A DNA stretch of 48,327 bases, taken from positions 1 to 48,327 of the IMG/VR virus record IMGVR_UViG_3300046736_000183. The stretch is one strand, 5' to 3'. Shown here in pieces: positions 1-48,327 of this stretch. The notes beneath the pieces were generated by a model. That model did no database searches, had not been told where the DNA came from, and was given only the letters and a program-made list of their open reading frames with translations. The position numbers and the translations under genes were made by a program. This DNA is from a virus. Every line of letters begins with the position of its first letter. Positions within the stretch are counted from its first letter, which is position 1.

Positions 1-24
1 TGCAACCTTCCGCCGCTAACCGCC

Positions 25-210
25 ATGACCTTCACCGAGGCAAACGAGTTGCTTGAGCAGAAGAGCCTTACGCCTGACGAGCTGACCGAACTGCGCGAGT
101 TCGTGAAAGAACTCTGTGACCTCATCGTCGAGGCCATGGACGACCCGCCGCGGCTCACGCCGTTGGCGGGCAAGGACTGGGCCGAGCGCTCGATGGAGGC
201 CGTATCGTGA
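25..210 (+). CDS. Small acidic helical protein of unknown function
   Basis: A 61-residue protein, mostly predicted helix, rich in Glu, Leu and Asp, with a Thr-Pro-Asp-Glu-Leu helix cap near residue 16. I do not recognise the family. It starts at an ATG after the A/C-rich leader GCTAACCGCC, and its 3' end overlaps the GTG start of the Sak4-like ATPase by four bases, so the two are probably translationally coupled. Its position at the head of the recombination genes suggests an accessory role there, which is inference only. Confidence 0.6.
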   Translation: MTFTEANELLEQKSLTPDELTELREFVKELCDLIVEAMDDPPRLTPLAGKDWAERSMEAVS

Positions 211-941
211 AGTCCTTCGCCGACACCCCACCGAAGGACTTCGCCCTGCTGATCGTCGGACGATCCGGCAGTGGGAAGTCCACGCTCGCCGGCCGGTTCC
301 CCCGTCCGCACTTCCTCAGCCTCGACCACAACCTACGCGGCCCGTGCGCGCAGCTTGCCCGCGAGGGGATCACAGACGTGACCTACGATGACGACATCGA
401 CCGCGGCGAGGACGGCAAGGAGCTGACGCCGGCGGTCCAGTTCACCCGGTTCAACGAGCGGCTGATGGCAGCCCTTGCCAGCGACCGCGAGACGATCGTG
501 ATCGACAACGCCACCCAGCTCACTGACCTGATGTGCGCCGAGATCCTGCGGCTCTCGCCGACCAAGAGCGGCAGAATGGAAATTCCCTCCTGGGGCCAAC
601 TGGGGCAGTTCTGGAAGCAGGTGGCGTTGAAACTCCGGCAAGCCCCGAAGCGGGTGATCATCTTGTGCCATGAGAAGGTGGAGAAGGACGACCTTGATGG
701 CAGCCTGAAGAACTTTCTGGCCATCCCCGGTCAGACTGGGGACCTCTTGCCTGGCTACATGACCGACTGCTGGAGAACCGAAGTCCATGAGCAAACGACC
801 ACTCAAGGGGTGGTCACGCGCCGAATGGTCCGGGTGGTCAGCAACCAGCGACTCGAGCACTTGAAGACCTCGATCCCGACGTTGCCGGCGGTGTTCGAGG
901 CCAACCAGGTCGAGGTGAACAAGATCCTGGCGCAGCTATGA
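207..941 (+). CDS. Sak4-like RecA-fold ATPase, probable single-strand annealing or recombination protein
   Basis: A 244-residue P-loop ATPase. Walker A is GRSGSGKST at residues 18-26. A hydrophobic strand ending in an Asp (TIVIDN, residue 100) is the Walker B candidate. The size and the pattern of P-loop, 'HFLSLD' strand, VIDN strand and a late 'RVIILCHEK' sensor strand resemble phage Sak4-type ATPases, which bind ssDNA and promote annealing with an SSB partner. An SSB-like gene (1874-2344) and a Cas4-like nuclease (47044-48078) flank it in the same direction, as in known phage recombination modules. The start is GTG, overlapping the previous stop. The exact subfamily (Sak4 versus generic AAA_24-type ATPase) is inferred from motifs, not from a search. 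Confidence 0.82.
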   Translation: MKSFADTPPKDFALLIVGRSGSGKSTLAGRFPRPHFLSLDHNLRGPCAQLAREGITDVTYDDDIDRGEDGKELTPAVQFTRFNERLMAALASDRETIVIDNATQLTDLMCAEILRLSPTKSGRMEIPSWGQLGQFWKQVALKLRQAPKRVIILCHEKVEKDDLDGSLKNFLAIPGQTGDLLPGYMTDCWRTEVHEQTTTQGVVTRRMVRVVSNQRLEHLKTSIPTLPAVFEANQVEVNKILAQL

Positions 942-1156
942 AACGCGATAAACTAACTGGCGCAGATCAACAGGAAGCGATCAAAGATCGTTTGGCCGCC
1001 CGTGAACTTGCCCAGGATGCTGCCATGCGTGGATGCGACATCTGCGGAGGGTTATTTGCCCTTGAGGACATGCTTCGGCGGAGTGGTCCTGGCCTAGGCT
1101 TCATGGTTGATTCGCTCGACTACGACGATGAGGACGACGAGGAGCGTCCATATTGA
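938..1156 (+). CDS. Small protein with a CxxC motif and an acidic tail
   Basis: A 72-residue protein. The N-terminal half is charged and helical, the middle holds a single Cys-Asp-Ile-Cys knuckle (about residues 33-36), and the C terminus is very acidic (DYDDEDDEE). One CxxC pair alone would not hold zinc unless the protein dimerises. The ATG overlaps the stop of the Sak4-like gene (ATGA), indicating coupling. I do not recognise the family. Confidence 0.6.
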   Translation: MKRDKLTGADQQEAIKDRLAARELAQDAAMRGCDICGGLFALEDMLRRSGPGLGFMVDSLDYDDEDDEERPY

Positions 1157-1159
1157 GCC

Positions 1160-1564
1160 ATGAGCGCCCTCGTGCCAAGAGACCCGCTGCCCGGGCACCC
1201 GCTGGTCTACCGGATCGACACGCGTGCGTGCCGCCATGCCGACTTCTGGTGCAAGGTCAGACAAGCCTACCTACCGAAGCTGAAGGGTCATACATTCTGG
1301 GTCAGCGACGTGGGCGACGTGCCTGGGTGGTTTCCGGATGAGGACCAGTGCGTGGAGCTTGACCGTCGGCTGATGGTGCAATTTCTGCCTGAGTTTGTGC
1401 GGCTCAGTCCAAAGGAGCGCGAGTACATGAGGCGTTACTGCATGGACCGTGACTCCACGTATATCCGGAACAGTGTGGTTGCGCGGTCGTTGCGCGATTC
1501 ACGGGTGGTTCAGGGGCGGCAGATCTCGACCCTTGGATGGAACTCATACTATCTCTCACCATGA
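1160..1564 (+). CDS. Hypothetical protein in the recombination operon
   Basis: A 134-residue basic protein with many aromatic residues (GHTFWVSDVGDVPGWF) and a helical stretch containing RLSPKEREYMRRYC. No motif identifies a function. It begins three bases after the previous stop; a GAGGAG sits about 17 bases upstream, further than a usual ribosome site. Its end overlaps the next gene by four bases. High third-position GC supports coding. Confidence 0.6.
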   Translation: MSALVPRDPLPGHPLVYRIDTRACRHADFWCKVRQAYLPKLKGHTFWVSDVGDVPGWFPDEDQCVELDRRLMVQFLPEFVRLSPKEREYMRRYCMDRDSTYIRNSVVARSLRDSRVVQGRQISTLGWNSYYLSP

Positions 1565-1764
1565 CCGCAGCATTCATCGTTTCCCTGGAAGTCGACGGGG
1601 TTGACCCGTCCAGCCTGGCGCTCGCCGCCGAAGAGATCCACGACCTGCTTGAGGGGTCATTTTCGGTCGAGTCGGTGAAGCCGTGGGCGAGGCCGGTCTC
1701 AGCGCCAGCGGTGCCCGCCCTCGGCCAGCCAGCTATTGCGCCTTTCCCCACCGGGCAACTCTGA
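1561..1764 (+). CDS. Small conserved-type phage protein (SVKPW motif)
   Basis: A 67-residue protein of alpha/beta pattern: a beta strand near the N terminus (AFIVSLEVDG), the segment VDPSSLALAAEEI predicted helical, then SVESVKPWARP. Small phage proteins with this strand-helix-'SVKPW' layout are frequent beside replication genes, but I cannot name a function. I chose the ATG at 1561 because it overlaps the previous stop as ATGA; an upstream in-frame ATG at 1537 would add eight residues. Confidence 0.6.
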   Translation: MTAAFIVSLEVDGVDPSSLALAAEEIHDLLEGSFSVESVKPWARPVSAPAVPALGQPAIAPFPTGQL

Positions 1765-1765
1765 C

Positions 1766-1873
1766 ATGCCCATACATCCTCTCGATGCCTATTTCTACAG
1801 GTATCCTGACAACCAAGAACCACAACCATACCACACAACCGATCCCACGCCTGAACTCACACCCTATTACCCA
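1766..1873 (+). promoter_or_regulatory. Long A/C-rich leader before the SSB-like gene
   Basis: This 108-base stretch is very poor in G and rich in A and C (for example AACCAAGAACCACAACC), unlike the GC-rich genes around it. It resembles the shorter A/C-rich leaders before other phage genes here. It is an open reading frame that could add 36 residues from an ATG at 1766, but the base composition argues for an unstructured translation leader. Both readings remain possible. Confidence 0.45.
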
Positions 1874-2344
1874 ATGGAAACCATATCTACACCCCACCAC
1901 TCAGCCAACACGCCGCTCGACTTCGGATTCAACATCAACGACCTCGAGACATCGTATCCCGTTATTGTCGCCGGCCCCTACCGTGCCACCGTCTCGTCGG
2001 TCGAGATGAAGGACAAAGTCTCCGGCGACGGGCAGATCCTGCGCGTCGTCTTCCAGGTCGATGACGAGGCGAAGACGGAGAGCGGCGCCACATTGCCCGG
2101 CGGGATGCACCGCTTGAGCAAGAGCTACTCGCTCGATCCTGAGCACGCGCAGTTCCTCGTGCGGCTGCACGACGCCGTGCACGGGAGCAAGAAAGGCTCC
2201 CGGCCGCCGATGATCCCTGCGCAGTGGCAGGGGAAGCAGGTGCTCCTCGACGTCGGAGTCGATCCTGAGCGGACCGATCCGCGCACTGGCAAGGAGTTCC
2301 CACGCGGGAATTCGGTAAAGAACACGAGCTGGCTTCGCCAGTAG
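1874..2344 (+). CDS. SSB-like / DUF669-like protein
   Basis: A 156-residue protein. Residues from about 30 read as a beta-rich domain ('VIVAGPYRATVSSVEMKD', 'ILRVVFQVDDE'), followed by a basic segment ending in KNTSWLRQ. The pattern of a phage protein that limits what it binds to 'G-Y-R-A-x-V' strands is like DUF669/SSB-type proteins that coat ssDNA during recombination. The gene sits directly downstream of the Sak4-like ATPase block, which fits an SSB partner. The start is chosen at 1874 because the upstream 108 bases look like a leader; 1766 is the alternative. Confidence 0.6.
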   Translation: METISTPHHSANTPLDFGFNINDLETSYPVIVAGPYRATVSSVEMKDKVSGDGQILRVVFQVDDEAKTESGATLPGGMHRLSKSYSLDPEHAQFLVRLHDAVHGSKKGSRPPMIPAQWQGKQVLLDVGVDPERTDPRTGKEFPRGNSVKNTSWLRQ

Positions 2345-2445
2345 TACGTGCACGCGTGCACAGTGTACTAGTAGTACAGACTACGGCCTAAGCCGGTAGA
2401 ATACAAAGCGATGTGGACAGTTAACCTCCACATCGCTTCTGGGAA
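2345..2445 (+). other. Intergenic segment with two strong inverted repeats
   Basis: Just after the SSB-like stop lies a perfect 14-base palindrome, GTGCACGCGTGCAC (about 2348-2361). Then comes a perfect 12-bp hairpin, AAGCGATGTGGA at 2406-2417 paired with TCCACATCGCTT at 2427-2438, with a 9-base loop. The second hairpin ends eight bases before the next ATG. No run of T follows, so it is not a classical terminator; an attenuator, RNA-processing site or protein-binding site is possible. Confidence 0.55.
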
Positions 2446-2646
2446 ATGAGCCTCGCCCCGTCCGTCGAACAGAGAACCCTCAAGGTGGTCTACTCGAACG
2501 ATCTGTATTTGCTGCGCGTGCCGCGCGATGTGGAGATTTACGTCGGCAATCAAAATGTGGTCCCGATGACCCAGCGATGGGAGGACCTTCCGCAGTCTGT
2601 ACGCGACGAATTCAGAAAACAACTCAACCGCCATCATGAACTTTGA
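2446..2646 (+). CDS. Small hypothetical protein
   Basis: A 66-residue protein: a beta-like first half (LKVVYSNDLYLLRVP, VEIYVG) and a helical, charged second half (PQSVRDEFRKQLNRHHEL). The family is not recognised. The ATG is eight bases after a 12-bp hairpin, which may control its translation. It overlaps the next gene's ATG by 11 bases. Codon third positions are less GC-biased than in its neighbours. Confidence 0.55.
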   Translation: MSLAPSVEQRTLKVVYSNDLYLLRVPRDVEIYVGNQNVVPMTQRWEDLPQSVRDEFRKQLNRHHEL

Positions 2647-2941
2647 AGAGCCACCAGTGACCACGACCACGTGCGACACCTGCCGCTACATTGCCGAGCA
2701 GGGCGAAGCCCTCACGGCCATGGATGCCTACGGGGCAGCGGTGCGCGGGCGGGACGTGCTCCGCGCCCGGGTCGAGGAGCTTGAGCACCGGCTCGCCCTC
2801 GCGATCGCCAAGGAGCTGCGCATCCGGTCGATGTTGCAGGAGTGCATCAGGATGATTGCTGACGAGCACCTTGAGGGTGCTCGGGTGGCTGAGAGGCTGC
2901 GAGCCGAGCTCGCAGGACAGGAGGAGGGAACTGAGCCATGA
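2636..2941 (+). CDS. Coiled-coil protein with N-terminal CxxC
   Basis: A 101-residue protein with a C-D-T-C pair at residues 13-16, followed by a long continuous helix of heptad type (VLRARVEELEHRLALAIAK). It probably self-associates or pairs with the next, also coiled-coil, protein, since the two genes overlap by four bases (ATGA). I do not know the function. Similar CxxC plus coiled-coil small proteins occur in many phage early regions. Confidence 0.55.
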   Translation: MNFEEPPVTTTTCDTCRYIAEQGEALTAMDAYGAAVRGRDVLRARVEELEHRLALAIAKELRIRSMLQECIRMIADEHLEGARVAERLRAELAGQEEGTEP

Positions 2942-3645
2942 GCGACGTGATCCTTGACCCGATGGAGATGGCAGTTCAGCTGGCCGCGGCCCGCGCCCGC
3001 GAGAGCGCAGAGGAGTGGAAACGCCTTGCGCTGGCCAATGCCGATGAGGCCGCCTCACTTAAGGCCGGGCTCGAAGCAACGACAGGCAGTGGTCCCTGTG
3101 TGGAAATCACGCCCGAAATCCCAAAGTCATTTTACGAGGGACTCGCGGAATGCAGGCAACAGATGCTGGTCGATCGTGATCAGCGCATCGCGGCGCTCGA
3201 AGCCGAGCGGGACGTGATGCTCCATGAACTCGGGCAAACCCGCGCTTTGGCTCACGGTCTTAACCGCGAATTAGCTACTGCACAAGGACACAGCCACGGA
3301 TACCAACACGAACTTACTGCCGCTTACCAGCACATCGCCGCGCTCGAAGAGGAGCGGGACCGGCTGGCAACGGCGTTGGCGTTTTACGCCGATCCCGACA
3401 CTTACTTTGCCATGACAATCTTCGCTGACGCACCAGCGGGCGCATTCATGGAGGATTTCGATGAAGAACACGGGAGCGATTACGACCGGCCCATGCCGGG
3501 CAAGTGTGCGCGGGCCGCGCTCGAAGCCGAGCGGGATAGGCTGGCGGCGCAACTCTCGGAGAAGACTCCTGAGAACCAGGCGATCGACAGGGCCATTGAT
3601 CGACAGATTGCGAAACTGGAAGCAGAGCAGGCCACCAAGCCGTGA
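2938..3645 (+). CDS. Long coiled-coil protein with repeated ALEAERD segments
   Basis: A 235-residue, mostly helical protein. The segment A-x-LE-x-ERD occurs three times (IAALEAERD, IAALEEERDRL, RAALEAERDRLAAQL), together with other heptads, so internal duplication is likely. An acidic, aromatic insert (ADPDTYFAMTIFADAP to DEEHGSDYDRP) interrupts the coils. No enzymatic motif is visible. It overlaps both neighbours by four bases, so it belongs to the same translational unit as the polymerase-like gene. Confidence 0.6.
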   Translation: MSDVILDPMEMAVQLAAARARESAEEWKRLALANADEAASLKAGLEATTGSGPCVEITPEIPKSFYEGLAECRQQMLVDRDQRIAALEAERDVMLHELGQTRALAHGLNRELATAQGHSHGYQHELTAAYQHIAALEEERDRLATALAFYADPDTYFAMTIFADAPAGAFMEDFDEEHGSDYDRPMPGKCARAALEAERDRLAAQLSEKTPENQAIDRAIDRQIAKLEAEQATKP

Positions 3646-5795
3646 GCACCCCGGTCTACTTCATGACCCTCGCGGACGCGATCCCGGCGCAGCAGCCGAG
3701 CTTGGCGTCCAGCTACCGGCTCGCCGTCATCGGCCCGTGCCCGAATGCCGCATCCTTCGACAGCCGCGAGCCCTTTGCCGGCGCCGTAGGTGCCACCCTG
3801 TGGGGCGAGCTGGGCCGGGCCGGTGTCCCGCGGCAGGCGTGCTACGCGACGAACCTGTCGCCCACCCCGCAGTGGCAGGTAGTGGCTGAATACCTCGACG
3901 GGATCAAGGCTGACCTTGATGCCTTCCGCCCGAACTTGGTGCTGCTGCTCGGCCAGCAGGCACTGAACATGTTCCTGTCGGGGAAGTCCCGGCTCAGCGA
4001 CTGGAGAGGGAGCGTATTCTTGGCTGACAGCTTCCTGCCGGGCCAGAAGTGCCTCGCTACGCACCACCCCACCGCTGCTTATGCCGACTACACCCTCATG
4101 CCATTGGTGCGGTATGATTTTAAGCGTGCGGCCGACGAGTCAGCAGTTGCTGGGTTCTCCGCTCCTGTTCGAGAATTTCGAACTGAGGTGTCAGCGTCCC
4201 TTGCAGTTCTTCTACTGTCCCAACTGCGACCTGCTGAGCCTTTGGCCATCGACATCGAGGGCGGGGTCGACGGGCTCAGGTGTATCAGCTTCAGCCAGGA
4301 CCCGGCGACCGGGTTCATAGTGCCGTGGGACGGGTGGACGATCGAGGAGCAGTGCATGGTCGCGCCGGCGCTGGCGAAGGTCCTAGGCGACCCGGCCATT
4401 CCGAAGGTCTTGCAAAACTCACTGTATGATAATTTTGTCCTATCATACATTTACCGGATGCCGGTGAGGGGAGTGGTCCATGACACGATGCTCAGTGGCT
4501 GGGAACTGTACCCGGAGTTGCCGAAGAGCCTGGCGGTCCAAGCCAGCATCTGGACCCGGGAGCCATTCTGGAAACACCAGCAGGGGAGCCCGGACCGGAG
4601 GACGCTCTGGGCATATTGCTGTCGGGACAGTGCTGTGACGTTGGAGATCGCATGGGCGCATGAGCGGGTACTGGCGAAGTCGCCAGGAGCCCTGGCCCAT
4701 TATCAATTTAACGTTTCTCTCCTGGCACCACTACTTTACCTGGAGTTGCGGGGCATGGCCTACGACGCTGAGGCTGCGGCACAGACCCACTGTGCCACGC
4801 TGATGACGATGGGTGCCATCCAGGGGTTGATCGACGAAGCCGCCGGCGCCCCGGTAAACCTGCACAGCCCCCGGCAGCTATGTACTGTACTGTATAAGAA
4901 GCTCGGGTACCCGGCGCAGCACCCGCGAGTGGGCCGGAAAGTGGATCTGAGTCGCTGGACAGCTGACAGTGATGCTCTGGCGGCCCTACAGCGGATCCGG
5001 CCCCTCGACCCCCTCCTTGCCTGGACCGTTGAGTGGAAGCGCCTGGACAGGCTCAGGGAGGCCTTAGCGGCCCAGCCAGACACCGATGGGCGTCTGAGGT
5101 GCAGCTACAACGTCGTCGGGGACGAGGCCGGCAGGATGAAGTGTTACCCGTCGCCCACCGGCACGGGAGCAGACATCAACCTCCTCCCCCGGGACCTGTT
5201 CCGCGCCGACCCCGGCATGCTCCTATTCGAATGCACCTGGCCCTGCGGCGAAGCCGCGACCCTGGAGGCTCACTACAGGAGGCTCGGTTCCCCGGCGGCT
5301 CACCGCCAGTGGGTGAAGGACCAGTTGCTCAGCAAGGGAACCCTTCCCTGTGCCAGTGGCCACGTGCGCACGTTCTTTGGCAGACGCGACTCAGCCGCCA
5401 CCCTCGCCGATGCTCTCGCCCACGAACCCGCCGCCAACCTAGCGTATGCCGTCAACCGATCCCTTCTTGCCCTCTGGCTCGACCCTGCCAATCGAGCAGC
5501 AGGAGCTCATGGCCCGGATCTCGCAGGTGATCATCGTGATGACGGGGGATCCGGAAGTGCCAGTGCACTACCGCCAGGAGTTGGTCTCGATCGTCTCGGG
5601 GCTCTTGTTGTTGAACCGCTCCACGTCTGGCATGGAGGTTTACTCGTCCAAGGATCCGCCGATAGGCGGGAGTGGATCGGGGCCAAGCTCAGAGAGTGGA
5701 CCTCCGTCCCCTTGACGATCGCCGGGCAGCAGGTCGTCCTCCCGTGCGCCGTGTCCTGTGGCCCGTCCTGGGGCTCCCTCGAACCCATCCAATAA
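3642..5795 (+). CDS. Fusion of uracil-DNA glycosylase-like domain, 3'-5' exonuclease and degenerate family A polymerase
   Basis: A 717-residue protein. Residues about 24-160 resemble a family 4-like uracil-DNA glycosylase (RLAVIGPCPN, LVLLLGQQALN, ATHHPTAAY). Residues about 200-340 are a DnaQ-type exonuclease with all three motifs: D204-x-E206, N259-S-L-Y-D263 and Y325-C-C-R-D329. The rest resembles a polymerase A C-terminal region: INLLPRDLFRADPGMLLFE (motif A approach), SGHVRTFFGRR, EPLHVWHGGLL (motif C position, residue 658 on) and GPSWGSLE at the end. However, the motif A Asp is replaced (FECTWPC, residues 529-535), the motif C His-Asp reads His-Gly (664-665), and the O-helix stretch is almost absent. 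The exonuclease and glycosylase may be active; DNA synthesis probably is not. The start at 3642 is GTG, overlapping the previous stop. Confidence 0.8.
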   Translation: MSTPVYFMTLADAIPAQQPSLASSYRLAVIGPCPNAASFDSREPFAGAVGATLWGELGRAGVPRQACYATNLSPTPQWQVVAEYLDGIKADLDAFRPNLVLLLGQQALNMFLSGKSRLSDWRGSVFLADSFLPGQKCLATHHPTAAYADYTLMPLVRYDFKRAADESAVAGFSAPVREFRTEVSASLAVLLLSQLRPAEPLAIDIEGGVDGLRCISFSQDPATGFIVPWDGWTIEEQCMVAPALAKVLGDPAIPKVLQNSLYDNFVLSYIYRMPVRGVVHDTMLSGWELYPELPKSLAVQASIWTREPFWKHQQGSPDRRTLWAYCCRDSAVTLEIAWAHERVLAKSPGALAHYQFNVSLLAPLLYLELRGMAYDAEAAAQTHCATLMTMGAIQGLIDEAAGAPVNLHSPRQLCTVLYKKLGYPAQHPRVGRKVDLSRWTADSDALAALQRIRPLDPLLAWTVEWKRLDRLREALAAQPDTDGRLRCSYNVVGDEAGRMKCYPSPTGTGADINLLPRDLFRADPGMLLFECTWPCGEAATLEAHYRRLGSPAAHRQWVKDQLLSKGTLPCASGHVRTFFGRRDSAATLADALAHEPAANLAYAVNRSLLALWLDPANRAAGAHGPDLAGDHRDDGGSGSASALPPGVGLDRLGALVVEPLHVWHGGLLVQGSADRREWIGAKLREWTSVPLTIAGQQVVLPCAVSCGPSWGSLEPIQ
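5446..5715 (+). CDS. Possible overprinted ORF inside the polymerase-like gene
   Basis: An 89-codon frame, +1 relative to the polymerase-like gene, lies wholly inside it. Between about 5485 and 5640 this frame has nearly all G or C at third positions (ATC GAG CAG CAG GAG CTC ATG GCC CGG), whereas the polymerase frame there uses codons otherwise rare in the gene (GTT, TTA, GGA). The predicted peptide is helical (QQELMARISQVIIVM, YRQELVSIVSGLLLL) with a Ser/Gly/Pro-rich end. No ribosome site is evident before the ATG at 5446; the ATG at 5512 is an alternative. It may be a real small gene overprinted on the polymerase. Confidence 0.4.
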   Translation: MPSTDPFLPSGSTLPIEQQELMARISQVIIVMTGDPEVPVHYRQELVSIVSGLLLLNRSTSGMEVYSSKDPPIGGSGSGPSSESGPPSP

Positions 5796-5800
5796 ATCTG

Positions 5801-6145
5801 ATGAAACAACTACCCGAAGACCCGCTGGAGCTGGCCAAAATCACCAGGCTGGAGAAGGATAAATGGCGAGTCACTGAGCACTTTTCTTCCAGCGGGAATG
5901 ACGTGGAGAAGCTCCGGCGCATCGTACAGATCTGGTATGAGAATAGGAGCGTGTTCGAGTCGCACGGTATTATTGCCCTAGAGAACGCCTTGCAGAACGT
6001 GCGCCGTTGGATCGAGCGGGGCTACGTGCCGCAGGTTCCGAAGAAGAAGTGCCTTGGTGACCACGGGGGCGCAGAAGCCCGTTCCCGGATTGCGCGTAAG
6101 CATGCGAGCGGAGTCGCAGCACCAGATCCTCCCCGCCTGTTATGA
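5801..6145 (+). CDS. Hypothetical helical protein
   Basis: A 114-residue protein beginning with an acidic helical part (LPEDPLELAKITRLEKDKW), a central helical region (VEKLRRIVQIWYENRSVF) and a basic, low-complexity tail (VPKKKCLGD and onward). The family is not recognised. It starts five bases after the polymerase-like stop, with no Shine-Dalgarno sequence (AATAAATCTG before the ATG). The stop overlaps the start of a small membrane peptide. Confidence 0.55.
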   Translation: MKQLPEDPLELAKITRLEKDKWRVTEHFSSSGNDVEKLRRIVQIWYENRSVFESHGIIALENALQNVRRWIERGYVPQVPKKKCLGDHGGAEARSRIARKHASGVAAPDPPRLL

Positions 6146-6234
6146 CTGAGCACCACTTCACCATCATCGCCGGCATCCTCGTCCTGGCCAGCGCCGGGCT
6201 CACCATCTGGGTGATCTGGGTCCTCCTGCACTAA
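6142..6234 (+). CDS. Single-span membrane peptide of 30 residues
   Basis: A very short ORF starting at an ATG that overlaps the previous stop (ATGA). Its product is almost entirely one transmembrane helix (IIAGILVLASAGLTIWVIWV), with a short polar N terminus containing two His. The stop is five bases before the next gene. The tight fit between two genes and the clean hydrophobic pattern support translation. The function is unknown; a small membrane modulator is possible. Confidence 0.5.
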   Translation: MTEHHFTIIAGILVLASAGLTIWVIWVLLH

Positions 6235-6238
6235 GCCT

Positions 6239-6952
6239 ATGATCACGGGAGTGTACCATGTCGGGGGAGTTGCCCACTGGCGGGAAGTGGTCTCTGAGCA
6301 GCTGCGCCTCCTCGGCAAGGCCAAGTTCCCCGGTCTCATCCACTGTCACTACGGCGGTCCCAAAGAGGAACAATGGTTCATCATGCGGGTAGCCGAGGTC
6401 CACGGGCTGGAGATCACCTTCCTGCCCAACGAACCTGGCCGGGAAGAAGCCCCCGCCATCCGGTTCACCCAGGAGTACGCGATGACCTGCGACCCGGACG
6501 AGCACATCCTTTACTTTCATAACAAAGGCTGCGGGACCCCGAACTCGTGGCGGCACGTGATGTGGCGCTGGATGCTCAACTACTACATCCTGGTCGAGTG
6601 GGAGAAGGCACTGGCAACCCTTCAGGCCGAAGGCCTCGACTGGGTCGGACCCCAGTGTTTCCGAGACGGGGACTTCCCCCATGGTGCCGGGAACTTCTTT
6701 ATCGCCCGTAGCGCCCACCTGCGTCGCCTTGAACCGTTCGAGCGTTACTACGCCACGTTCCTCGAGAAGCACCCGACAGGTCGTCCGCACTGGATGAGTC
6801 GGCGCCATGCCAGCGAGATGTGGATCGGGAGCGACGGGGAGTTGAACTTCGCCTCACTGATGCCTGAGCCGATGATGGTGGAGTTGAGCAACCATCAGAG
6901 TTGGTGTGCGCACCCCGAGGCGCAGGTCTTTGCCACCCGTCACGGCTCATGA
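6239..6952 (+). CDS. Glycosyltransferase-like protein in the replication operon
   Basis: A 237-residue protein. The segment ILYFHNKGCG (residues 90-99), followed by a WR-x-VMWRWMLNYYI stretch, and later DWVGPQCFRDG and GAGNFFIARSAHLRRL, match the pattern of a group of putative glycosyltransferases that carry 'YxHxKG', 'WR...' and 'H/G-NFWWA' signatures. The donor and acceptor cannot be read from sequence. It sits between a membrane peptide and the DUF3987-like ATPase. It may modify the host surface or phage DNA, but neither is shown. Confidence 0.6.
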   Translation: MITGVYHVGGVAHWREVVSEQLRLLGKAKFPGLIHCHYGGPKEEQWFIMRVAEVHGLEITFLPNEPGREEAPAIRFTQEYAMTCDPDEHILYFHNKGCGTPNSWRHVMWRWMLNYYILVEWEKALATLQAEGLDWVGPQCFRDGDFPHGAGNFFIARSAHLRRLEPFERYYATFLEKHPTGRPHWMSRRHASEMWIGSDGELNFASLMPEPMMVELSNHQSWCAHPEAQVFATRHGS

Positions 6953-6968
6953 TCCTTTCCCCTTTCCC

Positions 6969-8303
6969 ATGTCCTCCTTTCTCAGAGATTATGAAGTCTT
7001 TAGTGGAGGCAACAAAGCCTCGCCATTATTCCACATGTGGTCAGGTATCAGTGCCATAGCCAGCCTGTTATCCCGTCGCGTGTGGGTCCAGCAGGGGTTT
7101 TTCAGCGTCTACCCGAACCTGTACGTGATCTTGGTCGGTGACCCCGCCTGCGGCAAATCGCACGCCATGTCCTATGCCCGGACGCTGATCCGCGAGTTCC
7201 CGGACACGATCATCGCCCCGGACAGCGTGACGAAAGAGGCTCTGACGTTGTTCATGGCCGGCACCGAGACGAGGCCATCACCGTGCATCAAGCGGTTCTC
7301 ATGCAACAGCGGACCACTCGAGGAGTACTGCCAAGTCAGCATCTTCTCGAACGAGTTGGTCACCCTGCTCGGGACTGAACCCATTAGAATGATTGAATTT
7401 TTCACAGATGTCTGGGATCAGAAGGCATTCACCGTAAAAACTAAAAACCAAGGGACGGACATCATCATCGGGCCATGCGTGAATATCCTTGGATGCCTGA
7501 CGCCACAGATCACATCGAACCTCCTAAAATCTCAAGTCATCTCCGGTGGATTCTCCCGTCGCTGCATCTTCGTCTCGAGCCCCATGACCGGGACTGCCGT
7601 CCCACGGCCGAAGTTCACCGACGAGCAAAAGGCCGCCTTCGCCCGACTGAAGGAACGGGGGAAGTTCCTCGGGGAGGTTTGCGGCGAGTTCCAGTGGACA
7701 CCAGAGGCCGAAGAGTGGTTCGACCGGTGGTTCATGGAGAAGGAGGAGGCGATGAAGGCGGTGGTCGATGCCCCGATAAAGCACTACCTCGGGAGCAAGG
7801 ACGGGATGTTGCTGAAGGTGGCCATGGCAGTGGCGTTGTCTGAAGGAGACGAGTTGGTGCTCACTGCGGGGGTCCTTCAAGCCGCCCTGTCGTTCCTCGA
7901 TGTGGTCGAGGAGCACTTGCCAAAAGTCTTCGAGGGCACCGGCCGGAACGAGCTGGCTCCGATCCTCCACCGGATCGCTGACTTCGTCACCAACAGCCTG
8001 CCGCACCCGGTGGCGGTCAAGACTCTGCGCGGTGCATTCTTCTCGGACGCGAACCACGAGGAGATGTCGAGAATATTTCTCCAGCTGCAGGAGACGGGAA
8101 AAGTCCAGTTGTACCGTTCCGGGGGCGAAGAGTATTGCACGACGCCTGAGCAGGTGAAGAAGCTGGCGAAGGAGGCACGGCACGTTGAGCGGGAGGTCGT
8201 GGACGTGACGGCTGGACCTACTCCAGCGGCATCAGTGCCCGCAGCGCCGGCGGTGCCGTCCGCCGTGGACCCTGCAGCTGCGCCCTCGCCTGGGCCACAG
8301 TGA
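6969..8303 (+). CDS. DUF3987-like P-loop ATPase, probable replicative helicase or primase-helicase partner
   Basis: A 444-residue protein with the opening SFLRDYEVFSGGNKASPLFHMW and the Walker A motif GDPACGKS at residues 57-64. Later come VSIFSNELVTLL (probable Walker B/sensor strand), NILGCLTPQ and GGFSRR (arginine-finger-like). This order matches DUF3987-type ATPases found in phage and mobile-element replication modules; no primase domain is present. The C-terminal tail is low-complexity Ala/Pro. The start is the ATG at 6969, after a pyrimidine-rich stretch (CCCCTTTCCC) and 16 bases past the previous stop. The last 86 bases overlap the convergent 1936-aa gene. Confidence 0.72.
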   Translation: MSSFLRDYEVFSGGNKASPLFHMWSGISAIASLLSRRVWVQQGFFSVYPNLYVILVGDPACGKSHAMSYARTLIREFPDTIIAPDSVTKEALTLFMAGTETRPSPCIKRFSCNSGPLEEYCQVSIFSNELVTLLGTEPIRMIEFFTDVWDQKAFTVKTKNQGTDIIIGPCVNILGCLTPQITSNLLKSQVISGGFSRRCIFVSSPMTGTAVPRPKFTDEQKAAFARLKERGKFLGEVCGEFQWTPEAEEWFDRWFMEKEEAMKAVVDAPIKHYLGSKDGMLLKVAMAVALSEGDELVLTAGVLQAALSFLDVVEEHLPKVFEGTGRNELAPILHRIADFVTNSLPHPVAVKTLRGAFFSDANHEEMSRIFLQLQETGKVQLYRSGGEEYCTTPEQVKKLAKEARHVEREVVDVTAGPTPAASVPAAPAVPSAVDPAAAPSPGPQ

Positions 8304-11300
8304 GGAACGGGTTCCTCCTCCGCAACTCATCGATCTGCCGATATGACTCCAGAGCCTTGTGACCGTAGCCCTTGGCGCCAAGAGCCCCCAGCACGTTATC
8401 TCGCAGTTGAGCACGAGCGGCTTCTTCGGTTGGTGCTGAGACACCCATGGCTCGGAGTATTGCTTCGTCAGCGGCTCCCGTCACACGAGTCCCCTCCTTG
8501 CCCGGATCCCGAACAAACACTCGTTTCTCAACCCGCTCCGCAATCTTCATTGCCTCTGCCCGACGGTCAAAGTCCGGACCCCGTTCCAGTTCCCGTGCAT
8601 CAAGGAACTTCAGAGCTTCCCCCACGTCCTTCTCGTCCACGATCTCATCCGCCAACTCACCCATCACCCGTGCATCCTTTGCTACTTGAGCCTCCCGAGC
8701 CCGCTGTTGCATCCCCCAGACCTGCCGAGCCTTGTTCAACTTCACCGGCTGCCACCCAAGGGCATAGCTCAACTTTTCACCGAGACTTGGATCTTTCACA
8801 AGAAGCTCGTTATTGGTGGGATTTCGAAACTGCCAATCGTCGTTCCACAACTCAAGAGTCTTTCGAAGAGGAACCGGAGCGACGGCTTCGAGAGCACTAC
8901 CAACTCGTCCTTGCCCAAGGGCGCCGACCGCCTCGACTCCCTTTTTGGCGTAGGATCCTACGGGGCCGAAGAGATTGGCGAGGTTGAAGCCGTCGTATTC
9001 GTTGAAGCCAAGGACACCGGTGACCCCGAAGCGTTGCGAGATGTCCGGGCCACCCATGACGTGGGAGATCCCGCGCATCGACAAAGTCTTGACCAGTGCG
9101 GCGGTCTCCGGGTTCTCGCCGGCATCTGACAACTTCTCCAGCCATTCCTCGGCATCGAAGCCGGTGGCCTTCTGCAGGATTCTGAATGCGGCTCCGACGC
9201 CCGGCAGGCCCATGACTCCAGCAAGCAGGACCTGAGTGGTGATCATGCTGGCGGCTGCTCGCAGGGCATTGGCCTTCTCGCCCTTTTGCCCTGCCACCCC
9301 TTTCTTCAGGTAGGTGATCATCTGGGTCAGCGTGCCCAGCGAGTAGCCTTGGAGCGACATCATCATGGACGACACCGGCCTGGCATCCCCGACGTTGTAG
9401 ACCCCGGCTGCCCGCGATCCCCTGCCACCCGTGAGCAACCCCTGCTGCACGATCGGCCAGACCTCGCGCATCGCCTGCTGGTGGGTCTTGCCCGTGCTGC
9501 GCAGGAAGTCATAGGCTGAGACCAGGCCCACGCCAGTCGACAGATTGGTCGACTTGTTGTGGATCGTAGTGGCAAGCCGCATGGCCGCCTGGGCAGTGTC
9601 GACGATTGGCTGAGCCGTCTTGGGATCGAGCTTCCCGAGAGTGACAGCACCTTTGCGGAAGAGGTCTGTCGTGGGGGTTTCGGCCGCAAAGTCCTTGTAG
9701 TTTTGGGCATTCAACCAGCCATTAGCTTCGGCTTCCGTGAGCAGTTTCTGGTGATCAGCCGAGAGCTTGCTCAGGTCGAGTTCCCCGGTCTTGAAGTACT
9801 TCCGGCTCATCATCGCCTTGCCGACGATCTGCTTGTAGGCATTGGCCATGAGCCTATTCGCTTGGCCCGGCATCGCGCCCAGGTCCATGAGCTTGGCTGG
9901 CATGGCGACCGCTGGCTGGACCGTTTCCATGGCCATGTTGATCGGGCTGCCCGCCAGCGTCATGATGTACCCGAACTTCGAGATCTTCTGCTGCGATGGC
10001 AGGTCCGGGGTCCCGTAGTTTTGCCAGCCGATAGCAAGCGAGTGCGCCTCGGGCGTGCCCTTGAGGAGTTGATCATTCTCGACCCCGCGGCGCTCTGCTC
10101 TCGCGACCTTCATCGTGTTCTGGCGCCGCTTCGCCTGCGCCCAGTCCCACCGCTGCTTGGTCATGTCGAGGTATTCGCGCCCGGGAGTCCGCTTGGCTTT
10201 GATGTGGCGGGACGAGATGTCCTTCTGAGCCGCGAGGGTCATCAGTTCCGGACGCATGTCCACCGCCCCGAGGATCTCGGTGATCTGTTCCTCAGAGAAT
10301 CCTTTGGATTGGAGCCGCAGACGTCCTTTCTCCTGTATCTCGCCAAGACCCTTTTCGAAGCCGCTAACCCGCTGACCGGGGATCACCTTCAGGCCTTCGT
10401 CAGCGATCCCGACATTGGAGAAGCCGTCACGCTTGAGCGTTTCGATCAACTGGTCCCGGTCCTTCGGGTTGTCCGCCGTCAGGATGTCCGTGACCGCGTC
10501 CTTGCCCGTGCCCTTTGTGAATGTGATCCGGTGGGCACCTAGCCTGCGCTCCGAGGTATGGCCGACGTTCGCCATGTTGTAGGCGGTGCGTTCCTGAGCG
10601 ATCTCGACCACGTCCTTGAACGCATCGACGTAGCGAGTAGCGCGATCGAGGCTGAGCTTGGGTAACTCACCCGGCGAGGTTAGTACAGGCACGGCTTCTG
10701 CCAGCATGGCAGCATAGTCCACCGGCCCAGTCTTTACCTTCTCACCCCAGTCGTGGAAGAAGTTCCACGCTGCCTCGTAGCGGATGTCCGTCCCGGCGAT
10801 CGCGTTCGATGCTGTGTCTGAGGCGGCATAGTCCACGGCTTCGTGATGGCTGAGTTCGATGTCCTTGCGGGTTAGCGCATCCTCCTGCGCCAGCAGTGCC
10901 TTGGCGGAGTTCTGGAGCCTGGGATCGATCTTGTTGAACAGAGCCACGACTTCAGGGGTGCCGTCTCTCAGGTGTTCGTGCGATGTCTTCGTTCGCCTTT
11001 CAGTAGTTTCCGTAGTCCACCGGTGGATGTCGTCCTTGGCCTTCATCGAGACGTCGTCCGCCTTGTTGTAGAACTCGCTGACCGGTGCGTCGTCGCCGAA
11101 CTTGATGGCTGGCCCAAGGATCTTCGCGGACATGATATCGGCGAGGGACTTCTGGCCACGGCTCAGGGCGGCGTCACGGCGCTCAGGGAGGGCAGCGGCA
11201 TGAGTGAAGGCTTTCTTGGCGGCACCCATCTGCGAGAGCGGGCGCAGGAAGTGGGTGATGATGTTGGCGATGCCGCGGCCGAAGCCTGCGGCTGCGCCAC

Positions 11301-14028
11301 CGAGGTTTCTGGCCTGCCCCATGGCATCCTTGTACATGTCTGCTCCGCCCATCCACTTGGCGACGTCAGTGCCAAAGCCATCGAACTCGGAAGTGTCGAA
11401 GACCGTGGAGAACCAGTCCTGGGCAGTGCCAAAGTCTTTCGTGATGTCGAGCACTCCGCCGGGTTCCTGCATCTTGGCAAAGGCTTGGAGGCGCAGGGCA
11501 TCGACCTCGGTTTCGCGGCCGGCGCGCATCACGTCCTTCATCGCCTCTTCGTGCCCAGCGAGCACATCCCACATCTCCTTATTCCCGCGGAAGGCCATCT
11601 TCAAAGTCCTCACGGACTTTGAAGCCCAAGAAGCCGCGTTCACTAGAAAGTCCGACAGCGGCTTCGGCAGGTACTTCACGAGGCCACTGAGGTTGCTGGT
11701 CCTACCCTCGACCATGTGCATGGCGGCAAGGGCATTCATATGCGCCATGACCTCGTCGGGTGACTGAACGGTCTCGGCAGTGCGGAGGATCTCGGCCAGT
11801 TCCGGGGACTTGCGCAGTTCAGCCGGCAATCCCTCGGTCATCCACTTGAGCATCAGGGCCCGGTCCTCGGGCAACGCGCCCGTGACGAACTTCCTCGTCC
11901 GGTCGAGTTGCATACTGACCTTCGGCTCCAGCTGCCCTCGGGCATGCGCGTCCCAGAGCCCGTGGCCAATCAACTCGTGCGCCACCGTGTAGCCAAGGAG
12001 CTTCGAAGGCTTCGGGTCGGCTGACAGCATGACCAGAGGGTGATCGCCAGCGACGAAGAGCCCGTAGGCTTGGCGGCCGCGGGTGGTTAGCTGGGCGAGG
12101 TCCGTACCTGCCAGTTCCTTCACGGCGGTCCACAGCCGGGCGACGGTGGGCAACCGCTGAGCCATCTCCGCCTCGGACATCCCCATCCCGCGCATGGCCT
12201 TGCCGAAGAACGTCCCCGCGTTGGCAATGCGCTCGTCCGGGGTGGCATTGGCACGTTCGAGGGAGAGTTGGTCTAGGCGTGCCTTGGCCTCGGGACTCGG
12301 GTCACTGGCGAGGGTGGCCATTTCCTCTGCGTCTGCCACGGGGTCCCTCATCGCGTGCACAGCTGGCTCAGTACCTAGTACTGGTACAGGGACCTCGGCC
12401 TGGGTCGCCTCCTCCGAGTGCTTCGCCAGCGACAGGTCGTCCCCGACGAACTCCGTGAAGGTCACTCTCCCCCGCTCACCCTTCCCCTGTTCGTTCACCT
12501 TCGTGCGGAGCCTCGCCTTGAACATGTCGAAGCCTTCCGGTTGCCCGGCTTCCAGCCACTCCCGGTACGCCGTGTAGGTTGGGTCTGGAAAGGTTCCGCT
12601 GCCGATTTTCTCCCCGAACCGTGCTGACTCAGCGAGGACGAAGTCGGTCTCGGCTTTGACGGCGGGGTCAGTCTTGGCCAGATCGAGGCGCTGGGCGAAG
12701 GTTGCCATGTCCTGTTCAAGGGAGACGGGGGGAGCCGGTGCGGTGTCTGCGATCAGTGCGGCTCCGCGGTTCACGGCGGCGAGGGTCGCCTCCTCGGGCG
12801 TCGAGCCGTTCTCGATGTCCGCGTCACGTGCCATCTGCAGCGCCCTCTGGACGTCCTCCGGGAGGGTGGCCACAGCCTTAGCCTTGTTGACAGGATCAGG
12901 GTCCCCCGCCAGAGCCGCGACCTCCTCGGGAGGCATGACTGGAGAGGGCGTCTTGACCAGCGGCTCAGGAATGGCCTCTGGCGGGGCCAAGGAGAGCCCG
13001 GGTAGTTCGGGGGTCACCATGGGGCCAGTTGGAGCCATGGATGGCTCTGGCGGCGCACCGGCGAGGTCCTGGACGTATCTGGCGACCTCTGGCAACGGGA
13101 ACCCGAGCCGCTGGTCCGGCTCCGGACCGTAGGCTGGACCCTCAGGTGCCGGTGGCCGCGTCAACCCGATGCCCGCCTCCAGTGGCGACGACGTCCCCAG
13201 CACCGTGCCGCGGTCACCCGTGGTCAGCATCCCGCGCATCCGGTTGGCCTGGCGCACCTGCCCGGGGAACCGTGCCGCGTCGAGTGTGCCGAAGGCAGCT
13301 TGGGCCAGACCTTGTGCAGCCCAGTAGGCTGGATCCGCCAACTCGCTGAAGTGCCTGTCCTTGTCGAAGCCGATGTTCACCGCCTCAATGCCGGTTTGCG
13401 CACCCGTGAGCGCCGCCTGCCCCGCGCCGATGCCCGCCAGCACCTGCCCCGTAGTCGTGGGTGCCGTGGTATGGGCGGCAAGGTTGGCGGCCACTGGCGA
13501 CCCTTCCGCCATCATCGCCCGCAGCGTGGCTGCTTGGGCAGCATCCGCCGGGGTCTTCATCGCCTGGATGGCAGCACCTCCCGCCGTCTCCATGATCTTC
13601 GGCGTGGCGGCAGCGAGCCCGGCTGAGAGCGCAGTCGGCAGGGGTTGCTCAGTGGCTCCCCACGTCTCCAACCCGGTTAGCGCCCCCGTGCCGATGTTCC
13701 GTACAGCCGCAGCCCAGCCACCGCCCGGGATCAGCATCGGGGCCATATTCACCACTGCCCGTGGGATGCCCTCGAAAACTTGCCTGCCTGTGGCACCGAA
13801 GGCTTCTTCGCCCAGTTGCCCTGCCAGTTCCGGGGCGCCAGTGGCTCCGATCATCTGGTTGATGGCAAAATCGGCCTGTGCCAACCAGCCGGGATCAATG
13901 CCCGATTTGTACTCAGCGGGTTGGCCACTAATCTGGGCCATCACCCGCGAGTAGTCCGAGGGACTCAGGCTCTGGAGCCACGGGTTGGCTTGGCTCTGCT
14001 GTTTCCGGATCTCTTGGTAGGTGGCCAT
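8218..14028 (-). CDS. 1936-residue polyvalent internal virion protein with a zinc metallopeptidase motif
   Basis: A single very large protein of the phage polyvalent type, probably packaged in the capsid and ejected with DNA. The N-terminal 400 residues are Ala/Pro-rich (multiple linkers). A zinc-metallopeptidase signature HELIGH sits at residues 684-689. The C-terminal part (from about residue 1500) has long hydrophobic/amphipathic helices (TTQVLLAGVMGLPGVGAAF, FNLANLFGPVG) resembling the LPD38-type ejection proteins. It is the last gene of the minus-strand late block, and its 3' end overlaps the DUF3987-like gene by 86 bases. It is preceded by the A/C leader AAACCAAACGACCT. The protease could process virion proteins or open the cell wall; which is unknown. 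Confidence 0.75.
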   Translation of the reverse strand: MATYQEIRKQQSQANPWLQSLSPSDYSRVMAQISGQPAEYKSGIDPGWLAQADFAINQMIGATGAPELAGQLGEEAFGATGRQVFEGIPRAVVNMAPMLIPGGGWAAAVRNIGTGALTGLETWGATEQPLPTALSAGLAAATPKIMETAGGAAIQAMKTPADAAQAATLRAMMAEGSPVAANLAAHTTAPTTTGQVLAGIGAGQAALTGAQTGIEAVNIGFDKDRHFSELADPAYWAAQGLAQAAFGTLDAARFPGQVRQANRMRGMLTTGDRGTVLGTSSPLEAGIGLTRPPAPEGPAYGPEPDQRLGFPLPEVARYVQDLAGAPPEPSMAPTGPMVTPELPGLSLAPPEAIPEPLVKTPSPVMPPEEVAALAGDPDPVNKAKAVATLPEDVQRALQMARDADIENGSTPEEATLAAVNRGAALIADTAPAPPVSLEQDMATFAQRLDLAKTDPAVKAETDFVLAESARFGEKIGSGTFPDPTYTAYREWLEAGQPEGFDMFKARLRTKVNEQGKGERGRVTFTEFVGDDLSLAKHSEEATQAEVPVPVLGTEPAVHAMRDPVADAEEMATLASDPSPEAKARLDQLSLERANATPDERIANAGTFFGKAMRGMGMSEAEMAQRLPTVARLWTAVKELAGTDLAQLTTRGRQAYGLFVAGDHPLVMLSADPKPSKLLGYTVAHELIGHGLWDAHARGQLEPKVSMQLDRTRKFVTGALPEDRALMLKWMTEGLPAELRKSPELAEILRTAETVQSPDEVMAHMNALAAMHMVEGRTSNLSGLVKYLPKPLSDFLVNAASWASKSVRTLKMAFRGNKEMWDVLAGHEEAMKDVMRAGRETEVDALRLQAFAKMQEPGGVLDITKDFGTAQDWFSTVFDTSEFDGFGTDVAKWMGGADMYKDAMGQARNLGGAAAGFGRGIANIITHFLRPLSQMGAAKKAFTHAAALPERRDAALSRGQKSLADIMSAKILGPAIKFGDDAPVSEFYNKADDVSMKAKDDIHRWTTETTERRTKTSHEHLRDGTPEVVALFNKIDPRLQNSAKALLAQEDALTRKDIELSHHEAVDYAASDTASNAIAGTDIRYEAAWNFFHDWGEKVKTGPVDYAAMLAEAVPVLTSPGELPKLSLDRATRYVDAFKDVVEIAQERTAYNMANVGHTSERRLGAHRITFTKGTGKDAVTDILTADNPKDRDQLIETLKRDGFSNVGIADEGLKVIPGQRVSGFEKGLGEIQEKGRLRLQSKGFSEEQITEILGAVDMRPELMTLAAQKDISSRHIKAKRTPGREYLDMTKQRWDWAQAKRRQNTMKVARAERRGVENDQLLKGTPEAHSLAIGWQNYGTPDLPSQQKISKFGYIMTLAGSPINMAMETVQPAVAMPAKLMDLGAMPGQANRLMANAYKQIVGKAMMSRKYFKTGELDLSKLSADHQKLLTEAEANGWLNAQNYKDFAAETPTTDLFRKGAVTLGKLDPKTAQPIVDTAQAAMRLATTIHNKSTNLSTGVGLVSAYDFLRSTGKTHQQAMREVWPIVQQGLLTGGRGSRAAGVYNVGDARPVSSMMMSLQGYSLGTLTQMITYLKKGVAGQKGEKANALRAAASMITTQVLLAGVMGLPGVGAAFRILQKATGFDAEEWLEKLSDAGENPETAALVKTLSMRGISHVMGGPDISQRFGVTGVLGFNEYDGFNLANLFGPVGSYAKKGVEAVGALGQGRVGSALEAVAPVPLRKTLELWNDDWQFRNPTNNELLVKDPSLGEKLSYALGWQPVKLNKARQVWGMQQRAREAQVAKDARVMGELADEIVDEKDVGEALKFLDARELERGPDFDRRAEAMKIAERVEKRVFVRDPGKEGTRVTGAADEAILRAMGVSAPTEEAARAQLRDNVLGALGAKGYGHKALESYRQIDELRRRNPFLTVAQARAQLQGPRRTAPPALRALMPLE

Positions 14029-14132
14029 AGGTCGTTTGGTTTAGATGCCCGCCGTCAGCTACCAGCACATCCGGTTTTCCCTCCCAAGATTGCCAGTGCA
14101 CCTTCAGGGCAGCCTGGCGACGGGCATAGGAG

Positions 14133-14435
14133 TCAAAGTTGAGTTCTGTAATCGAAGATCCCGGCACCGCGGCCCCCGACCACGGCTTTCGGATCCATGA
14201 TGGGTTGCACGGCCATCCGGTTTTTCTTATCCTCCAGTATTTGCCGTAGTAGCTCAGGCGTCATCCCCGGCTGCTGGCCCAGGATCGAGAGCATTTGCTC
14301 CATATTGGGAGGCGGCTGGCTGATGCCGCTCCCCATCCATGAGTTTGTCCCCGGGGTTGCGCCGGGCGTTGCTGGTGCCGGGCGGATCGACTTCCCGCGG
14401 CGCAGCGCGTCGGACTTGATGATGTCGTTGAACAC
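14133..14435 (-). CDS. Small virion-associated protein, Pro/Gly/Gln-rich
   Basis: A 100-residue protein: basic N terminus (ALRRGKSIRPA), Pro/Gly-rich middle and a short helical part (MTPELLRQILEDKKNRM). Its position between the internal virion genes suggests a virion component. A strong Shine-Dalgarno (AGGAGG) precedes the GTG start at 14435, which decides the start. Its C-terminal end is followed by about 104 bases of leader before the large virion protein. Confidence 0.6.
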   Translation of the reverse strand: MFNDIIKSDALRRGKSIRPAPATPGATPGTNSWMGSGISQPPPNMEQMLSILGQQPGMTPELLRQILEDKKNRMAVQPIMDPKAVVGGRGAGIFDYRTQL

Positions 14436-14448
14436 AGAATGGGTCCTC

Positions 14449-15021
14449 CTAGTAGATGTCCTTGCCGGAGCCTGACAGGTGACGGCGCCCGCGCTGAGCG
14501 TACAGAAGGTACTTCAGCGTTGGGTCCACCCCCTCCATCCCGAGTTGCTGGCCCCCCAGTCCTTTATGCACGCGTTTGCCAGTCATTGCGTCGAGCATGG
14601 CACGGGCATTTGGCTGGAGCCCCTGTTGCCCTCCTGGGGGCACGAACGGTGCCATGCCCGGAGCCACTCGTGCGACGCCTGGTGCGGGCGCTGGTGGCCC
14701 TGCGGCGGGCATTGGCGGACCCATCGGCCCCTGTTGATCTTTCTCTCGCTGGAGTCCCCGTGCTCTCGCCCCCGACATCAGATTGAACATCTGAGCCGTT
14801 GGTCCCTCGCCTTGCCCCATCATCTTGGCAATCGTGGGCGATTCCTCCGGGACGTTCTGGGCCCCGATCCCCGGGGACATCGGCATTGGTGGCCCCATCG
14901 GGTTACTGCCCGCCTGTGGCATCATCCACTGTTGCTGCATCTGGCGTAATCGCTGGATAAGTGCCTGTTGGGCAAATGGCGAGAGCGGGTGTTGTCCGGG
15001 GTTTGTCGATAATGGGCTCAT
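14449..15021 (-). CDS. Met/Gln/Pro-rich virion-associated protein
   Basis: A 190-residue protein: a helical Gln-rich part (FAQQALIQRLRQMQQQWMM), then Met/Pro/Gly-rich linkers (GPPMPMSP, GPMGPPMPAAGPPAPAP), then a more folded C terminus (VDPTLKYLLYAQRGRRH). It shares low-complexity character with its two neighbours. The ATG at 15021 overlaps the previous stop (ATGA). The product is probably an internal or head-tail protein; I do not recognise a family. Confidence 0.6.
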   Translation of the reverse strand: MSPLSTNPGQHPLSPFAQQALIQRLRQMQQQWMMPQAGSNPMGPPMPMSPGIGAQNVPEESPTIAKMMGQGEGPTAQMFNLMSGARARGLQREKDQQGPMGPPMPAAGPPAPAPGVARVAPGMAPFVPPGGQQGLQPNARAMLDAMTGKRVHKGLGGQQLGMEGVDPTLKYLLYAQRGRRHLSGSGKDIY

Positions 15022-15905
15022 TTCACGGTCCTCCTTTGGCGTTCGTATTCGGTGAATCCTCGGTTGTGGCCCATCCAGTTGGCCAACTTGCCGACTGAGT
15101 AGCCGGGTGGCCCGGCCATCCATGTCCAGTTGCTCACGGGCTCAGGCGGCGGAGCCATCGGGATGGCACCTGGGGCTTCGGCACCGGTTCCCGCCGCTGC
15201 ACTGGCGGCAAGGATCGAGAGAACCTTCGGATCGTAGCCCTCCATTTTCGTCACCTCCGGGTTATTCGTAACGTACTCCTGTCCTGCTGCTGGACCCTGC
15301 TGGGCGACAGCCGCGTTGAACGCTGGCACCGTGCCCGCAGGCTGGAGCAAACCACCAGAGGCTTCCCCGAGCATTCCCGGCGCAATCTTCACGCCCGGCA
15401 AACCAGCTGCCGCAGCATTTAGCACAACGTTCAATCGCTCAGCATCAGCCTTTTGCTTCGCGGCCGCATCTTGGGAGGCATAGTGCGCGGCTTGATTCTC
15501 GGCAGCTTGGCGCTGGATGGCAGTTTGTTCCTGCTGTGCTTGCGGACCGTAGAGTGAGGCGGCCAGCTGGGCTTGCAGGTTGGCTGACTGAATCGGGGCG
15601 TTGGTCCGCTGCTGCCCCAAGGTGAACTCCGCTTGCTCCTGGCCCAGCCGTGCCGCCGCGGCTGCCGCCTGTGCCGCTTCATCCTGCGCCGGAATCCGGT
15701 TTACCAGTGCCTGCTGGATGGCGAAGTTGAGCGGATCAAGCTGCTGTGCTCTGGCCTGGGCTGCGGCATGGATCTCCGCCTGTCGCCCCTCTTGCGCCTG
15801 TCCCAAGGCTAATTGCTGGGCCAGGACCTGAAGCTGCAACTGCTCCTGCTGCTGCTTCTGGGGGTCGAACTGCTGCATCAGAGCCAACAGATCCCCGGTT
15901 CCCAT
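15018..15905 (-). CDS. Gln/Ala-rich coiled-coil virion protein
   Basis: A 295-residue protein dominated by Gln/Ala heptads (QQQEQLQLQVLAQQLALGQAQ, AAAAAARLGQEQAEF), typical of extended helical internal virion proteins of podoviruses. The C-terminal 60 residues are more mixed (NWTWMAGPPGYSVGKLANWMG). An AGGAGGGGGAGG run directly precedes the ATG at 15905, so I prefer that start to a 29-residue longer one. It lies in a different frame inside the 3' end of the glycosyltransferase gene. Confidence 0.65.
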   Translation of the reverse strand: MGTGDLLALMQQFDPQKQQQEQLQLQVLAQQLALGQAQEGRQAEIHAAAQARAQQLDPLNFAIQQALVNRIPAQDEAAQAAAAAARLGQEQAEFTLGQQRTNAPIQSANLQAQLAASLYGPQAQQEQTAIQRQAAENQAAHYASQDAAAKQKADAERLNVVLNAAAAGLPGVKIAPGMLGEASGGLLQPAGTVPAFNAAVAQQGPAAGQEYVTNNPEVTKMEGYDPKVLSILAASAAAGTGAEAPGAIPMAPPPEPVSNWTWMAGPPGYSVGKLANWMGHNRGFTEYERQRRTVK

Positions 15906-16935
15906 CCTCCCCCTCCTGTTCTCGCGTCTCTCGGATCGCCGGTCTAACCGTCTCTCGCGGCCCCGGGTAGTACTTGTTGGGTAAGAGTCCATTGGCGGGA
16001 TATTGGCTAAGGGTTAGGATCGTGTCCGGGTCAAAGAGAGTTGGGCGAAGATCACACTGATCGGTGCAGAGAGCACGGACTCTTTCCATCGTCAGGTAAG
16101 GATGGCTGACCGCTGGCAGGTAGCGGTGTCGTAAGGCTTCGTGCTTCAGTTCGACCAGCCGTGCTCGCAGCTTGTCATGGTCATGGATTCTCCCTGCGAG
16201 GTGCGGATCGAAAGAGCCTTCTGCCGCATAGGAAAAATGGAGCCCTGGCGTAACGGGATGCCGCGGCGGACAAACGATGAGCGGCAGGTATTCAGCGTAC
16301 ACGTCGAGATCCCAAAATCTGTTCCATTCGAGTCGTCCATTAACCTGTGAATGAACTTCACCTTGGCCAGCCAGCCAAAGGGACGGAGTGTAAACTCCCC
16401 ATTTCCGCGCCTGATGTGCTTCCTCCATCCAGTGATCCAGATGCCAAGTTTGGTCAGGCTTGAGGAATCCCGTGACATCCGTTATGTGCGTGAGGACCGA
16501 AGGAATGGCTGAACGGCTTAGAGCATAGGCGTGCGTGCGGTTCACGCGCGATGGCCGAAGAACAAGGGGATTGATCGATTCGTGCTTTCCACGGAATTGC
16601 CCGCCGAGATAAATCTGTCCCCAGTCCGCTGGAACATGCTTCATCAGGAGATCGAGCTTGGACGGAAAATCAGGCCCAAAAATGACGTCATCTTCAAGGA
16701 AAAGGGCTGTCTCCACGCCAGATTGCCATGCAGAATTAATTGCAAAGAGATGGCTAGTGTAACAACCCCACGCTCCTCCGCCAGCCTTCCACCACGGTGG
16801 CACACCAATTACGTCTCCGCGAAAAGCCGAAACGACCAATACTCGGTCACCAAGTCCCGCTTCACGGATACGCCTTAGAGCCGCATTCTTGCGTTCCGGA
16901 AGCGCAATTAAAAATACCTGATCAAAGTGCTTCAT
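15736..16935 (-). CDS. GT25-like glycosyltransferase
   Basis: A 399-codon frame. Residues 1-300 have the GT25 pattern: a start like 'VFLIALPERKNAAL', GAWGCYTSHLF (residues 55-64) and an E-D-D metal-binding triad at 81-83 (FLEDDVIFG). Enzymes of this type transfer sugars to LPS or surface glycans; here the target is unknown. Base composition is less GC-rich than in nearby late genes, suggesting transfer. The last 57 codons overlap the next gene and look low-complexity (Gly/Ala/Pro), so the real fold probably ends near NKYYPGP. It follows an HNH gene, overlapping its end by 14 bases. Confidence 0.68.
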   Translation of the reverse strand: MKHFDQVFLIALPERKNAALRRIREAGLGDRVLVVSAFRGDVIGVPPWWKAGGGAWGCYTSHLFAINSAWQSGVETALFLEDDVIFGPDFPSKLDLLMKHVPADWGQIYLGGQFRGKHESINPLVLRPSRVNRTHAYALSRSAIPSVLTHITDVTGFLKPDQTWHLDHWMEEAHQARKWGVYTPSLWLAGQGEVHSQVNGRLEWNRFWDLDVYAEYLPLIVCPPRHPVTPGLHFSYAAEGSFDPHLAGRIHDHDKLRARLVELKHEALRHRYLPAVSHPYLTMERVRALCTDQCDLRPTLFDPDTILTLSQYPANGLLPNKYYPGPRETVRPAIRETREQEGEDGNRGSVGSDAAVRPPEAAAGAVAASGPGPAISLGTGARGATGGDPCRSPGQSTAA

Positions 16936-17470
16936 GTTTCGCCCGTTTTTCCGCGCATTTACGCTTGTAAGCCTCTCCGCCTAATATTGAAGCCATGGGT
17001 TGGTTGAGCTTTCCAATTTCACCCCAACGTTCAAGTCGCCCATCAACGGTCAGATGGCAACGACGGCAAAGAATGGCTATATTCTCCGGTACGTTGTTCT
17101 TCGTGTTCCCGTCAACATGATGCCGTTCCGATTTTTCTGCACCGCAACGGGTGCATGGGCCAATGTTTCGATACAGCTTCAAGGCCCGCTTGCGAGCCCC
17201 ATGGACAGTAACGGCATCTCCTTTCCAGTTGGGATGATCTGCCCCCGTTAAGGCACAATACTGCAACGGAACATCCACTCCCTTTTTGCGCAGGTGGTAA
17301 CGCTGGTATGTCGTCAGGGTGGAATAATCCGTATGTGACAGCAGGGGGACACGTTGAAGCGGCACAGGAACTCCTTTTTCACGCAGACGACTGCGCTCTT
17401 TCCCCGTCAGAACTGACCAGTCCAGAGGCAGCATGATATTGCTGTAGAGAAGTTTGAGATATTTATTCAT
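16922..17470 (-). CDS. HNH homing endonuclease-like protein
   Basis: A 182-residue protein. The N-terminal half carries two similar helical units (KERSRLREKGVPVPLQ and YQRYHLRKKGVDVPLQ), likely DNA-binding repeats. The C-terminal half is an HNH nuclease: CTRCGAEKSERHHVDG followed by IAILCRRCHLTVDG, with two CxxC zinc knuckles and the catalytic His pair. It lies in the middle of a structural block, with ATGA coupling to the previous gene, as free-standing homing endonucleases often do. Composition is less GC-rich than its structural neighbours. Confidence 0.78.
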   Translation of the reverse strand: MNKYLKLLYSNIMLPLDWSVLTGKERSRLREKGVPVPLQRVPLLSHTDYSTLTTYQRYHLRKKGVDVPLQYCALTGADHPNWKGDAVTVHGARKRALKLYRNIGPCTRCGAEKSERHHVDGNTKNNVPENIAILCRRCHLTVDGRLERWGEIGKLNQPMASILGGEAYKRKCAEKRAKHEAL

Positions 17471-18879
17471 GTGGAAGAAGAGTCTGACCCAGACCCAGTG
17501 GCTGGCACAACCTCAATCTCGCGGATGAGTGATGCCGCTCCGAAGAACCCATCGAAAGCGTGATGGAGCATCCACTGCATAACGTAACCTCCGGGAGCGG
17601 ATGGTGCCGTGATGACGAAAGTGAAAGTGACTTCAGCGCCAGAGAGGACCAGTCCGGGAAGCGGTACCTCGTTGGTTCCCCAGTAGGTATTGTCAGCGGG
17701 GTACTGCGAATGAAGGAAAATCGGATCAGGAACCCAATTTTCAACCCCTACATTTCTGAACGTGAGCGTCACATCAGCGGTTGAACCTGCTTCTATTTCC
17801 GGGGGCACGCCCAGTTGCGAGACGAAGGTAGCATTGAATCCCGCACTGGGACCGCCCCCACCGCTTCCCCCGCTTCCACTGGAACTGCCGGACGAGGATG
17901 GAGTGCTGCCTGACGACGACGAACTGGAACTACTGGAAGACGATCCATCTGGTTCCGGCGGTGGTCCTGGCACAACTGTGACCGGATGGTCAGGCGTCGA
18001 CGCACCAAAGTAGCCGGTTGGGCCGTACATTTGGAATTGCAGATCGTATACCCCGGGGACGCTTGGTGCATTAAGCTCGACATCGAACGTGCGCTCCACC
18101 CCTGGCATGGTCTCAGCCGGCACTGGGATTTCGAACATTCCCCAGTGGTGCCCAGTCGGCAGAAGCTTATGAAAACCAGGATACCAAGTAGTTTCTCCGG
18201 TATTCCGAAACGTGGCCTGCATCCAATAAGTCTGCTCAGTCTCCAACTCATCAGGGCGGATAAACCAGTGAACAAAAGCCGCCTGATTGCCGCCGCTGCC
18301 ACTGGACGAGGAGGAGCTGGAACCCGAACTGCTCGACGAACTGCTGGAACTGCCGCTGGATTCGCTTGGCGGCGGATCGATCGGCGGGTCAGGCGTGGTG
18401 GCGTTCCTCGCCAAGTTCATCGGAAGGTCCGATTTGATGTACTGGCTCACCCGTCCATCGCTCTCCAGCCTGAAGATCTTCAGCGCCCGTTTGGTGTCGT
18501 CAGTGAGAGTGATGTCATTGCGATGCAGAATCTCAGCGCTCGTCGGCTGGAACATCTCAATCTGGTCTGACCCGTCCGATCCGGTCACCCGCCACGTGCC
18601 CGTTGCTTCGATATAGTAATCACCCACGGGGGGGTCCTCGATGTGTGTCAGTTCGCCCGTGTGGACCTGATCCTGGAGCGGGGCGGCATCCAATGACGGC
18701 AGGATAGCCTCATAGCCGGACAGGAACCCCGAAGGGATGACGTAGCCAGATTCCACGGCCAAGTAACCTGGAGAGCCGTCTTCGCGTCCGTGGTAGTGCG
18801 CCTTGAACGGATGGCTCTGGACCGCCGAGTCCTCGATCCGCGGAGTCGGACTACCTGAAGGGACATTAGGATCCGCCAC
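17467..18879 (-). CDS. Virion protein with two NBR1-like Ig domains linked by Ser-rich hinges
   Basis: A 470-residue protein. Residues 1-160 form a distinct N-terminal domain (attachment to the particle). Two similar domains follow, about 200-305 and 347-459. Each has the four-Trp style pattern of NBR1-like Ig domains (W-x-x-x-FRNTGETTWYPG; GHHWGMFEIPVPAETMPG; LNAPSVPGVYDLQFQM; second copy FRNVGVENWVPDP, YWGTNEVPLPG, APSAPGGYVMQW). Long Ser/Gly runs (about 171-197 and 312-345) separate them. Such domains bind partners in eukaryotic NBR1 and occur in some bacterial secreted proteins; here a fibre or decoration role is likely. The start is GTG with an upstream GGAG. Confidence 0.7.
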   Translation of the reverse strand: MADPNVPSGSPTPRIEDSAVQSHPFKAHYHGREDGSPGYLAVESGYVIPSGFLSGYEAILPSLDAAPLQDQVHTGELTHIEDPPVGDYYIEATGTWRVTGSDGSDQIEMFQPTSAEILHRNDITLTDDTKRALKIFRLESDGRVSQYIKSDLPMNLARNATTPDPPIDPPPSESSGSSSSSSSSSGSSSSSSSGSGGNQAAFVHWFIRPDELETEQTYWMQATFRNTGETTWYPGFHKLLPTGHHWGMFEIPVPAETMPGVERTFDVELNAPSVPGVYDLQFQMYGPTGYFGASTPDHPVTVVPGPPPEPDGSSSSSSSSSSSGSTPSSSGSSSGSGGSGGGGPSAGFNATFVSQLGVPPEIEAGSTADVTLTFRNVGVENWVPDPIFLHSQYPADNTYWGTNEVPLPGLVLSGAEVTFTFVITAPSAPGGYVMQWMLHHAFDGFFGAASLIREIEVVPATGSGSDSSST

Positions 18880-18884
18880 GGGGA

Positions 18885-20087
18885 TTACTCCATGACCACC
18901 AGCGTTCGGACCATTCGAAACACCCGATTCTCGATCTGGGTGATGTCGACATCGATCAGCGTCTCGATCCCGATCTGGCCGAGGTACTGGTCAGTGGTGA
19001 TCCTCGGTGAGGCTGGGAAGACGACCTGCTCGAAGTACGCACCGAAGAAGGTGTCATGTGCGAGGGTGGACGTATAGATGAGGGTCTCGTTGGCGATCAC
19101 GCGCTCGATGTTGACCGCGAAGAGAGCGCCGCTATGCCGCCAGTCGACGTAGCGCCACTCAAAGACCACTGGCCTGGTGGGCGCAGCCGCATGGTAGGAC
19201 ACGATCTTCTTGGCCCAGACGTTCGCGGTGAACTCCCTGCGGGTCCGGATGCGGATGTCGAAGATGGTGCGCCTCTGCTGCTTGTTCAGTGTGCGAATCA
19301 GATCAAGTGCTGGATCAAATGGTTTAATGTAAGACGGAAAAGTAAAGTTGATGCGGCTCCAGTAAGTGTAGGAGGCAAAGGCGCCCGCGCCCGTGATCGG
19401 AGTCACGCCATCGACCTGTGTCAACTCGCGCAGTTCCTTAATCCAGATCCCCTCGGCCACTTCCTTGTAGGAGACGCTCACCCCCGGCAGCTGAGGAGCC
19501 GCCAATGGCGCTGGCACGAACTCGACCACCTCCCTCGTCACCCGGACCCGGTTGCCCGTCGTCGGATCAGTGTCGTAGGACGTCCGCACCAGGAAGTCCC
19601 CGTCCTTGGCCCGGTAGGTCTTGCGGACGTTGTGGTAGCCAAATTGCCCTGGACTGATCTCGACCCGGTAGACCCCGTCCTCGCCGAGGATATCGGCATC
19701 GATCACCCCGCCCTTCACCTCCATCCGGGAAGTGATGATCGTGTGGTCAACGAACTCGCGGAGTTCTTCGGCGTTGAGAAGTTCCTCGGCAACGATCGGG
19801 AACGAGGTGGTGGCCGGATCACCAGATCCGGGATCCAACTGCCGCGGGTACCTCAGTTCCTTCCTGCGGCTCTTGTTGCTGTTCCTCTCGTTGACGATCT
19901 CGGCCCCGATGACGTCGTAGGTCACTGGATCCATGTCCTCCTGGACATACTGGAACGCAATGTCGTGGGGGACCTCGAACTCGACTTCGGTCACGAAGTC
20001 CCCGACCTCCGGGATGTACCGCTGAGACCTAAGCTCCTTTCCGAAGTGAGCCCGTGTCGGGTCGTACTGCCGGGGCTCGACGGGCAT
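18885..20087 (-). CDS. Structural protein of the neck or tail region
   Basis: A 400-residue beta-rich protein (YIPEVGDFVTEVEFEVPHDI, TKNVWAKKIVSYHAA-like strands) without transmembrane or enzymatic motifs. It lies between the adaptor and the NBR1-like protein, where podoviruses place tail-tube or neck proteins, so a tail or neck role is inferred from position. The ATG at 20087 sits just past the previous stop; an N-terminal extension of 27 residues is open but overlaps the adaptor in another frame and looks spurious. Confidence 0.6.
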   Translation of the reverse strand: MPVEPRQYDPTRAHFGKELRSQRYIPEVGDFVTEVEFEVPHDIAFQYVQEDMDPVTYDVIGAEIVNERNSNKSRRKELRYPRQLDPGSGDPATTSFPIVAEELLNAEELREFVDHTIITSRMEVKGGVIDADILGEDGVYRVEISPGQFGYHNVRKTYRAKDGDFLVRTSYDTDPTTGNRVRVTREVVEFVPAPLAAPQLPGVSVSYKEVAEGIWIKELRELTQVDGVTPITGAGAFASYTYWSRINFTFPSYIKPFDPALDLIRTLNKQQRRTIFDIRIRTRREFTANVWAKKIVSYHAAAPTRPVVFEWRYVDWRHSGALFAVNIERVIANETLIYTSTLAHDTFFGAYFEQVVFPASPRITTDQYLGQIGIETLIDVDITQIENRVFRMVRTLVVME

Positions 20088-20091
20088 ATGG

Positions 20092-20853
20092 CTAGGTGAG
20101 CAGTGTGTACTCGCGCCCGGACTCGTGCAGGAAGGCATCCCACTTGAGCACCGACTCCCACGCCTCATCGCGCCGTGCCTCGGGCGGTGGCAGCGTCCCC
20201 TCCTGCCGCTGGACGAAGATCTCCAGTCGGTGGTTGACCTCGACGATGGCCTTCCACATCAGGAAGTCGGAGGCGTGCTCGGTGAAGAAATCACTGTCCG
20301 TGTCGGCTGTGTACGGTCGCATCCAGCGGTAGCCGTCCAGCCACAGCGTGATGTCAGCCGTGCCCGCGGGCTCGACCCAGAGCGAGTTGCCGAAGGTCAG
20401 GATCTCCACGCTCGCTGCGCTCGCGTAATCAGGGGCCTCGCACGCGAGCCGGGGCAGCGGTCGGCTACCGTACCCGCCATATGGTCCGTAGGACCCCGCC
20501 AGCAGGTTCGTACGGCGCAGCGAGCCCACGTAGGTCGCCCGTGGCCGTCTGCGGATCGGGAACATCTCTCCCGACCCCGGCGTCGGTTCGTAGTAGCTGG
20601 CCACGATGCTCTTCATCTTGACCACCTCTCCATCGACCAAGACGGCATCGAGCGATGCCCCTGTGCCGGGCGCGGCCACCACCGTTCCGTGGACGAGCGA
20701 CAGGGCGAAGTCGTTTTCCCGTTCTGCCCAGACACGCGCATTGTTGAGCGCTTGAAGGACGATGCGGTTGACGATAACCAGGTCAGCAGGGTCATGGCTG
20801 GCCCCAATGTGCAATAGGTCCTTACATTGCTGACTGAGTTCGCCCACGGTCAC
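20092..20853 (-). CDS. Head-tail adaptor/connector-like protein
   Basis: A 253-residue, mainly helical protein at its N terminus (VGELSQQCKDLLHIGA, VIVNRIVLQALNNARVWAE), a pattern typical of phage adaptor proteins sitting under the portal, followed by a mixed alpha/beta part ending in helices (ASDFLMWKAIVEVNHRLE). It lies two genes downstream of the major capsid gene, an expected place for the adaptor. A GAGG precedes the GTG start. The assignment is by layout and pattern only. Confidence 0.6.
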   Translation of the reverse strand: MTVGELSQQCKDLLHIGASHDPADLVIVNRIVLQALNNARVWAERENDFALSLVHGTVVAAPGTGASLDAVLVDGEVVKMKSIVASYYEPTPGSGEMFPIRRRPRATYVGSLRRTNLLAGSYGPYGGYGSRPLPRLACEAPDYASAASVEILTFGNSLWVEPAGTADITLWLDGYRWMRPYTADTDSDFFTEHASDFLMWKAIVEVNHRLEIFVQRQEGTLPPPEARRDEAWESVLKWDAFLHESGREYTLLT

Positions 20854-20874
20854 GGTGGCAGCCTCGAGAAGTGG

Positions 20875-21069
20875 TTAGCTACCGGTTCCCTGGCCGATGA
20901 CGCCGAGCTTGCCCTTGGCGGGTGCCTCGACCGTGTACTCCTTCTGCGGGTTGTCGCCGGAGTTGTGGGCGGCAGCCGGCTGGGCCGTGGTGTTGTACAG
21001 GCGGCTGGAGTTGACGTCGACCGCACCGGTCGACAGGTCCTCGTTGATGATATTATTGTATCCTTTCAT
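20875..21069 (-). CDS. Small protein after the capsid gene
   Basis: A 64-residue, polar protein with many Asn and Gly (EDLSTGAVDVNSSRLYN, EAPAKGKLGVIGQG). It lies between the capsid and the adaptor, so a decoration or small head protein is possible. No Shine-Dalgarno is visible; the ATG follows AAACGTTAACAACCACTACC, an A/C-rich leader. The family is not recognised. Confidence 0.55.
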   Translation of the reverse strand: MKGYNNIINEDLSTGAVDVNSSRLYNTTAQPAAAHNSGDNPQKEYTVEAPAKGKLGVIGQGTGS

Positions 21070-21111
21070 AGCGGTAGTGGTTGTTAACGTTTGGTGGCTG
21101 ATGGTTGAATA

Positions 21112-22518
21112 CTACCCAGAAATGGTCTGGACGTTCTTGAAGTAGAGATGGCTCTCGGGGAACCGGCACTCAAGCCCGCATTCCGTAAGCCACTCGTCGC
21201 GGCGGCGGTCCTCGCCCGGGTTCTGGCGGTTCTTGAGCAGGATGGTGTCCGAGTCCGTCAGGTAGCGGTACTTGAGGTTCCCGACATCGAGCACAAGGGC
21301 ATTGTACATCATGTCTGAGCGCTGACTGAACAGCGGGTGGCTCTTCATCCAGATCATCCCGTGGACGGTCTGAAGGCCGGTGAGGTTCATCCCGTAGGTT
21401 TCGTCGTCTTTCTTCCCGAGGCTCCGGGTCGTCTGGATCAGTCGCTCGTAGGTAACGTTGATGGCTCCGATGAAGCCGGCACCTCCCAGCACGAGCTTCT
21501 CATTGGTCTTGTTGTTGGAGACTGAGAAGACCCGTTGCAGGTACCCCTCGAGTTCCGTCCGGGTGATCGTATTCGAGGTTCCCGAAGCATCAATGATGCG
21601 CTTGTTCGAGTCGGAGTTGAGCGTGGCCACCGTGCCGCCGGGCCGGTAGTCGAATGCCCCGGTGTTGGTGATGTTGCCCAGTTCCCACTGTTGGAGGAAC
21701 CACTCGACCCCGCCGGTAGTGCGCGTGTGGACCGACTCGCCATCGGCATTGGCAGCCAGATACGACGTCCGGGTGCCGAAGAGGAAGGCATTCTCGATCT
21801 GAACCATGTGGTCGAGCCCCTTGTCCTTGGCGACGTGCTTGTAGGCACCGGTCTTGTCCCACTGGAGCGGTTCCTTCAGGGCCGTCCGCGTAAACGAGAA
21901 CGGGGTCCGGAAGATCTGGGTGTAGTTGACCGGATTGGTCGGATAGCGGGAGAGATTGGTGTATGCGACACCCCCTTCTTCATGGGCACTCCCGGTGACC
22001 CGAACGGACTTCCCGACGTTATCAGCGGGCGTGGCGTTGTTGACGATGGTGGAGGCGGCGGTGACGAGGATCCGCCCCGTGAACCGGTCCATGTTGGTGT
22101 AGTCGACAGCGGTGATCAGCACCTTCAGGTCCGCGGTGCCCGCGGTCATCTTCATGTTGAAATAGGTGACCACGTCGCCGGGACGCAGGTAACGGGCTCC
22201 GTCCGCCACCGTCCGGGTCTGGATGAAGGCATTGGCGGTCCAGGTCACAGCAGCACCCGCGGTGGTCACAGAGGCCAAGTCTGTGGCACTGGAGGCAGTG
22301 TAGAACTGGAGTGTCGCGTTGAGCGTCGTGCCCCTTTCGAGGAACCGCTGTTCCCACCAGCCAAATGTGGGGGCGTCGGTGACCTCGTCCTCCATGATGG
22401 AGAGGAGACCGACGAGCGGTGCGGCGCCATTCGGGTAGGTGTAGAATACCCGGCGGCGGTTGGTGAGCGCCATGAAGGCACTCAGGTTGTTGGTGTTGGT
22501 TAGTCCCAGGATGGCCAT
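21112..22518 (-). CDS. Major capsid protein, SU10/DUF5309-like HK97 fold
   Basis: A 468-residue protein. The C-terminal part has the typical sequence signature of DUF5309/SU10-type capsid proteins: TYGMNLTGLQTVHGMIWMKSHP, then LDVGNLKYRYLTDSDTILLKNRQ and RDEWLTECGLECRFPESH. The gene follows portal and scaffold genes, in the usual order. The leader before the ATG is A/C-rich (CTAAACCAACCAACC) with no Shine-Dalgarno, although the protein should be the most abundant one made. Confidence 0.82.
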   Translation of the reverse strand: MAILGLTNTNNLSAFMALTNRRRVFYTYPNGAAPLVGLLSIMEDEVTDAPTFGWWEQRFLERGTTLNATLQFYTASSATDLASVTTAGAAVTWTANAFIQTRTVADGARYLRPGDVVTYFNMKMTAGTADLKVLITAVDYTNMDRFTGRILVTAASTIVNNATPADNVGKSVRVTGSAHEEGGVAYTNLSRYPTNPVNYTQIFRTPFSFTRTALKEPLQWDKTGAYKHVAKDKGLDHMVQIENAFLFGTRTSYLAANADGESVHTRTTGGVEWFLQQWELGNITNTGAFDYRPGGTVATLNSDSNKRIIDASGTSNTITRTELEGYLQRVFSVSNNKTNEKLVLGGAGFIGAINVTYERLIQTTRSLGKKDDETYGMNLTGLQTVHGMIWMKSHPLFSQRSDMMYNALVLDVGNLKYRYLTDSDTILLKNRQNPGEDRRRDEWLTECGLECRFPESHLYFKNVQTISG

Positions 22519-22551
22519 TGCAGTAGGTGAGCGTGAGCTCGGTTGGTTGGT

Positions 22552-23193
22552 TTAGTTTTCGTCCCAGAGGCCGGGTTCGGCCCTGCCAGCGGGCACCGAG
22601 GACTGGCGGCTGCCACCGGCAGTGCCCCCCTGGTAACCGCCAGCGTCAGTGGACGCAGGTGTGTGGGTTGGATGCGGCGCGCTAGCGCCGGCCGATTGGC
22701 TTCCACCCCCGGCCGGGGCGCCCGACTTGTCGTCTGGGACTAAGACGAAGTCGGGTTTGAGAGGTTTGACGCGGGAGGTTGCCTCGTTGGCGATCATCTC
22801 GAAGAGTTTGTCGTCGTCGGTCGGGAGGTCTTCTCGGGACGAAAGGGCAGCGACCGAGTCTTCAACCAGTTTCCGGTAGTCTTTCAACGTCCCGTACTTG
22901 CCGAAGAACTTGTCGAACATCCGGTCACGGTACATCTCCCGGGCGATCCGGTCCGTATCCTCGAAACTCTTCTGGTGCTCACCGAAGCGGTGCTCGAGGA
23001 CGGCGTTGGAGGCGGTGATGGCGTGTCGGGCAGCGCCATCGAGCATCTGCTGCAGGATCTGCTTCCGGTGACCGAGAGGGGTATCCGGGTTGAAGAGCGA
23101 AGAGGCCAGTTCGTCGTTCACCACGAACTTGTTCAGCCTGCGGGCGATCTCTTCCTCGGTCAGTTGGATATTGCTATTGGGAATCTGGGACAT
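22552..23193 (-). CDS. Scaffold-like protein
   Basis: A 213-residue protein: helical N-terminal two-thirds (LTEEEIARRLNKFVV, DTDRIAREMYRDRMFDKFF) and a Gly/Ser/Ala-rich C-terminal tail ending in LWDEN. The position immediately upstream of the capsid gene and the charged helical character match phage scaffolding proteins, which guide capsid assembly and leave. The ATG at 23193 (MSQIPNSN) is chosen; it overlaps the previous gene's end by 20 bases. Confidence 0.65.
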   Translation of the reverse strand: MSQIPNSNIQLTEEEIARRLNKFVVNDELASSLFNPDTPLGHRKQILQQMLDGAARHAITASNAVLEHRFGEHQKSFEDTDRIAREMYRDRMFDKFFGKYGTLKDYRKLVEDSVAALSSREDLPTDDDKLFEMIANEATSRVKPLKPDFVLVPDDKSGAPAGGGSQSAGASAPHPTHTPASTDAGGYQGGTAGGSRQSSVPAGRAEPGLWDEN

Positions 23194-23383
23194 GGCTTTT
23201 TTCAAGTTGGGCAATTTCTGCATCGATCTCAATCAGTCGGCCATCGAGCCAGGCTTCCGCTGTCGAGAGCCCGTTGCGCTGGCCTATCAGTTGTTCTCTT
23301 GATAGTAAAGTTTTAAAATCTATTTCAGTTTCAAAGATAAGCTGTTCGACGTATTCACGCTGCCGGCGGAAGTCCGACAACAT
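23174..23383 (-). CDS. Small coiled-coil protein between portal and scaffold
   Basis: A 69-residue helical protein (RQREYVEQLIFETEIDFKTLL, GLSTAEAWLDGRLIEIDAEIAQLEK). It is in another frame than the portal, whose last 29 bases it overlaps, and a Shine-Dalgarno-like GGTGGTGCTGGAA precedes the chosen ATG. The helical charged pattern suggests a chaperone or scaffold partner, but nothing proves it. Confidence 0.5.
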   Translation of the reverse strand: MLSDFRRQREYVEQLIFETEIDFKTLLSREQLIGQRNGLSTAEAWLDGRLIEIDAEIAQLEKSHVPDSQ

Positions 23384-25217
23384 TTCCAGCACCACCGGCT
23401 GGAGCTTCAGCTCCGCCAGCGCTTGCCTGCTGTGCCTGAGCGAGACGGCCCTGCTCCTCCGGGCTAAATCCGAATCGTCCAAGTCCGGGGATTCCTCTGA
23501 GTTCATAGATTTCGCGCATCAGCTTGTTGGGGTCGAGGTTGAACATGGCAGCGGCTTCCGGCGACTGGAGGACAATACCGAGGAGTTCCTGCAGGCTCTG
23601 AGCCATGAAGCTCTTCTCGCTCGGCAGGGTGCCATTCATGATGAAATGGTCGCTGTTGGCGACGATGGCCGCTGGCGGCTGGTGGAAGAGCGGGTATTGC
23701 ATCACCTTGCCGATGCCCACGCGCCTGGCGAACGTCTCCTGGCTCATCGACTGCCGGGCATTGAGCATGATCTGCCTGCCGACTGGGGCAAGGCCGCCCA
23801 CCCAGATCAGTTCTGCCAGCATGCGCATGCGGGCGCTGGCCCCGTTGATCACTGCACGCGCCTCGGTGGCCGACCTCCTGCCACTGTTGTACTGGCCTTG
23901 GGCGTTCTCATTGATCCCAGTAACTGTTTGCATTAATTGCATTAGCAGCTGAGCATCATTAATATGGCCAGTAGTATTATCCTGGACAGTCAATTGTTTG
24001 ACGAATCTCTCAACTCCCAATCTCGCTGCTGCCTTCTTCAGAAGAATGACACGACTTCTGTTTTCGATCGTCGCCAGATCGATCCCTGACGGGTCGGCCA
24101 CCAACCAGTTGTCGATTGTGCGTGAAACGGACTGGATACGCGAATTGATAAACCATCCGACAACCGACTGTAGAACGTCGATGAGTTCGGCGAATCCGAG
24201 ATTGAGTTTCTCGTGGATGTCGGGGAGAAGCTCGGCTGCGGCGTAGGTGAACTCATTGTGGTAAGCGTTCAGCGGCTCAAAGCGGATGATCCGGGAATCA
24301 TTGGCGACCCAGACGAGATAGAGTTTCGGTCGTTTCGAATCGCCCAATTTGCCCCGTCCATTGGCCAGTTTCCAATCATTCGGAATGAGCCGGATCTGAA
24401 TTTGCATCACCGAATAGAGCCCCGCCTGCGGGTTCTTCGGATCAATGGCGGCGAACCTCATGCGATCGATGCCGAAGTCGCTTTTGAAACTGAGTTTCTC
24501 AACGTGCTTGAGGCCAGTGATGATGTCGTCCTGTTCGAGGTCCTTGAGCTCGGACTCCGTGTACTCCTCGCTGGAGGCGCAGTACTCCCCTCTCTGGAAG
24601 TCCCTGGTCGGCAGCCGGTGATCGGGGAAGAAACAATACGGACTGCAGTTGTAGATCCGATTGCCTTCGAACGCCGTGACCGTTTCCTCTTCAGTCTGCA
24701 AGGCTGTCACATCGTCATTGATGCGCGTTGGAGCTTCGACTGGCACATCAGTCTTCTCGACCCGCCATGACGTCCTGAAGACCCCCACACCGAACTTGGC
24801 GACATCGACGAGGAATTGATACAAAAGCTGAGACCACTTGTTCGCCTTGAGGTCGCCATCAATGACCAACTCCGTGGCATCGAGAACCTCCGCATCCTCC
24901 TCGCCGGTTGGCTCCAGTTCGTAAAATCTTTTATTTTGCCCGAAGAGCAGGAAGCAGAAGGCACAAAAAGTTTGAACCTGCGCGAACGTGAGAGGAACGA
25001 TGAACTTGGGCGGAACTCCCTGCTCCAGATTCTGACGGTCGCCTTTGTCCATGGGCATCCGGCTGAGATACACTTGGTGCTGGCGGTCCCAGCTTTCGTA
25101 ACGGTCCGCCATTTTGCTGCGCGACTGCTTGACCAAGTTCATGCACTTCTCCAAGAGGTCCCCATGGAATTTGGTATGCACCTCTTCCCCAAGCTCGTCT
25201 CTGTAGCGCTTATCCAT
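23355..25217 (-). CDS. Portal protein
   Basis: A 620-residue protein directly downstream of the large terminase (TAATG overlap). It has a helical N terminus (CMNLVKQSRSKMADRYESW), the segment VPLTFAQVQTFCAFCFLLFGQNKRFYELEPTG, a long central region with LINSRIQSVSRTIDNWLV, and a Gly/Ala/Gln-rich C terminus. Position, length and pattern match portal proteins of podo-type phages, which form the dodecameric ring for DNA entry and terminase docking. Confidence 0.8.
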   Translation of the reverse strand: MDKRYRDELGEEVHTKFHGDLLEKCMNLVKQSRSKMADRYESWDRQHQVYLSRMPMDKGDRQNLEQGVPPKFIVPLTFAQVQTFCAFCFLLFGQNKRFYELEPTGEEDAEVLDATELVIDGDLKANKWSQLLYQFLVDVAKFGVGVFRTSWRVEKTDVPVEAPTRINDDVTALQTEEETVTAFEGNRIYNCSPYCFFPDHRLPTRDFQRGEYCASSEEYTESELKDLEQDDIITGLKHVEKLSFKSDFGIDRMRFAAIDPKNPQAGLYSVMQIQIRLIPNDWKLANGRGKLGDSKRPKLYLVWVANDSRIIRFEPLNAYHNEFTYAAAELLPDIHEKLNLGFAELIDVLQSVVGWFINSRIQSVSRTIDNWLVADPSGIDLATIENRSRVILLKKAAARLGVERFVKQLTVQDNTTGHINDAQLLMQLMQTVTGINENAQGQYNSGRRSATEARAVINGASARMRMLAELIWVGGLAPVGRQIMLNARQSMSQETFARRVGIGKVMQYPLFHQPPAAIVANSDHFIMNGTLPSEKSFMAQSLQELLGIVLQSPEAAAMFNLDPNKLMREIYELRGIPGLGRFGFSPEEQGRLAQAQQASAGGAEAPAGGAGNVVGLPPAA

Positions 25218-26836
25218 TATTTATAGCGGACACTGGGGTCCCATTTTTTGGCCCTTGGCTTATCACCGGGGATCGAGAAGCGAGCAGTGGCAAGCGACGT
25301 GTACGGGATGATCCTCCCATCATTCTCATCTGGATCAATATATTCCAGCCCAGTCAGGACCATGCGATAGAGCGCCTCCATGCAGTGATCGTCGGCGTCC
25401 TTGGGTTTGTCCGGACGGCGCTCGTCCCACATGTACCTGTCGAACTCATAGAGCGTCCGGCGGCAATCAGATGAGAAGAACAGGAACTTTTCCGTCTTGA
25501 GCGCCTCCTTGGTTTGGAGAATCCCGTTCATTAAATCCTTTGGAGCCTTCTCGACGTTTAAGCCGTGGGCGATAAACACGTCCGCCATGCTTCTGCCGTC
25601 GATGGGCGATTCGATGAACCCGAGAGGATCGCACAGGCCGTAGATCACATTCCTGTTATGCAGCTTGAGCTTAATTTGGACGGCGATCTCGTCTATGGTT
25701 CCCGTCATGAAAAGTTCCGACCAAAAAAATACCTCTTCTGTCGGCGAAGTAGCAGAGAACAACACAGCCGTGGGCGTCCGGGGATGCGGGTCGATGCTAT
25801 AGCGCACGGCATACTCAGGCGGAGGATCGTCCTTGCTCTTCCATCCCTTCGGGCAGTCGTGGTAGACGTGCCTATTGATGTTGAATTCCTTGTACACACA
25901 TCCCGACATTGCCATCGGGAGGCCATGGATTCGGCACTGGATTTCGTCCTCTGTTAGGGACTCCTCGTATTCTCGAATATTCGCAGGATTCAGATACTCA
26001 TTGTCGTATGTACTTCCCGACAAAGTCCAATATTGTCCTTTTTCAAATGGGACAAGACCATCCAGCTGCTCTCGCATACTTGGGATAAACATGTCATTTA
26101 TCCAAGGCTCAGACAGTAAGGTACATAGGAACCACGCGCTCCCACCTCTATCCATCAGTCCCCGGGCCATGGCCTTCCACATTCCCTGCGGAATTGGTTC
26201 GTCAGCGTGCAGAAAATCCCAGTCCGAAGACTCAACGCTCATGGAGTTGGCCTTGTACGATTGAACAGTTTCAATGTACAAAATGCTCACGCCATACAGT
26301 CCCTTGACTGCAATCTTGCAGATGTTCCCGCCGTGATTTTTCGCAACGGTCGTGATGCGATCCTCCGGAAGAAGCTGGAAGAGTTTCCCGCGGGCCGCTT
26401 CGTCCCCCATCTGATTGGTGAAAATTTCGGTCCCCTTCTCCCAATCCGAAACGATCAAGACGCCTTTTACTGGACGCCGCGGAATTCCGATCGTGCGCTC
26501 AGGTAGTCCCTCCATCACCCACGGCCTTTCTCCGAGAAGCCAGGCAACGTCTTCCGCGGCGCCCATAGTTGACTTGCCGAAGCGGTTCCCGACTCGCGCA
26601 TAGCGATAGCGGAATCCGCATTCGTGAAAGAGTTTTTGCTTTGGGAATGGCCGATAAAACGCAATTCCATTTTTGCGCCGCTGGTCCTTGCGCTCCCTGA
26701 GCAACTGATGAAGCCGCAAGCGTTCGAACTCGGTGTATTCCGAGGAAACCGTCTCTGGCGATGGGAGCGCTATTGACATTTTGCGGCTGAAGGACGAAAA
26801 AAAGCGAGCGCGGAAGTCGTCTGAAGCGACCGCCAC
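25217..26836 (-). CDS. terL: Large terminase subunit
   Basis: A 539-residue packaging ATPase-nuclease. The ATPase has Walker A GNRFGKST (residues 83-90) and a DEP acidic pair at 212-213 (WDFLHADEP). The nuclease has the acidic residue patterns YSIDPHPRTPTAVLF, CDPLGFIESPIDG and DADDHCMEALYRM. The start is the GTG at 26836, with GAGG upstream. Codon composition is a little lower in GC than in the fibre genes. It stands next to the portal gene but 12 kb away from the small terminase-like gene. Confidence 0.9.
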   Translation of the reverse strand: MAVASDDFRARFFSSFSRKMSIALPSPETVSSEYTEFERLRLHQLLRERKDQRRKNGIAFYRPFPKQKLFHECGFRYRYARVGNRFGKSTMGAAEDVAWLLGERPWVMEGLPERTIGIPRRPVKGVLIVSDWEKGTEIFTNQMGDEAARGKLFQLLPEDRITTVAKNHGGNICKIAVKGLYGVSILYIETVQSYKANSMSVESSDWDFLHADEPIPQGMWKAMARGLMDRGGSAWFLCTLLSEPWINDMFIPSMREQLDGLVPFEKGQYWTLSGSTYDNEYLNPANIREYEESLTEDEIQCRIHGLPMAMSGCVYKEFNINRHVYHDCPKGWKSKDDPPPEYAVRYSIDPHPRTPTAVLFSATSPTEEVFFWSELFMTGTIDEIAVQIKLKLHNRNVIYGLCDPLGFIESPIDGRSMADVFIAHGLNVEKAPKDLMNGILQTKEALKTEKFLFFSSDCRRTLYEFDRYMWDERRPDKPKDADDHCMEALYRMVLTGLEYIDPDENDGRIIPYTSLATARFSIPGDKPRAKKWDPSVRYK

Positions 26837-26862
26837 GCTCTAAACCTCAACATGAGTTGACC

Positions 26863-27441
26863 ATGCCGAGATCTACAAGAGAACTGCCTGCGTTTACCGA
26901 AGAGCACAAACGCCGATATTGGGCAAAGGTGAACAAAACCGACCCTTCCGGCTGTTGGATGTGGTCTGGACTGAAGAGTAAGGAAGGGTATGGGCGTTTT
27001 TACTTTGAACGACGCCGTTTCTTTGCGCACCGCATTAGCTGGTTTTGGCATTTTGGAGCAATTCCCGATGAAGTGCTGATATGCCATACTTGCGACCAGC
27101 CATCCTGTGTTCGACCTGACCATCTTTGGGTGGGCAACGACACGGCAAATATTGCGGACCGTCATCGCAAAGGGCGAACTGCCAGCGGTGATCGCCACGG
27201 ATCGCGCATACATCCAGAAAGGGTTCCTCGTGGTGAAAGGAATGGAAGCGTGACCTGTCCAGAAAGTCGTCCTCGCGGCGAAGGCTGCTATCTTTCCAAG
27301 CTCATCGATAACGACATCCGCGAGATTCGACGCCTGTCTGCAAGTGGCCTTTCCTACCCAAGCATTGCAGTCCGTTACAACGTAACGCCCGAAAACATTG
27401 GTGCCATTGTTCGTCGGCGCACTTGGCGCCACGTGACATGA
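26863..27441 (+). CDS. HNH endonuclease, opposite strand, between large terminase and tailspike
   Basis: A 192-residue protein: an N-terminal domain typical of phage HNH endonucleases (CWMWSGLKSKEGYGRF, AHRISWFWHFG, LICHTCDQPSCVRPDHLWVGNDTANIADRHRKGR, with the catalytic His and zinc Cys pairs) and a C-terminal helix-turn-helix (DIREIRRLSASGLSYPSIAVRYNV). Between them repeats RGERNG/RGEGC occur. It is on the plus strand within the minus-strand late block, as expected for a selfish insertion. The ATG at 26863 is chosen over a TTG at 26857. Confidence 0.85.
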   Translation: MPRSTRELPAFTEEHKRRYWAKVNKTDPSGCWMWSGLKSKEGYGRFYFERRRFFAHRISWFWHFGAIPDEVLICHTCDQPSCVRPDHLWVGNDTANIADRHRKGRTASGDRHGSRIHPERVPRGERNGSVTCPESRPRGEGCYLSKLIDNDIREIRRLSASGLSYPSIAVRYNVTPENIGAIVRRRTWRHVT

Positions 27442-27473
27442 CTCGGGCGATGGCAGAAGAGAGGTGCTCATGC

Positions 27474-29336
27474 TCATCCGTTGCAGATTTCGTTGCTGCC
27501 GCCAAGGAGGACCGCTCCGCCGCCGACCGGTGTCCCGTCGACCATCACAACATTCGCCGATCCCACATCCTGCGTGCTTTGGTATCCCAGGAAGGTGGTG
27601 GGTTTTTGCCAGGCGGTGTTTTGACGGATCGACGCGCACTGGTTGCGAATCCAGATCGCATAGTGGTTTTGAGTTGGCGGGTAGCCTGCTCGATTGCGAA
27701 ACACATTGCCCGAGAATTGGTGAAAGCCTGAAGCTGGCGTAATCGGAAGGTAGACGGCATCAGCGTAGATGAACTTGTGACCGCAGTCCTCGATCAGTGC
27801 GCCCTGGATGGTCACCCGTTCGCAGTCGGTGAGTCCGATGCCGCACGCTCCGTCGGCAATGGTGGAGGTGACATTCCGGATCCTGCACGCCCCGCGGACA
27901 ATCGTGTCCCCGGCGCCGTCCAACGTGAACCCATAGGCAGGCAGACCCGTGTGGGTGATGCCATCAACCTCGCACGAGTCGATGATGCCTTGAGCGAAGA
28001 AGCTGGGATTGGCGCCGGCGGCTGGATGACCAGCGACTCGTCCTCCGATCTCGAATCCGGCGTGCACACAATTTTTCACTGAGCAGTGATCGAAGATTCC
28101 GCCCGCGCAAAATCCCAATGAAAAGGCCATGTCGAGGCAGTTCTCCGCCCGGCACATCACCACCCGGGTGCGTTGATGGACATACTGGAGTTCATTGGCT
28201 GGCGTGGCCTCGAACCCATGGCGGGAGACATTGCCAAAGAAGCAGTTATGGATCAGGCAGTCGCGCCAGTTGGTGCCGCCGTAGACGGCGTTGTGCGTGC
28301 CAGGATCAGTCCCCGACCAAGTCAACCGGCCGAGGACCCGACAATCACGCATGACAAGGCGGGTGAAGCCGAAATTCAGGCAAGCTCCCATTTCCTTAAA
28401 CGTGTGGAGGAAGCACCGCTCAATCAGGACGTCGTCATGGGATGTGGTCGTCAAGCTGCCATCCTTCGAGATGCAACGCAGCCAGTTGTGAAGGGTGAGG
28501 CCGAGGAGCTTTGTCCGATGGCCGAGATTCTCCACTCCTTCAGAAAAGGCGATGCCGTAGAGGGTATTAGCGGTGAGATCCCCGGTGTGGAGCATCTCGA
28601 AATCACGCAGTGTGACGTCATCGGCCCGGACGGTGATGCCGCGGCGCAAGTGGACAGCGGGGAGCGGACTGATGGCAAAGCTCAAGACCGCACCGGTATC
28701 ACTCTTGATCGTCGTCCAACGAGCCGTGATGTTCTTCGGCGTGGTAAGTGTGATGACACCGCCCGTGCCCTCACCACGCAAGACCATCGATCGGCCAGCG
28801 GTCAACGCCGCGTCGAACTGAGCCTGGGTGTCGACCGTGACGAATGGGTCCTCGCTGACGTGCAGAGCCACCCTGACGGCCTCCGGATCAAGCCCGATCA
28901 CCTGGGGCAGGGTAACCGCCTCGGGCGTCCCTGCGCCCGTTGTGACGCGAGCAATGAGCCTCCCTTGGGCAAGGTTGGCCATGTCAGCGAGGGCGATCTT
29001 GCCGAGGGCCAGCTTGGTGCCGGGGACATCGAGGGCGATCATGTCAGCGACGGTCACCGCTTCCGGGACCCCAACGTCCACGCTCTTCCTGCCGATGACC
29101 ACTCCGCGTGGGAGCGGAGCCATGTCGACCAGTTCGACCGGGCCGGTGATCCCGCCATCACCGCCGACCAGCAGAGTGGTCAGCACACCTTCGGCATTGA
29201 ACCCGATGGCCCGACCTGGGTTCTCGTCGCCCTGGATGTTGACCACCTCGCGAGCGAACGGCGCCGTGGCGGCGCGCTGGTGCAGAGCCACGTTAGTCGC
29301 CCCTTCAGAGGTGGGTGTGTCGGAGAAGTCGGGCAT
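27474..29336 (-). CDS. Tailspike with beta-helix, second copy
   Basis: A 620-residue protein. Its N terminus (GATNVALHQRAATAPFAREVVNIQGDENPGRAIGF, about residues 11-45) is similar to that of the 800-aa neighbour, so it probably uses the same attachment site. Two short repeats follow with 'VTVADMIALD/VTLPQVIGLD' strands. From about residue 180 on, a right-handed parallel beta-helix is likely (VLIERCFLHTF, LVMRDCRVLGR, FDHCSVKNC, IDSCEVDGI). Such spikes bind or degrade surface polysaccharide. The start is the ATG at 29336 after the previous stop. Confidence 0.72.
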   Translation of the reverse strand: MPDFSDTPTSEGATNVALHQRAATAPFAREVVNIQGDENPGRAIGFNAEGVLTTLLVGGDGGITGPVELVDMAPLPRGVVIGRKSVDVGVPEAVTVADMIALDVPGTKLALGKIALADMANLAQGRLIARVTTGAGTPEAVTLPQVIGLDPEAVRVALHVSEDPFVTVDTQAQFDAALTAGRSMVLRGEGTGGVITLTTPKNITARWTTIKSDTGAVLSFAISPLPAVHLRRGITVRADDVTLRDFEMLHTGDLTANTLYGIAFSEGVENLGHRTKLLGLTLHNWLRCISKDGSLTTTSHDDVLIERCFLHTFKEMGACLNFGFTRLVMRDCRVLGRLTWSGTDPGTHNAVYGGTNWRDCLIHNCFFGNVSRHGFEATPANELQYVHQRTRVVMCRAENCLDMAFSLGFCAGGIFDHCSVKNCVHAGFEIGGRVAGHPAAGANPSFFAQGIIDSCEVDGITHTGLPAYGFTLDGAGDTIVRGACRIRNVTSTIADGACGIGLTDCERVTIQGALIEDCGHKFIYADAVYLPITPASGFHQFSGNVFRNRAGYPPTQNHYAIWIRNQCASIRQNTAWQKPTTFLGYQSTQDVGSANVVMVDGTPVGGGAVLLGGSNEICNG

Positions 29337-29340
29337 CGGA

Positions 29341-31743
29341 TCAGAGAGTTGTCTGGGCGTGGAGGTAGTAGGTAACACCTCCGATGTTCGCCCTGATCAG
29401 GGAAGTGACCGGACCGGGTGTCCCGGCAGTCAAAGCGCCGACATCCCAAACCACGCCGAGTCCGGTTTTCAAATTGTTGCACTCCACAGTCTGGCTGAAG
29501 AACCCATGCCGGAATCGGCTTCCTGTTTTGCCAAGATCCGGCGCACCGCCCGCGATCACCTGAAGGTCATCACCAACCCACATCTTGACCTGGGCACGCA
29601 GTTCACCCCCCGCGATGATCTGCTTCGCGGCATAGATGCCACCTGCGGTGATGACTGATCCGTTGCCACCGGTCGTGGCGTCGGTTGTGCTGTTGCAACG
29701 CAGTTCAGTATTCGCGATGATTTTCTTCCAGGCAAAGATGCCGCCTTGGGTAATCAGTGCCCCGGCCCCGCCAGGCGTAGCCTCAGTCGTGGACGCAAGA
29801 GCCAATGTCGAGGCGGATAGAGCGCCACTTAGTGCGAGGGTCGTGCCCGTAGTGCCAACCGGCAACCCCATGGTGCCAGTGCCACTCTCCTGCAAGCCAG
29901 TTGAGGCACCACCCAGGTTGGTATCGTTCCCGTAGATGGTGGAGTTCTGCGATGCGTTGAAGATGCCGTAGCGGTGGCAGTTTCCGGCGGGGATGACTTC
30001 GTAGACGGAGGTTGCATCAGGAGGTGTTGCCCAGGCAGGGGTAACCGTTGCGACCTTGGTCGAGCCAACGTAAGCGGTGATTGTCCCGGTTTGACCCGAC
30101 CCGGTGCCGGAAAGGATCGTTATCTTGTATCCGACATAGTCGCCGTTGGAGACACTGGCGCTGGAGGCAAGCGTGACCGTGGAAGCGCCGCCTGCCTGGG
30201 CGGTGGCTGACTGCGACACCGCGCACTTCTTCACATCGTTGCCGAAAACAAGGTGCCCGGTGCCGACGATATAGATAGCATCTGAAACCGGAGAACTCGC
30301 GAGTCCGCACTCACTCACCTTGTTGCCCGAGCAGAGGACGTTCTGGGCAGCGGTGTTGAGGATGATGCCGATGGTCTGGATGCGCTCGATCCGGTTGTTG
30401 AAGACTTGGGATGCCGTCCCGCGCACATCGATACCCCTGCCATAAGCAGATGCGCCGGGAGTTCCGATGTCCTGGATCAGGTTGTAGCCAATCCGGTTAT
30501 TGGTGGTGGGAAACGCCGCAAGAGTTGCAGCGGAGGAGATGGCATCGTCCTTGGTGTTGCGAATGACATTGCCTAGGATCGAGATGCCTTGGGAATTGTT
30601 AAAGGAGATGCCCTTGTTGCCGCCGTCGATGACGCACCCCGTGACGAGGCCACCGTTGCAACTGCCAGCGGAGATGATGTCCGAGGCAGGGTCGTTGTCA
30701 TGGAAGACGCAGTTCTCGATCGTGAAGTCCTGGGCCTTCGTGAGGTTGAGGGCGAGCCCACTGCCCGCGGGCGGAAATTCTTCCGGGGGCGTTGGGGCAG
30801 GACGAGGGCTGTGTCCGAAGAACTCGCAGTTGAGCACTTTCGTGCGAACCGCCTTTTTTCCGCTGCTCCCCGCGACGATGGCAAGCCCCGTGTAGTGAGC
30901 CCCACTGAAGATGCACCTGTCGAAGGTAACATCCTCGGCGTCCTCTGGCGACTCAATCTCCATGTCGAACGCCATGTATTCGTAGGGATCGGAGAAGACA
31001 CTGCCGACAATGTTGATCTTCTTTCCGCCCGTGATGCAGCCGCAGTGGCGATTGCCGCCGTAGCATTCGACATTTTCAACCCGGATGTTGGTGCCGCCCT
31101 GGATCAAAAGGTCGTCCAACCAGCAGTCGCGGATGACCATGTCGCGCACCGTGATGTTGTTGCAACCAGTCTGGATGTTGACGCCGGTCCCGTAACCCGT
31201 GAGGCGGGTCAGGTCAGTTGTATTGTCGCCGACAATCTCACCGCCTTCGATGAGGATATCGCTGCCTCCAGCGATGCGAAAGACGATCCATTTGCGGCTA
31301 TTCTCATCAGGAAGCGGGAGCGGTGTCGGGATGGAAACGATGATCCGCGTCTTCTTTCCCATCCTGATCGTGGTGCCCGAGGGCACGTTGATCAAGCCCC
31401 CGGTGAAGGAGCAGTCGAGATAGTAGTCACCGTCAGGGATGACGAGTGTGGTTTGGGTCCGCCCCGCAGCATAGGCCATCATGGCACGCCAGGCCGTCTT
31501 GTTGGCGGCGGCGGCGTCCTCGTCCCCTGCGATCAATCCGAATGTGGCTGCCGCGTTAATCTCGCCATTGCCCGAGGGAATCGCACCAAGGACGCCATCG
31601 TCATCGAACCCGATCGCCTTCCCTGCGTTCTCATCGCCCTGGATGCCGATCGCCTGCCGGTGCCATGGGGCATCCAGGCTACGTTGGTTAAGTAAAACAT
31701 TTGTTGCTCCCGCTGCTGTGGGGCTGTCGTTGGTGATTGGCAT
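29341..31743 (-). CDS. Tailspike with beta-helix (pectate lyase-like)
   Basis: An 800-residue protein. Residues 10-50 (GATNVLLNQRSLDAPWHRQ, IQGDENAGKAIGF) form the attachment module shared with the next gene. Residues about 75-480 carry the repeated 'NNITVRDMVIRDC', 'NIRVENVECYGG', 'FTIENCVFHDN' rungs of a parallel beta-helix, and a C-terminal part (about 500-800) with Gly/Thr/Ser-rich strands and 'GSVITAGGIYAAKQIIAGGEL' repeats. Possible polysaccharide-binding or lyase activity; no catalytic residues can be assigned from sequence. It starts with AATAAACGACTACTGAT before the ATG, without a Shine-Dalgarno. Confidence 0.75.
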   Translation of the reverse strand: MPITNDSPTAAGATNVLLNQRSLDAPWHRQAIGIQGDENAGKAIGFDDDGVLGAIPSGNGEINAAATFGLIAGDEDAAAANKTAWRAMMAYAAGRTQTTLVIPDGDYYLDCSFTGGLINVPSGTTIRMGKKTRIIVSIPTPLPLPDENSRKWIVFRIAGGSDILIEGGEIVGDNTTDLTRLTGYGTGVNIQTGCNNITVRDMVIRDCWLDDLLIQGGTNIRVENVECYGGNRHCGCITGGKKINIVGSVFSDPYEYMAFDMEIESPEDAEDVTFDRCIFSGAHYTGLAIVAGSSGKKAVRTKVLNCEFFGHSPRPAPTPPEEFPPAGSGLALNLTKAQDFTIENCVFHDNDPASDIISAGSCNGGLVTGCVIDGGNKGISFNNSQGISILGNVIRNTKDDAISSAATLAAFPTTNNRIGYNLIQDIGTPGASAYGRGIDVRGTASQVFNNRIERIQTIGIILNTAAQNVLCSGNKVSECGLASSPVSDAIYIVGTGHLVFGNDVKKCAVSQSATAQAGGASTVTLASSASVSNGDYVGYKITILSGTGSGQTGTITAYVGSTKVATVTPAWATPPDATSVYEVIPAGNCHRYGIFNASQNSTIYGNDTNLGGASTGLQESGTGTMGLPVGTTGTTLALSGALSASTLALASTTEATPGGAGALITQGGIFAWKKIIANTELRCNSTTDATTGGNGSVITAGGIYAAKQIIAGGELRAQVKMWVGDDLQVIAGGAPDLGKTGSRFRHGFFSQTVECNNLKTGLGVVWDVGALTAGTPGPVTSLIRANIGGVTYYLHAQTTL

Positions 31744-31755
31744 ATCAGTAGTCGT

Positions 31756-34206
31756 TTATTGAAAGCTCACGCTGCCTGCGCCGGAACCGAATGCCGCGCT
31801 GCCCGCGCCTGCGCCAATGGCGACTGAGCCGCCGCCCGATGGCGGTTCCGGGTCGATCGGAGCGTCTCCGGTCAGCGGGTGAGGGTAGGTGTATGCGGTG
31901 TATCCGGGCATCGGTGTGCCGTTGAAGTAGTGGACGCCCGAACGGATGGTCCCGCTGGTTGAAACGAACCCGGCGATTGCCTGATTGCCTCCTGCGCCCG
32001 CGCTTCCGTTGTTCCACTCATACCAAGGGTAGGTGGTCTGGTTGTTCCATCCGACCGGGAGAGCAGGGGTTGCCGTGTCGTCAATGAGACTGCCGTCGGA
32101 TCGCCCCGCCTGGTCGATCCCGTGCGTCACCCGGTTGATCTCGAAAGTCTCACCGGGGAGGAAGACCAGAGTGGTCGCGCCAAAGCCGGTAAGGGCACTG
32201 TCCTTGAATGTCAGTCTCTCATTGGTGTTGCTGACGATTTCGGAGAAATGATTCCCCTTGCAGGCTTTGATCGTGCCGGTTGCAGGGGTTGTCGGAAGAG
32301 ATCCGACGGTGTCGGCTGTGAACGTGTTCACGCCCGTGACCGTGACGTTATACCAGAGGTTGTTATACTCCTGCTGGGTCGCGCCGTAGGTGCTCACCTC
32401 GTCCCCGGTGACGAACCCGTGGCTGGGCGCGGTGACGGTGATGGTTGTGCCGCTCCGGGTGATGCCACTCACCGCCACTCCCCCAGTCTTCCGCAGGGTG
32501 TACCCAGCCCATTGATTAGTCGTCCACCCCTGCCCTGTGTCCGTCATGGTGAGAGCGGTGGCACTGTCGCACGTTCCCGTGTCGAACGGGTTGCCAGCAT
32601 CATTGGCGTCCCACGGGTTGCGCCCGTCCGCTCCACCGTATGGGGCGAACAGAGGATCAGCGGCCCGGTTGTTCAGGAGGGAGAACGGTAGAGTGTAACC
32701 ACCCGCCACATTGGAGATGGCATTGCTGTAAATCAGCCCAACTCCGCCCCGGAAGTAGGTGACGTAGCTGTTCCGACTGTCCTGATCGAAGGAGTTATTG
32801 TAGATCTCGACGGCGTGAGTGGACCGCTCGTAGGACGCCTCGCTGCCGTGTCCTTCGAGGTATCCGCCGAACGTCGTATTATGACGGTAGACCCAGCGTG
32901 CTCCCGCCTGCGAGTCGATGAGTGACCGGAGCGTGCTGCCAGCGGCACAGGTGACTGTGTTGGTTTCAAAAAAGAGGAAGTTTGCGCCGCCGAAGTTGGG
33001 ACCGTCATCGAGCGCCCCGTTGCCCTTGGTGGAGCCATCCCAAAGCGATCCTTTGATGTGGGCGAGGAGGTTGCCGGAGAAGTCCCGCAGGAGCATCGTG
33101 TTGTTGTCGATGCAGCCGGTGACGGTATCGACCTGGAACAATGTGGCCTTGCAGCCGTCAAACTTGCAGTGGTCCACACGCAGGGCACTGCCATTGGTAT
33201 TGCTGCCGTCCGCGTGAATGATGGCGTATCCATCGGTACGGGTTCCAACATCAAACTCAATTCCGGTGATCCGCGTTGTCCGTGAGGCAACGAGATCAAT
33301 GTCGAAGATCATGTCCCAGTAGGTCAGGTTATCGGTGATCATCGTGCTCCCGATGCCGGCGCCCTGGATGGTGATTCCCTTGGTGACCGCGAGGGTCGAG
33401 GTCCATGACCCGGTCCCGGCTGGGATCGTCACGGTGTCGCCATCCACCGCCATGCCGTAGGCAATGCCGACCGCCGAGCGCGAGGCATCGATGCTCGCCC
33501 AACTAGCGGGATCGCCTTCGAGTTGCTGGAGTCTTCCGTAGATCGCCGCCGCATTACGCGCAACGCCAGCCGCGTTTAAATGCGTCGTGTCCGTTCCCGT
33601 GAGGTCGAACGAGGTTTTGAGGTTATTGAGGTTTGCTGGATCAGCCATCCAGTCGTGGAATTTGATAAGGGGGATAGAGTTGGTGGTGGCCCATGACGTG
33701 AGCGAGACATTCCATGCGTTGATACTGGCAGCACTTGCCAACCCCGATGGAGCAACCTCCTCGACCACCATCAGAACTCCACCCGCCACGCATGAGGCTT
33801 TGATCTGGTCGAACCACGTCTGCATGGTTGCCCAGGTGGCACCGCCGGAAAGGTTATTGATTCCGCCCTCAACGATGAGGTATTTCGGGTGTTGCGGGAT
33901 GGCGTTGTTGTTGGATACCGAGAAAATGTAATTCATTCCCGCGCCAGCAGCCGCCCAGTTGCTGCCGGTGACGACGTTGCCCGAGAGGGTGTAAACCACT
34001 GCTGCAATGTTCGATGTGGCGCTTCCCGATGGTCCGCCTTCGGCTTGGGTGGTGAAGAGGTTCCACCCAGCCATCACCGAGTCGCCCACGTAACTGGCGA
34101 ACGGAGCGCCAGGATGCGCGACGGCATGAGCAGCGACCGCACTGGCAAGCGTGCCGTTGGCGGCCGGCGCAATCAGGAGCAGTAGGGCGGCGAGGAATGA
34201 GCGCAT
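31756..34206 (-). CDS. Secreted-type fibre with SGNH esterase domain and beta-helix
   Basis: An 816-residue protein. It begins with a Sec signal peptide (MRSFLAALLLLIAPAANG). Residues about 36-220 are SGNH hydrolase-like: block I G41-D42-S43, an Asn of block III at 117 (EGGINN) and block V D206-T-T-H209. So the catalytic triad Ser43, Asp206, His209 is intact. From about residue 230 to the end, beta-helix and jelly-roll-like strands follow. An esterase at the tail could remove acetyl groups from host surface polysaccharide. The ATG overlaps the previous stop (TAATG). The signal peptide is unusual for a virion protein. Confidence 0.72.
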   Translation of the reverse strand: MRSFLAALLLLIAPAANGTLASAVAAHAVAHPGAPFASYVGDSVMAGWNLFTTQAEGGPSGSATSNIAAVVYTLSGNVVTGSNWAAAGAGMNYIFSVSNNNAIPQHPKYLIVEGGINNLSGGATWATMQTWFDQIKASCVAGGVLMVVEEVAPSGLASAASINAWNVSLTSWATTNSIPLIKFHDWMADPANLNNLKTSFDLTGTDTTHLNAAGVARNAAAIYGRLQQLEGDPASWASIDASRSAVGIAYGMAVDGDTVTIPAGTGSWTSTLAVTKGITIQGAGIGSTMITDNLTYWDMIFDIDLVASRTTRITGIEFDVGTRTDGYAIIHADGSNTNGSALRVDHCKFDGCKATLFQVDTVTGCIDNNTMLLRDFSGNLLAHIKGSLWDGSTKGNGALDDGPNFGGANFLFFETNTVTCAAGSTLRSLIDSQAGARWVYRHNTTFGGYLEGHGSEASYERSTHAVEIYNNSFDQDSRNSYVTYFRGGVGLIYSNAISNVAGGYTLPFSLLNNRAADPLFAPYGGADGRNPWDANDAGNPFDTGTCDSATALTMTDTGQGWTTNQWAGYTLRKTGGVAVSGITRSGTTITVTAPSHGFVTGDEVSTYGATQQEYNNLWYNVTVTGVNTFTADTVGSLPTTPATGTIKACKGNHFSEIVSNTNERLTFKDSALTGFGATTLVFLPGETFEINRVTHGIDQAGRSDGSLIDDTATPALPVGWNNQTTYPWYEWNNGSAGAGGNQAIAGFVSTSGTIRSGVHYFNGTPMPGYTAYTYPHPLTGDAPIDPEPPSGGGSVAIGAGAGSAAFGSGAGSVSFQ

Positions 34207-35006
34207 TACCATGAGGCGTATGGCAGACCCGCCCCTCCGTTGTAAAGCAGGGTGATATCCGCCGGTGAGAGCACCCGGTTCTTCCAGAACATCACAGGAC
34301 CGATGAGCCCGTCGAAGCATCGAGCCCCTCCGACGACCGCGCCGACGTTGAGTGGGCCGGAACCTGCAAATGTGCCACCGGTCCACGCGGCAGTGTCAGC
34401 CGCGCCTGCGTTCACGGAGATGCCTATTTGGTCAGTGGCACCTCCCGCGTGCCAGGCGACGAGCATGTGCCATGCGGCGAGCCCCGGTGAGCCGAAGGTG
34501 TTGGCCGGGACACGGGCATTGGCGGAGTTGTTGCCGACAGTGAAGGCGTATCGGTTGTAGCCGGCGTTGTCCATGATGAGGCCGTACTCGCAGGAGTTGT
34601 TATTGGCGACGCCCGCGCCGTCCTTGGTGAAGATGTCGTTGTCGAAGGAGTCCTTGGATTCGAGTTTGACCCAGACGGCGATGGTGAAGGAAGTGTCAGT
34701 GCTGAGTTGGAGCGTCGCCTCGCTCGCACGGCTGAAGTATTGGGAGGAGGAGAACTCGAGATCAGCGACTGTCGAATAGACGAGACCGGTGCCAGTGCCA
34801 GGAGCACCGTTAGGCGTGAGTGTCTGGCCACTGACAAGGTCGAGACGGTTGCCACTCGCCTCGTCCATCTTCCAGAAGCAGGTAAGGTTGGTGAGGAGGC
34901 CGGTACCGGCGGGAGCACCGGCAAACCTGTACGGGTTGATGATCGGTCCCGCAGCGGTGGCCACACAGCACAGCAGGATGAAGAGGATGAAGAGGAGCTT
35001 TTTCAT
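34206..35006 (-). CDS. LamG/concanavalin-like fibre protein with signal peptide
   Basis: A 266-residue protein beginning with a Sec signal peptide (MKKLLFILFILLCCVATAAG). The segment NPYRFAG follows, then a beta-sandwich of LamG/concanavalin A-like type: LTCFWKMDEASGNRLDLV, YFSRASEATLQLSTDTSFTIAVWVKL, ending with GGARCFDGLIGPVMFW and LYNGGAGLPY. Such domains bind glycans. Its ATG overlaps the previous stop. Confidence 0.72.
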   Translation of the reverse strand: MKKLLFILFILLCCVATAAGPIINPYRFAGAPAGTGLLTNLTCFWKMDEASGNRLDLVSGQTLTPNGAPGTGTGLVYSTVADLEFSSSQYFSRASEATLQLSTDTSFTIAVWVKLESKDSFDNDIFTKDGAGVANNNSCEYGLIMDNAGYNRYAFTVGNNSANARVPANTFGSPGLAAWHMLVAWHAGGATDQIGISVNAGAADTAAWTGGTFAGSGPLNVGAVVGGARCFDGLIGPVMFWKNRVLSPADITLLYNGGAGLPYASW

Positions 35007-35965
35007 CGGTAGCCGTAGACCCAGACTTTGAGCCCCTTTGCGCCGGTGCCCGCCACATCGATGTCGAAGGTCAACTGGGCATCGTCAGCGATGGCAGAGT
35101 CGGAGATAACCGCAGCCGCCGCAGCGGTGACGCTGGTGAATTCCGAGGCGTCGATGGTCAACTTCGTTGAAAGGACAGTGGTCCCCGCACCCGCGCCTTC
35201 GTTGATGTCCACGGTGGGCAGGCCGGAACTGGAGACCGTGTTCACCGACGCCCGAACGCCCGTCAGCGTGAAGGCATACGGCGCCCTCATGGTGACCTTG
35301 GCGGTGCCGGTGGTGATGACCGTGGTTTCATCACTCATGGCGACGCAGAACTCGACCGGCAACTGCGTTGCGGCATCCAACTCGGCGAGAGTGTCAATTG
35401 CCGCCGCGGTGAGCAGTGGCTGGCCTTCGATCGAGAGGACGCCGGAGGCGGCTGTCAGAGTGTTAGCCGTGGCGTGGCCGAGTTCGATGCTGGTGACCGG
35501 CAGGGTCGTCAACGTGCCGAGCGAGACGGTGGCGGCGGTCAGGTTCCAGACAGAAGCCGCGGAGGCAGTGACGTTGGCGAAGGTGTTGGTCCCGGTCCAC
35601 GTGTTGTTGTCAGCCAACCCAGCACCGCCTGATGCCGCGGCCCATTCAAGTGCAGTGCCGGCGGCATTGACTCGGAGGACTTGCAACGCAGTTCCCTTGG
35701 CGAGGCGAACAGCAATATCGAGGCCACTGCCGACAGCGAGGTCTCCGACGGCATCCCACAGCGTGTCAGTGGCCACGGAGCCAGAGCCACCAGCCACCGC
35801 CGCAATGATCGGTCTGCCCTCGGCATCGAAGGTAATGACATGACCGGGCGTGGTGGTCATGGGCACGGGCGAGTAGTTACCCGAGGTGCCTTCACGGTGG
35901 TCGATTCTGACCATATCAGCCGAGGCAACCCCGAGCAACAAGAGTGGAAGGAATCGGCGCATCAT
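35003..35965 (-). CDS. Tail fibre with repetitive body and conserved C-terminal domain, signal peptide-like N terminus
   Basis: A 320-residue protein. The first 17 residues (MMRRFLPLLLLGVASAD) look like a Sec signal. The body has the common fibre motifs DTLWDAVGDLAVGSG, RLAKGTALQVLRVNAAGTALEWAA and TWTGTNTFANVTASA. The C-terminal 120 residues (VAMSDETTVITTGTAKVTM, AFTLTGVRASVNT, VDINEG, FDIDVAGTGAKGLKVWVYG) match a widespread phage fibre C-terminal domain. The ATG overlaps the upstream stop (ATGA). Confidence 0.75.
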   Translation of the reverse strand: MMRRFLPLLLLGVASADMVRIDHREGTSGNYSPVPMTTTPGHVITFDAEGRPIIAAVAGGSGSVATDTLWDAVGDLAVGSGLDIAVRLAKGTALQVLRVNAAGTALEWAAASGGAGLADNNTWTGTNTFANVTASAASVWNLTAATVSLGTLTTLPVTSIELGHATANTLTAASGVLSIEGQPLLTAAAIDTLAELDAATQLPVEFCVAMSDETTVITTGTAKVTMRAPYAFTLTGVRASVNTVSSSGLPTVDINEGAGAGTTVLSTKLTIDASEFTSVTAAAAAVISDSAIADDAQLTFDIDVAGTGAKGLKVWVYGYR

Positions 35966-36441
35966 GGGAGTTCGTCGTAAACTGACAGGTAGCGCACCTC
36001 ACCGTCCGGAAAGACGACGCGCATAAACTCGGAACCATCAGAGCCGACGACGAGCGAGGTTTCACCGCCAGGCGGCATCCCCGGAATGCCCTCGGTGGCC
36101 GTGACCGGCATGGCGTACGTCACACTGGCCAAGGTGACGTAGAACGTATCGTTAAGGATGATCCCGCCCACAGGGGCATTGCCCTCGACTTGGCTCGCCG
36201 GCGATGACCACGTGCCCCCGGCGTAGTGGAACAGAAGCGTATCCGCCTCGGCGGTGATGAGGCCGGAAGGCAAGGTAGTCGGACCGACGAACGTGACCGG
36301 AGCCTCGTAGACGTAGCCGGTGACCGGGTCGGTGAGGTAGACGACATCATCGACGACGATGAACGTGACGCGTGCGCCAGGTGTGCCGGGCGTGCCCGGA
36401 GACGTGCCAGTGGGACGGGTTCCGAGGTGAATGCCTCTCAT
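35962..36441 (-). CDS. Short collagen-like fibre or spike protein
   Basis: A 159-residue protein with a Gly-Pro-Thr-Pro-Gly repeat-like start (GTSPGTPGTPGARV), two beta-rich halves (VTFIVVDDVVYLTDPVTGYVYEAP, IILNDTFYVTLASV) and a second Gly/Pro stretch (TEGIPGMPPGGETS). This layout is common in short phage fibre or hub proteins. It overlaps the endolysin gene by four bases (ATGA). Confidence 0.6.
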   Translation of the reverse strand: MRGIHLGTRPTGTSPGTPGTPGARVTFIVVDDVVYLTDPVTGYVYEAPVTFVGPTTLPSGLITAEADTLLFHYAGGTWSSPASQVEGNAPVGGIILNDTFYVTLASVTYAMPVTATEGIPGMPPGGETSLVVGSDGSEFMRVVFPDGEVRYLSVYDELP

Positions 36442-36956
36442 TGCAACAGTCTTATAAAATTGCGCATCTCGTCGCGTGACCGGATCTTGATGTAGGCGCC
36501 GTCGCCATCACGTTCACCCATCGGCCCGGTGTTGCACTCAAGGGTGATGAGGTTGTTGCCGCGATCGGTCCAGACCACGGCAATGTGGCTGCAGTCGAAG
36601 ATGGCCATGTCGCCGCAGTGGAGGGTGTCGTAGGAGCCGATCAGCTCGACCTCCTCGGCACCCTCAGCCCAGTCGTTCCAGTCGAAGACAGCGGCAGACT
36701 TCGGGCGCCAGTCCTCGAGCCACCCCGCGGACTTGTTGAAGGCAGCCTGGACCTCGGGGAGTTGGAGCCACTGGTGGACGAACCAGACCTGGCCGGCAGC
36801 ACAGTACGGCTCTTCGTTTGAGTAGCCGTCCGGGTAGCTGGTCATGGGCCAGTATTTCTTGATCCAGTCTGCCTGGTTGTGAGTGTCCTCGACCTTGCCC
36901 ATGTCCTGGAGGGCAATCTGGATGAGCTTCTCGCGGATGTCGTAGGTGTCACTCAT
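36438..36956 (-). CDS. Endolysin of CHAP/NlpC-P60 type
   Basis: A 172-residue protein. The catalytic Cys is C52 in EPYCAAGQVWFVHQW; the His is H124 in DCSHIAVVWTD; TLECNTG (about 138-144) gives the third position. This order and spacing fit a CHAP or NlpC/P60 cysteine amidase/peptidase that cuts peptidoglycan. No signal or cell-wall-binding domain is visible, so it would need the holin for export. It overlaps its neighbours by four bases on each side, in a lysis cassette. Confidence 0.8.
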   Translation of the reverse strand: MSDTYDIREKLIQIALQDMGKVEDTHNQADWIKKYWPMTSYPDGYSNEEPYCAAGQVWFVHQWLQLPEVQAAFNKSAGWLEDWRPKSAAVFDWNDWAEGAEEVELIGSYDTLHCGDMAIFDCSHIAVVWTDRGNNLITLECNTGPMGERDGDGAYIKIRSRDEMRNFIRLLQ

Positions 36957-37138
36957 GGCTTGGGCAGGGAGTTTAGAATTTCCTGGAGTTCATCTCGGAT
37001 GGCGCGTTGTTCGGCTCTGATCTCTGACATCTCCTCGCGCATCGCCTGAGCATTCGACGAAATCCTCTGCCACAGGACGCCCACTGAGAAGACAGCCACG
37101 ACCACAGTGATGAGGGATTGGAGGGAGCCATTTTTCAA
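36953..37138 (-). CDS. Small membrane protein with coiled coil, candidate inner-membrane spanin or holin
   Basis: A 61-residue protein starting at a TTG that overlaps the previous stop as TTGA. One transmembrane helix (SLITVVVAVFSVGVLW) is followed by an amphipathic charged helix of heptad type (EEMSEIRAEQRAIRDEL). A single N-terminal membrane span followed by a coiled coil is the topology of an i-spanin, and the neighbouring lipoproteins could be the outer partner. The family is not recognised; the role rests on position. Confidence 0.55.
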   Translation of the reverse strand: MKNGSLQSLITVVVAVFSVGVLWQRISSNAQAMREEMSEIRAEQRAIRDELQEILNSLPKP

Positions 37139-37524
37139 GGTGTAACGGGCAGAGTGGCCGGGTGGAGGATGCGGAACTTTTCGAGGTCGTTGGCGAGGCG
37201 CAGTTGCTCGAGGGTGGTGGCCTCGCGAGCGCGAGCAACGGATGCCCGTGTGGCGGCCAGCCCCCGGACCTTGGTCGAGGTGATGGCAGCCTCGGCGACG
37301 TTCTCGCCGGACTTCGCAACAGCGATGGCACCGATGAGTTGCATCGTGTCCTGCCACGGCTGGTTGAATTTCCCGTGCATGACGGCAGTGCCATCGGGCT
37401 TGATGACGATGGTGGTGTTGCCGGCCAGATGCCCGCGGTCCGTGTATGTTGTCCCGTTAGGCATCGTGAGGGTCCTTCCGGTCTGGCACCCTGTTAGGGC
37501 AAGAACCGGAAGGAGTAGTTTCAT
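37135..37524 (-). CDS. Lipoprotein in the lysis cassette
   Basis: A 129-residue protein with a very short lipoprotein signal and lipobox LTGC at residues 10-13 (MKLLLPVLALTGCQ). The rest has a beta region (TIVIKPDGTAVMHGKF) and then a helical, positively and negatively charged part (RASVARAREATTLEQLRLANDLEKF). It could be the outer-membrane spanin partner of the next gene. The ATG at 37524 overlaps the previous stop (ATGA). Confidence 0.6.
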   Translation of the reverse strand: MKLLLPVLALTGCQTGRTLTMPNGTTYTDRGHLAGNTTIVIKPDGTAVMHGKFNQPWQDTMQLIGAIAVAKSGENVAEAAITSTKVRGLAATRASVARAREATTLEQLRLANDLEKFRILHPATLPVTP

Positions 37525-37625
37525 TGGGCGATGATGGCAGCGACGGCTTGGTCGATGGGATCCGGAGCCTGGTCGAGGGAGGAGCAGGCGGGCAGGAGCA
37601 GGGCAATGGCGAGCGCGAGCCTCAT
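37521..37625 (-). CDS. Tiny lipoprotein of 34 residues
   Basis: A 34-residue protein: MRLALAIALLLPACSS gives a lipobox LPAC with Cys at 14, leaving about 20 mature residues (DQAPDPIDQAVAAIIAQ). It is linked by ATGA overlaps to the genes on both sides. Such very small lipoproteins resemble Rz1-type o-spanins in scale, although mature Rz1 is typically Pro-rich and this one is only partly so. A second lipoprotein follows immediately. Confidence 0.55.
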   Translation of the reverse strand: MRLALAIALLLPACSSLDQAPDPIDQAVAAIIAQ

Positions 37626-37810
37626 CGGGTGCGGATGACTGGGCCACCGCCGAGCAGCCCGAAGGCACTTAAAAGCCAGAGGATGACGGCGACGACTGCG
37701 ATCCCGACGATGATCTGCGGGAACGGCTTCGGCATCGGGACGTAGGTCAGCAGAAGCCAGAGCAGGAACCCGATGACCGCAAGGATCAGGATAAGGTAGA
37801 TGATGTTCAT
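37622..37810 (-). CDS. Two-helix membrane protein, holin candidate (Thivi_2564-like)
   Basis: A 62-residue protein with two transmembrane helices (IIYLILILAVIGFLLWLLL and IIVGIAVVAVILWLLSAFG) separated by a short loop with YVPMPKPFPQ. A basic end (VIRTR) follows. This resembles the small Thivi_2564-type membrane proteins and the general class II holin topology. It stands at the head of the lysis cassette in front of two lipoproteins, a membrane coiled coil and an endolysin. Confidence 0.62.
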   Translation of the reverse strand: MNIIYLILILAVIGFLLWLLLTYVPMPKPFPQIIVGIAVVAVILWLLSAFGLLGGGPVIRTR

Positions 37811-38307
37811 GCCGCGGCGTGAGCGTGCGCCTTCTTGGAGTTGGCGACCGGGGTGCCGATATCCTCGGGTGGCGGTTCAGCCAGTGGCTGGGCCCATGCG
37901 GGGGCGGATGGCCAGTAGGGTTCGCGGACAGCCGGAGGCAGGGCGGCGCCGGCCGGCAGGTCAATCGTGCCGTCTTCCTTGACGGCAGGCGGCATGGCTT
38001 CGCGGGAAGCCTTCTTGGCGTCCTCCTCGCTGAGGTGTTCAACCTCCTTGCCGTTGGCGTCCTTGGCTGCGCGCTCGCTATTGGCTTTGATGCGCTTGCC
38101 ACGAGCGGAGTCCTCGAAGGCCTTGGTCCTGGCTTCCTCGTCAGCCTTGACTTCCTCCTGGTGCTTTTCGAGAGCCTCGAAGGTGTCGACGGGTCGGAGC
38201 TTGGCGGACTGGGTTGAGGACCTGCGCTGGGCGTCAGCGGCTGAGATTCTGTCCTGCTCAGCGCGGTCAGCGGGGGACAGGTGATCGTGGGTGGTGTGAG
38301 AAGCCAT
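37807..38307 (-). CDS. Charged, Ala/Lys/Glu-rich protein before the holin
   Basis: A 166-residue, probably largely helical and disordered protein (AEQDRISAADAQRRSSTQSAKLRP, EEVKADEEARTKAFEDSARGK) with a Pro-rich end (AQPLAEPPPED) and a His/Ala tail. No known motif. The ATG at 38307 follows the A/C leader CAGATAATACTACC, with no Shine-Dalgarno. It overlaps the holin gene by four bases. Confidence 0.55.
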   Translation of the reverse strand: MASHTTHDHLSPADRAEQDRISAADAQRRSSTQSAKLRPVDTFEALEKHQEEVKADEEARTKAFEDSARGKRIKANSERAAKDANGKEVEHLSEEDAKKASREAMPPAVKEDGTIDLPAGAALPPAVREPYWPSAPAWAQPLAEPPPEDIGTPVANSKKAHAHAAA

Positions 38308-38314
38308 GGTAGTA

Positions 38315-38413
38315 TTATCTGGGTTTGGTTTTAACCCGCTTGGCAGCGGGCGATTGCTGAGGCGCTGGAGGCTTTCTGGGGCCTTGGAGGCCCATGCCAA
38401 GGGCGAGAGTCAT
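38315..38413 (-). CDS. Pro/Lys/Arg-rich basic peptide (32 residues)
   Basis: A short ORF whose ATG overlaps the previous stop (ATGA). Its product is rich in Pro, Gln, Lys and Arg (GPRKPPAPQQSPAAKRVKTK). It resembles in composition the peptide at 38908-39012. Low-complexity basic peptides of this kind could bind nucleic acid, but there is no direct evidence. Overlap coupling is the main support for translation. Confidence 0.4.
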   Translation of the reverse strand: MTLALGMGLQGPRKPPAPQQSPAAKRVKTKPR

Positions 38414-38694
38414 GGCGTCTCCTTGACGGCCCTGTAGAGCCAGCCACGGCCCGAGGCGAGGGTGATGCTGGTGAACTGGGCGTAGACGGGGATGCCTGCG
38501 GGGAGGACGTCGCCGATGAAGGCGTTGCCACCGACGGGGGTGGCGGACTCGAACGAGTCAACGACCGAGTCCTCGATTGGCAGAAAGACGAACCAGTGAC
38601 CCTCGTGCGGGAACGTGTTGTTCACATAATCACAGCCGTACATCCCGAAGGCCGGGATTGAAGGTTCAGGGAATGCGGGGATCGGGCCAGCCAC
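38410..38694 (-). CDS. Small beta-rich hypothetical protein
   Basis: A 94-residue protein (GMYGCDYVNNTFPHEGHWFVFLP, IGDVLPAGIPVYAQFTSITLASGRGW). Beta-strand rich, with no motif known to me. The GTG at 38694 follows the leader CCCTAACACTATTACTACC, in the same style as the 38307 start. A longer frame to 38760 would overlap the upstream gene and lacks this leader. Confidence 0.5.
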   Translation of the reverse strand: MAGPIPAFPEPSIPAFGMYGCDYVNNTFPHEGHWFVFLPIEDSVVDSFESATPVGGNAFIGDVLPAGIPVYAQFTSITLASGRGWLYRAVKETP

Positions 38695-38707
38695 GGTAGT
38701 AATAGTG

Positions 38708-38893
38708 TTAGGGTTTGGCGGTGTCGTCCTGGATGAGGTCAACGCCTTCGCCGAGGGCAATGACGACTGCGTCTGCCACGGCGCGCCATGCAGCCTTGTC
38801 CTCCGGGCCCAGCTCCTTCCACTCGTCCAGCGGGTGGTGGATGGCCTCGCAGTAGGCAGCGTACGCGACCTGGGCTAGACGATCGTTAGGCAC
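38708..38893 (-). CDS. Small helical protein with WKELGPEDKAAW motif
   Basis: A 61-residue helical protein. The segment AYAAYCEAIHHPLDEWKEL and PEDKAAWRAVADAVV resembles small phage proteins of unknown function that often lie near terminase genes. The start is GTG with a GGAG about ten bases upstream. It is followed by an intergenic leader to the next gene. Confidence 0.55.
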   Translation of the reverse strand: MPNDRLAQVAYAAYCEAIHHPLDEWKELGPEDKAAWRAVADAVVIALGEGVDLIQDDTAKP

Positions 38894-38907
38894 AGGCTGT
38901 GACTCCG

Positions 38908-39012
38908 TTAGGACTTCTTCGCGGGCGCCTTGCGCGGCGGCGGGAATGGCTTCTTGCCTGACGGTGGCTGCGGTGGCCTTGCTGCCTTGCTGGCTGATTT
39001 CTTGATCGGCAT
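38908..39012 (-). CDS. Pro/Lys-rich basic peptide (34 residues)
   Basis: A short ORF with product composed mostly of Lys, Pro, Ala and Ser (PIKKSASKAARPPQPPSG, KKPFPPPRKAPAKKS). An A/C-rich leader (AAACCAAACTCCTAACGC) precedes the ATG. Similar in style to the peptide at 38315-38413. A histone H1-like DNA-binding or condensing peptide is one idea; composition alone cannot show it. Confidence 0.45.
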   Translation of the reverse strand: MPIKKSASKAARPPQPPSGKKPFPPPRKAPAKKS

Positions 39013-39056
39013 CGTGTGAGAGCGTTAGGAGTTTGGTTTCAGCGCCCTTCGGGCGA

Positions 39057-39572
39057 CTAGGAAAGAGAAGGCTCGAGAGGGTCGGGGTTCAGCGACTGCA
39101 TCAGAGCCCGGTCGCTGAGCATCGAGGCCAGTTCGGCGTCGACCCGCTGGATGTCCTTCGGGTCACCCACGTAGCCAACGTTGTGCACGGTCTGCGGTGC
39201 CTTGCCCATCGCGCGGTCGAGCAGCTCGCTGCAGCATTGGCGCTTGACCGCCGCCGGCGTCTTGGCCTCGTCCCGGAGCGTGATCAGGGTGAAGACGGAG
39301 TCAGTGGCTGCTCCCTTGATGATCTCGGAGAGCGTGTCGCGGGAGCCATTCGCCATCTCCTCCTTGATGAACTCCTGCATGAACGGCTGACGCCACCATT
39401 GGCTGACCGTGGCGATCGTCTTGCCGAGGCGCTTGGCGATCTCGGTCTGGCTGAGGCCTACCGTGAACAGATAGGCCGCGAGCCGATGGTCCGCCCGCTC
39501 CTTCGCGATCTTCCGGTTCGGCGGAAGGACACCATGGAAGTCTCTGCCGTTCGCCTCTCCGTTCGTTTCCAT
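39057..39572 (-). CDS. terS: Small terminase subunit-like helix-turn-helix protein
   Basis: A 171-residue protein. The helix-turn-helix LSQTEIAKRLGKTIATVSQWW (residues about 40-60) is followed by a helical oligomerisation region (MQEFIKEEMANGSRDTLSEIIKGA) and a C-terminal tail. This is the layout of phage small terminases, which recognise the packaging site. It is the first gene of the minus-strand late block and lies 12 kb from the large terminase. The ATG at 39572 is chosen because the frame upstream (to 39851) looks non-coding. Confidence 0.7.
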   Translation of the reverse strand: METNGEANGRDFHGVLPPNRKIAKERADHRLAAYLFTVGLSQTEIAKRLGKTIATVSQWWRQPFMQEFIKEEMANGSRDTLSEIIKGAATDSVFTLITLRDEAKTPAAVKRQCCSELLDRAMGKAPQTVHNVGYVGDPKDIQRVDAELASMLSDRALMQSLNPDPLEPSLS

Positions 39573-39840
39573 GGTCAAAAAAGGAACGTCGACCGTCCCG
39601 TTGCTCCCGCCTTCGGCGGGCAAGGGACAGGTTGCACTGTGGCCGGAGCTACTGGCCGGGTGCCGAGCAGAGGCACGGGAACCAAGGCTGGTCTCAGCTT
39701 CACCGTCGGGATCGTAGGGGTTTCCTTCACCGTGGGCACAGGCACGAGTCAATGGCATCAGTGACAAAAGGTCAAGACAAATGTATCGTCCGGCGCACTC
39801 GGTGATTGACTCGCGAAGCGGTTCGCGATAAAACCGCAAA
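39573..39840. promoter_or_regulatory. Divergent intergenic region between late (minus) and early (plus) genes
   Basis: This 268-base stretch separates the start of the minus-strand late genes from the plus-strand HNH gene. It contains a hairpin (CCCGCC TTC GGCGGG, 39606-39620) and a palindromic stretch, TCGCGAA/TTCGCGA, at 39811-39828. No convincing promoter for the minus-strand genes is visible to me. The late promoter should lie here or upstream. Confidence 0.4.
39806..39834 (+). promoter_or_regulatory. Possible promoter with a palindromic operator in its spacer
   Basis: TTGACT, a near-consensus -35 box, is followed 17 bases later by TAAAAC, a weak -10 box. The spacer contains the palindrome TCGCGAA-GCGG-TTCGCGA, a potential repressor site. 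The arrangement is suggestive, not proven. Transcription would run into the small gene at 39854. Confidence 0.3.
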
Positions 39841-40422
39841 GTGAATACCAACCATGACCCACATCGAATTCAGCAAGAAGGGGGGCCGAGTGAAATCAGC
39901 CGTGAAGACAAAAGCCGCCAAGGCGAACCTCCAGAAAGCCCAGGATGCTTTAGCGCGAAAGAGAAAGCTCGCTTCTGGACCAAAGTAGACATCCGCGCCG
40001 CGGACGAGTGCTGGCCTTGGCTGAGGGCAAAGTCCTCGTGGGGATATGGACTGTTCCCGGTATACGGAGAAGCCAAAAAGAAACGGCTGTCCGCCCACAG
40101 GGTCGCTTGGCAATTATCCAAAGGCAAGATCCCCTCCAGCATGTGCGTCTGCCATACGTGCGACAATCCACCGTGCTGCAATCCCGCTCATCTCTGGCTC
40201 GGCTCACAACAGGACAACACCCGTGATCGACATGCCAAGGGACGAACCCTAAAGGGCACCACTCAGCCCAACGCGAAGTTGACAGAGGCCCAAGTCATCG
40301 AGATCAGGCTCCGTCACCAACTCGGCTGCTCTCTGCACCAACTCGAAAGAGAGTACCCGGTCTCCCGTGCCCAGATCCGTCGCATCGTCCAGGGAAAGAA
40401 GTGGAAGTGCTTGAAACCATGA
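39841..40422 (+). CDS. HNH endonuclease overlapping a small gene
   Basis: A 193-residue frame. Residues about 42-140 form an HNH domain (FWTKVDIRAADECWPWLRAK, GYGLFPVYGEA, AHRVAWQLSKGK, MCVCHTCDNPPCCNPAHLWLGSQQDNTRDRHAKGR) followed by a helix-turn-helix region (LTEAQVIEIRLRHQLGCSLHQLEREY). The first 40 residues have no counterpart in the sister HNH at 26863 and overlap in another frame with a small 44-aa gene. The frame starts at GTG 39841; there is no internal ATG. Possibly a homing-type gene inserted into the small gene. Confidence 0.75.
   Translation: MNTNHDPHRIQQEGGPSEISREDKSRQGEPPESPGCFSAKEKARFWTKVDIRAADECWPWLRAKSSWGYGLFPVYGEAKKKRLSAHRVAWQLSKGKIPSSMCVCHTCDNPPCCNPAHLWLGSQQDNTRDRHAKGRTLKGTTQPNAKLTEAQVIEIRLRHQLGCSLHQLEREYPVSRAQIRRIVQGKKWKCLKP
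39854..39988 (+). CDS. Small basic protein (44 residues) overlapped by the HNH gene
   Basis: A 44-residue protein, MTHIEFSKKGGRVKSAVK then AAKANLQKAQDALARKRK, basic and helical. Third positions are strongly G/C (ACC CAC ATC GAA TTC AGC AAG AAG), as in real genes here. The leader AATACCAACC before the ATG is of the A/C type seen elsewhere. The GG-R-x-K-S-x-x-K-x-x-A-A pattern is similar to short phage proteins of unknown function. Its C terminus may have been changed when the HNH gene entered. Confidence 0.5.
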   Translation: MTHIEFSKKGGRVKSAVKTKAAKANLQKAQDALARKRKLASGPK

Positions 40423-40670
40423 AGCTTACTGTACGTATGCTGGGGCGCAAGGCGCAGACGCATAAGCAGTTGCCGTCGCGTCCTGTCAAAGCGTTAGGAT
40501 TTAGTTTTGTAAAATGCTTGTAGCCAGCACTATATATACGCGAGGGGTTGGCGGTGGCAAGGGTACCCCTCGCACAAAGGGCTCAGGGCCAGCCATTTGA
40601 CACCGTGCACGTACTGGTAGAGGCAGGCCATTTACTCACCTGCCCGCAACCAACCAACCAACCGTAACCA
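40423..40670 (+). promoter_or_regulatory. Structured early leader region with predicted promoter
   Basis: The 248-base stretch holds a likely sigma70-type promoter: TTGTAA at 40507-40512, an 18-base gap and TATATA at 40531-40536. Downstream, GCGAGGGG (40540-40547) can pair with CCCCTCGC (40566-40573), and GGCAGG (40624-40629) with CCTGCC (40641-40646). The ATG of the next gene follows an A/C-rich stretch (CCAACCAACCAACCGTAACC). A hairpin-stabilised 5' end or a regulatory leader is likely. Confidence 0.5.
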
Positions 40671-40955
40671 ATGACAACAGAACCAACAACAGAGCGCTGC
40701 AAATACATCATCAGCGAGTACCGAAAGGACACAAAGCGGACGTGGTACGTCTGTGCGCGCCCAGGCTGGTACCGAAGCGCAGACGGGACACAGAAATGCG
40801 ACGGCTGCTTTAACGGCGGCCCCGAATGGACACAGAGGCGAGAGCACGCCTTGGAGTTTGAGACGTACTACGCGGCTCGTCGTGTCCAAGCCATTTGCCC
40901 ATCATCCAGGGTGCATCCATTGCTGGTAGAATGGCAGCACAGCGAGCAGCCCTGA
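40671..40955 (+). CDS. Small Cys-rich protein, zinc-ribbon-like
   Basis: A 94-residue protein with Cys spaced as C-K-Y-I (residue 10), WYVCARPGW, KCDGCFNGG and a late Cys, giving at least four possible zinc ligands. It is polar with many Arg and Glu. The family is not recognised. It is the first gene after the early promoter and leader. Confidence 0.55.
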   Translation: MTTEPTTERCKYIISEYRKDTKRTWYVCARPGWYRSADGTQKCDGCFNGGPEWTQRREHALEFETYYAARRVQAICPSSRVHPLLVEWQHSEQP

Positions 40956-40988
40956 ACCCCCCAACAGAAAAAGGAGAAAACAAGCACT

Positions 40989-41333
40989 ATGACAATCCAA
41001 CAATACCTAGACCGAAGATGGACGGCGATGGAGCGGGAGATTCGCGCATTGCTGATCGACTTGAAGAAGCAGATTGGAGACGATTACCGAGCGAGCGAGG
41101 AGGATACGATGCCCGGGATGCAGGTGACGGTATCGACGGACGACGGCACGAGCTGGTCGTATCAGACCGGAGACAACTCGTACACGGGCAGCTGCTATGG
41201 GGACGCACATTGGAGCGTGATTTACTTGTATCGGAGATCGAATAGCCGTGAACTGGCTAAGGACGCGGTGCGGGAGTTGGCAGATGCCGTAGCAGAGGCG
41301 GCGACGTACTCGAACGAGGAGGTTTCATCATGA
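40989..41333 (+). CDS. Small hypothetical early protein
   Basis: A 114-residue protein: basic helical start (EREIRALLIDLKKQIGDDYR), a central beta segment (MQVTVSTDDGTSWSYQTGDN, WSVIYLYR) and a helical end. The Shine-Dalgarno AAAGGAG is 12-13 bases before the ATG, one of the clear cases here. Its stop overlaps the next ATG. Confidence 0.6.
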   Translation: MTIQQYLDRRWTAMEREIRALLIDLKKQIGDDYRASEEDTMPGMQVTVSTDDGTSWSYQTGDNSYTGSCYGDAHWSVIYLYRRSNSRELAKDAVRELADAVAEAATYSNEEVSS

Positions 41334-41657
41334 GCACGGCAACAGAGCAAAGAAGCGAAGCGATACAACGGATGGACGAATTACGAGACGTGGTGCGTGG
41401 CGCTGTGGATGGACAATGACCAAGGCAGTCAGGAGTACTGGCAGGAGAGGGCGGAGGAGGCAGTGAAGCGTTGCGAGGACCGGCACGAGGCATCGAACGA
41501 GCTTGCGGAGGAGATGAAGGACCAGCACGAGGAGGCGATGAGCGAGATGCTGCCAGGAGCGAGCGTATTCACTGACCTACTGAGGAGCGCGCTTGGTGAA
41601 TGCTGCTGGTACGAGATCGCTAGCGGGAAGGTTGAGGAGGTGGAAGGCGAGGAGTAG
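41330..41657 (+). CDS. NYETW-family small protein, frameshifted
   Basis: The ATG at 41330 has a strong upstream GAGGAGG and overlaps the previous stop, but this frame ends at 41417-41419 after 29 residues. In the +1 frame, from 41361, codons read RYNGWTNYETWCVALWMDND, a signature of a widespread phage small-protein family, and then a helical tail (EEAVKRCEDRHEASNELAEE) to 41657. No start codon precedes the signature in that frame. So either one extra base is present near AAA 41349-41351, or a programmed +1 frameshift joins the parts, or the gene is broken. I annotate the whole span. Confidence 0.55.
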
Positions 41658-41684
41658 GCCAGCATCGATTCTTTGCCGTCTGAG

Positions 41685-41714
41685 AGGCCGCCTGAGCGAT
41701 CGGGCGGCCTTTTT
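41685..41714 (+). terminator. Rho-independent terminator
   Basis: AGGCCGCC (41685-41692) pairs perfectly with GGCGGCCT (41703-41710) through a ten-base loop, followed by TTTT. It lies 28 bases after the stop of the NYETW gene on the same strand, so it ends the early operon. Confidence 0.75.
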
Positions 41715-42188
41715 GGTGCTTGGGTAGCGGGCGAGAGAGAAGCCTAGCTTAAACGGCGTCCTGGAGGCTTATGCTAGGGCGCGTCGAGTCTGGAATGCGC
41801 TTTAGTGGTGAAATTAAAGTGTTGGATAGTCTGGTTAGATAGATAGGTATTTCTTATTTATTTTTTTTTTTTTTTTTTAAGAGTACAACACCAATACCTA
41901 TCCAAGGGGTCCAACACTTTAACGTCACCACTAATGAGTATTAGGGCGGCTAAGTAGGCGTCTAGCAATTCGGCACCAGCGTATATCACGCTGTGTATTT
42001 CGACGCGCCATGGACAAACAATACCATTGATCAAAACTCAGTTCGCATTCGCCGCTCTCGATACAAAAATGCTAGGGCGCGTCGAAAGCCAAAAGCGTAC
42101 AACAAAACGCTCCGGCCCATGATTTTGCCACTGGAAGTAAATTTCCGTTGACAGCTGTACGCATTGCGCGCATAGGCATATCTCCATC
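41715..42188. repeat. Intergenic region with a large inverted repeat, poly-T tract and repeated motif; origin or switch candidate
   Basis: The inverted repeat has 25-base arms at 41802-41826 and 41910-41934, identical except for two adjacent bases, and inner arms at 41843-41851 and 41893-41901. The loop includes 18 T in a row (41861-41878). The motif ATGCTAGGGCGCGTCGA lies at 41771-41787 and 42069-42085, with a partial inverted copy at 42000-42009. No gene is visible here. The next gene encodes a DNA-binding protein. I consider an origin of replication, an operator region or a recombination site. Confidence 0.6.
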
Positions 42189-42722
42189 ATGAATTCATCA
42201 CCTCCAGTGCCCGGCAAGAGGCGGCCAGGCCGCCCTCGAACAATGCCAGGGAGCACACATTCGATTTGGTGCACCGATGCCGGCTGGGCTTGGCTACAGG
42301 AGCAATCAATAGGGAAAGGACACGATAGCGTGGGCAAGTGGGCAGATGCCTTGGGCCGGGCTCCCCTGCTGACATTGTCACAGGCACGCAAACGCGAGCA
42401 TGGCCAGCCAACGGTCTTTGAGCGGGCGAAAGATGGAACGAACTACGCATGGAGTGTGCGGGCAGTAAGGGAGCGCTTTGGACTCAGCGCGGCGGCCCTT
42501 GGCGAGGAAATGGGCGTGTCGAAGCGGACGGTGCAGGGGTGGGAGGCAGGGCGAATGCCAGGGCGCATGGCGCTTGAGCAACTACGAAAGCTGGCGACGC
42601 GGCTTAAACCACTTGGGGACGATTCCCCTCCGCTTAGCGCAGCCCCAACGGTCCAGGACCCCGACCTGGCAAATTTCGTTCAACGAATCATAAACAACGA
42701 ACAGCCAACGACCAATGAGTGA
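42189..42722 (+). CDS. XRE-type helix-turn-helix protein with N-terminal AT-hook-like motif
   Basis: A 177-residue protein. Residues 10-17 read KRRPGRPR, an AT-hook core. Later an XRE-like helix-turn-helix follows: RERFGLSAAALGEEMGVSKR, then TVQGWEAGRMPGRMALEQL. The C-terminal part is linker and helical. The ATG follows an unusual ATCTCCATC stretch. It lies beside the inverted-repeat intergenic region, so it may bind there as a regulator or an origin-binding protein. The function is not established. Confidence 0.65.
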   Translation: MNSSPPVPGKRRPGRPRTMPGSTHSIWCTDAGWAWLQEQSIGKGHDSVGKWADALGRAPLLTLSQARKREHGQPTVFERAKDGTNYAWSVRAVRERFGLSAAALGEEMGVSKRTVQGWEAGRMPGRMALEQLRKLATRLKPLGDDSPPLSAAPTVQDPDLANFVQRIINNEQPTTNE

Positions 42723-43329
42723 ACAGAACGGACCGATTGAGATAGTAACGCTTAAAGCACCGGCAGCGAGCATCTCAGTGCACGGGATGCAGCAACGAAC
42801 TGAGTTCCACCAAGTGGAACCAGTCTTTAAGGCATTTATGCGGACATATCCCTCACCCCTAGAGGTGCCATGCCCCCCACGATTGTCGCCGGCGACGGTG
42901 GCGAACCGCTTGCGCAATGGTGCCAAGGCGTTGCTTTTCCACCGCTGGCCACAGAGTTTTTCGTTGGAAGACTTTGAGGCAGCTTGGAAGGCGTGTTGCG
43001 TTCGGACGACTGCGAGCGGGACACTGGTCATTACGTTGCGGTCGGCGAAACTGGAGGACGAGGCACCGGTGAGCCTATTGGCGGCATCGAAGAACCATGC
43101 CGGGCAGGTGATAGAACGGATAGAGGACGAGGAGGTGCTCCGGTGCCTGATGTTCTTGCACCATAAGAATGTCTTTAGGACTCATACACATATCCAGTCG
43201 TTGAAGGCAGAATTGGCGACATGGCTGGAGGAGATGCTGAAGGCGGACGCATTGAAGGGGTGGGACAAGAAAGACTGGAGTTTAGATTTCCGGCGGCACC
43301 CTAGTGAGCCCGGCTGGATTCTGGGGTAA
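42715..43329 (+). CDS. Hypothetical protein following the HTH regulator
   Basis: A 204-residue protein with a beta/helical start (IEIVTLKAPAASISVHGM), a hydrophobic middle (LLFHRWPQSFSLEDFEAAW) and a late helix-rich part (SLKAELATWLEEMLKADAL). No motif recognised. The ATG overlaps the previous stop by eight bases. It may act with the preceding DNA-binding protein, from the coupling. Confidence 0.5.
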   Translation: MSEQNGPIEIVTLKAPAASISVHGMQQRTEFHQVEPVFKAFMRTYPSPLEVPCPPRLSPATVANRLRNGAKALLFHRWPQSFSLEDFEAAWKACCVRTTASGTLVITLRSAKLEDEAPVSLLAASKNHAGQVIERIEDEEVLRCLMFLHHKNVFRTHTHIQSLKAELATWLEEMLKADALKGWDKKDWSLDFRRHPSEPGWILG

Positions 43330-43334
43330 CGCGT

Positions 43335-43646
43335 ATGCACCATCTAAGCAGCCCCGAGCAGGCTAGGGCATTCCTACGGGTGATCATGCACCGGATACGG
43401 ACCAAGGCGGCAATGCCGATGACCTTTCAGCAGCTGGCCAACATGGTGGCGGCAGTCGGGCCCGGGAGGACTCAGCAGGAGGTAATAATGATGCTGGGGG
43501 CGGTGGCGGTATTCATCGACATGGATTGGGATGGGACGGTGCGACTGGGTGGGTGCTACGAGCGGCACTCTGACGAGACGCTGGCGCGGATGGTATGGCA
43601 ACAGTTGCTCAAGGGCGCGTGTGCTCAGCACCCAGCACATAGCTAA
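43335..43646 (+). CDS. Hypothetical protein, possible winged-helix fold
   Basis: A 103-residue protein, helical, with PMTFQQLANMVAAVGPGRTQQEVIMMLGAVAVFI, followed by a short beta segment (DGTVRLGGCY). The helix/helix/wing order hints at a winged-helix DNA-binding domain, but this is weak. It is five bases after the upstream stop and carries no Shine-Dalgarno. Confidence 0.5.
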   Translation: MHHLSSPEQARAFLRVIMHRIRTKAAMPMTFQQLANMVAAVGPGRTQQEVIMMLGAVAVFIDMDWDGTVRLGGCYERHSDETLARMVWQQLLKGACAQHPAHS

Positions 43647-43667
43647 TAGATTAGCTACTAAGACTTT

Positions 43668-43949
43668 ATGACAACCGAACAGACACAACCCAAGGCCCCG
43701 ACGCAGGCAGGAATGCGTCCCACGATCGAGGAAAAGGCAGACCAGTTCCTTGGCGATTGCCGCCGCCTTGAGGCCGAGCGGGACGAATTGCTCACTACCC
43801 TGCGTGAATTGCTTTCAGCTATTCGGGCAAAGCAACATTCAATCGAGAATTTCGATGAGCCAACACAGGACGATTGTTTCAATCTCGTGATGGCAGAGGA
43901 AGAGGCGGCAAAAGCCATCAAGAAAGCCACCGGAGGGCAAAGCCAATGA
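43668..43949 (+). CDS. Coiled-coil protein with LEAERDEL motif
   Basis: A 93-residue protein. The polar N terminus (EQTQPKAPTQAG) is followed by a coiled coil (QFLGDCRRLEAERDELLTTLRELL) and an acidic end. The ALEAERD-like segment is shared with the protein at 2938-3645. The leader TAAGACTTTATGACA is also found before the gene at 44457. The family is not recognised. Confidence 0.55.
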   Translation: MTTEQTQPKAPTQAGMRPTIEEKADQFLGDCRRLEAERDELLTTLRELLSAIRAKQHSIENFDEPTQDDCFNLVMAEEEAAKAIKKATGGQSQ

Positions 43950-44413
43950 ATCCCGACGAGCCAACACCCGCAGCGAGGCCATACAAGCCAGCACAACTTA
44001 GCGATCTAGATGTGCTGCGCGAAGAAAAGGACATTCTGATGAGCGGAAAGGTGGATGAATACCAACAAGGGCGCGCTGATGGATTAGAAAGCGCAATCCG
44101 GCTGATTCAGGAGGATGGCGTGCATAACACGCCGCATCCAGCATCATGCGCATGCGGAAAGTGCCGCGCCGAGAGGGAACTGAGTTCAGAGCGCAAAATC
44201 CTCTCTCGGTTGTATGATGTCCTTAAGCACCGCGAACAAAAAGTCTCCATACTTTCGGAGGAGGTCAGGAGGCTTCGGGCGCTGATAGGGCGGCTGCACA
44301 ACATCGGGACCGGCGCAGAAATAACACCGAGCGACAACGATGCTCTCATCCTCTGCGTGAAGCTGATCGAAATGAGCTACGCCCAGGCCGCACCGCAGGA
44401 GGAGGAGCCATGA
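43946..44413 (+). CDS. Coiled-coil protein with a CACGKC knuckle
   Basis: A 155-residue protein with a Cys knuckle (SCACGKC, near residue 70) and a long amphipathic helix (ILSRLYDVLKHREQKVSILSEEVRRLRALIGRL). It may pair with the preceding coiled-coil protein, with which it overlaps by four bases. A hairpin follows its stop. No function can be assigned. Confidence 0.55.
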   Translation: MNPDEPTPAARPYKPAQLSDLDVLREEKDILMSGKVDEYQQGRADGLESAIRLIQEDGVHNTPHPASCACGKCRAERELSSERKILSRLYDVLKHREQKVSILSEEVRRLRALIGRLHNIGTGAEITPSDNDALILCVKLIEMSYAQAAPQEEEP

Positions 44414-44433
44414 GCCGGAGCGACGCTCCGGCT
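44413..44433 (+). other. Hairpin directly after a stop
   Basis: AGCCGGAGC pairs perfectly with GCTCCGGCT around a three-base loop, starting at the last base of the stop codon. There is no T tract, so it may be an RNA-stabilising or attenuating hairpin. Confidence 0.5.
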
Positions 44434-44456
44434 AGAAGCCTAGCACTTAAGACTTT

Positions 44457-44648
44457 ATGACACAGACAGACAGACAACCAGAGGCCCGGCACGGGGCAGA
44501 AACCGTGCAAGCTCGCCAGGCCACGCTTGAGGCAAGAACGCTGCCATCGTGCGATTGCGGCAACCCGGACGCCTACTGGCACGGCGATGCGCACGGCCTG
44601 CGCATGTTCGTGTGCGATCAATGCTGGAAAGAGGAGGTGGCGTCATGA
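44457..44648 (+). CDS. Small zinc-ribbon-like protein
   Basis: A 63-residue protein with Cys pairs CDCG and CDQCW at residues about 32-34 and 53-56, so a four-Cys zinc ribbon is plausible. It has the same 5' leader (TAAGACTTTATGACA) as the gene at 43668. The ATG overlaps with the next gene's start (ATGA at the end). Confidence 0.5.
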   Translation: MTQTDRQPEARHGAETVQARQATLEARTLPSCDCGNPDAYWHGDAHGLRMFVCDQCWKEEVAS

Positions 44649-45061
44649 ACCAGGGCGTAGCCTGCTCGCAAAGCCTCGCAGAAGCGGGTGCACGGACCAT
44701 GGCCATAGCCATTAGCCCCGAGGCGGAGGCCTACAGTCGCCAGGCCACCCTCGACCACCACCTAGCGAACGTCCGGATCGCGGAGCAGCAGTTTCGGGCA
44801 GTATGCTGGAATTTGCTGGTGCATCTGGCGAGCGACCACGTGGGGGGGAAGGCGAACAAGCCCACGGTGATCGTGGCCAAGCGTGGGTGCCAGTCGGCGA
44901 TGGGGACGCTCGAGCACGTGGGGCTGGCGTACCGGGTTGGGTGGGTGGCGGACCTTGGGCTGACGCCGATGCCCGACCGCGGGCCGGTGCACCATTTCAC
45001 GGCGGAACAGGTCCAGAGCGTGAGCGTTGCAAACAACTACGTAACGCTGCACATTGCGTAG
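44645..45061 (+). CDS. Hypothetical early protein
   Basis: A 138-residue protein with helical N terminus (EAYSRQATLDHHLANVRIAEQ) and a mixed part (VIVAKRGCQSAMGTLEHVGL, VQSVSVANNYVTLHI). No family recognised. The ATG overlaps the previous stop as ATGA; an alternative ATG at 44699 would drop 18 residues. It is the last gene before a 521-base intergenic region. Confidence 0.55.
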   Translation: MNQGVACSQSLAEAGARTMAIAISPEAEAYSRQATLDHHLANVRIAEQQFRAVCWNLLVHLASDHVGGKANKPTVIVAKRGCQSAMGTLEHVGLAYRVGWVADLGLTPMPDRGPVHHFTAEQVQSVSVANNYVTLHIA

Positions 45062-45582
45062 AGAAAAGATTGACCTCAACAAGCGGCGGCTCGGAAGCCT
45101 CGCCGTAGCCTAGTGCGCGAGTCCTTGGCCGTTAGGGACTCCTGTTGGTTGATTCTTTTTGAAGGCTTCTGGAGCTGGAGCAGAGTAGTCCCATCGCGGA
45201 CTACTCTGCTGGTGGTGGCAGGTTCCCTTCGTTAGGACCTATCGCCGTATGCAGCCCCCGAGGGGGCCTCGCGCCTATCGGATGCTGCTGAGTCCAACCG
45301 CCATCCAGTCGCGAGGGTAGCCACAGTCGCCTGTGGCACTCATGAGTCCTCCTGGTTCTCTATATCTCCGGAGGATCCAGATCCAGCGAACGGGTTCACA
45401 CCACTGATTAGGCTGCTTCCCCCGTCACGCTGAGCCGAGAGCAGGACGGGCTAAAAGAAAAACCCGACCTAGAGTGGCAGCTCACGGTCGGGTTCTTGGT
45501 TGAGAACGGGCGCCGGGAACGGCTGCCACCGCTCTCAACGCGGTAGTGGTGACTCAGGACGGGCACCAACGCAAGGGGGAAC
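45062..45582. other. Highly structured non-coding region; candidate RNA or regulatory element
   Basis: No gene on either strand has a plausible start and coding pattern here. Several strong hairpins occur: GCAGAGTAGTCC (45180-45191) with GGACTACTCTGC (45198-45209), a perfect 12-bp stem with a six-base loop; GCCACAG/CTGTGGC (45319-45336); and GAGTCC/GGGACTC (45118-45141). The motif GTTAGG occurs twice. A terminator on the minus strand lies at 45453-45494. Confidence 0.5.
45453..45494 (-). terminator. Rho-independent terminator for the VPEGG-tail gene
   Basis: On the minus strand, AACCCGACC and GGTCGGGTT form a perfect nine-base stem, with a 16-base loop, followed by TTTCTTTT. It lies about 90 bases downstream of the stop of the VPEGG-tail protein and would end its transcript. 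Confidence 0.7.
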
Positions 45583-46188
45583 TTATGCCAGGGCGCGTCG
45601 CGCGGCGAGCACCTTGACCCCGCCCAGGCCCAGCAGGACCATACCCAGCATGGCAATGCCAGGACCACCCTCGGGCACCCCGAACGGGGTAGGCGTGAGA
45701 CCACCGGTTCCAGAAAATAGAGTAAAGTGCGATATTTGGTATTTGTCCAACTCGTCAGTCCAGAACGCGTAGGGAAATTCGGGAATCGTAGATGCCTCAC
45801 CGCCGAAGAGGAAGAGCACGTATCCTCCGTTCGGGCCGTCGTATTTCGCCAGGGCGCCGCCCCAGCCGGCCGGGATGGAGACGGTGTCATCGGCATCGCC
45901 GAAGCCGCCACCGGGTTCCTCGTTCTGGCCGCCGTTGGATGTGATCACGCCCGAGTAGTCGAAGATGTTGTTCGCGTGATACGGGCCATTATCTTCGCCG
46001 AGGGCGAGGTCGAGGATCGCCTGTGCGATCAGGGTTTCGGTGGCAACGTTCGAGTTGGCTTCCTGACCGTCGTGGATACCGACAATGAACTGCTGATTGA
46101 GCGTCATTGGCGAGGTGATGGTGACGGCCGAAGCCGTGGAGAGCGCGGCAACCGTCCCTGCCGCTAGGAGCATGAGTTTGGATTTCAT
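45583..46188 (-). CDS. Secreted protein with VPEGG-type (PEP-CTERM-like) sorting tail
   Basis: A 201-residue protein. It begins with a Sec signal peptide (MKSKLMLLAAGTVAALSTASA). Its C terminus has the tripartite sorting signal: VPEGG at residues 171-175, a hydrophobic helix (IAMLGMVLLGLGGV) and the basic cluster AARRALA. Such tails are read by exosortase systems and are common in Verrucomicrobiota (VPDSG-type). The middle is Asn/Asp/Gly-rich (NGGQNEEPGGGFGDADD, AKYDGPNGGYVLFLFGG) as in surface proteins of these bacteria. No SD is visible before the ATG. It is a separate transcription unit in an early plus-strand region, thus a likely moron for host surface change. Confidence 0.8.
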   Translation of the reverse strand: MKSKLMLLAAGTVAALSTASAVTITSPMTLNQQFIVGIHDGQEANSNVATETLIAQAILDLALGEDNGPYHANNIFDYSGVITSNGGQNEEPGGGFGDADDTVSIPAGWGGALAKYDGPNGGYVLFLFGGEASTIPEFPYAFWTDELDKYQISHFTLFSGTGGLTPTPFGVPEGGPGIAMLGMVLLGLGGVKVLAARRALA

Positions 46189-46197
46189 AGGAGGGAA

Positions 46198-46226
46198 GAT
46201 GTAGAGCATTTGGAAAAAGAGTGCAA
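46198..46226 (-). promoter_or_regulatory. Possible promoter of the VPEGG-tail gene
   Basis: On the minus strand, TTGCAC (46221-46226) is followed 17 bases later by TACATC (46198-46203), a weak -10. The start codon lies about ten bases downstream of it. The divergent gap also carries two TTGACTC copies (46233-46239 and 46249-46255). Confidence 0.3.
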
Positions 46227-46268
46227 CTTTTATTTGACTCATACCCTCATTGACTCCATTCTCCCTCC

Positions 46269-46535
46269 ATGGCCAAAAGCCGCATCCCCAACCTCCAGTG
46301 CCCAGCATGCGGCAGCCCGTGCGACCAGCACCGTGCAACAACCGGCAAGAGCCAGCCCGATGCAGAGCCGAAGCCACAGGACTTGGTCATCTGCATTGTA
46401 TGCCACCAGCCCCTGGTCTTCACTCATTCGATGAAGCTCCGGTGCCTGACCACGGCAGAGTTCCTTGACCTTGAGCCTAGCCTGAAGACCGAACTACTGG
46501 CGGCGAAGCACCGGTTGGAGAACCTGTCCAACTGA
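46269..46535 (+). CDS. Zinc-ribbon protein
   Basis: An 88-residue protein with CPACGSPC near residue 11 and CIVCH near residue 42, i.e. two CxxC knuckles typical of a zinc ribbon, followed by a helical C-terminal part (EPSLKTELLAAKHRLENL). The ATG stands after CTCCCTCC with no Shine-Dalgarno. It lies divergent from the VPEGG-tail gene and overlaps the next gene by one base (TGATG). Confidence 0.6.
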   Translation: MAKSRIPNLQCPACGSPCDQHRATTGKSQPDAEPKPQDLVICIVCHQPLVFTHSMKLRCLTTAEFLDLEPSLKTELLAAKHRLENLSN

Positions 46536-47044
46536 TGAGCGCCATGCTCGCCAAGCCTCGCATAACAAAAACCTTGATGCCCTCTCCTGCACCAGTCCAC
46601 GGCGAGCGAGAGCGAGCCGGCGCCACGCTTCCAAAGCACTTTTACCGCATCCAGGGGTACATCGACCCCGAGGCCTACCATGTGCTTTTCGATGACCGCT
46701 ACCCCGCCTGGGGGATGCAGACTCGGATCATCAAGGCGTTGGTTGGTGCTCTTGCGCGCCATGTCGAACGGTACTGCGACCCACATTTGCCCTCTCATGA
46801 ACGGGACAACGAACTGCAGCTTATCTTGGAGAGAGTCACCTTTATGGTGCCTCGGCGGCCTCGAGGTGGTGGACATGGACGGGCTCCAGCTACGGGAGCA
46901 CTTGGCAGCGATCCGTTCCCGGCGTCTAGCGGGCCGCAGGAGCCCTCCGAGCCTCGACTTGGGGTCAGAGAGCCATCCGGTGCCCCGGACGCGCCAGAAG
47001 GCCCCCAGAGCGCGAAAGAAGCCACAGCCACAGCCACCGCCTGA
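46535..47044 (+). CDS. Hypothetical protein with a basic DNA-binding-like core
   Basis: A 169-residue frame. Residues about 30-105 form a coherent helical domain (HFYRIQGYIDPEAYHVLFDDRYPAW, TRIIKALVGALARHVER), rich in Arg and aromatic residues. From about residue 110 the frame becomes Gly/Pro/Ala-rich with poor codon bias, while another frame (46875-47066) shows better bias, so the true C terminus is uncertain. It overlaps the next nuclease gene by one base. Confidence 0.5.
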   Translation: MSAMLAKPRITKTLMPSPAPVHGERERAGATLPKHFYRIQGYIDPEAYHVLFDDRYPAWGMQTRIIKALVGALARHVERYCDPHLPSHERDNELQLILERVTFMVPRRPRGGGHGRAPATGALGSDPFPASSGPQEPSEPRLGVREPSGAPDAPEGPQSAKEATATATA

Positions 47045-47066
47045 TGACCTTATCCCTCCAACCTGA
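46875..47066 (+). CDS. Possible overlapping ORF in the 3' part of 46535-47044
   Basis: A 63-codon frame beginning at an ATG (MDGLQLREHLAAIRSRRLAG) with mostly G/C third positions at its start (GAC GGG CTC CAG CTA CGG GAG CAC), ending in a Lys/Pro-rich tail (RARKKPQPQPPPDD). It overlaps the end of the previous gene in another frame and the start of the nuclease by 23 bases. It could be a true gene, or the continuation of 46535 after a frameshift. Confidence 0.35.
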   Translation: MDGLQLREHLAAIRSRRLAGRRSPPSLDLGSESHPVPRTRQKAPRARKKPQPQPPPDDLIPPT

Positions 47067-48078
47067 AGCTCCGGCCACCGTGCCCGCGCTACCGACGCGC
47101 CGGCTCTTCACCTACGACCCGCAGGAGCGCGTCCTCCTGATGGAGATCGACAATACTTCGCTGAGCCACTTCTGTACGTGCGCCCGTGCAGCTGAGTACA
47201 GACTGGTCCACAGTCGCGAAGGCACCCAGAACATGGCGGCCAAGGTCTACGGCTCGGCCAAACACCTGTACCTCGAGAGTCGACTCAAGGGCGCAAGCGT
47301 GACCAGAGCCGAGGATCTGATGGTCCATTATCTGGCCATGAACCCGGTGGACGACCCGAACAACTGGCGGACAGCCACCCACGCCATCGACTCGATGCGC
47401 GGGTACGAGAATTGGTACCATGCACAGCCGATCGAGCCAGCGATCCGCGACGGGAAGCCGCTTGTGGAGATCGGGTTCCGGCTACCGCTCTGCGAGGTCG
47501 CCATCGGTGGAGCCGCCATGACTTACGAACGCCTGCTGCCCCTGCTCACGAACCCTGACGACTGCCCGCTGGTGCCCAGCCTTGTGCGTGTTCTATGGAC
47601 CGGCCGGTTCGACGTAATCGCTCCGTTCCTTGGCGAGACGTATCTGTGGGACCACAAGTCGACCAGCATGGTTGGACCGACGTTCTATGACGATTTCCAG
47701 TTGAGCAGCCAGATGCACGGGTACGTGTGGAGCTGCCGGCACCTTTACCCGGACCTCGATGTCCGCGGGATGCGGATTAATGCAATCATCGGGCGTGCGC
47801 CAAGCAAGACCGGCATCGCACACGCCTACGAGCGCCAGACGTATGTGTACAGCGATGAACACTTGGCTGAGTGGCACCGGGATACCCAGATCTTGGTCAG
47901 CGACTTCCTGAGCCATTTGCTGCGTGGGTATTTCCCCAAGATGACGCAGTGGTGTCAGGGACGCTGGGGCCAATGTGGCTATTTCCCGGTATGCACTTCG
48001 TTGCCCGAGTCCCGGCACATTGTCTTGGACTCCTCGCTCTTTCAAGATTGTACCTGGTCGCCGCTCAACGAGCGGTGA
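47044..48078 (+). CDS. Cas4-like PD-(D/E)XK exonuclease
   Basis: A 344-residue protein. The catalytic core GRFDVIAPFLGETYLWDHKST (residues about 182-202) has the PD-(D/E)XK pattern (Asp, Asp, Lys). N-terminal FCTCARAAEYR and C-terminal CQGRWGQC-GYFPVC hold Cys ligands that in Cas4-type proteins bind an iron-sulfur cluster. Nucleases of this sort produce ssDNA for recombination. It lies just upstream of the SSB/Sak4 genes if the map is circular. The ATG overlaps the previous stop. Confidence 0.75.
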   Translation: MTLSLQPEAPATVPALPTRRLFTYDPQERVLLMEIDNTSLSHFCTCARAAEYRLVHSREGTQNMAAKVYGSAKHLYLESRLKGASVTRAEDLMVHYLAMNPVDDPNNWRTATHAIDSMRGYENWYHAQPIEPAIRDGKPLVEIGFRLPLCEVAIGGAAMTYERLLPLLTNPDDCPLVPSLVRVLWTGRFDVIAPFLGETYLWDHKSTSMVGPTFYDDFQLSSQMHGYVWSCRHLYPDLDVRGMRINAIIGRAPSKTGIAHAYERQTYVYSDEHLAEWHRDTQILVSDFLSHLLRGYFPKMTQWCQGRWGQCGYFPVCTSLPESRHIVLDSSLFQDCTWSPLNER

Positions 48079-48125
48079 ACCCGACCCCTCACCCTAAACC
48101 ACAACCGTACCCACACCCACTGACC

Positions 48126-48327
48126 ATGACCACACAGAACAACACGACCGTGATCCACCACCCTGAAGACAAGCGCACCACCACCACCGTGACCTTCGAC
48201 ATGCACACGCACCAGGAAGGAGAGCCTGGCGAGTGGGGGGCATTGCAGATCCAGCTTGAGACCCATGACGGCAACGGTGGGCGTCACTTGACCAACCTGA
48301 CGCACATCCTGACGACCCCTGACTGGC
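48126..48327 (+). CDS. Partial hypothetical protein at the window end
   Basis: An open frame of 67 codons, cut by the window end. The protein is polar with many Thr and His (HHPEDKRTTTTVTF, DMHTHQEGEPGEW). The leader is strongly A/C-rich (CCCTAAACCACAACCGTACC). If the right end joins the left end of the window, the frame would continue to a stop at about 52-54. Confidence 0.55.
   Translation, partial: MTTQNNTTVIHHPEDKRTTTTVTFDMHTHQEGEPGEWGALQIQLETHDGNGGRHLTNLTHILTTPDW

Follow-up and report, generated by a model that had tools for sequence, protein, structure and literature searches.

An uncultured phage encodes a family A DNA polymerase homologue that, on our assessment, probably descends from the replicative UDG-exonuclease-PolA fusion of its clade, has lost polymerase activity and likely serves as an accessory protein while the host replicase copies the phage. 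The window, by which we mean the whole stretch of DNA analyzed, comprises the full 48,327 bases of an IMG/VR virus record, and the evidence base is this one metagenomic contig, which is without a close sister.

Gene layout and the polymerase determinants

The protein of 717 residues is encoded by a single uninterrupted reading frame with a GTG start. Pfam detects UDG (3e-11) and, below its cut-off, DNA_pol_A over residues 390–500 (1e-6), and PolA profiles from both Pfam and NCBIfam match the product. The open frame, these profiles and the relatives bear out the UDG-exonuclease-polymerase fusion that the initial annotation had read from the sequence. The gene is laid out as follows:

3642–5795, + strand: UDG-like, exonuclease and probably polymerase-dead family A polymerase homologue, 717 residues (open ORF, Pfam, relatives)
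3711–4151, + strand: UDG-like domain, residues 24–170 (Pfam, NCBIfam UDG_fam4, alignments)
4236–4676, + strand: 3'-5' exonuclease domain, residues 199–345 (residues kept in relatives, profile match to Klenow)
4677–5141, + strand: thumb and start of the polymerase domain, residues 346–500, R498 kept (Pfam DNA_pol_A 390–500, model)
5217–5261, + strand: motif A remnant, residues 526–540, Asp replaced by Thr532 (Asp in 63/63 relatives)
5286–5300, + strand: junction of the fingers deletion, residues ~549–553 (alignments, junction pLDDT above 90)
5298–5495, + strand: middle palm segment, residues 553–618, normally conserved except for Gln to Ala597 (alignments, branch lengths)
5496–5597, + strand: 34-residue insertion, residues 619–652, predicted disordered, with a frame +1 codon signature (alignments, model, codon scores)
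5598–5783, + strand: last palm segment, residues 653–714, His664 kept, motif C Asp replaced by Gly665 (alignments)

Conservation is complete (63/63) among full-length phage relatives for the motif A Asp, for the motif B Lys, His and Tyr, for a Gln and for the motif C His-Asp; the window protein, the sole exception to this conservation, has Thr, three gaps, Ala and His-Gly at these six sites. Its motif A region reads F529-E-C-T-W-P-C535, with Thr532 at the Asp position, and its motif C reads H664-G665 where all 63 relatives have HD, so that both catalytic aspartates are indeed lost, as had been proposed. We take the motif A Asp to be Klenow D705 and the motif C pair to be Klenow H881-D882. The Klenow-Gln849-like Gln is lost as well (A597), a change beyond those initially listed. 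Compared with L006 and other close relatives, the fingers (~110 residues including motif B) are absent in frame between residues ~550 and ~553, which agrees with the earlier observation that the finger and O-helix stretch is nearly missing, and motif A is separated from motif C by 133 residues, insert included, versus 167–238 in relatives. The protein therefore lacks each of the features of an active family A polymerase: the motif A Asp, the O-helix Lys and Tyr with the fingers, and the motif C His-Asp.

These losses are concentrated in one part of the protein. Measured against an alignment of 51 relatives built without it, the window protein keeps every one of the 12 invariant columns as far as G509 and loses 8 of the 11 that follow (Fisher p = 0.0003); the clustering is not due to chance. 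Scanning with the window protein and L006 yielded 20 loci, of which 19 were new; 79 loci came from a wider scan. No polymerase motif was lost in a second set of up to 81 relatives (76–78 readable per position), a set that partly overlaps the 63 and includes some fragments. The closest polymerase relative, L220, is 44% identical, and close clade members range from 34 to 44%. The same lesions, which the initial annotation had suggested seeking in other phages, were found in none of the relatives collected through the polymerase or the terminase, and a search for closest relatives through the DUF3987 protein gave no match.

Other acidic residues at the metal sites would have undercut this reading. 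Judged by the sequence, none is new: the 8 residues to either side of motif C contain no new acid, and the acids near motif A are limited to E530 (relatives have Q or E there, as well as the Asp) and E537 (D or E). Because relatives carry these alternatives, neither residue is new to the metal site, and we reject compensation by neighboring acids.

Several relatives show irregularities of their own. In L256 and L257 the polymerase is divided between two ORFs, with the break near residues 509–524 of L086, and in L287, L292 and L293 the break is near L086 residues 316–320, in the exonuclease; a frameshift, an intron or a true split is possible in each, and Rfam matched no intron in L256, L287, L292 or L293. 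The polymerases of G029 and G030 (L215–L218) match the profile in two pieces at the thumb, which suggests a small insertion that leaves the frame open. In G001, the record of L006, the terminase match at contig positions 5443–6987 contains one in-frame TAA.

Exonuclease, UDG-like domain and predicted fold

The exonuclease site has fared differently from the polymerase site. All five of its residues (D204, E206, D263, Y325 and D329) are intact, so the triad named in the initial annotation stands with Y325 in addition; D204, E206 and D329 are kept in 63/63 relatives. The domain gives a profile match to Klenow and contains the DnaQ-like metal-binding set DxE, D and YxxxD. On these residues, the exonuclease is probably active.

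Evolutionary rates follow the same division. Branch-length z scores were 8.8 for the motif A palm segment and 3.9 for the motif C segment, compared to 0.9 for the exonuclease, 1.6 for the middle palm, 2.2 for the thumb and 2.6 for the UDG. Selection is relaxed only around the polymerase site, although the UDG and thumb, too, evolve somewhat fast, which we count against our preferred explanation. Past the insert, the C-terminus (LTIAGQQVVLP...GPSWG) continues in the identical frame to relatives, indicating that the frame was preserved.

These data bear on the reading that the phage is defective or host-dependent and the gene a decaying pseudogene, its polymerase lost recently and its frame open by luck. 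Such a history would fit three large lesions in one gene, an insert that reads better in frame +1, the faster than average UDG and thumb, and the fact that this is a single example. We nonetheless consider decay unlikely: 717 codons are open, the deletion and the insertion are each in frame, and the palm core and the C-terminus are conserved past the insert. Moreover, the substitutions cluster at motifs A and C (z 8.8 at motif A) while the exonuclease remains 5/5 intact at a normal rate (z 0.9), which argues against ordinary gene decay, as the exonuclease would not have been spared had the whole gene decayed neutrally.

We predicted the structure with AlphaFold from a 52-sequence alignment. 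The model (pLDDT 91, pTM 0.88) shows a Klenow-like fold without fingers, in which only residues 1–3 and 623–651, within the insert, fall below pLDDT 50 and the deletion junction is modeled confidently (pLDDT above 90); an intact control relative, L086, gave a pLDDT of 94.6. Against the Bst Pol I large fragment, 467–468 residues of the window model aligned (Z about 37), compared to 547 for the intact relative, a shortfall that matches the missing fingers, and across Pol I large fragments Z was 32–37 over about 470 residues. Together with the PolA profile matches, this gives a predicted exonuclease-thumb-palm architecture homologous to that of Klenow and places the protein in family A by fold and descent.

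The UDG fold is recognized by profile (Pfam UDG, 43.9 bits, over the cut-off; NCBIfam UDG_fam4, 2e-10, under its cut-off). Its motif 1 reads GPCPN, with Pro32 in place of an acidic residue that is E or D in 58/63 relatives, while the motif-2 His is kept (His142) and is present in only 26/63 relatives. The Thermus thermophilus enzyme UDGa needs both E41 of motif 1 and H155 of motif 2, and its E41Q substitution lowers k2/Km from 2.4e5 to 2.7e2, a drop of about 900-fold (PMC5387724). With Pro32 at the position of Glu41, UDG activity is doubtful, which speaks against the initial proposal of an active glycosylase removing uracil. Since Pro32 stands in for the motif-1 acid here and over half of the wider clade has no motif-2 His, the domain looks structural in many members, and it probably binds DNA instead of excising uracil. 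Poxvirus D4, a uracil-DNA glycosylase and processivity factor whose UDG activity is unneeded for its replication role (described in PMC4304020), would be a parallel for an often structural UDG domain by analogy only, because D4 is a separate subunit of an active polymerase.

The insert, the overlapping frame and sequence quality

Before motif C, 34 residues (619–652) that are modeled as disordered replace a three-residue loop. The region also carries an overlapping frame:

5446–5715, + strand: open frame +1, 89 residues, with an inner ATG at 5509 after AGGAG and a coding signal at 5475–5650

The coding signal of frame +1 over positions 5475–5650 reaches 20.9 bits over 90 nt; elsewhere in the genome such in-gene frame signals are at most 8.5 bits, with one mis-started ORF set aside. 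The signal may come from part of a foreign gene that was inserted in a different reading frame, or from a small overlapping gene whose start is at 5509. We found no homologues of the frame +1 product and no match for the insert within the window, the fetched relatives, phage records or IMG/VR; a UPF0147 match to the insert (E 0.04) was not trusted. In the L091 polymerase, the same palm loop holds an unrelated and independent insert of similar size (about 30 residues), indicating that the site tolerates insertions.

Two further readings were weighed. In one, the protein has been exapted for a role outside DNA metabolism, as in poxvirus F12, or the C-terminal stretch has been overprinted and mainly carries a new small frame +1 gene, with the palm as a by-product. 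Its appeal lies in the 20.9-bit signal, set against the 8.5 bits reached at most elsewhere, together with the AGGAG and the ATG at 5509; given that no homologue of the frame +1 product was found and that an intact exonuclease points to work on DNA, we regard it as very improbable. The other reading is an artefact of assembly or sequencing; sequencing errors had been named in the initial annotation as a possible objection. A frameshift-aware alignment favored no frameshift at penalties of 9 bits or more, and at a 7-bit penalty it produced a short compensated pair at motif A among other spurious ones, which is only suggestive. Because this alignment gains nothing at ordinary penalties and the other window genes align to relatives in single frames, sequence errors are unlikely. 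Although the contig is metagenomic and the motif A stretch, at the lowest penalty only, admits a reading with a short, compensated shift of frame, a strain chimera or indel errors are very improbable, slightly more so than exaptation or overprinting, since the other genes are in single frames, a mis-join cannot account for the changes at Gln597, Gly665 and about 30 residues around motif A, the C-terminus is in frame and the junction is modeled well.

Genome context, role and known systems

The gene lies between a coiled-coil-like ORF on one side and a GT-like ORF and a DUF3987 primase/helicase on the other, and the order of polymerase, DUF3987 protein and convergent giant gene is common to the window, named phages and IMG/VR relatives. 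The terminase is 45–51% identical to relatives, which makes the phage an ordinary member of its clade. Three further genes of the window matter here:

207–941, + strand: Sak4-like annealing ATPase, a replication module neighbor (phrog_124, 1e-23)
6906–8303, + strand: DUF3987-type primase/helicase-like protein, syntenic with relatives (phrog_14296, 7e-43)
47044–48078, + strand: exonuclease gene, which adjoins the Sak4 gene in relatives (phrog_1218, 2e-10)

The distance from the exonuclease gene to the Sak4 gene is a few to about 800 nt in relatives and 455 nt across the contig ends here. As the ends fall between genes that are adjacent in relatives, the contig is probably complete and circularly permuted; it is classed as linear and may lack a short stretch. 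Searches with PF00476, PF00136 and PF07733 (families A, B and C) found no second polymerase in the contig, PHROGs found no other among the main ORFs scanned, and a clade HMM run over six frames found no separate fingers or other copy in the window. A split polymerase with its fingers elsewhere was rejected: the clade fingers HMM was blank in the window and reached 3e-43 in a control genome. With no other DNA polymerase found in the contig, the phage would depend on a host polymerase, as the initial annotation had anticipated.

Elsewhere in the window, an HNH endonuclease gene at 39841–40422 (+ strand; Pfam HNH_3, 7e-12) is a possible homing endonuclease. A 208-residue protein encoded at 45583–46209 (− strand) has an N-terminal signal-like stretch and a PEP-CTERM-like C-terminal tail, VPEGG...LL...RRALA; it matches NCBIfam PEP_CTERM_FxDxF only at E 0.22 and might point to the host. 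An Rfam scan of the window matched no RNA family.

We return to descent from a replicative fusion. The protein would still fold, its thumb and palm would bind DNA, its exonuclease would trim 3' ends, and the host replicase would copy the phage genome. The protein itself would be an accessory to phage replication or to Sak4-type recombination, either as a 3'-5' exonuclease or by binding DNA. It would most likely be used to trim or protect 3' ends close to the Sak4/helicase system, or else to proofread in trans, and we choose neither. To the fuller account we give about an even chance: in it, this lineage converted its own replicative UDG-PolA into an accessory factor that lacks fingers and polymerase activity but has an active exonuclease, the UDG-like domain and palm only bind DNA or partner proteins, and the host replicase does the copying. 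A role as a repair or editing platform, as first suggested, is possible; of that interpretation, polymerase loss and host dependence are supported, and glycosylase repair, given Pro32, is not.

The protein shares its domain order, and its gene order with the DUF3987 protein, with phage UDG-exonuclease-PolA fusions (Pseudomonas phage PaBG gp205, the "Lupandier" phages, PMC7412058; PHROG 17; the IMG/VR clade), but, unlike them, it has neither the aspartates of motifs A and C nor the Gln nor the fingers with their motif B, and it carries an insert predicted to be disordered. Like inactivated family B polymerases (archaeal forms and the C-terminal half of Pol epsilon, PMC2669801; poxvirus F12, PMC4304020), it is a homologue kept after its catalytic residues were lost; unlike them it belongs to family A and its fingers are deleted outright, and unlike F12, which lost both sites (PMC4304020), it retains an intact exonuclease site. 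ImuB, an inactive Y-family polymerase (described in PMC12926913), is likewise catalytically inactive with an accessory role, but it belongs to an unrelated family and has no exonuclease. For an inactive family A phage polymerase we recognized no precedent in the literature searched, the coverage of which was incomplete.

Inactivated polymerases of families B and Y proved to be scaffolds or to have acquired new tasks. The present case is striking and clean, but it is known from one uncultured phage, and other polymerase families offer parallels. A family A phage case, with a clean loss of the fingers and retention of the nuclease, would show that a lytic-type replication module can shed the polymerase it encodes and otherwise persist, and it would provide a natural separation of exonuclease from synthesis in the PolA fold. 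It also raises a testable question: can phages abandon a replicase of their own in favor of the host's?

Follow-up and report, generated by a model that had tools for sequence, protein, structure and literature searches.

The window, that is, the whole stretch of 48,327 bases analysed here, is an IMG/VR record of an uncultured virus that carries a terminase and a portal of the SU10/PaP2 type, and its virus is therefore a tailed phage, probably podovirus-like. Contamination with host genes was ruled out, since terminase and portal lie in a virus record; a scan of the genome collection returned five loci and no host. The three genes of interest, designated C, B and A, occupy the ordinary fibre slot in a minus-strand run of structural and lysis genes, with the following features:

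35003 to 35965, minus strand: gene C, a 320-aa fibre protein with a Sec signal, the first member of a two-gene module; its C-terminal domain has relatives in named phages
35918 to 35965, minus strand: Sec signal of C, MMRRFLPLLLLGVASA; score 4.77, predicted cleavage before Asp
35006 to 35359, minus strand: C-terminal fibre-tip domain of C (residues ~203-320), from alignments, an AF2 model and a PDB match; proposed platform for B
34206 to 35006, minus strand: gene B, a 266-aa protein of LamG lectin type, the INPYRF partner, with a Sec signal
34953 to 35006, minus strand: Sec signal of B, MKKLLFILFILLCCVATA; score 5.83, a clean N-terminal addition relative to leaderless relatives
34923 to 34940, minus strand: INPYRF motif of B, a few residues past the predicted cleavage; proposed docking peptide
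31756 to 34212, minus strand: gene A, 816-818 aa, an SGNH/GDSL esterase domain followed by a long part, with a Sec signal
34162 to 34212, minus strand: Sec signal of A, MVMRSFLAALLLLIAPA; score 5.22
33559 to 34089, minus strand: SGNH/GDSL domain of A, PF13472 (E 6e-9, 37.1 bits, cut-off 32.9), with GDS, GINN and DTTH motifs
35962 to 36441, minus strand: small leaderless ORF directly upstream of C, with a 4-bp overlap; no Pfam or PHROG match
36438 to 36956, minus strand: endolysin-like gene, phrog_9589 (E 1e-4)
29341 to 31743, minus strand: leaderless beta-helix spike, PF13229; no signal
27474 to 29378, minus strand: leaderless beta-helix spike, PF13229; N-terminal domain common to the other spike (z 24.6)

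The C and B genes overlap by 4 bp (ATGA) and B and A by 1-7 bp, the start of A being possible at 34206 or 34212, and lysis genes lie directly upstream of the set. The gene order suggests late expression of A, B and C, which is more in keeping with a virion role than with superinfection exclusion early in infection; a scan for promoters and terminators gave nothing above chance. Two overlapping small ORFs at 37135-38102 on the minus strand have lipoprotein-like starts (MKLLLPVLALTGC and MRLALAIALLLPAC) and are adjoined by a small membrane protein at 37622-37810; together they are probably lysis genes of the spanin/holin type. A glycosyltransferase family 25 gene of the LPS biosynthesis type (15736-16935, minus strand; PF01755, E 2.6e-7) stands among the structural genes. 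The two leaderless spikes (27474-31743) share their first ~60 residues and diverge beyond. The sibling contig L010 is 88% identical to the window in the portal and 47% in the C-terminal part of the second spike, and it ends short of the A-B-C region.

The original prediction held that three neighbouring genes here all begin with Sec-type signals, and this was confirmed with a home-made scorer that evaluates a charged n-region, a hydrophobic core and the -3/-1 rule, and that found five of six known signals (MalE was missed). On this heuristic scorer, A (5.22), B (5.83) and C (4.77) all show a positive n-region, a hydrophobic core and small residues at -3 and -1, with cleavage predicted between MMRRFLPLLLLGVASA and DMVRIDH in C, between MKKLLFILFILLCCVATA and AGPIINPYRF in B and between MVMRSFLAALLLLIAPA and ANGTLAS in A. 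Chance hydrophobic starts were rejected: across the 1,534 ATG, GTG or TTG positions of the window, both strands, that open at least 60 codons, a score of 4.77 or more is reached at the starts of A, B and C only, and when their first 40 residues are shuffled, the score is matched or exceeded in at most 0.05% of cases. The background rate in related phage loci is 1.4% (12 signals in 841 predicted ORFs). The +1 residues in the window are D, A and A, and so do not follow the Bacteroidetes Q rule (Gln at +1). The same scorer detected no signal on either spike (29341-31743 and 27474-29378) or on the endolysin-like gene (36438-36956). It is very probable, from these sequence features, that the signals of A, B and C truly drive export. 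The exported proteins are poor in cysteine (7 in the 796 residues of A, 3 in the 247 of B and 1 in the 304 of C) in comparison with the leaderless spikes (17 in 800 and 18 in 619), which fits, without proving it, an oxidising compartment.

The bodies of the three proteins were likewise found to be of the fibre or hydrolase kind that had been predicted. A carries a GDSL lipase domain (PF13472) above cut-off, with the catalytic Ser, Asn and Asp/His motifs (GDS, GINN, DTTH) intact; its long C-terminal part has no Pfam match, and A has no close relatives in INPHARED or IMG/VR. B is a LamG protein (PF13385, E 1e-14; AF2 pLDDT 79). C has no Pfam match, but its C-terminal domain resembles phage tail-fibre proteins: the last 118 residues share 47-60% identity with the fibre proteins of named phages and are modelled by AF2 at a pLDDT of ~94. 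The best PDB match of this model is the tail fibre tip of Agrobacterium phage 7-7-1 (Z 10.0, rmsd 2.2, 103 residues aligned), followed by the baseplate protein of Klebsiella phage KP1 (Z 8.3); a sequence search of solved structures with the same domain gave no match. The motif PGHVITFDAEG in C resembles PGRAIGFNAEG in the N-terminal domain shared by the leaderless spikes (z 4.7), a likeness that lends weak support to virion attachment. No peptidoglycan hydrolase domain was detected in A, B or C by Pfam or PHROGs.

By domain, gene order and motif, C and B are a two-gene module that is common in tailed phages, in which a fibre with a conserved C-terminal domain is followed by an overlapping gene that starts "M..INPYRF". 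C has this domain at its gene end, at 47-60% identity to the named relatives, and B follows with its 4-bp overlap and with AGPIINPYRF after the predicted cleavage. Five named phages, namely Sphingomonas phage Carli, Synechococcus phages S-CRM01 and MinM2, Microcystis phage Mwe-JY26 and Rhodobacteraceae phage LS06-2018-MD05, have a leaderless fibre gene of the C type and a next gene that overlaps it by 1-4 bases and bears an INPYRF-like motif near its N-terminus. These share with C and B the C-terminal domain, the order, the overlap and the N-terminal motif of the partner, and differ from them in having no signal on either protein. Two IMG/VR scans gave more than 570 relatives each; pooling the best 80 of each scan yielded 113 distinct complete first proteins and 119 next genes, and the INPYRF-type motif is present on 113 of these 119. 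Aligned with its leaderless relatives, B carries its signal as a clean N-terminal addition ahead of their first residues, L129 aligning to B from residue 22 on. We propose that the INPYRF peptide of B would dock on the C-terminal domain of C. At L119 (3024-4494), two tandem INPYRF-type partner genes stand behind one fibre gene and may be alternative tips competing for one dock. At L056 (5336-6910; Microcystis phage Mwe-JY26), the partner is of an INPF type and carries a D-alanyl-D-alanine carboxypeptidase annotation over one region, which is unusual as the cargo of an adhesin slot.

In the same pool of the best 80 of more than 570 relatives per scan, only six of the 113 first proteins bear a signal: those of the window, L094, L140, L197, L199 and L215. 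A signalled first protein is followed by a signalled partner in five of these six modules, counting the partner in L094 (MRAEILILLFACAQVFA followed by Q), which the scorer missed because of an early Glu and which was called by eye; L140 has a signal on one partner only, and no leaderless module has a signalled partner. This pairing is significant (Fisher p ~4e-8, or 8e-7 with L199 and L215 counted once). Mapped on the tree of the C-terminal domain, the signal label requires at least five changes, and every signalled row has a leaderless nearest relative, apart from L199, which is nearest to the signalled L215. Repeated and independent gain of the signals is thus supported at the level of sequence, as are the signals themselves, the module and the co-occurrence of signals on the two partners. 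In the five exported partners, the predicted cleavage site lies 4-6 residues ahead of NPY, and the leaderless tally is 3-6 residues in 100 of 106 rows, one outlier being the signalled partner of L094 (overlapping locus). Cleavage would consequently restore the native N-terminus and its native distance to NPY. In L215 and L140, the signal stands ahead of N-termini that resemble, by eye, ordinary leaderless fibre starts (ISALPAASTPTG and IRDLPTTTALAVGD), and L215 has a third signalled gene in the position of A. It is difficult to account for the pairing and the spacing unless both partners have to arrive, with native N-termini, in one and the same compartment outside the cytoplasm.

Signalled fibre genes also occur in runs in crAss-like, podo-like and sipho-like phages: seven such fibre-like genes in the L002 contig, three in G005 and three in the L094 contig. 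The crAss-like phage L012 has four in a row, and one of its proteins has the K1-lyase C-terminal domain of phage tail spikes. A terminase query against six signal-bearing contigs gave no match, and they are therefore not near kin. PHROGs identified packaging or virion genes in G002, G003 and G004, and no clear packaging match was found among the few proteins of G005 and G001 that were searched. Many signalled fibre genes of Bacteroidetes-type phages have Gln at +1. This Q rule is a feature of the substrates of the signal peptidase in Bacteroidetes hosts (PMC10367356). In L094 (3871-6336), adjacent exported genes share ~88 N-terminal residues including the signal, at 43% identity, and contain repeats of the SL..H.LSAI.AYY type.

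A relative of the exported fibre of L197 led to the Cellulophaga phages. In phi19:1, four consecutive genes, gp101-gp104, bear the record note 'structural protein, annotation based on experimental MS/MS proteomics analysis'. All four open with a Sec-type signal, followed by Gln at +1 in gp101-gp103; that of gp104 was called by eye; gp97 and gp98 of the same phage have the same note and no signal. According to this record note, which is given without mature N-termini and could also cover a co-purified secreted protein, signal-bearing fibre proteins occur in phi19:1 virions. Related phages from other families (phi46:3, phi13:2, Nekkels and Ingeline) reuse the signal and N-terminal unit. The first 60 residues of phi19:1 gp102 and phi46:3 gp80 are 100% identical and the last 150 only 21%, which, as an alignment, is the pattern of constant anchor and variable tip of tail fibres, with the signal within the constant part. 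All five of these phages resemble the window in that fibre-like genes stand in runs of three to five and all carry Sec-type signals. Their proteins differ from A, B and C in sequence and domains and have Q-rule signals, the link between the two being the fibre of L197. The fibre and tail proteins of phi18:1, an MS-studied Cellulophaga phage, and the spikes of Flavobacterium immuto are without signals, and the feature is therefore not general even among flavophages.

Two readings of the signals had been offered in the original prediction, a membrane anchor removed in assembly or secretion from the infected cell. Export itself is well supported, and the anchor is weakened by the short core, by the cleavage site and by the restoration of a native N-terminus on cleavage. 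The evidence favours a third option, in which the exported proteins remain virion fibres, because the proposed docking motif and the domain that partners it have been retained and are co-exported, and because of the MS/MS record notes of phi19:1. We therefore lean, with moderate confidence, towards A, B and C being receptor-binding virion fibre proteins that have gained Sec signals and that would be exported and then joined to the virion. The main rival is that they are exported without being virion parts, the lectin of B and the esterase of A masking or altering the receptor polysaccharide in the periplasm or outside the cell, which would keep sibling phages out and spare the progeny from being trapped on debris. 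The lectin and esterase domains are indeed present, and the two leaderless spikes could be the receptor binders of the virion itself. Phages are also known to export host-modifying proteins such as Lom (PMC12309495), and those of Porphyromonas have secreted proteins of unknown function (PMC10367356). However, the putative docking motif and platform domain, retained and exported jointly, would be superfluous for a free effector, signalled proteins are assigned to the virions of phi19:1 by its record notes, and the genes stand in an ordinary fibre slot among late genes; we thus consider this rival possible but rather unlikely.

It could also be argued that the signals are look-alikes, hydrophobic stretches that serve cytoplasmic folding or docking and are retained on the protein, and phage prohead proteases, instead of a signal peptidase, are believed to remove some of the signals predicted on the capsid proteins of phages (PMC10367356). 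The canonical n-, h- and c-regions with their cleavage sites, the Gln at +1 in many Bacteroidetes-type cases, the native N-terminus that cleavage restores and the leaderless relatives, which work without the stretch, all make this improbable. Slightly less credit still is due to the idea that the starts are misplaced or doubled, the real proteins beginning inside without signals or both forms being made. C does have an in-frame ATG just past its signal, and B an in-frame GTG within it. Nevertheless, in A the stretch from the signal to the SGNH catalytic block is free of in-frame starts, the usual overlaps result from the outer starts, three signals could not arise by chance, and the N-termini read in the other signalled modules contain no internal start near the cleavage site. 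Judged on sequence, mis-called starts were rejected for A and are unlikely for B and C.

We propose that, as exported virion fibres, C, B and A would be made late, among the structural and lysis genes, exported by the Sec machinery of the host and cleaved by signal peptidase I, leaving a native N-terminus that in B presents the INPYRF motif. C and B would then pair outside the cytoplasm, with the C-terminal domain of C as platform and the INPYRF of B as docking peptide. The C/B/A set could be attached to particles within the periplasm, or at lysis as virions and periplasmic contents come together, B supplying lectin binding and A acting as an esterase on surface polysaccharide. Virion membership of A, B and C in this phage is what we infer, whereas their export is well supported; we likewise infer the place and time of assembly and the role of the esterase of A. 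As the window keeps two leaderless spikes, the exported set may be dispensable for adsorption.

The usual teaching is that the virions of tailed phages are put together entirely in the cytoplasm, and it would seem that some tailed phages send fibres out of it before these join the virion. A broader proposition, on which we are evenly divided, is that there is a widespread, hitherto unrecognised class of tailed phages with a two-compartment virion, whose capsid and tail are cytoplasmic and whose fibres are exported by Sec, matured in the periplasm and attached at or after lysis. Fibre modules and the use of Sec by phages (endolysins, Lom) are already known, and the assembly route would be novel if confirmed. 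Secreted endolysins (Lys44 of fOg44 and the SAR endolysins) are, like A, B and C, late proteins of tailed phages that use the host Sec system, but they are lysis enzymes and not virion fibres (PMC6116005). Lom of phage lambda is a signal-bearing product encoded beside tail-fibre genes, as are A, B and C, but it is a host outer-membrane protein, whereas A, B and C are fibre-like (PMC12309495). The phages of Porphyromonas gingivalis (Nixviridae) have Q-rule secreted proteins, with host-adapted Sec signals on phage genes, which were described as of unknown function and not recognised as fibres (PMC10367356). No description of fibre genes with signal peptides or of Sec-exported virion fibres was found in open-licence papers; the earlier remark that no standard example is known thus holds for that literature, but deposited records do contain a precedent that has gone unremarked (phi19:1), the signals in the Cellulophaga-type records having been passed over.

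If the hypothesis is true, assembly in two compartments could allow chemistry that is forbidden in the cytoplasm and could keep active adhesins or esterases off cytoplasmic targets. Receptor-binding proteins with Sec signals that evolved repeatedly would also change the view of how host range is set and of where the last assembly step takes place, and such signals would be a practical flag for receptor-binding proteins in phage genomes. The idea of exported fibres is directly testable in the cultured phage phi19:1. As a separate observation, the locus L149 (744-6818 of IMGVR_UViG_3300025117_000077) has seven consecutive genes with signals or lipoprotein signals adjoining lysis genes.

Follow-up and report, generated by a model that had tools for sequence, protein, structure and literature searches.

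The 201-residue protein P0001, encoded on a 48,327-nucleotide virus contig (IMG/VR record IMGVR_UViG_3300046736_000183, referred to here in its entirety as the window), is probably a moron-like cargo protein that passes through the Sec pathway, is processed by a host exosortase and ends up on the cell surface or in the exopolysaccharide (EPS) layer, most likely altering the surface of the infected cell. A preliminary description of this DNA had proposed a phage-borne surface protein with an exosortase-type sorting tail, expressed from its own transcription unit during infection or lysogeny. What stands of that account is a secreted phage protein that ends in an exosortase-type tail and has relatives in other phages as well as a cellular homologue of the PEP type, whereas lysogeny, the promoter and a significant model score for the window protein itself found no support.

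The exported protein and its C-terminal tail

The gene and its parts are arranged on the minus strand as follows.

45583..46188, minus: phage-borne exported protein P0001, 201 residues, with a CTERM-like tail (open reading frame and translation; homologues in three other phage contigs)
46126..46188, minus: Sec-type signal peptide, residues 1-21, predicted cleavage after ASA (sequence; hydropathy peak at residues 5-22)
45715..45882, minus: best-conserved segment of the body, about residues 103-158, VSIPAGWGGALAKYDGPNGGYVLFLFGG...STIPE.P..FWT....Y.ISH.TLF (family alignments; partly present also in a cellular PEP-CTERM protein, that of a Planctomycetota MAG)
45664..45678, minus: VPEGG motif, residues 171-175 (the same in each of the four phage proteins, though encoded by differing codons)
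45586..45663, minus: hydrophobic helix, about residues 176-195, then C-terminal basic residues, one K followed by RR (hydropathy 1.75-2.13)
about 45451..45497, minus: intrinsic terminator of the gene, an 11-bp stem and a T-rich run (fold)
46189..46268, minus: upstream divergent intergenic region of 80 nt, where a promoter would lie (gene layout)

The open reading frame begins with an ATG, a start supported by the Met-Lys beginning that three homologues also possess. The N-terminus, MKSKLMLLAAGTVAALSTASA followed by VTITSP, starts with a charged n-region, which leads into a hydrophobic core and an A-x-A cleavage site, and the signal peptide was called from the sequence and hydropathy rules (n-h-c layout, ASA site); a hydrophobic N-terminus is retained in all four family members. 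Between signal peptide and tail lies a Gly/Asn-rich body of 150 residues. The C-terminus is VPEGGPGIAMLGMVLLGLGGVKVLAARRALA, in which VPEGG is followed by a 17-residue hydropathy peak of 2.1, and the signal peptide, VPEGG motif, hydrophobic helix and basic residues described previously are all present. Under a rule specifying VP[DE][GSP] near the end, a hydropathy of at least 1.6 over 17 residues beyond it and a basic residue, a single ORF of the 276 in the window (at least 60 residues) passed, compared with 4 of 55,200 shuffled ORF proteins; the tripartite tail of P0001 is far above chance. An AF2 model places a helix at residues 176-200 at low confidence, but the model as a whole is poor (pLDDT 52.5) and its PDB structure matches (best E 0.65) are therefore meaningless. 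Sequence matches in the PDB to designed SAKe proteins were likewise discarded, as they cover just 24 residues of the hydrophobic tail. No family for P0001 was found in Pfam, PHROGs or PADLOC, the last of which also returned no match to a known defence or exclusion family.

Homologues 57-62% identical to P0001 are encoded by three further phage contigs, which were reached via the head protein (G154, IMGVR 3300046736_000149), an alignment scan (G155, 3300046736_000165) and a tail-motif scan (G156, 3300011443_000023). The tails of this family were compared with models of known sorting signals, and the outcome was uneven. Full-length P0001 matched no CTERM model at significance, and its tail alone matched best to LAVTG (17.1 bits) and MYXO-CTERM (15.0 bits), both below cut-off. 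Against the VPDSG_CTERM model (TIGR03778, cut-off 22 bits), the G154 tail scored 21.5 bits (E 1.8e-4) and the G155 tail 20.2 bits, whereas P0001 gave no match; the G156 homologue matched none of the CTERM models. Against the PEP-CTERM model TIGR02595 (curated cut-off 16 bits), P0001 again gave no match and the G154 tail 13.1 bits. The layout characteristic of TIGR03778, a motif, helix and basic tail at the very C-terminus, is present, with VPEGG in place of VPDSG; the Pro-Glu-Pro of PEP-CTERM proteins is absent from the phage family, all four members of which carry VPEGG, and an IPEP is found in the cellular homologue only. The earlier claim of a complete PEP-CTERM/VPDSG-like signal holds for the layout and gains support from the near-threshold scores of the homologues, but not by the tail of P0001, which falls below every cut-off. 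That failure of the window tail in the CTERM-model search counts in part against the claim, and it is the comparison with homologues that rescues it. The C-terminal region of the G154 homologue also resembles flocculation-associated PepA (NF033554), although weakly (18.1 bits, far under the cut-off of 80), and the two bodies are not homologous over their length.

These scores also bear on the idea that the tail serves a different C-terminal sorting enzyme, such as rhombosortase (which acts on GlyGly-CTERM), the MYXO-CTERM system or a sortase. The Gly-Gly that follows an acidic residue in VPEGG, the sub-threshold MYXO-CTERM and LAVTG matches of the window tail and the reported occurrence of GlyGly-CTERM in Opitutus and Rhodopirellula (PMC3237569) would all be compatible with such an enzyme. 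Nevertheless, no GlyGly-CTERM match was returned for any tail, and VPDSG_CTERM is the best sorting-domain match both for the G154 and G155 tails and for the tailed passengers of two other viral contigs (G157 and G158, see below), which makes the idea highly improbable.

The pattern of sequence change shows that the VPEGG tail is under selection, since VPEGG-x-G is invariant in all four phage proteins despite synonymous differences in its codons and a pS of 0.56-0.66, which is close to saturation. The corresponding pN is 0.19-0.31, giving a pN/pS of 0.34-0.50. In G156, a Pro/Asp-rich linker has been inserted ahead of the tail and the tail is retained. The same pattern tells against a simpler explanation, that P0001 is a plain C-terminally anchored periplasmic protein requiring no sorting enzyme, such as an exclusion protein of the inner membrane acting against DNA entry. 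Membrane exclusion proteins are known from phages, SieA of P22 among them (PMC10883804), and the weak model scores of the window tail fit a plain anchor. Such an anchor, however, needs only hydrophobicity, whereas here the motif stays fixed in four divergent proteins as the helix residues vary, and the cellular homologue shows IPEP in the corresponding position; a plain anchor is on this evidence unlikely, and an exosortase-type signal is preferred.

Genome context and apparent movement between phage lineages

The window is a divergent podovirus-like genome. A large terminase (TerL), portal/connector, major head protein (MCP), DNA polymerase and primase were detected, and the nearest annotated phages show only ~25% identity to its polymerase. 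Elsewhere in the window, a 1936-residue protein (8218-14028, minus) has no PHROGs or Pfam match and is 24% identical over 517 residues to a protein of G151. That contig belongs broadly to the lineage of the window; no P0001 homologue was found in it, although it may be incomplete.

The relatives of P0001 are distributed over two unrelated phage backbones. G154 belongs to the lineage of the window, with a head protein 93% identical, and its P0001 homologue is 61-62% identical. Another phage type is represented by G155 and G156, which are 97-98% identical to each other in TerL and portal; their TerL differs in kind from that of the window and is related to those of many phages. In both of these, the homologue lies between the terminase small subunit (TerS) and a DnaB-like helicase; in G154 its neighbour is a TerS-like HTH gene, and the window copy has yet another position, flanked by early genes whose order is conserved in G154. 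The G154 protein is nearer to that of G155 (70%) than to P0001, though the G154 backbone groups with the window. As the gene tree conflicts with the backbone and the positions differ, these comparisons are most simply read as transfer of the gene from one phage lineage to another. A single-sequence scan of viral records with P0001 gave no match, nor did a comparison with 50,697 phage genomes, and the G154 homologue gave only chance-level matches to phages and plasmids. In G155, a small ORF adjoining the surface-protein gene (L018:9460-9846, minus) resembles, by eye, an ERCC4-type nuclease.

A beta-helix tailspike-like region of the window (27474-29378) is common to both lineages (47-49% identity with G154 and G156), which suggests that they have similar receptors. 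Two right-handed beta-helix tailspike-like proteins are encoded at 27474-31743 (minus), and it is the C-terminal part of the first that is shared in this way.

This distribution also allows two further explanations to be weighed. The first holds that the gene is bacterial and entered the record in a mis-assembled or mis-trimmed contig. The family does have a cellular member, and IMG/VR contigs can include host flanks. Against this, all four occurrences of the gene are inside phage contigs, two of them sharing a TerS-helicase locus, and the window copy sits between the conserved early genes. With four phage contexts, contamination was rejected; the host-DNA reading is largely refuted and merits next to no credence. 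The second holds that P0001 belongs to the virion and is carried by the particle, rather than being a protein of the host-cell surface. A signal-less, tail-less paralogue directly after the tailed protein in G157 indicates that similar bodies can occur without export, whereas all four members of the window family retain both signal peptide and tail, and in the window and G154 the gene lies outside the structural block. A role in the virion is accordingly given hardly any weight, and a cargo protein directed to the cell envelope remains the favoured interpretation.

The arrangement of the gene supports a stand-alone cistron. The terminator proposed previously was confirmed on the minus strand, at about 45459-45496; a simple terminator scan had missed it because the loop limit of that scan was 8. 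A terminator 3' of the gene is found in three of the four family members (window, G154 and G155), and the next gene (46269+) diverges from it. The promoter that had been thought probable was not confirmed, as no sigma-70-type site was found in 44500-47000, although the promoter type of the host may differ. The moron character of the gene is apparent in its own terminator, its stand-alone transcription unit and its patchy spread in related phages. Lysogeny, by contrast, is not supported: neither the window nor four other CTERM-carrying contigs contain a tyrosine integrase. A Shine-Dalgarno-like sequence is absent upstream of the start codon in 11 of 12 window genes checked, a possible host clue.

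Cellular homologue, host and other tailed phage proteins

The only genome match to P0001 is a protein of a Planctomycetota MAG (L001), 35% identical over residues 113-198, which carries the same AKYDGPNGG...SH block followed by IPEP, a helix and a basic tail. This MAG encodes three EpsH exosortases (E down to 1e-59), whereas no exosortase was detected in the nine viral records searched, including the phages of the P0001 family. P0001 is similar to the PEP-CTERM/exosortase (EpsH) substrates (TIGR02595; Haft et al. 2006, PMC1569441) in its signal peptide, variable body and motif-helix-basic end, and its body is related to an IPEP-tailed cellular protein from an exosortase-bearing genome; it differs from them in its VPEGG, in a tail below every cut-off and in residing in a phage with no detectable exosortase.

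Planctomycetota is nevertheless not a clear home of the family, because just one of 294 Planctomycetota genomes has a member (E <=1e-4), and that genome itself contributed a row to the query alignment. The preliminary description had taken the tail as a clue to Verrucomicrobiota. A Verrucomicrobiota host is plausible, given that PEP-CTERM was first seen in Verrucomicrobium spinosum, with 65 such proteins (PMC1569441), and that Akkermansia has 23 (PMC4960237), but the tail type alone does not name this phylum, since TIGR03778 matches exceeding the cut-off are also present in 3 of 149 Planctomycetota genomes.

Tails of this general kind are not confined to the P0001 family. The viral contig G157 encodes a different passenger with a VPDGG tail that exceeds the VPDSG_CTERM cut-off (26.0 bits), and G158 a VPDGG-tailed passenger scoring 18.8 bits; TerL is present in G158 and was not found in the G157 contig. 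In IMGVR_UViG_3300009678_000075, a VPDGG-tailed secreted protein stands directly before a paralogue that lacks both signal peptide and tail (35442-36597, minus; L096:15442-16597), and ~2.2 kb away lies what remains of a VPDSG-tailed protein, hardly more than the tail. Tailed copies have been both gained and lost to decay inside this record.

A scan of IMG/VR for VPEPxTLxLLG returned 93 stretches, and 77 of the 80 loci examined (L105-L184) are in-frame C-terminal PEP-CTERM tails, most of them on proteins with a signal-peptide-like start. Phage-borne exosortase substrates therefore seem widespread. With signal and tail removed, the bodies form clusters of 18, 9, 7 and 4 contigs. TerL is also present in 22 of 45 VPEP contigs tested, a set in which contigs may include host flanks and no record is certified complete. 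None of ten PEP-tailed representatives matched PHROGs, and neither of two compared with the 50,697 phage genomes found a match. No paper linking PEP-CTERM or exosortases to phage-encoded proteins was found in a literature search that covered mainly open-access journal papers. Exosortase-type substrates encoded by phages combine known parts in a new way and are apparently common. The chances appear evenly balanced that the VPEGG gene is one branch of a widespread, undescribed class that includes the VPEP- and VPDGG-tailed passengers, and that phages of exosortase-bearing hosts commonly encode substrates and remodel the infected surface.

Proposed route and consequences for the infected cell

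In the exosortase model, a substrate is exported by Sec, retained by its tail, recognized at its motif, cleaved and passed on to the surface or exopolysaccharide (PMC1569441). By this route, P0001 would be made in the infected cell, exported through its signal peptide and then kept in the inner membrane, held there by its C-terminal helix and terminal basic residues. The exosortase of the host would then recognize VPEGG at the membrane-periplasm interface and cut, and the cleaved protein would be transferred to the cell surface or the exopolysaccharide layer. The predicted signal peptide and tail support the first of these steps, export and membrane retention; processing by a host exosortase is likely, as is a surface location.

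Once there, P0001 would most likely alter the surface of the infected cell, by masking or changing a receptor or the EPS, or by affecting aggregation. Exclusion or receptor masking, tentatively suggested as one possible effect, would benefit the phage by excluding competitors or by sparing progeny from self-adsorption. The analogy here is with the Ltp-type superinfection-exclusion lipoproteins (TP-J34; PMC3952083), which like P0001 are phage-encoded, exported, predicted to be surface-exposed and specified by an accessory gene. Unlike these, P0001 has neither a lipobox nor any cysteine, its sorting route is C-terminal and no integrase was found with it, so that expression in a lysogen is not indicated. 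An effect on EPS or aggregation may be inferred by analogy with EPS-linked PEP-CTERM floc proteins, secreted exosortase substrates having been tied to exopolysaccharide and floc formation in work cited in PMC12642866. Because no tyrosine integrase was found in the five contigs, a role in the lytic cycle is no less likely than one in lysogens.

Phages are known to encode lipoproteins that change the cell surface, but no report was found of phage substrates for a host C-terminal sorting enzyme. If correct, the proposed route would be a means by which phages change the surface or polysaccharide layer of poorly cultured bacteria, and a CTERM tail in a viral contig would be a sequence mark hinting at an exosortase-bearing host. 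The tailed phage genes would also serve as naturally occurring single-gene probes of exosortase specificity, in a system that has received little experimental work.
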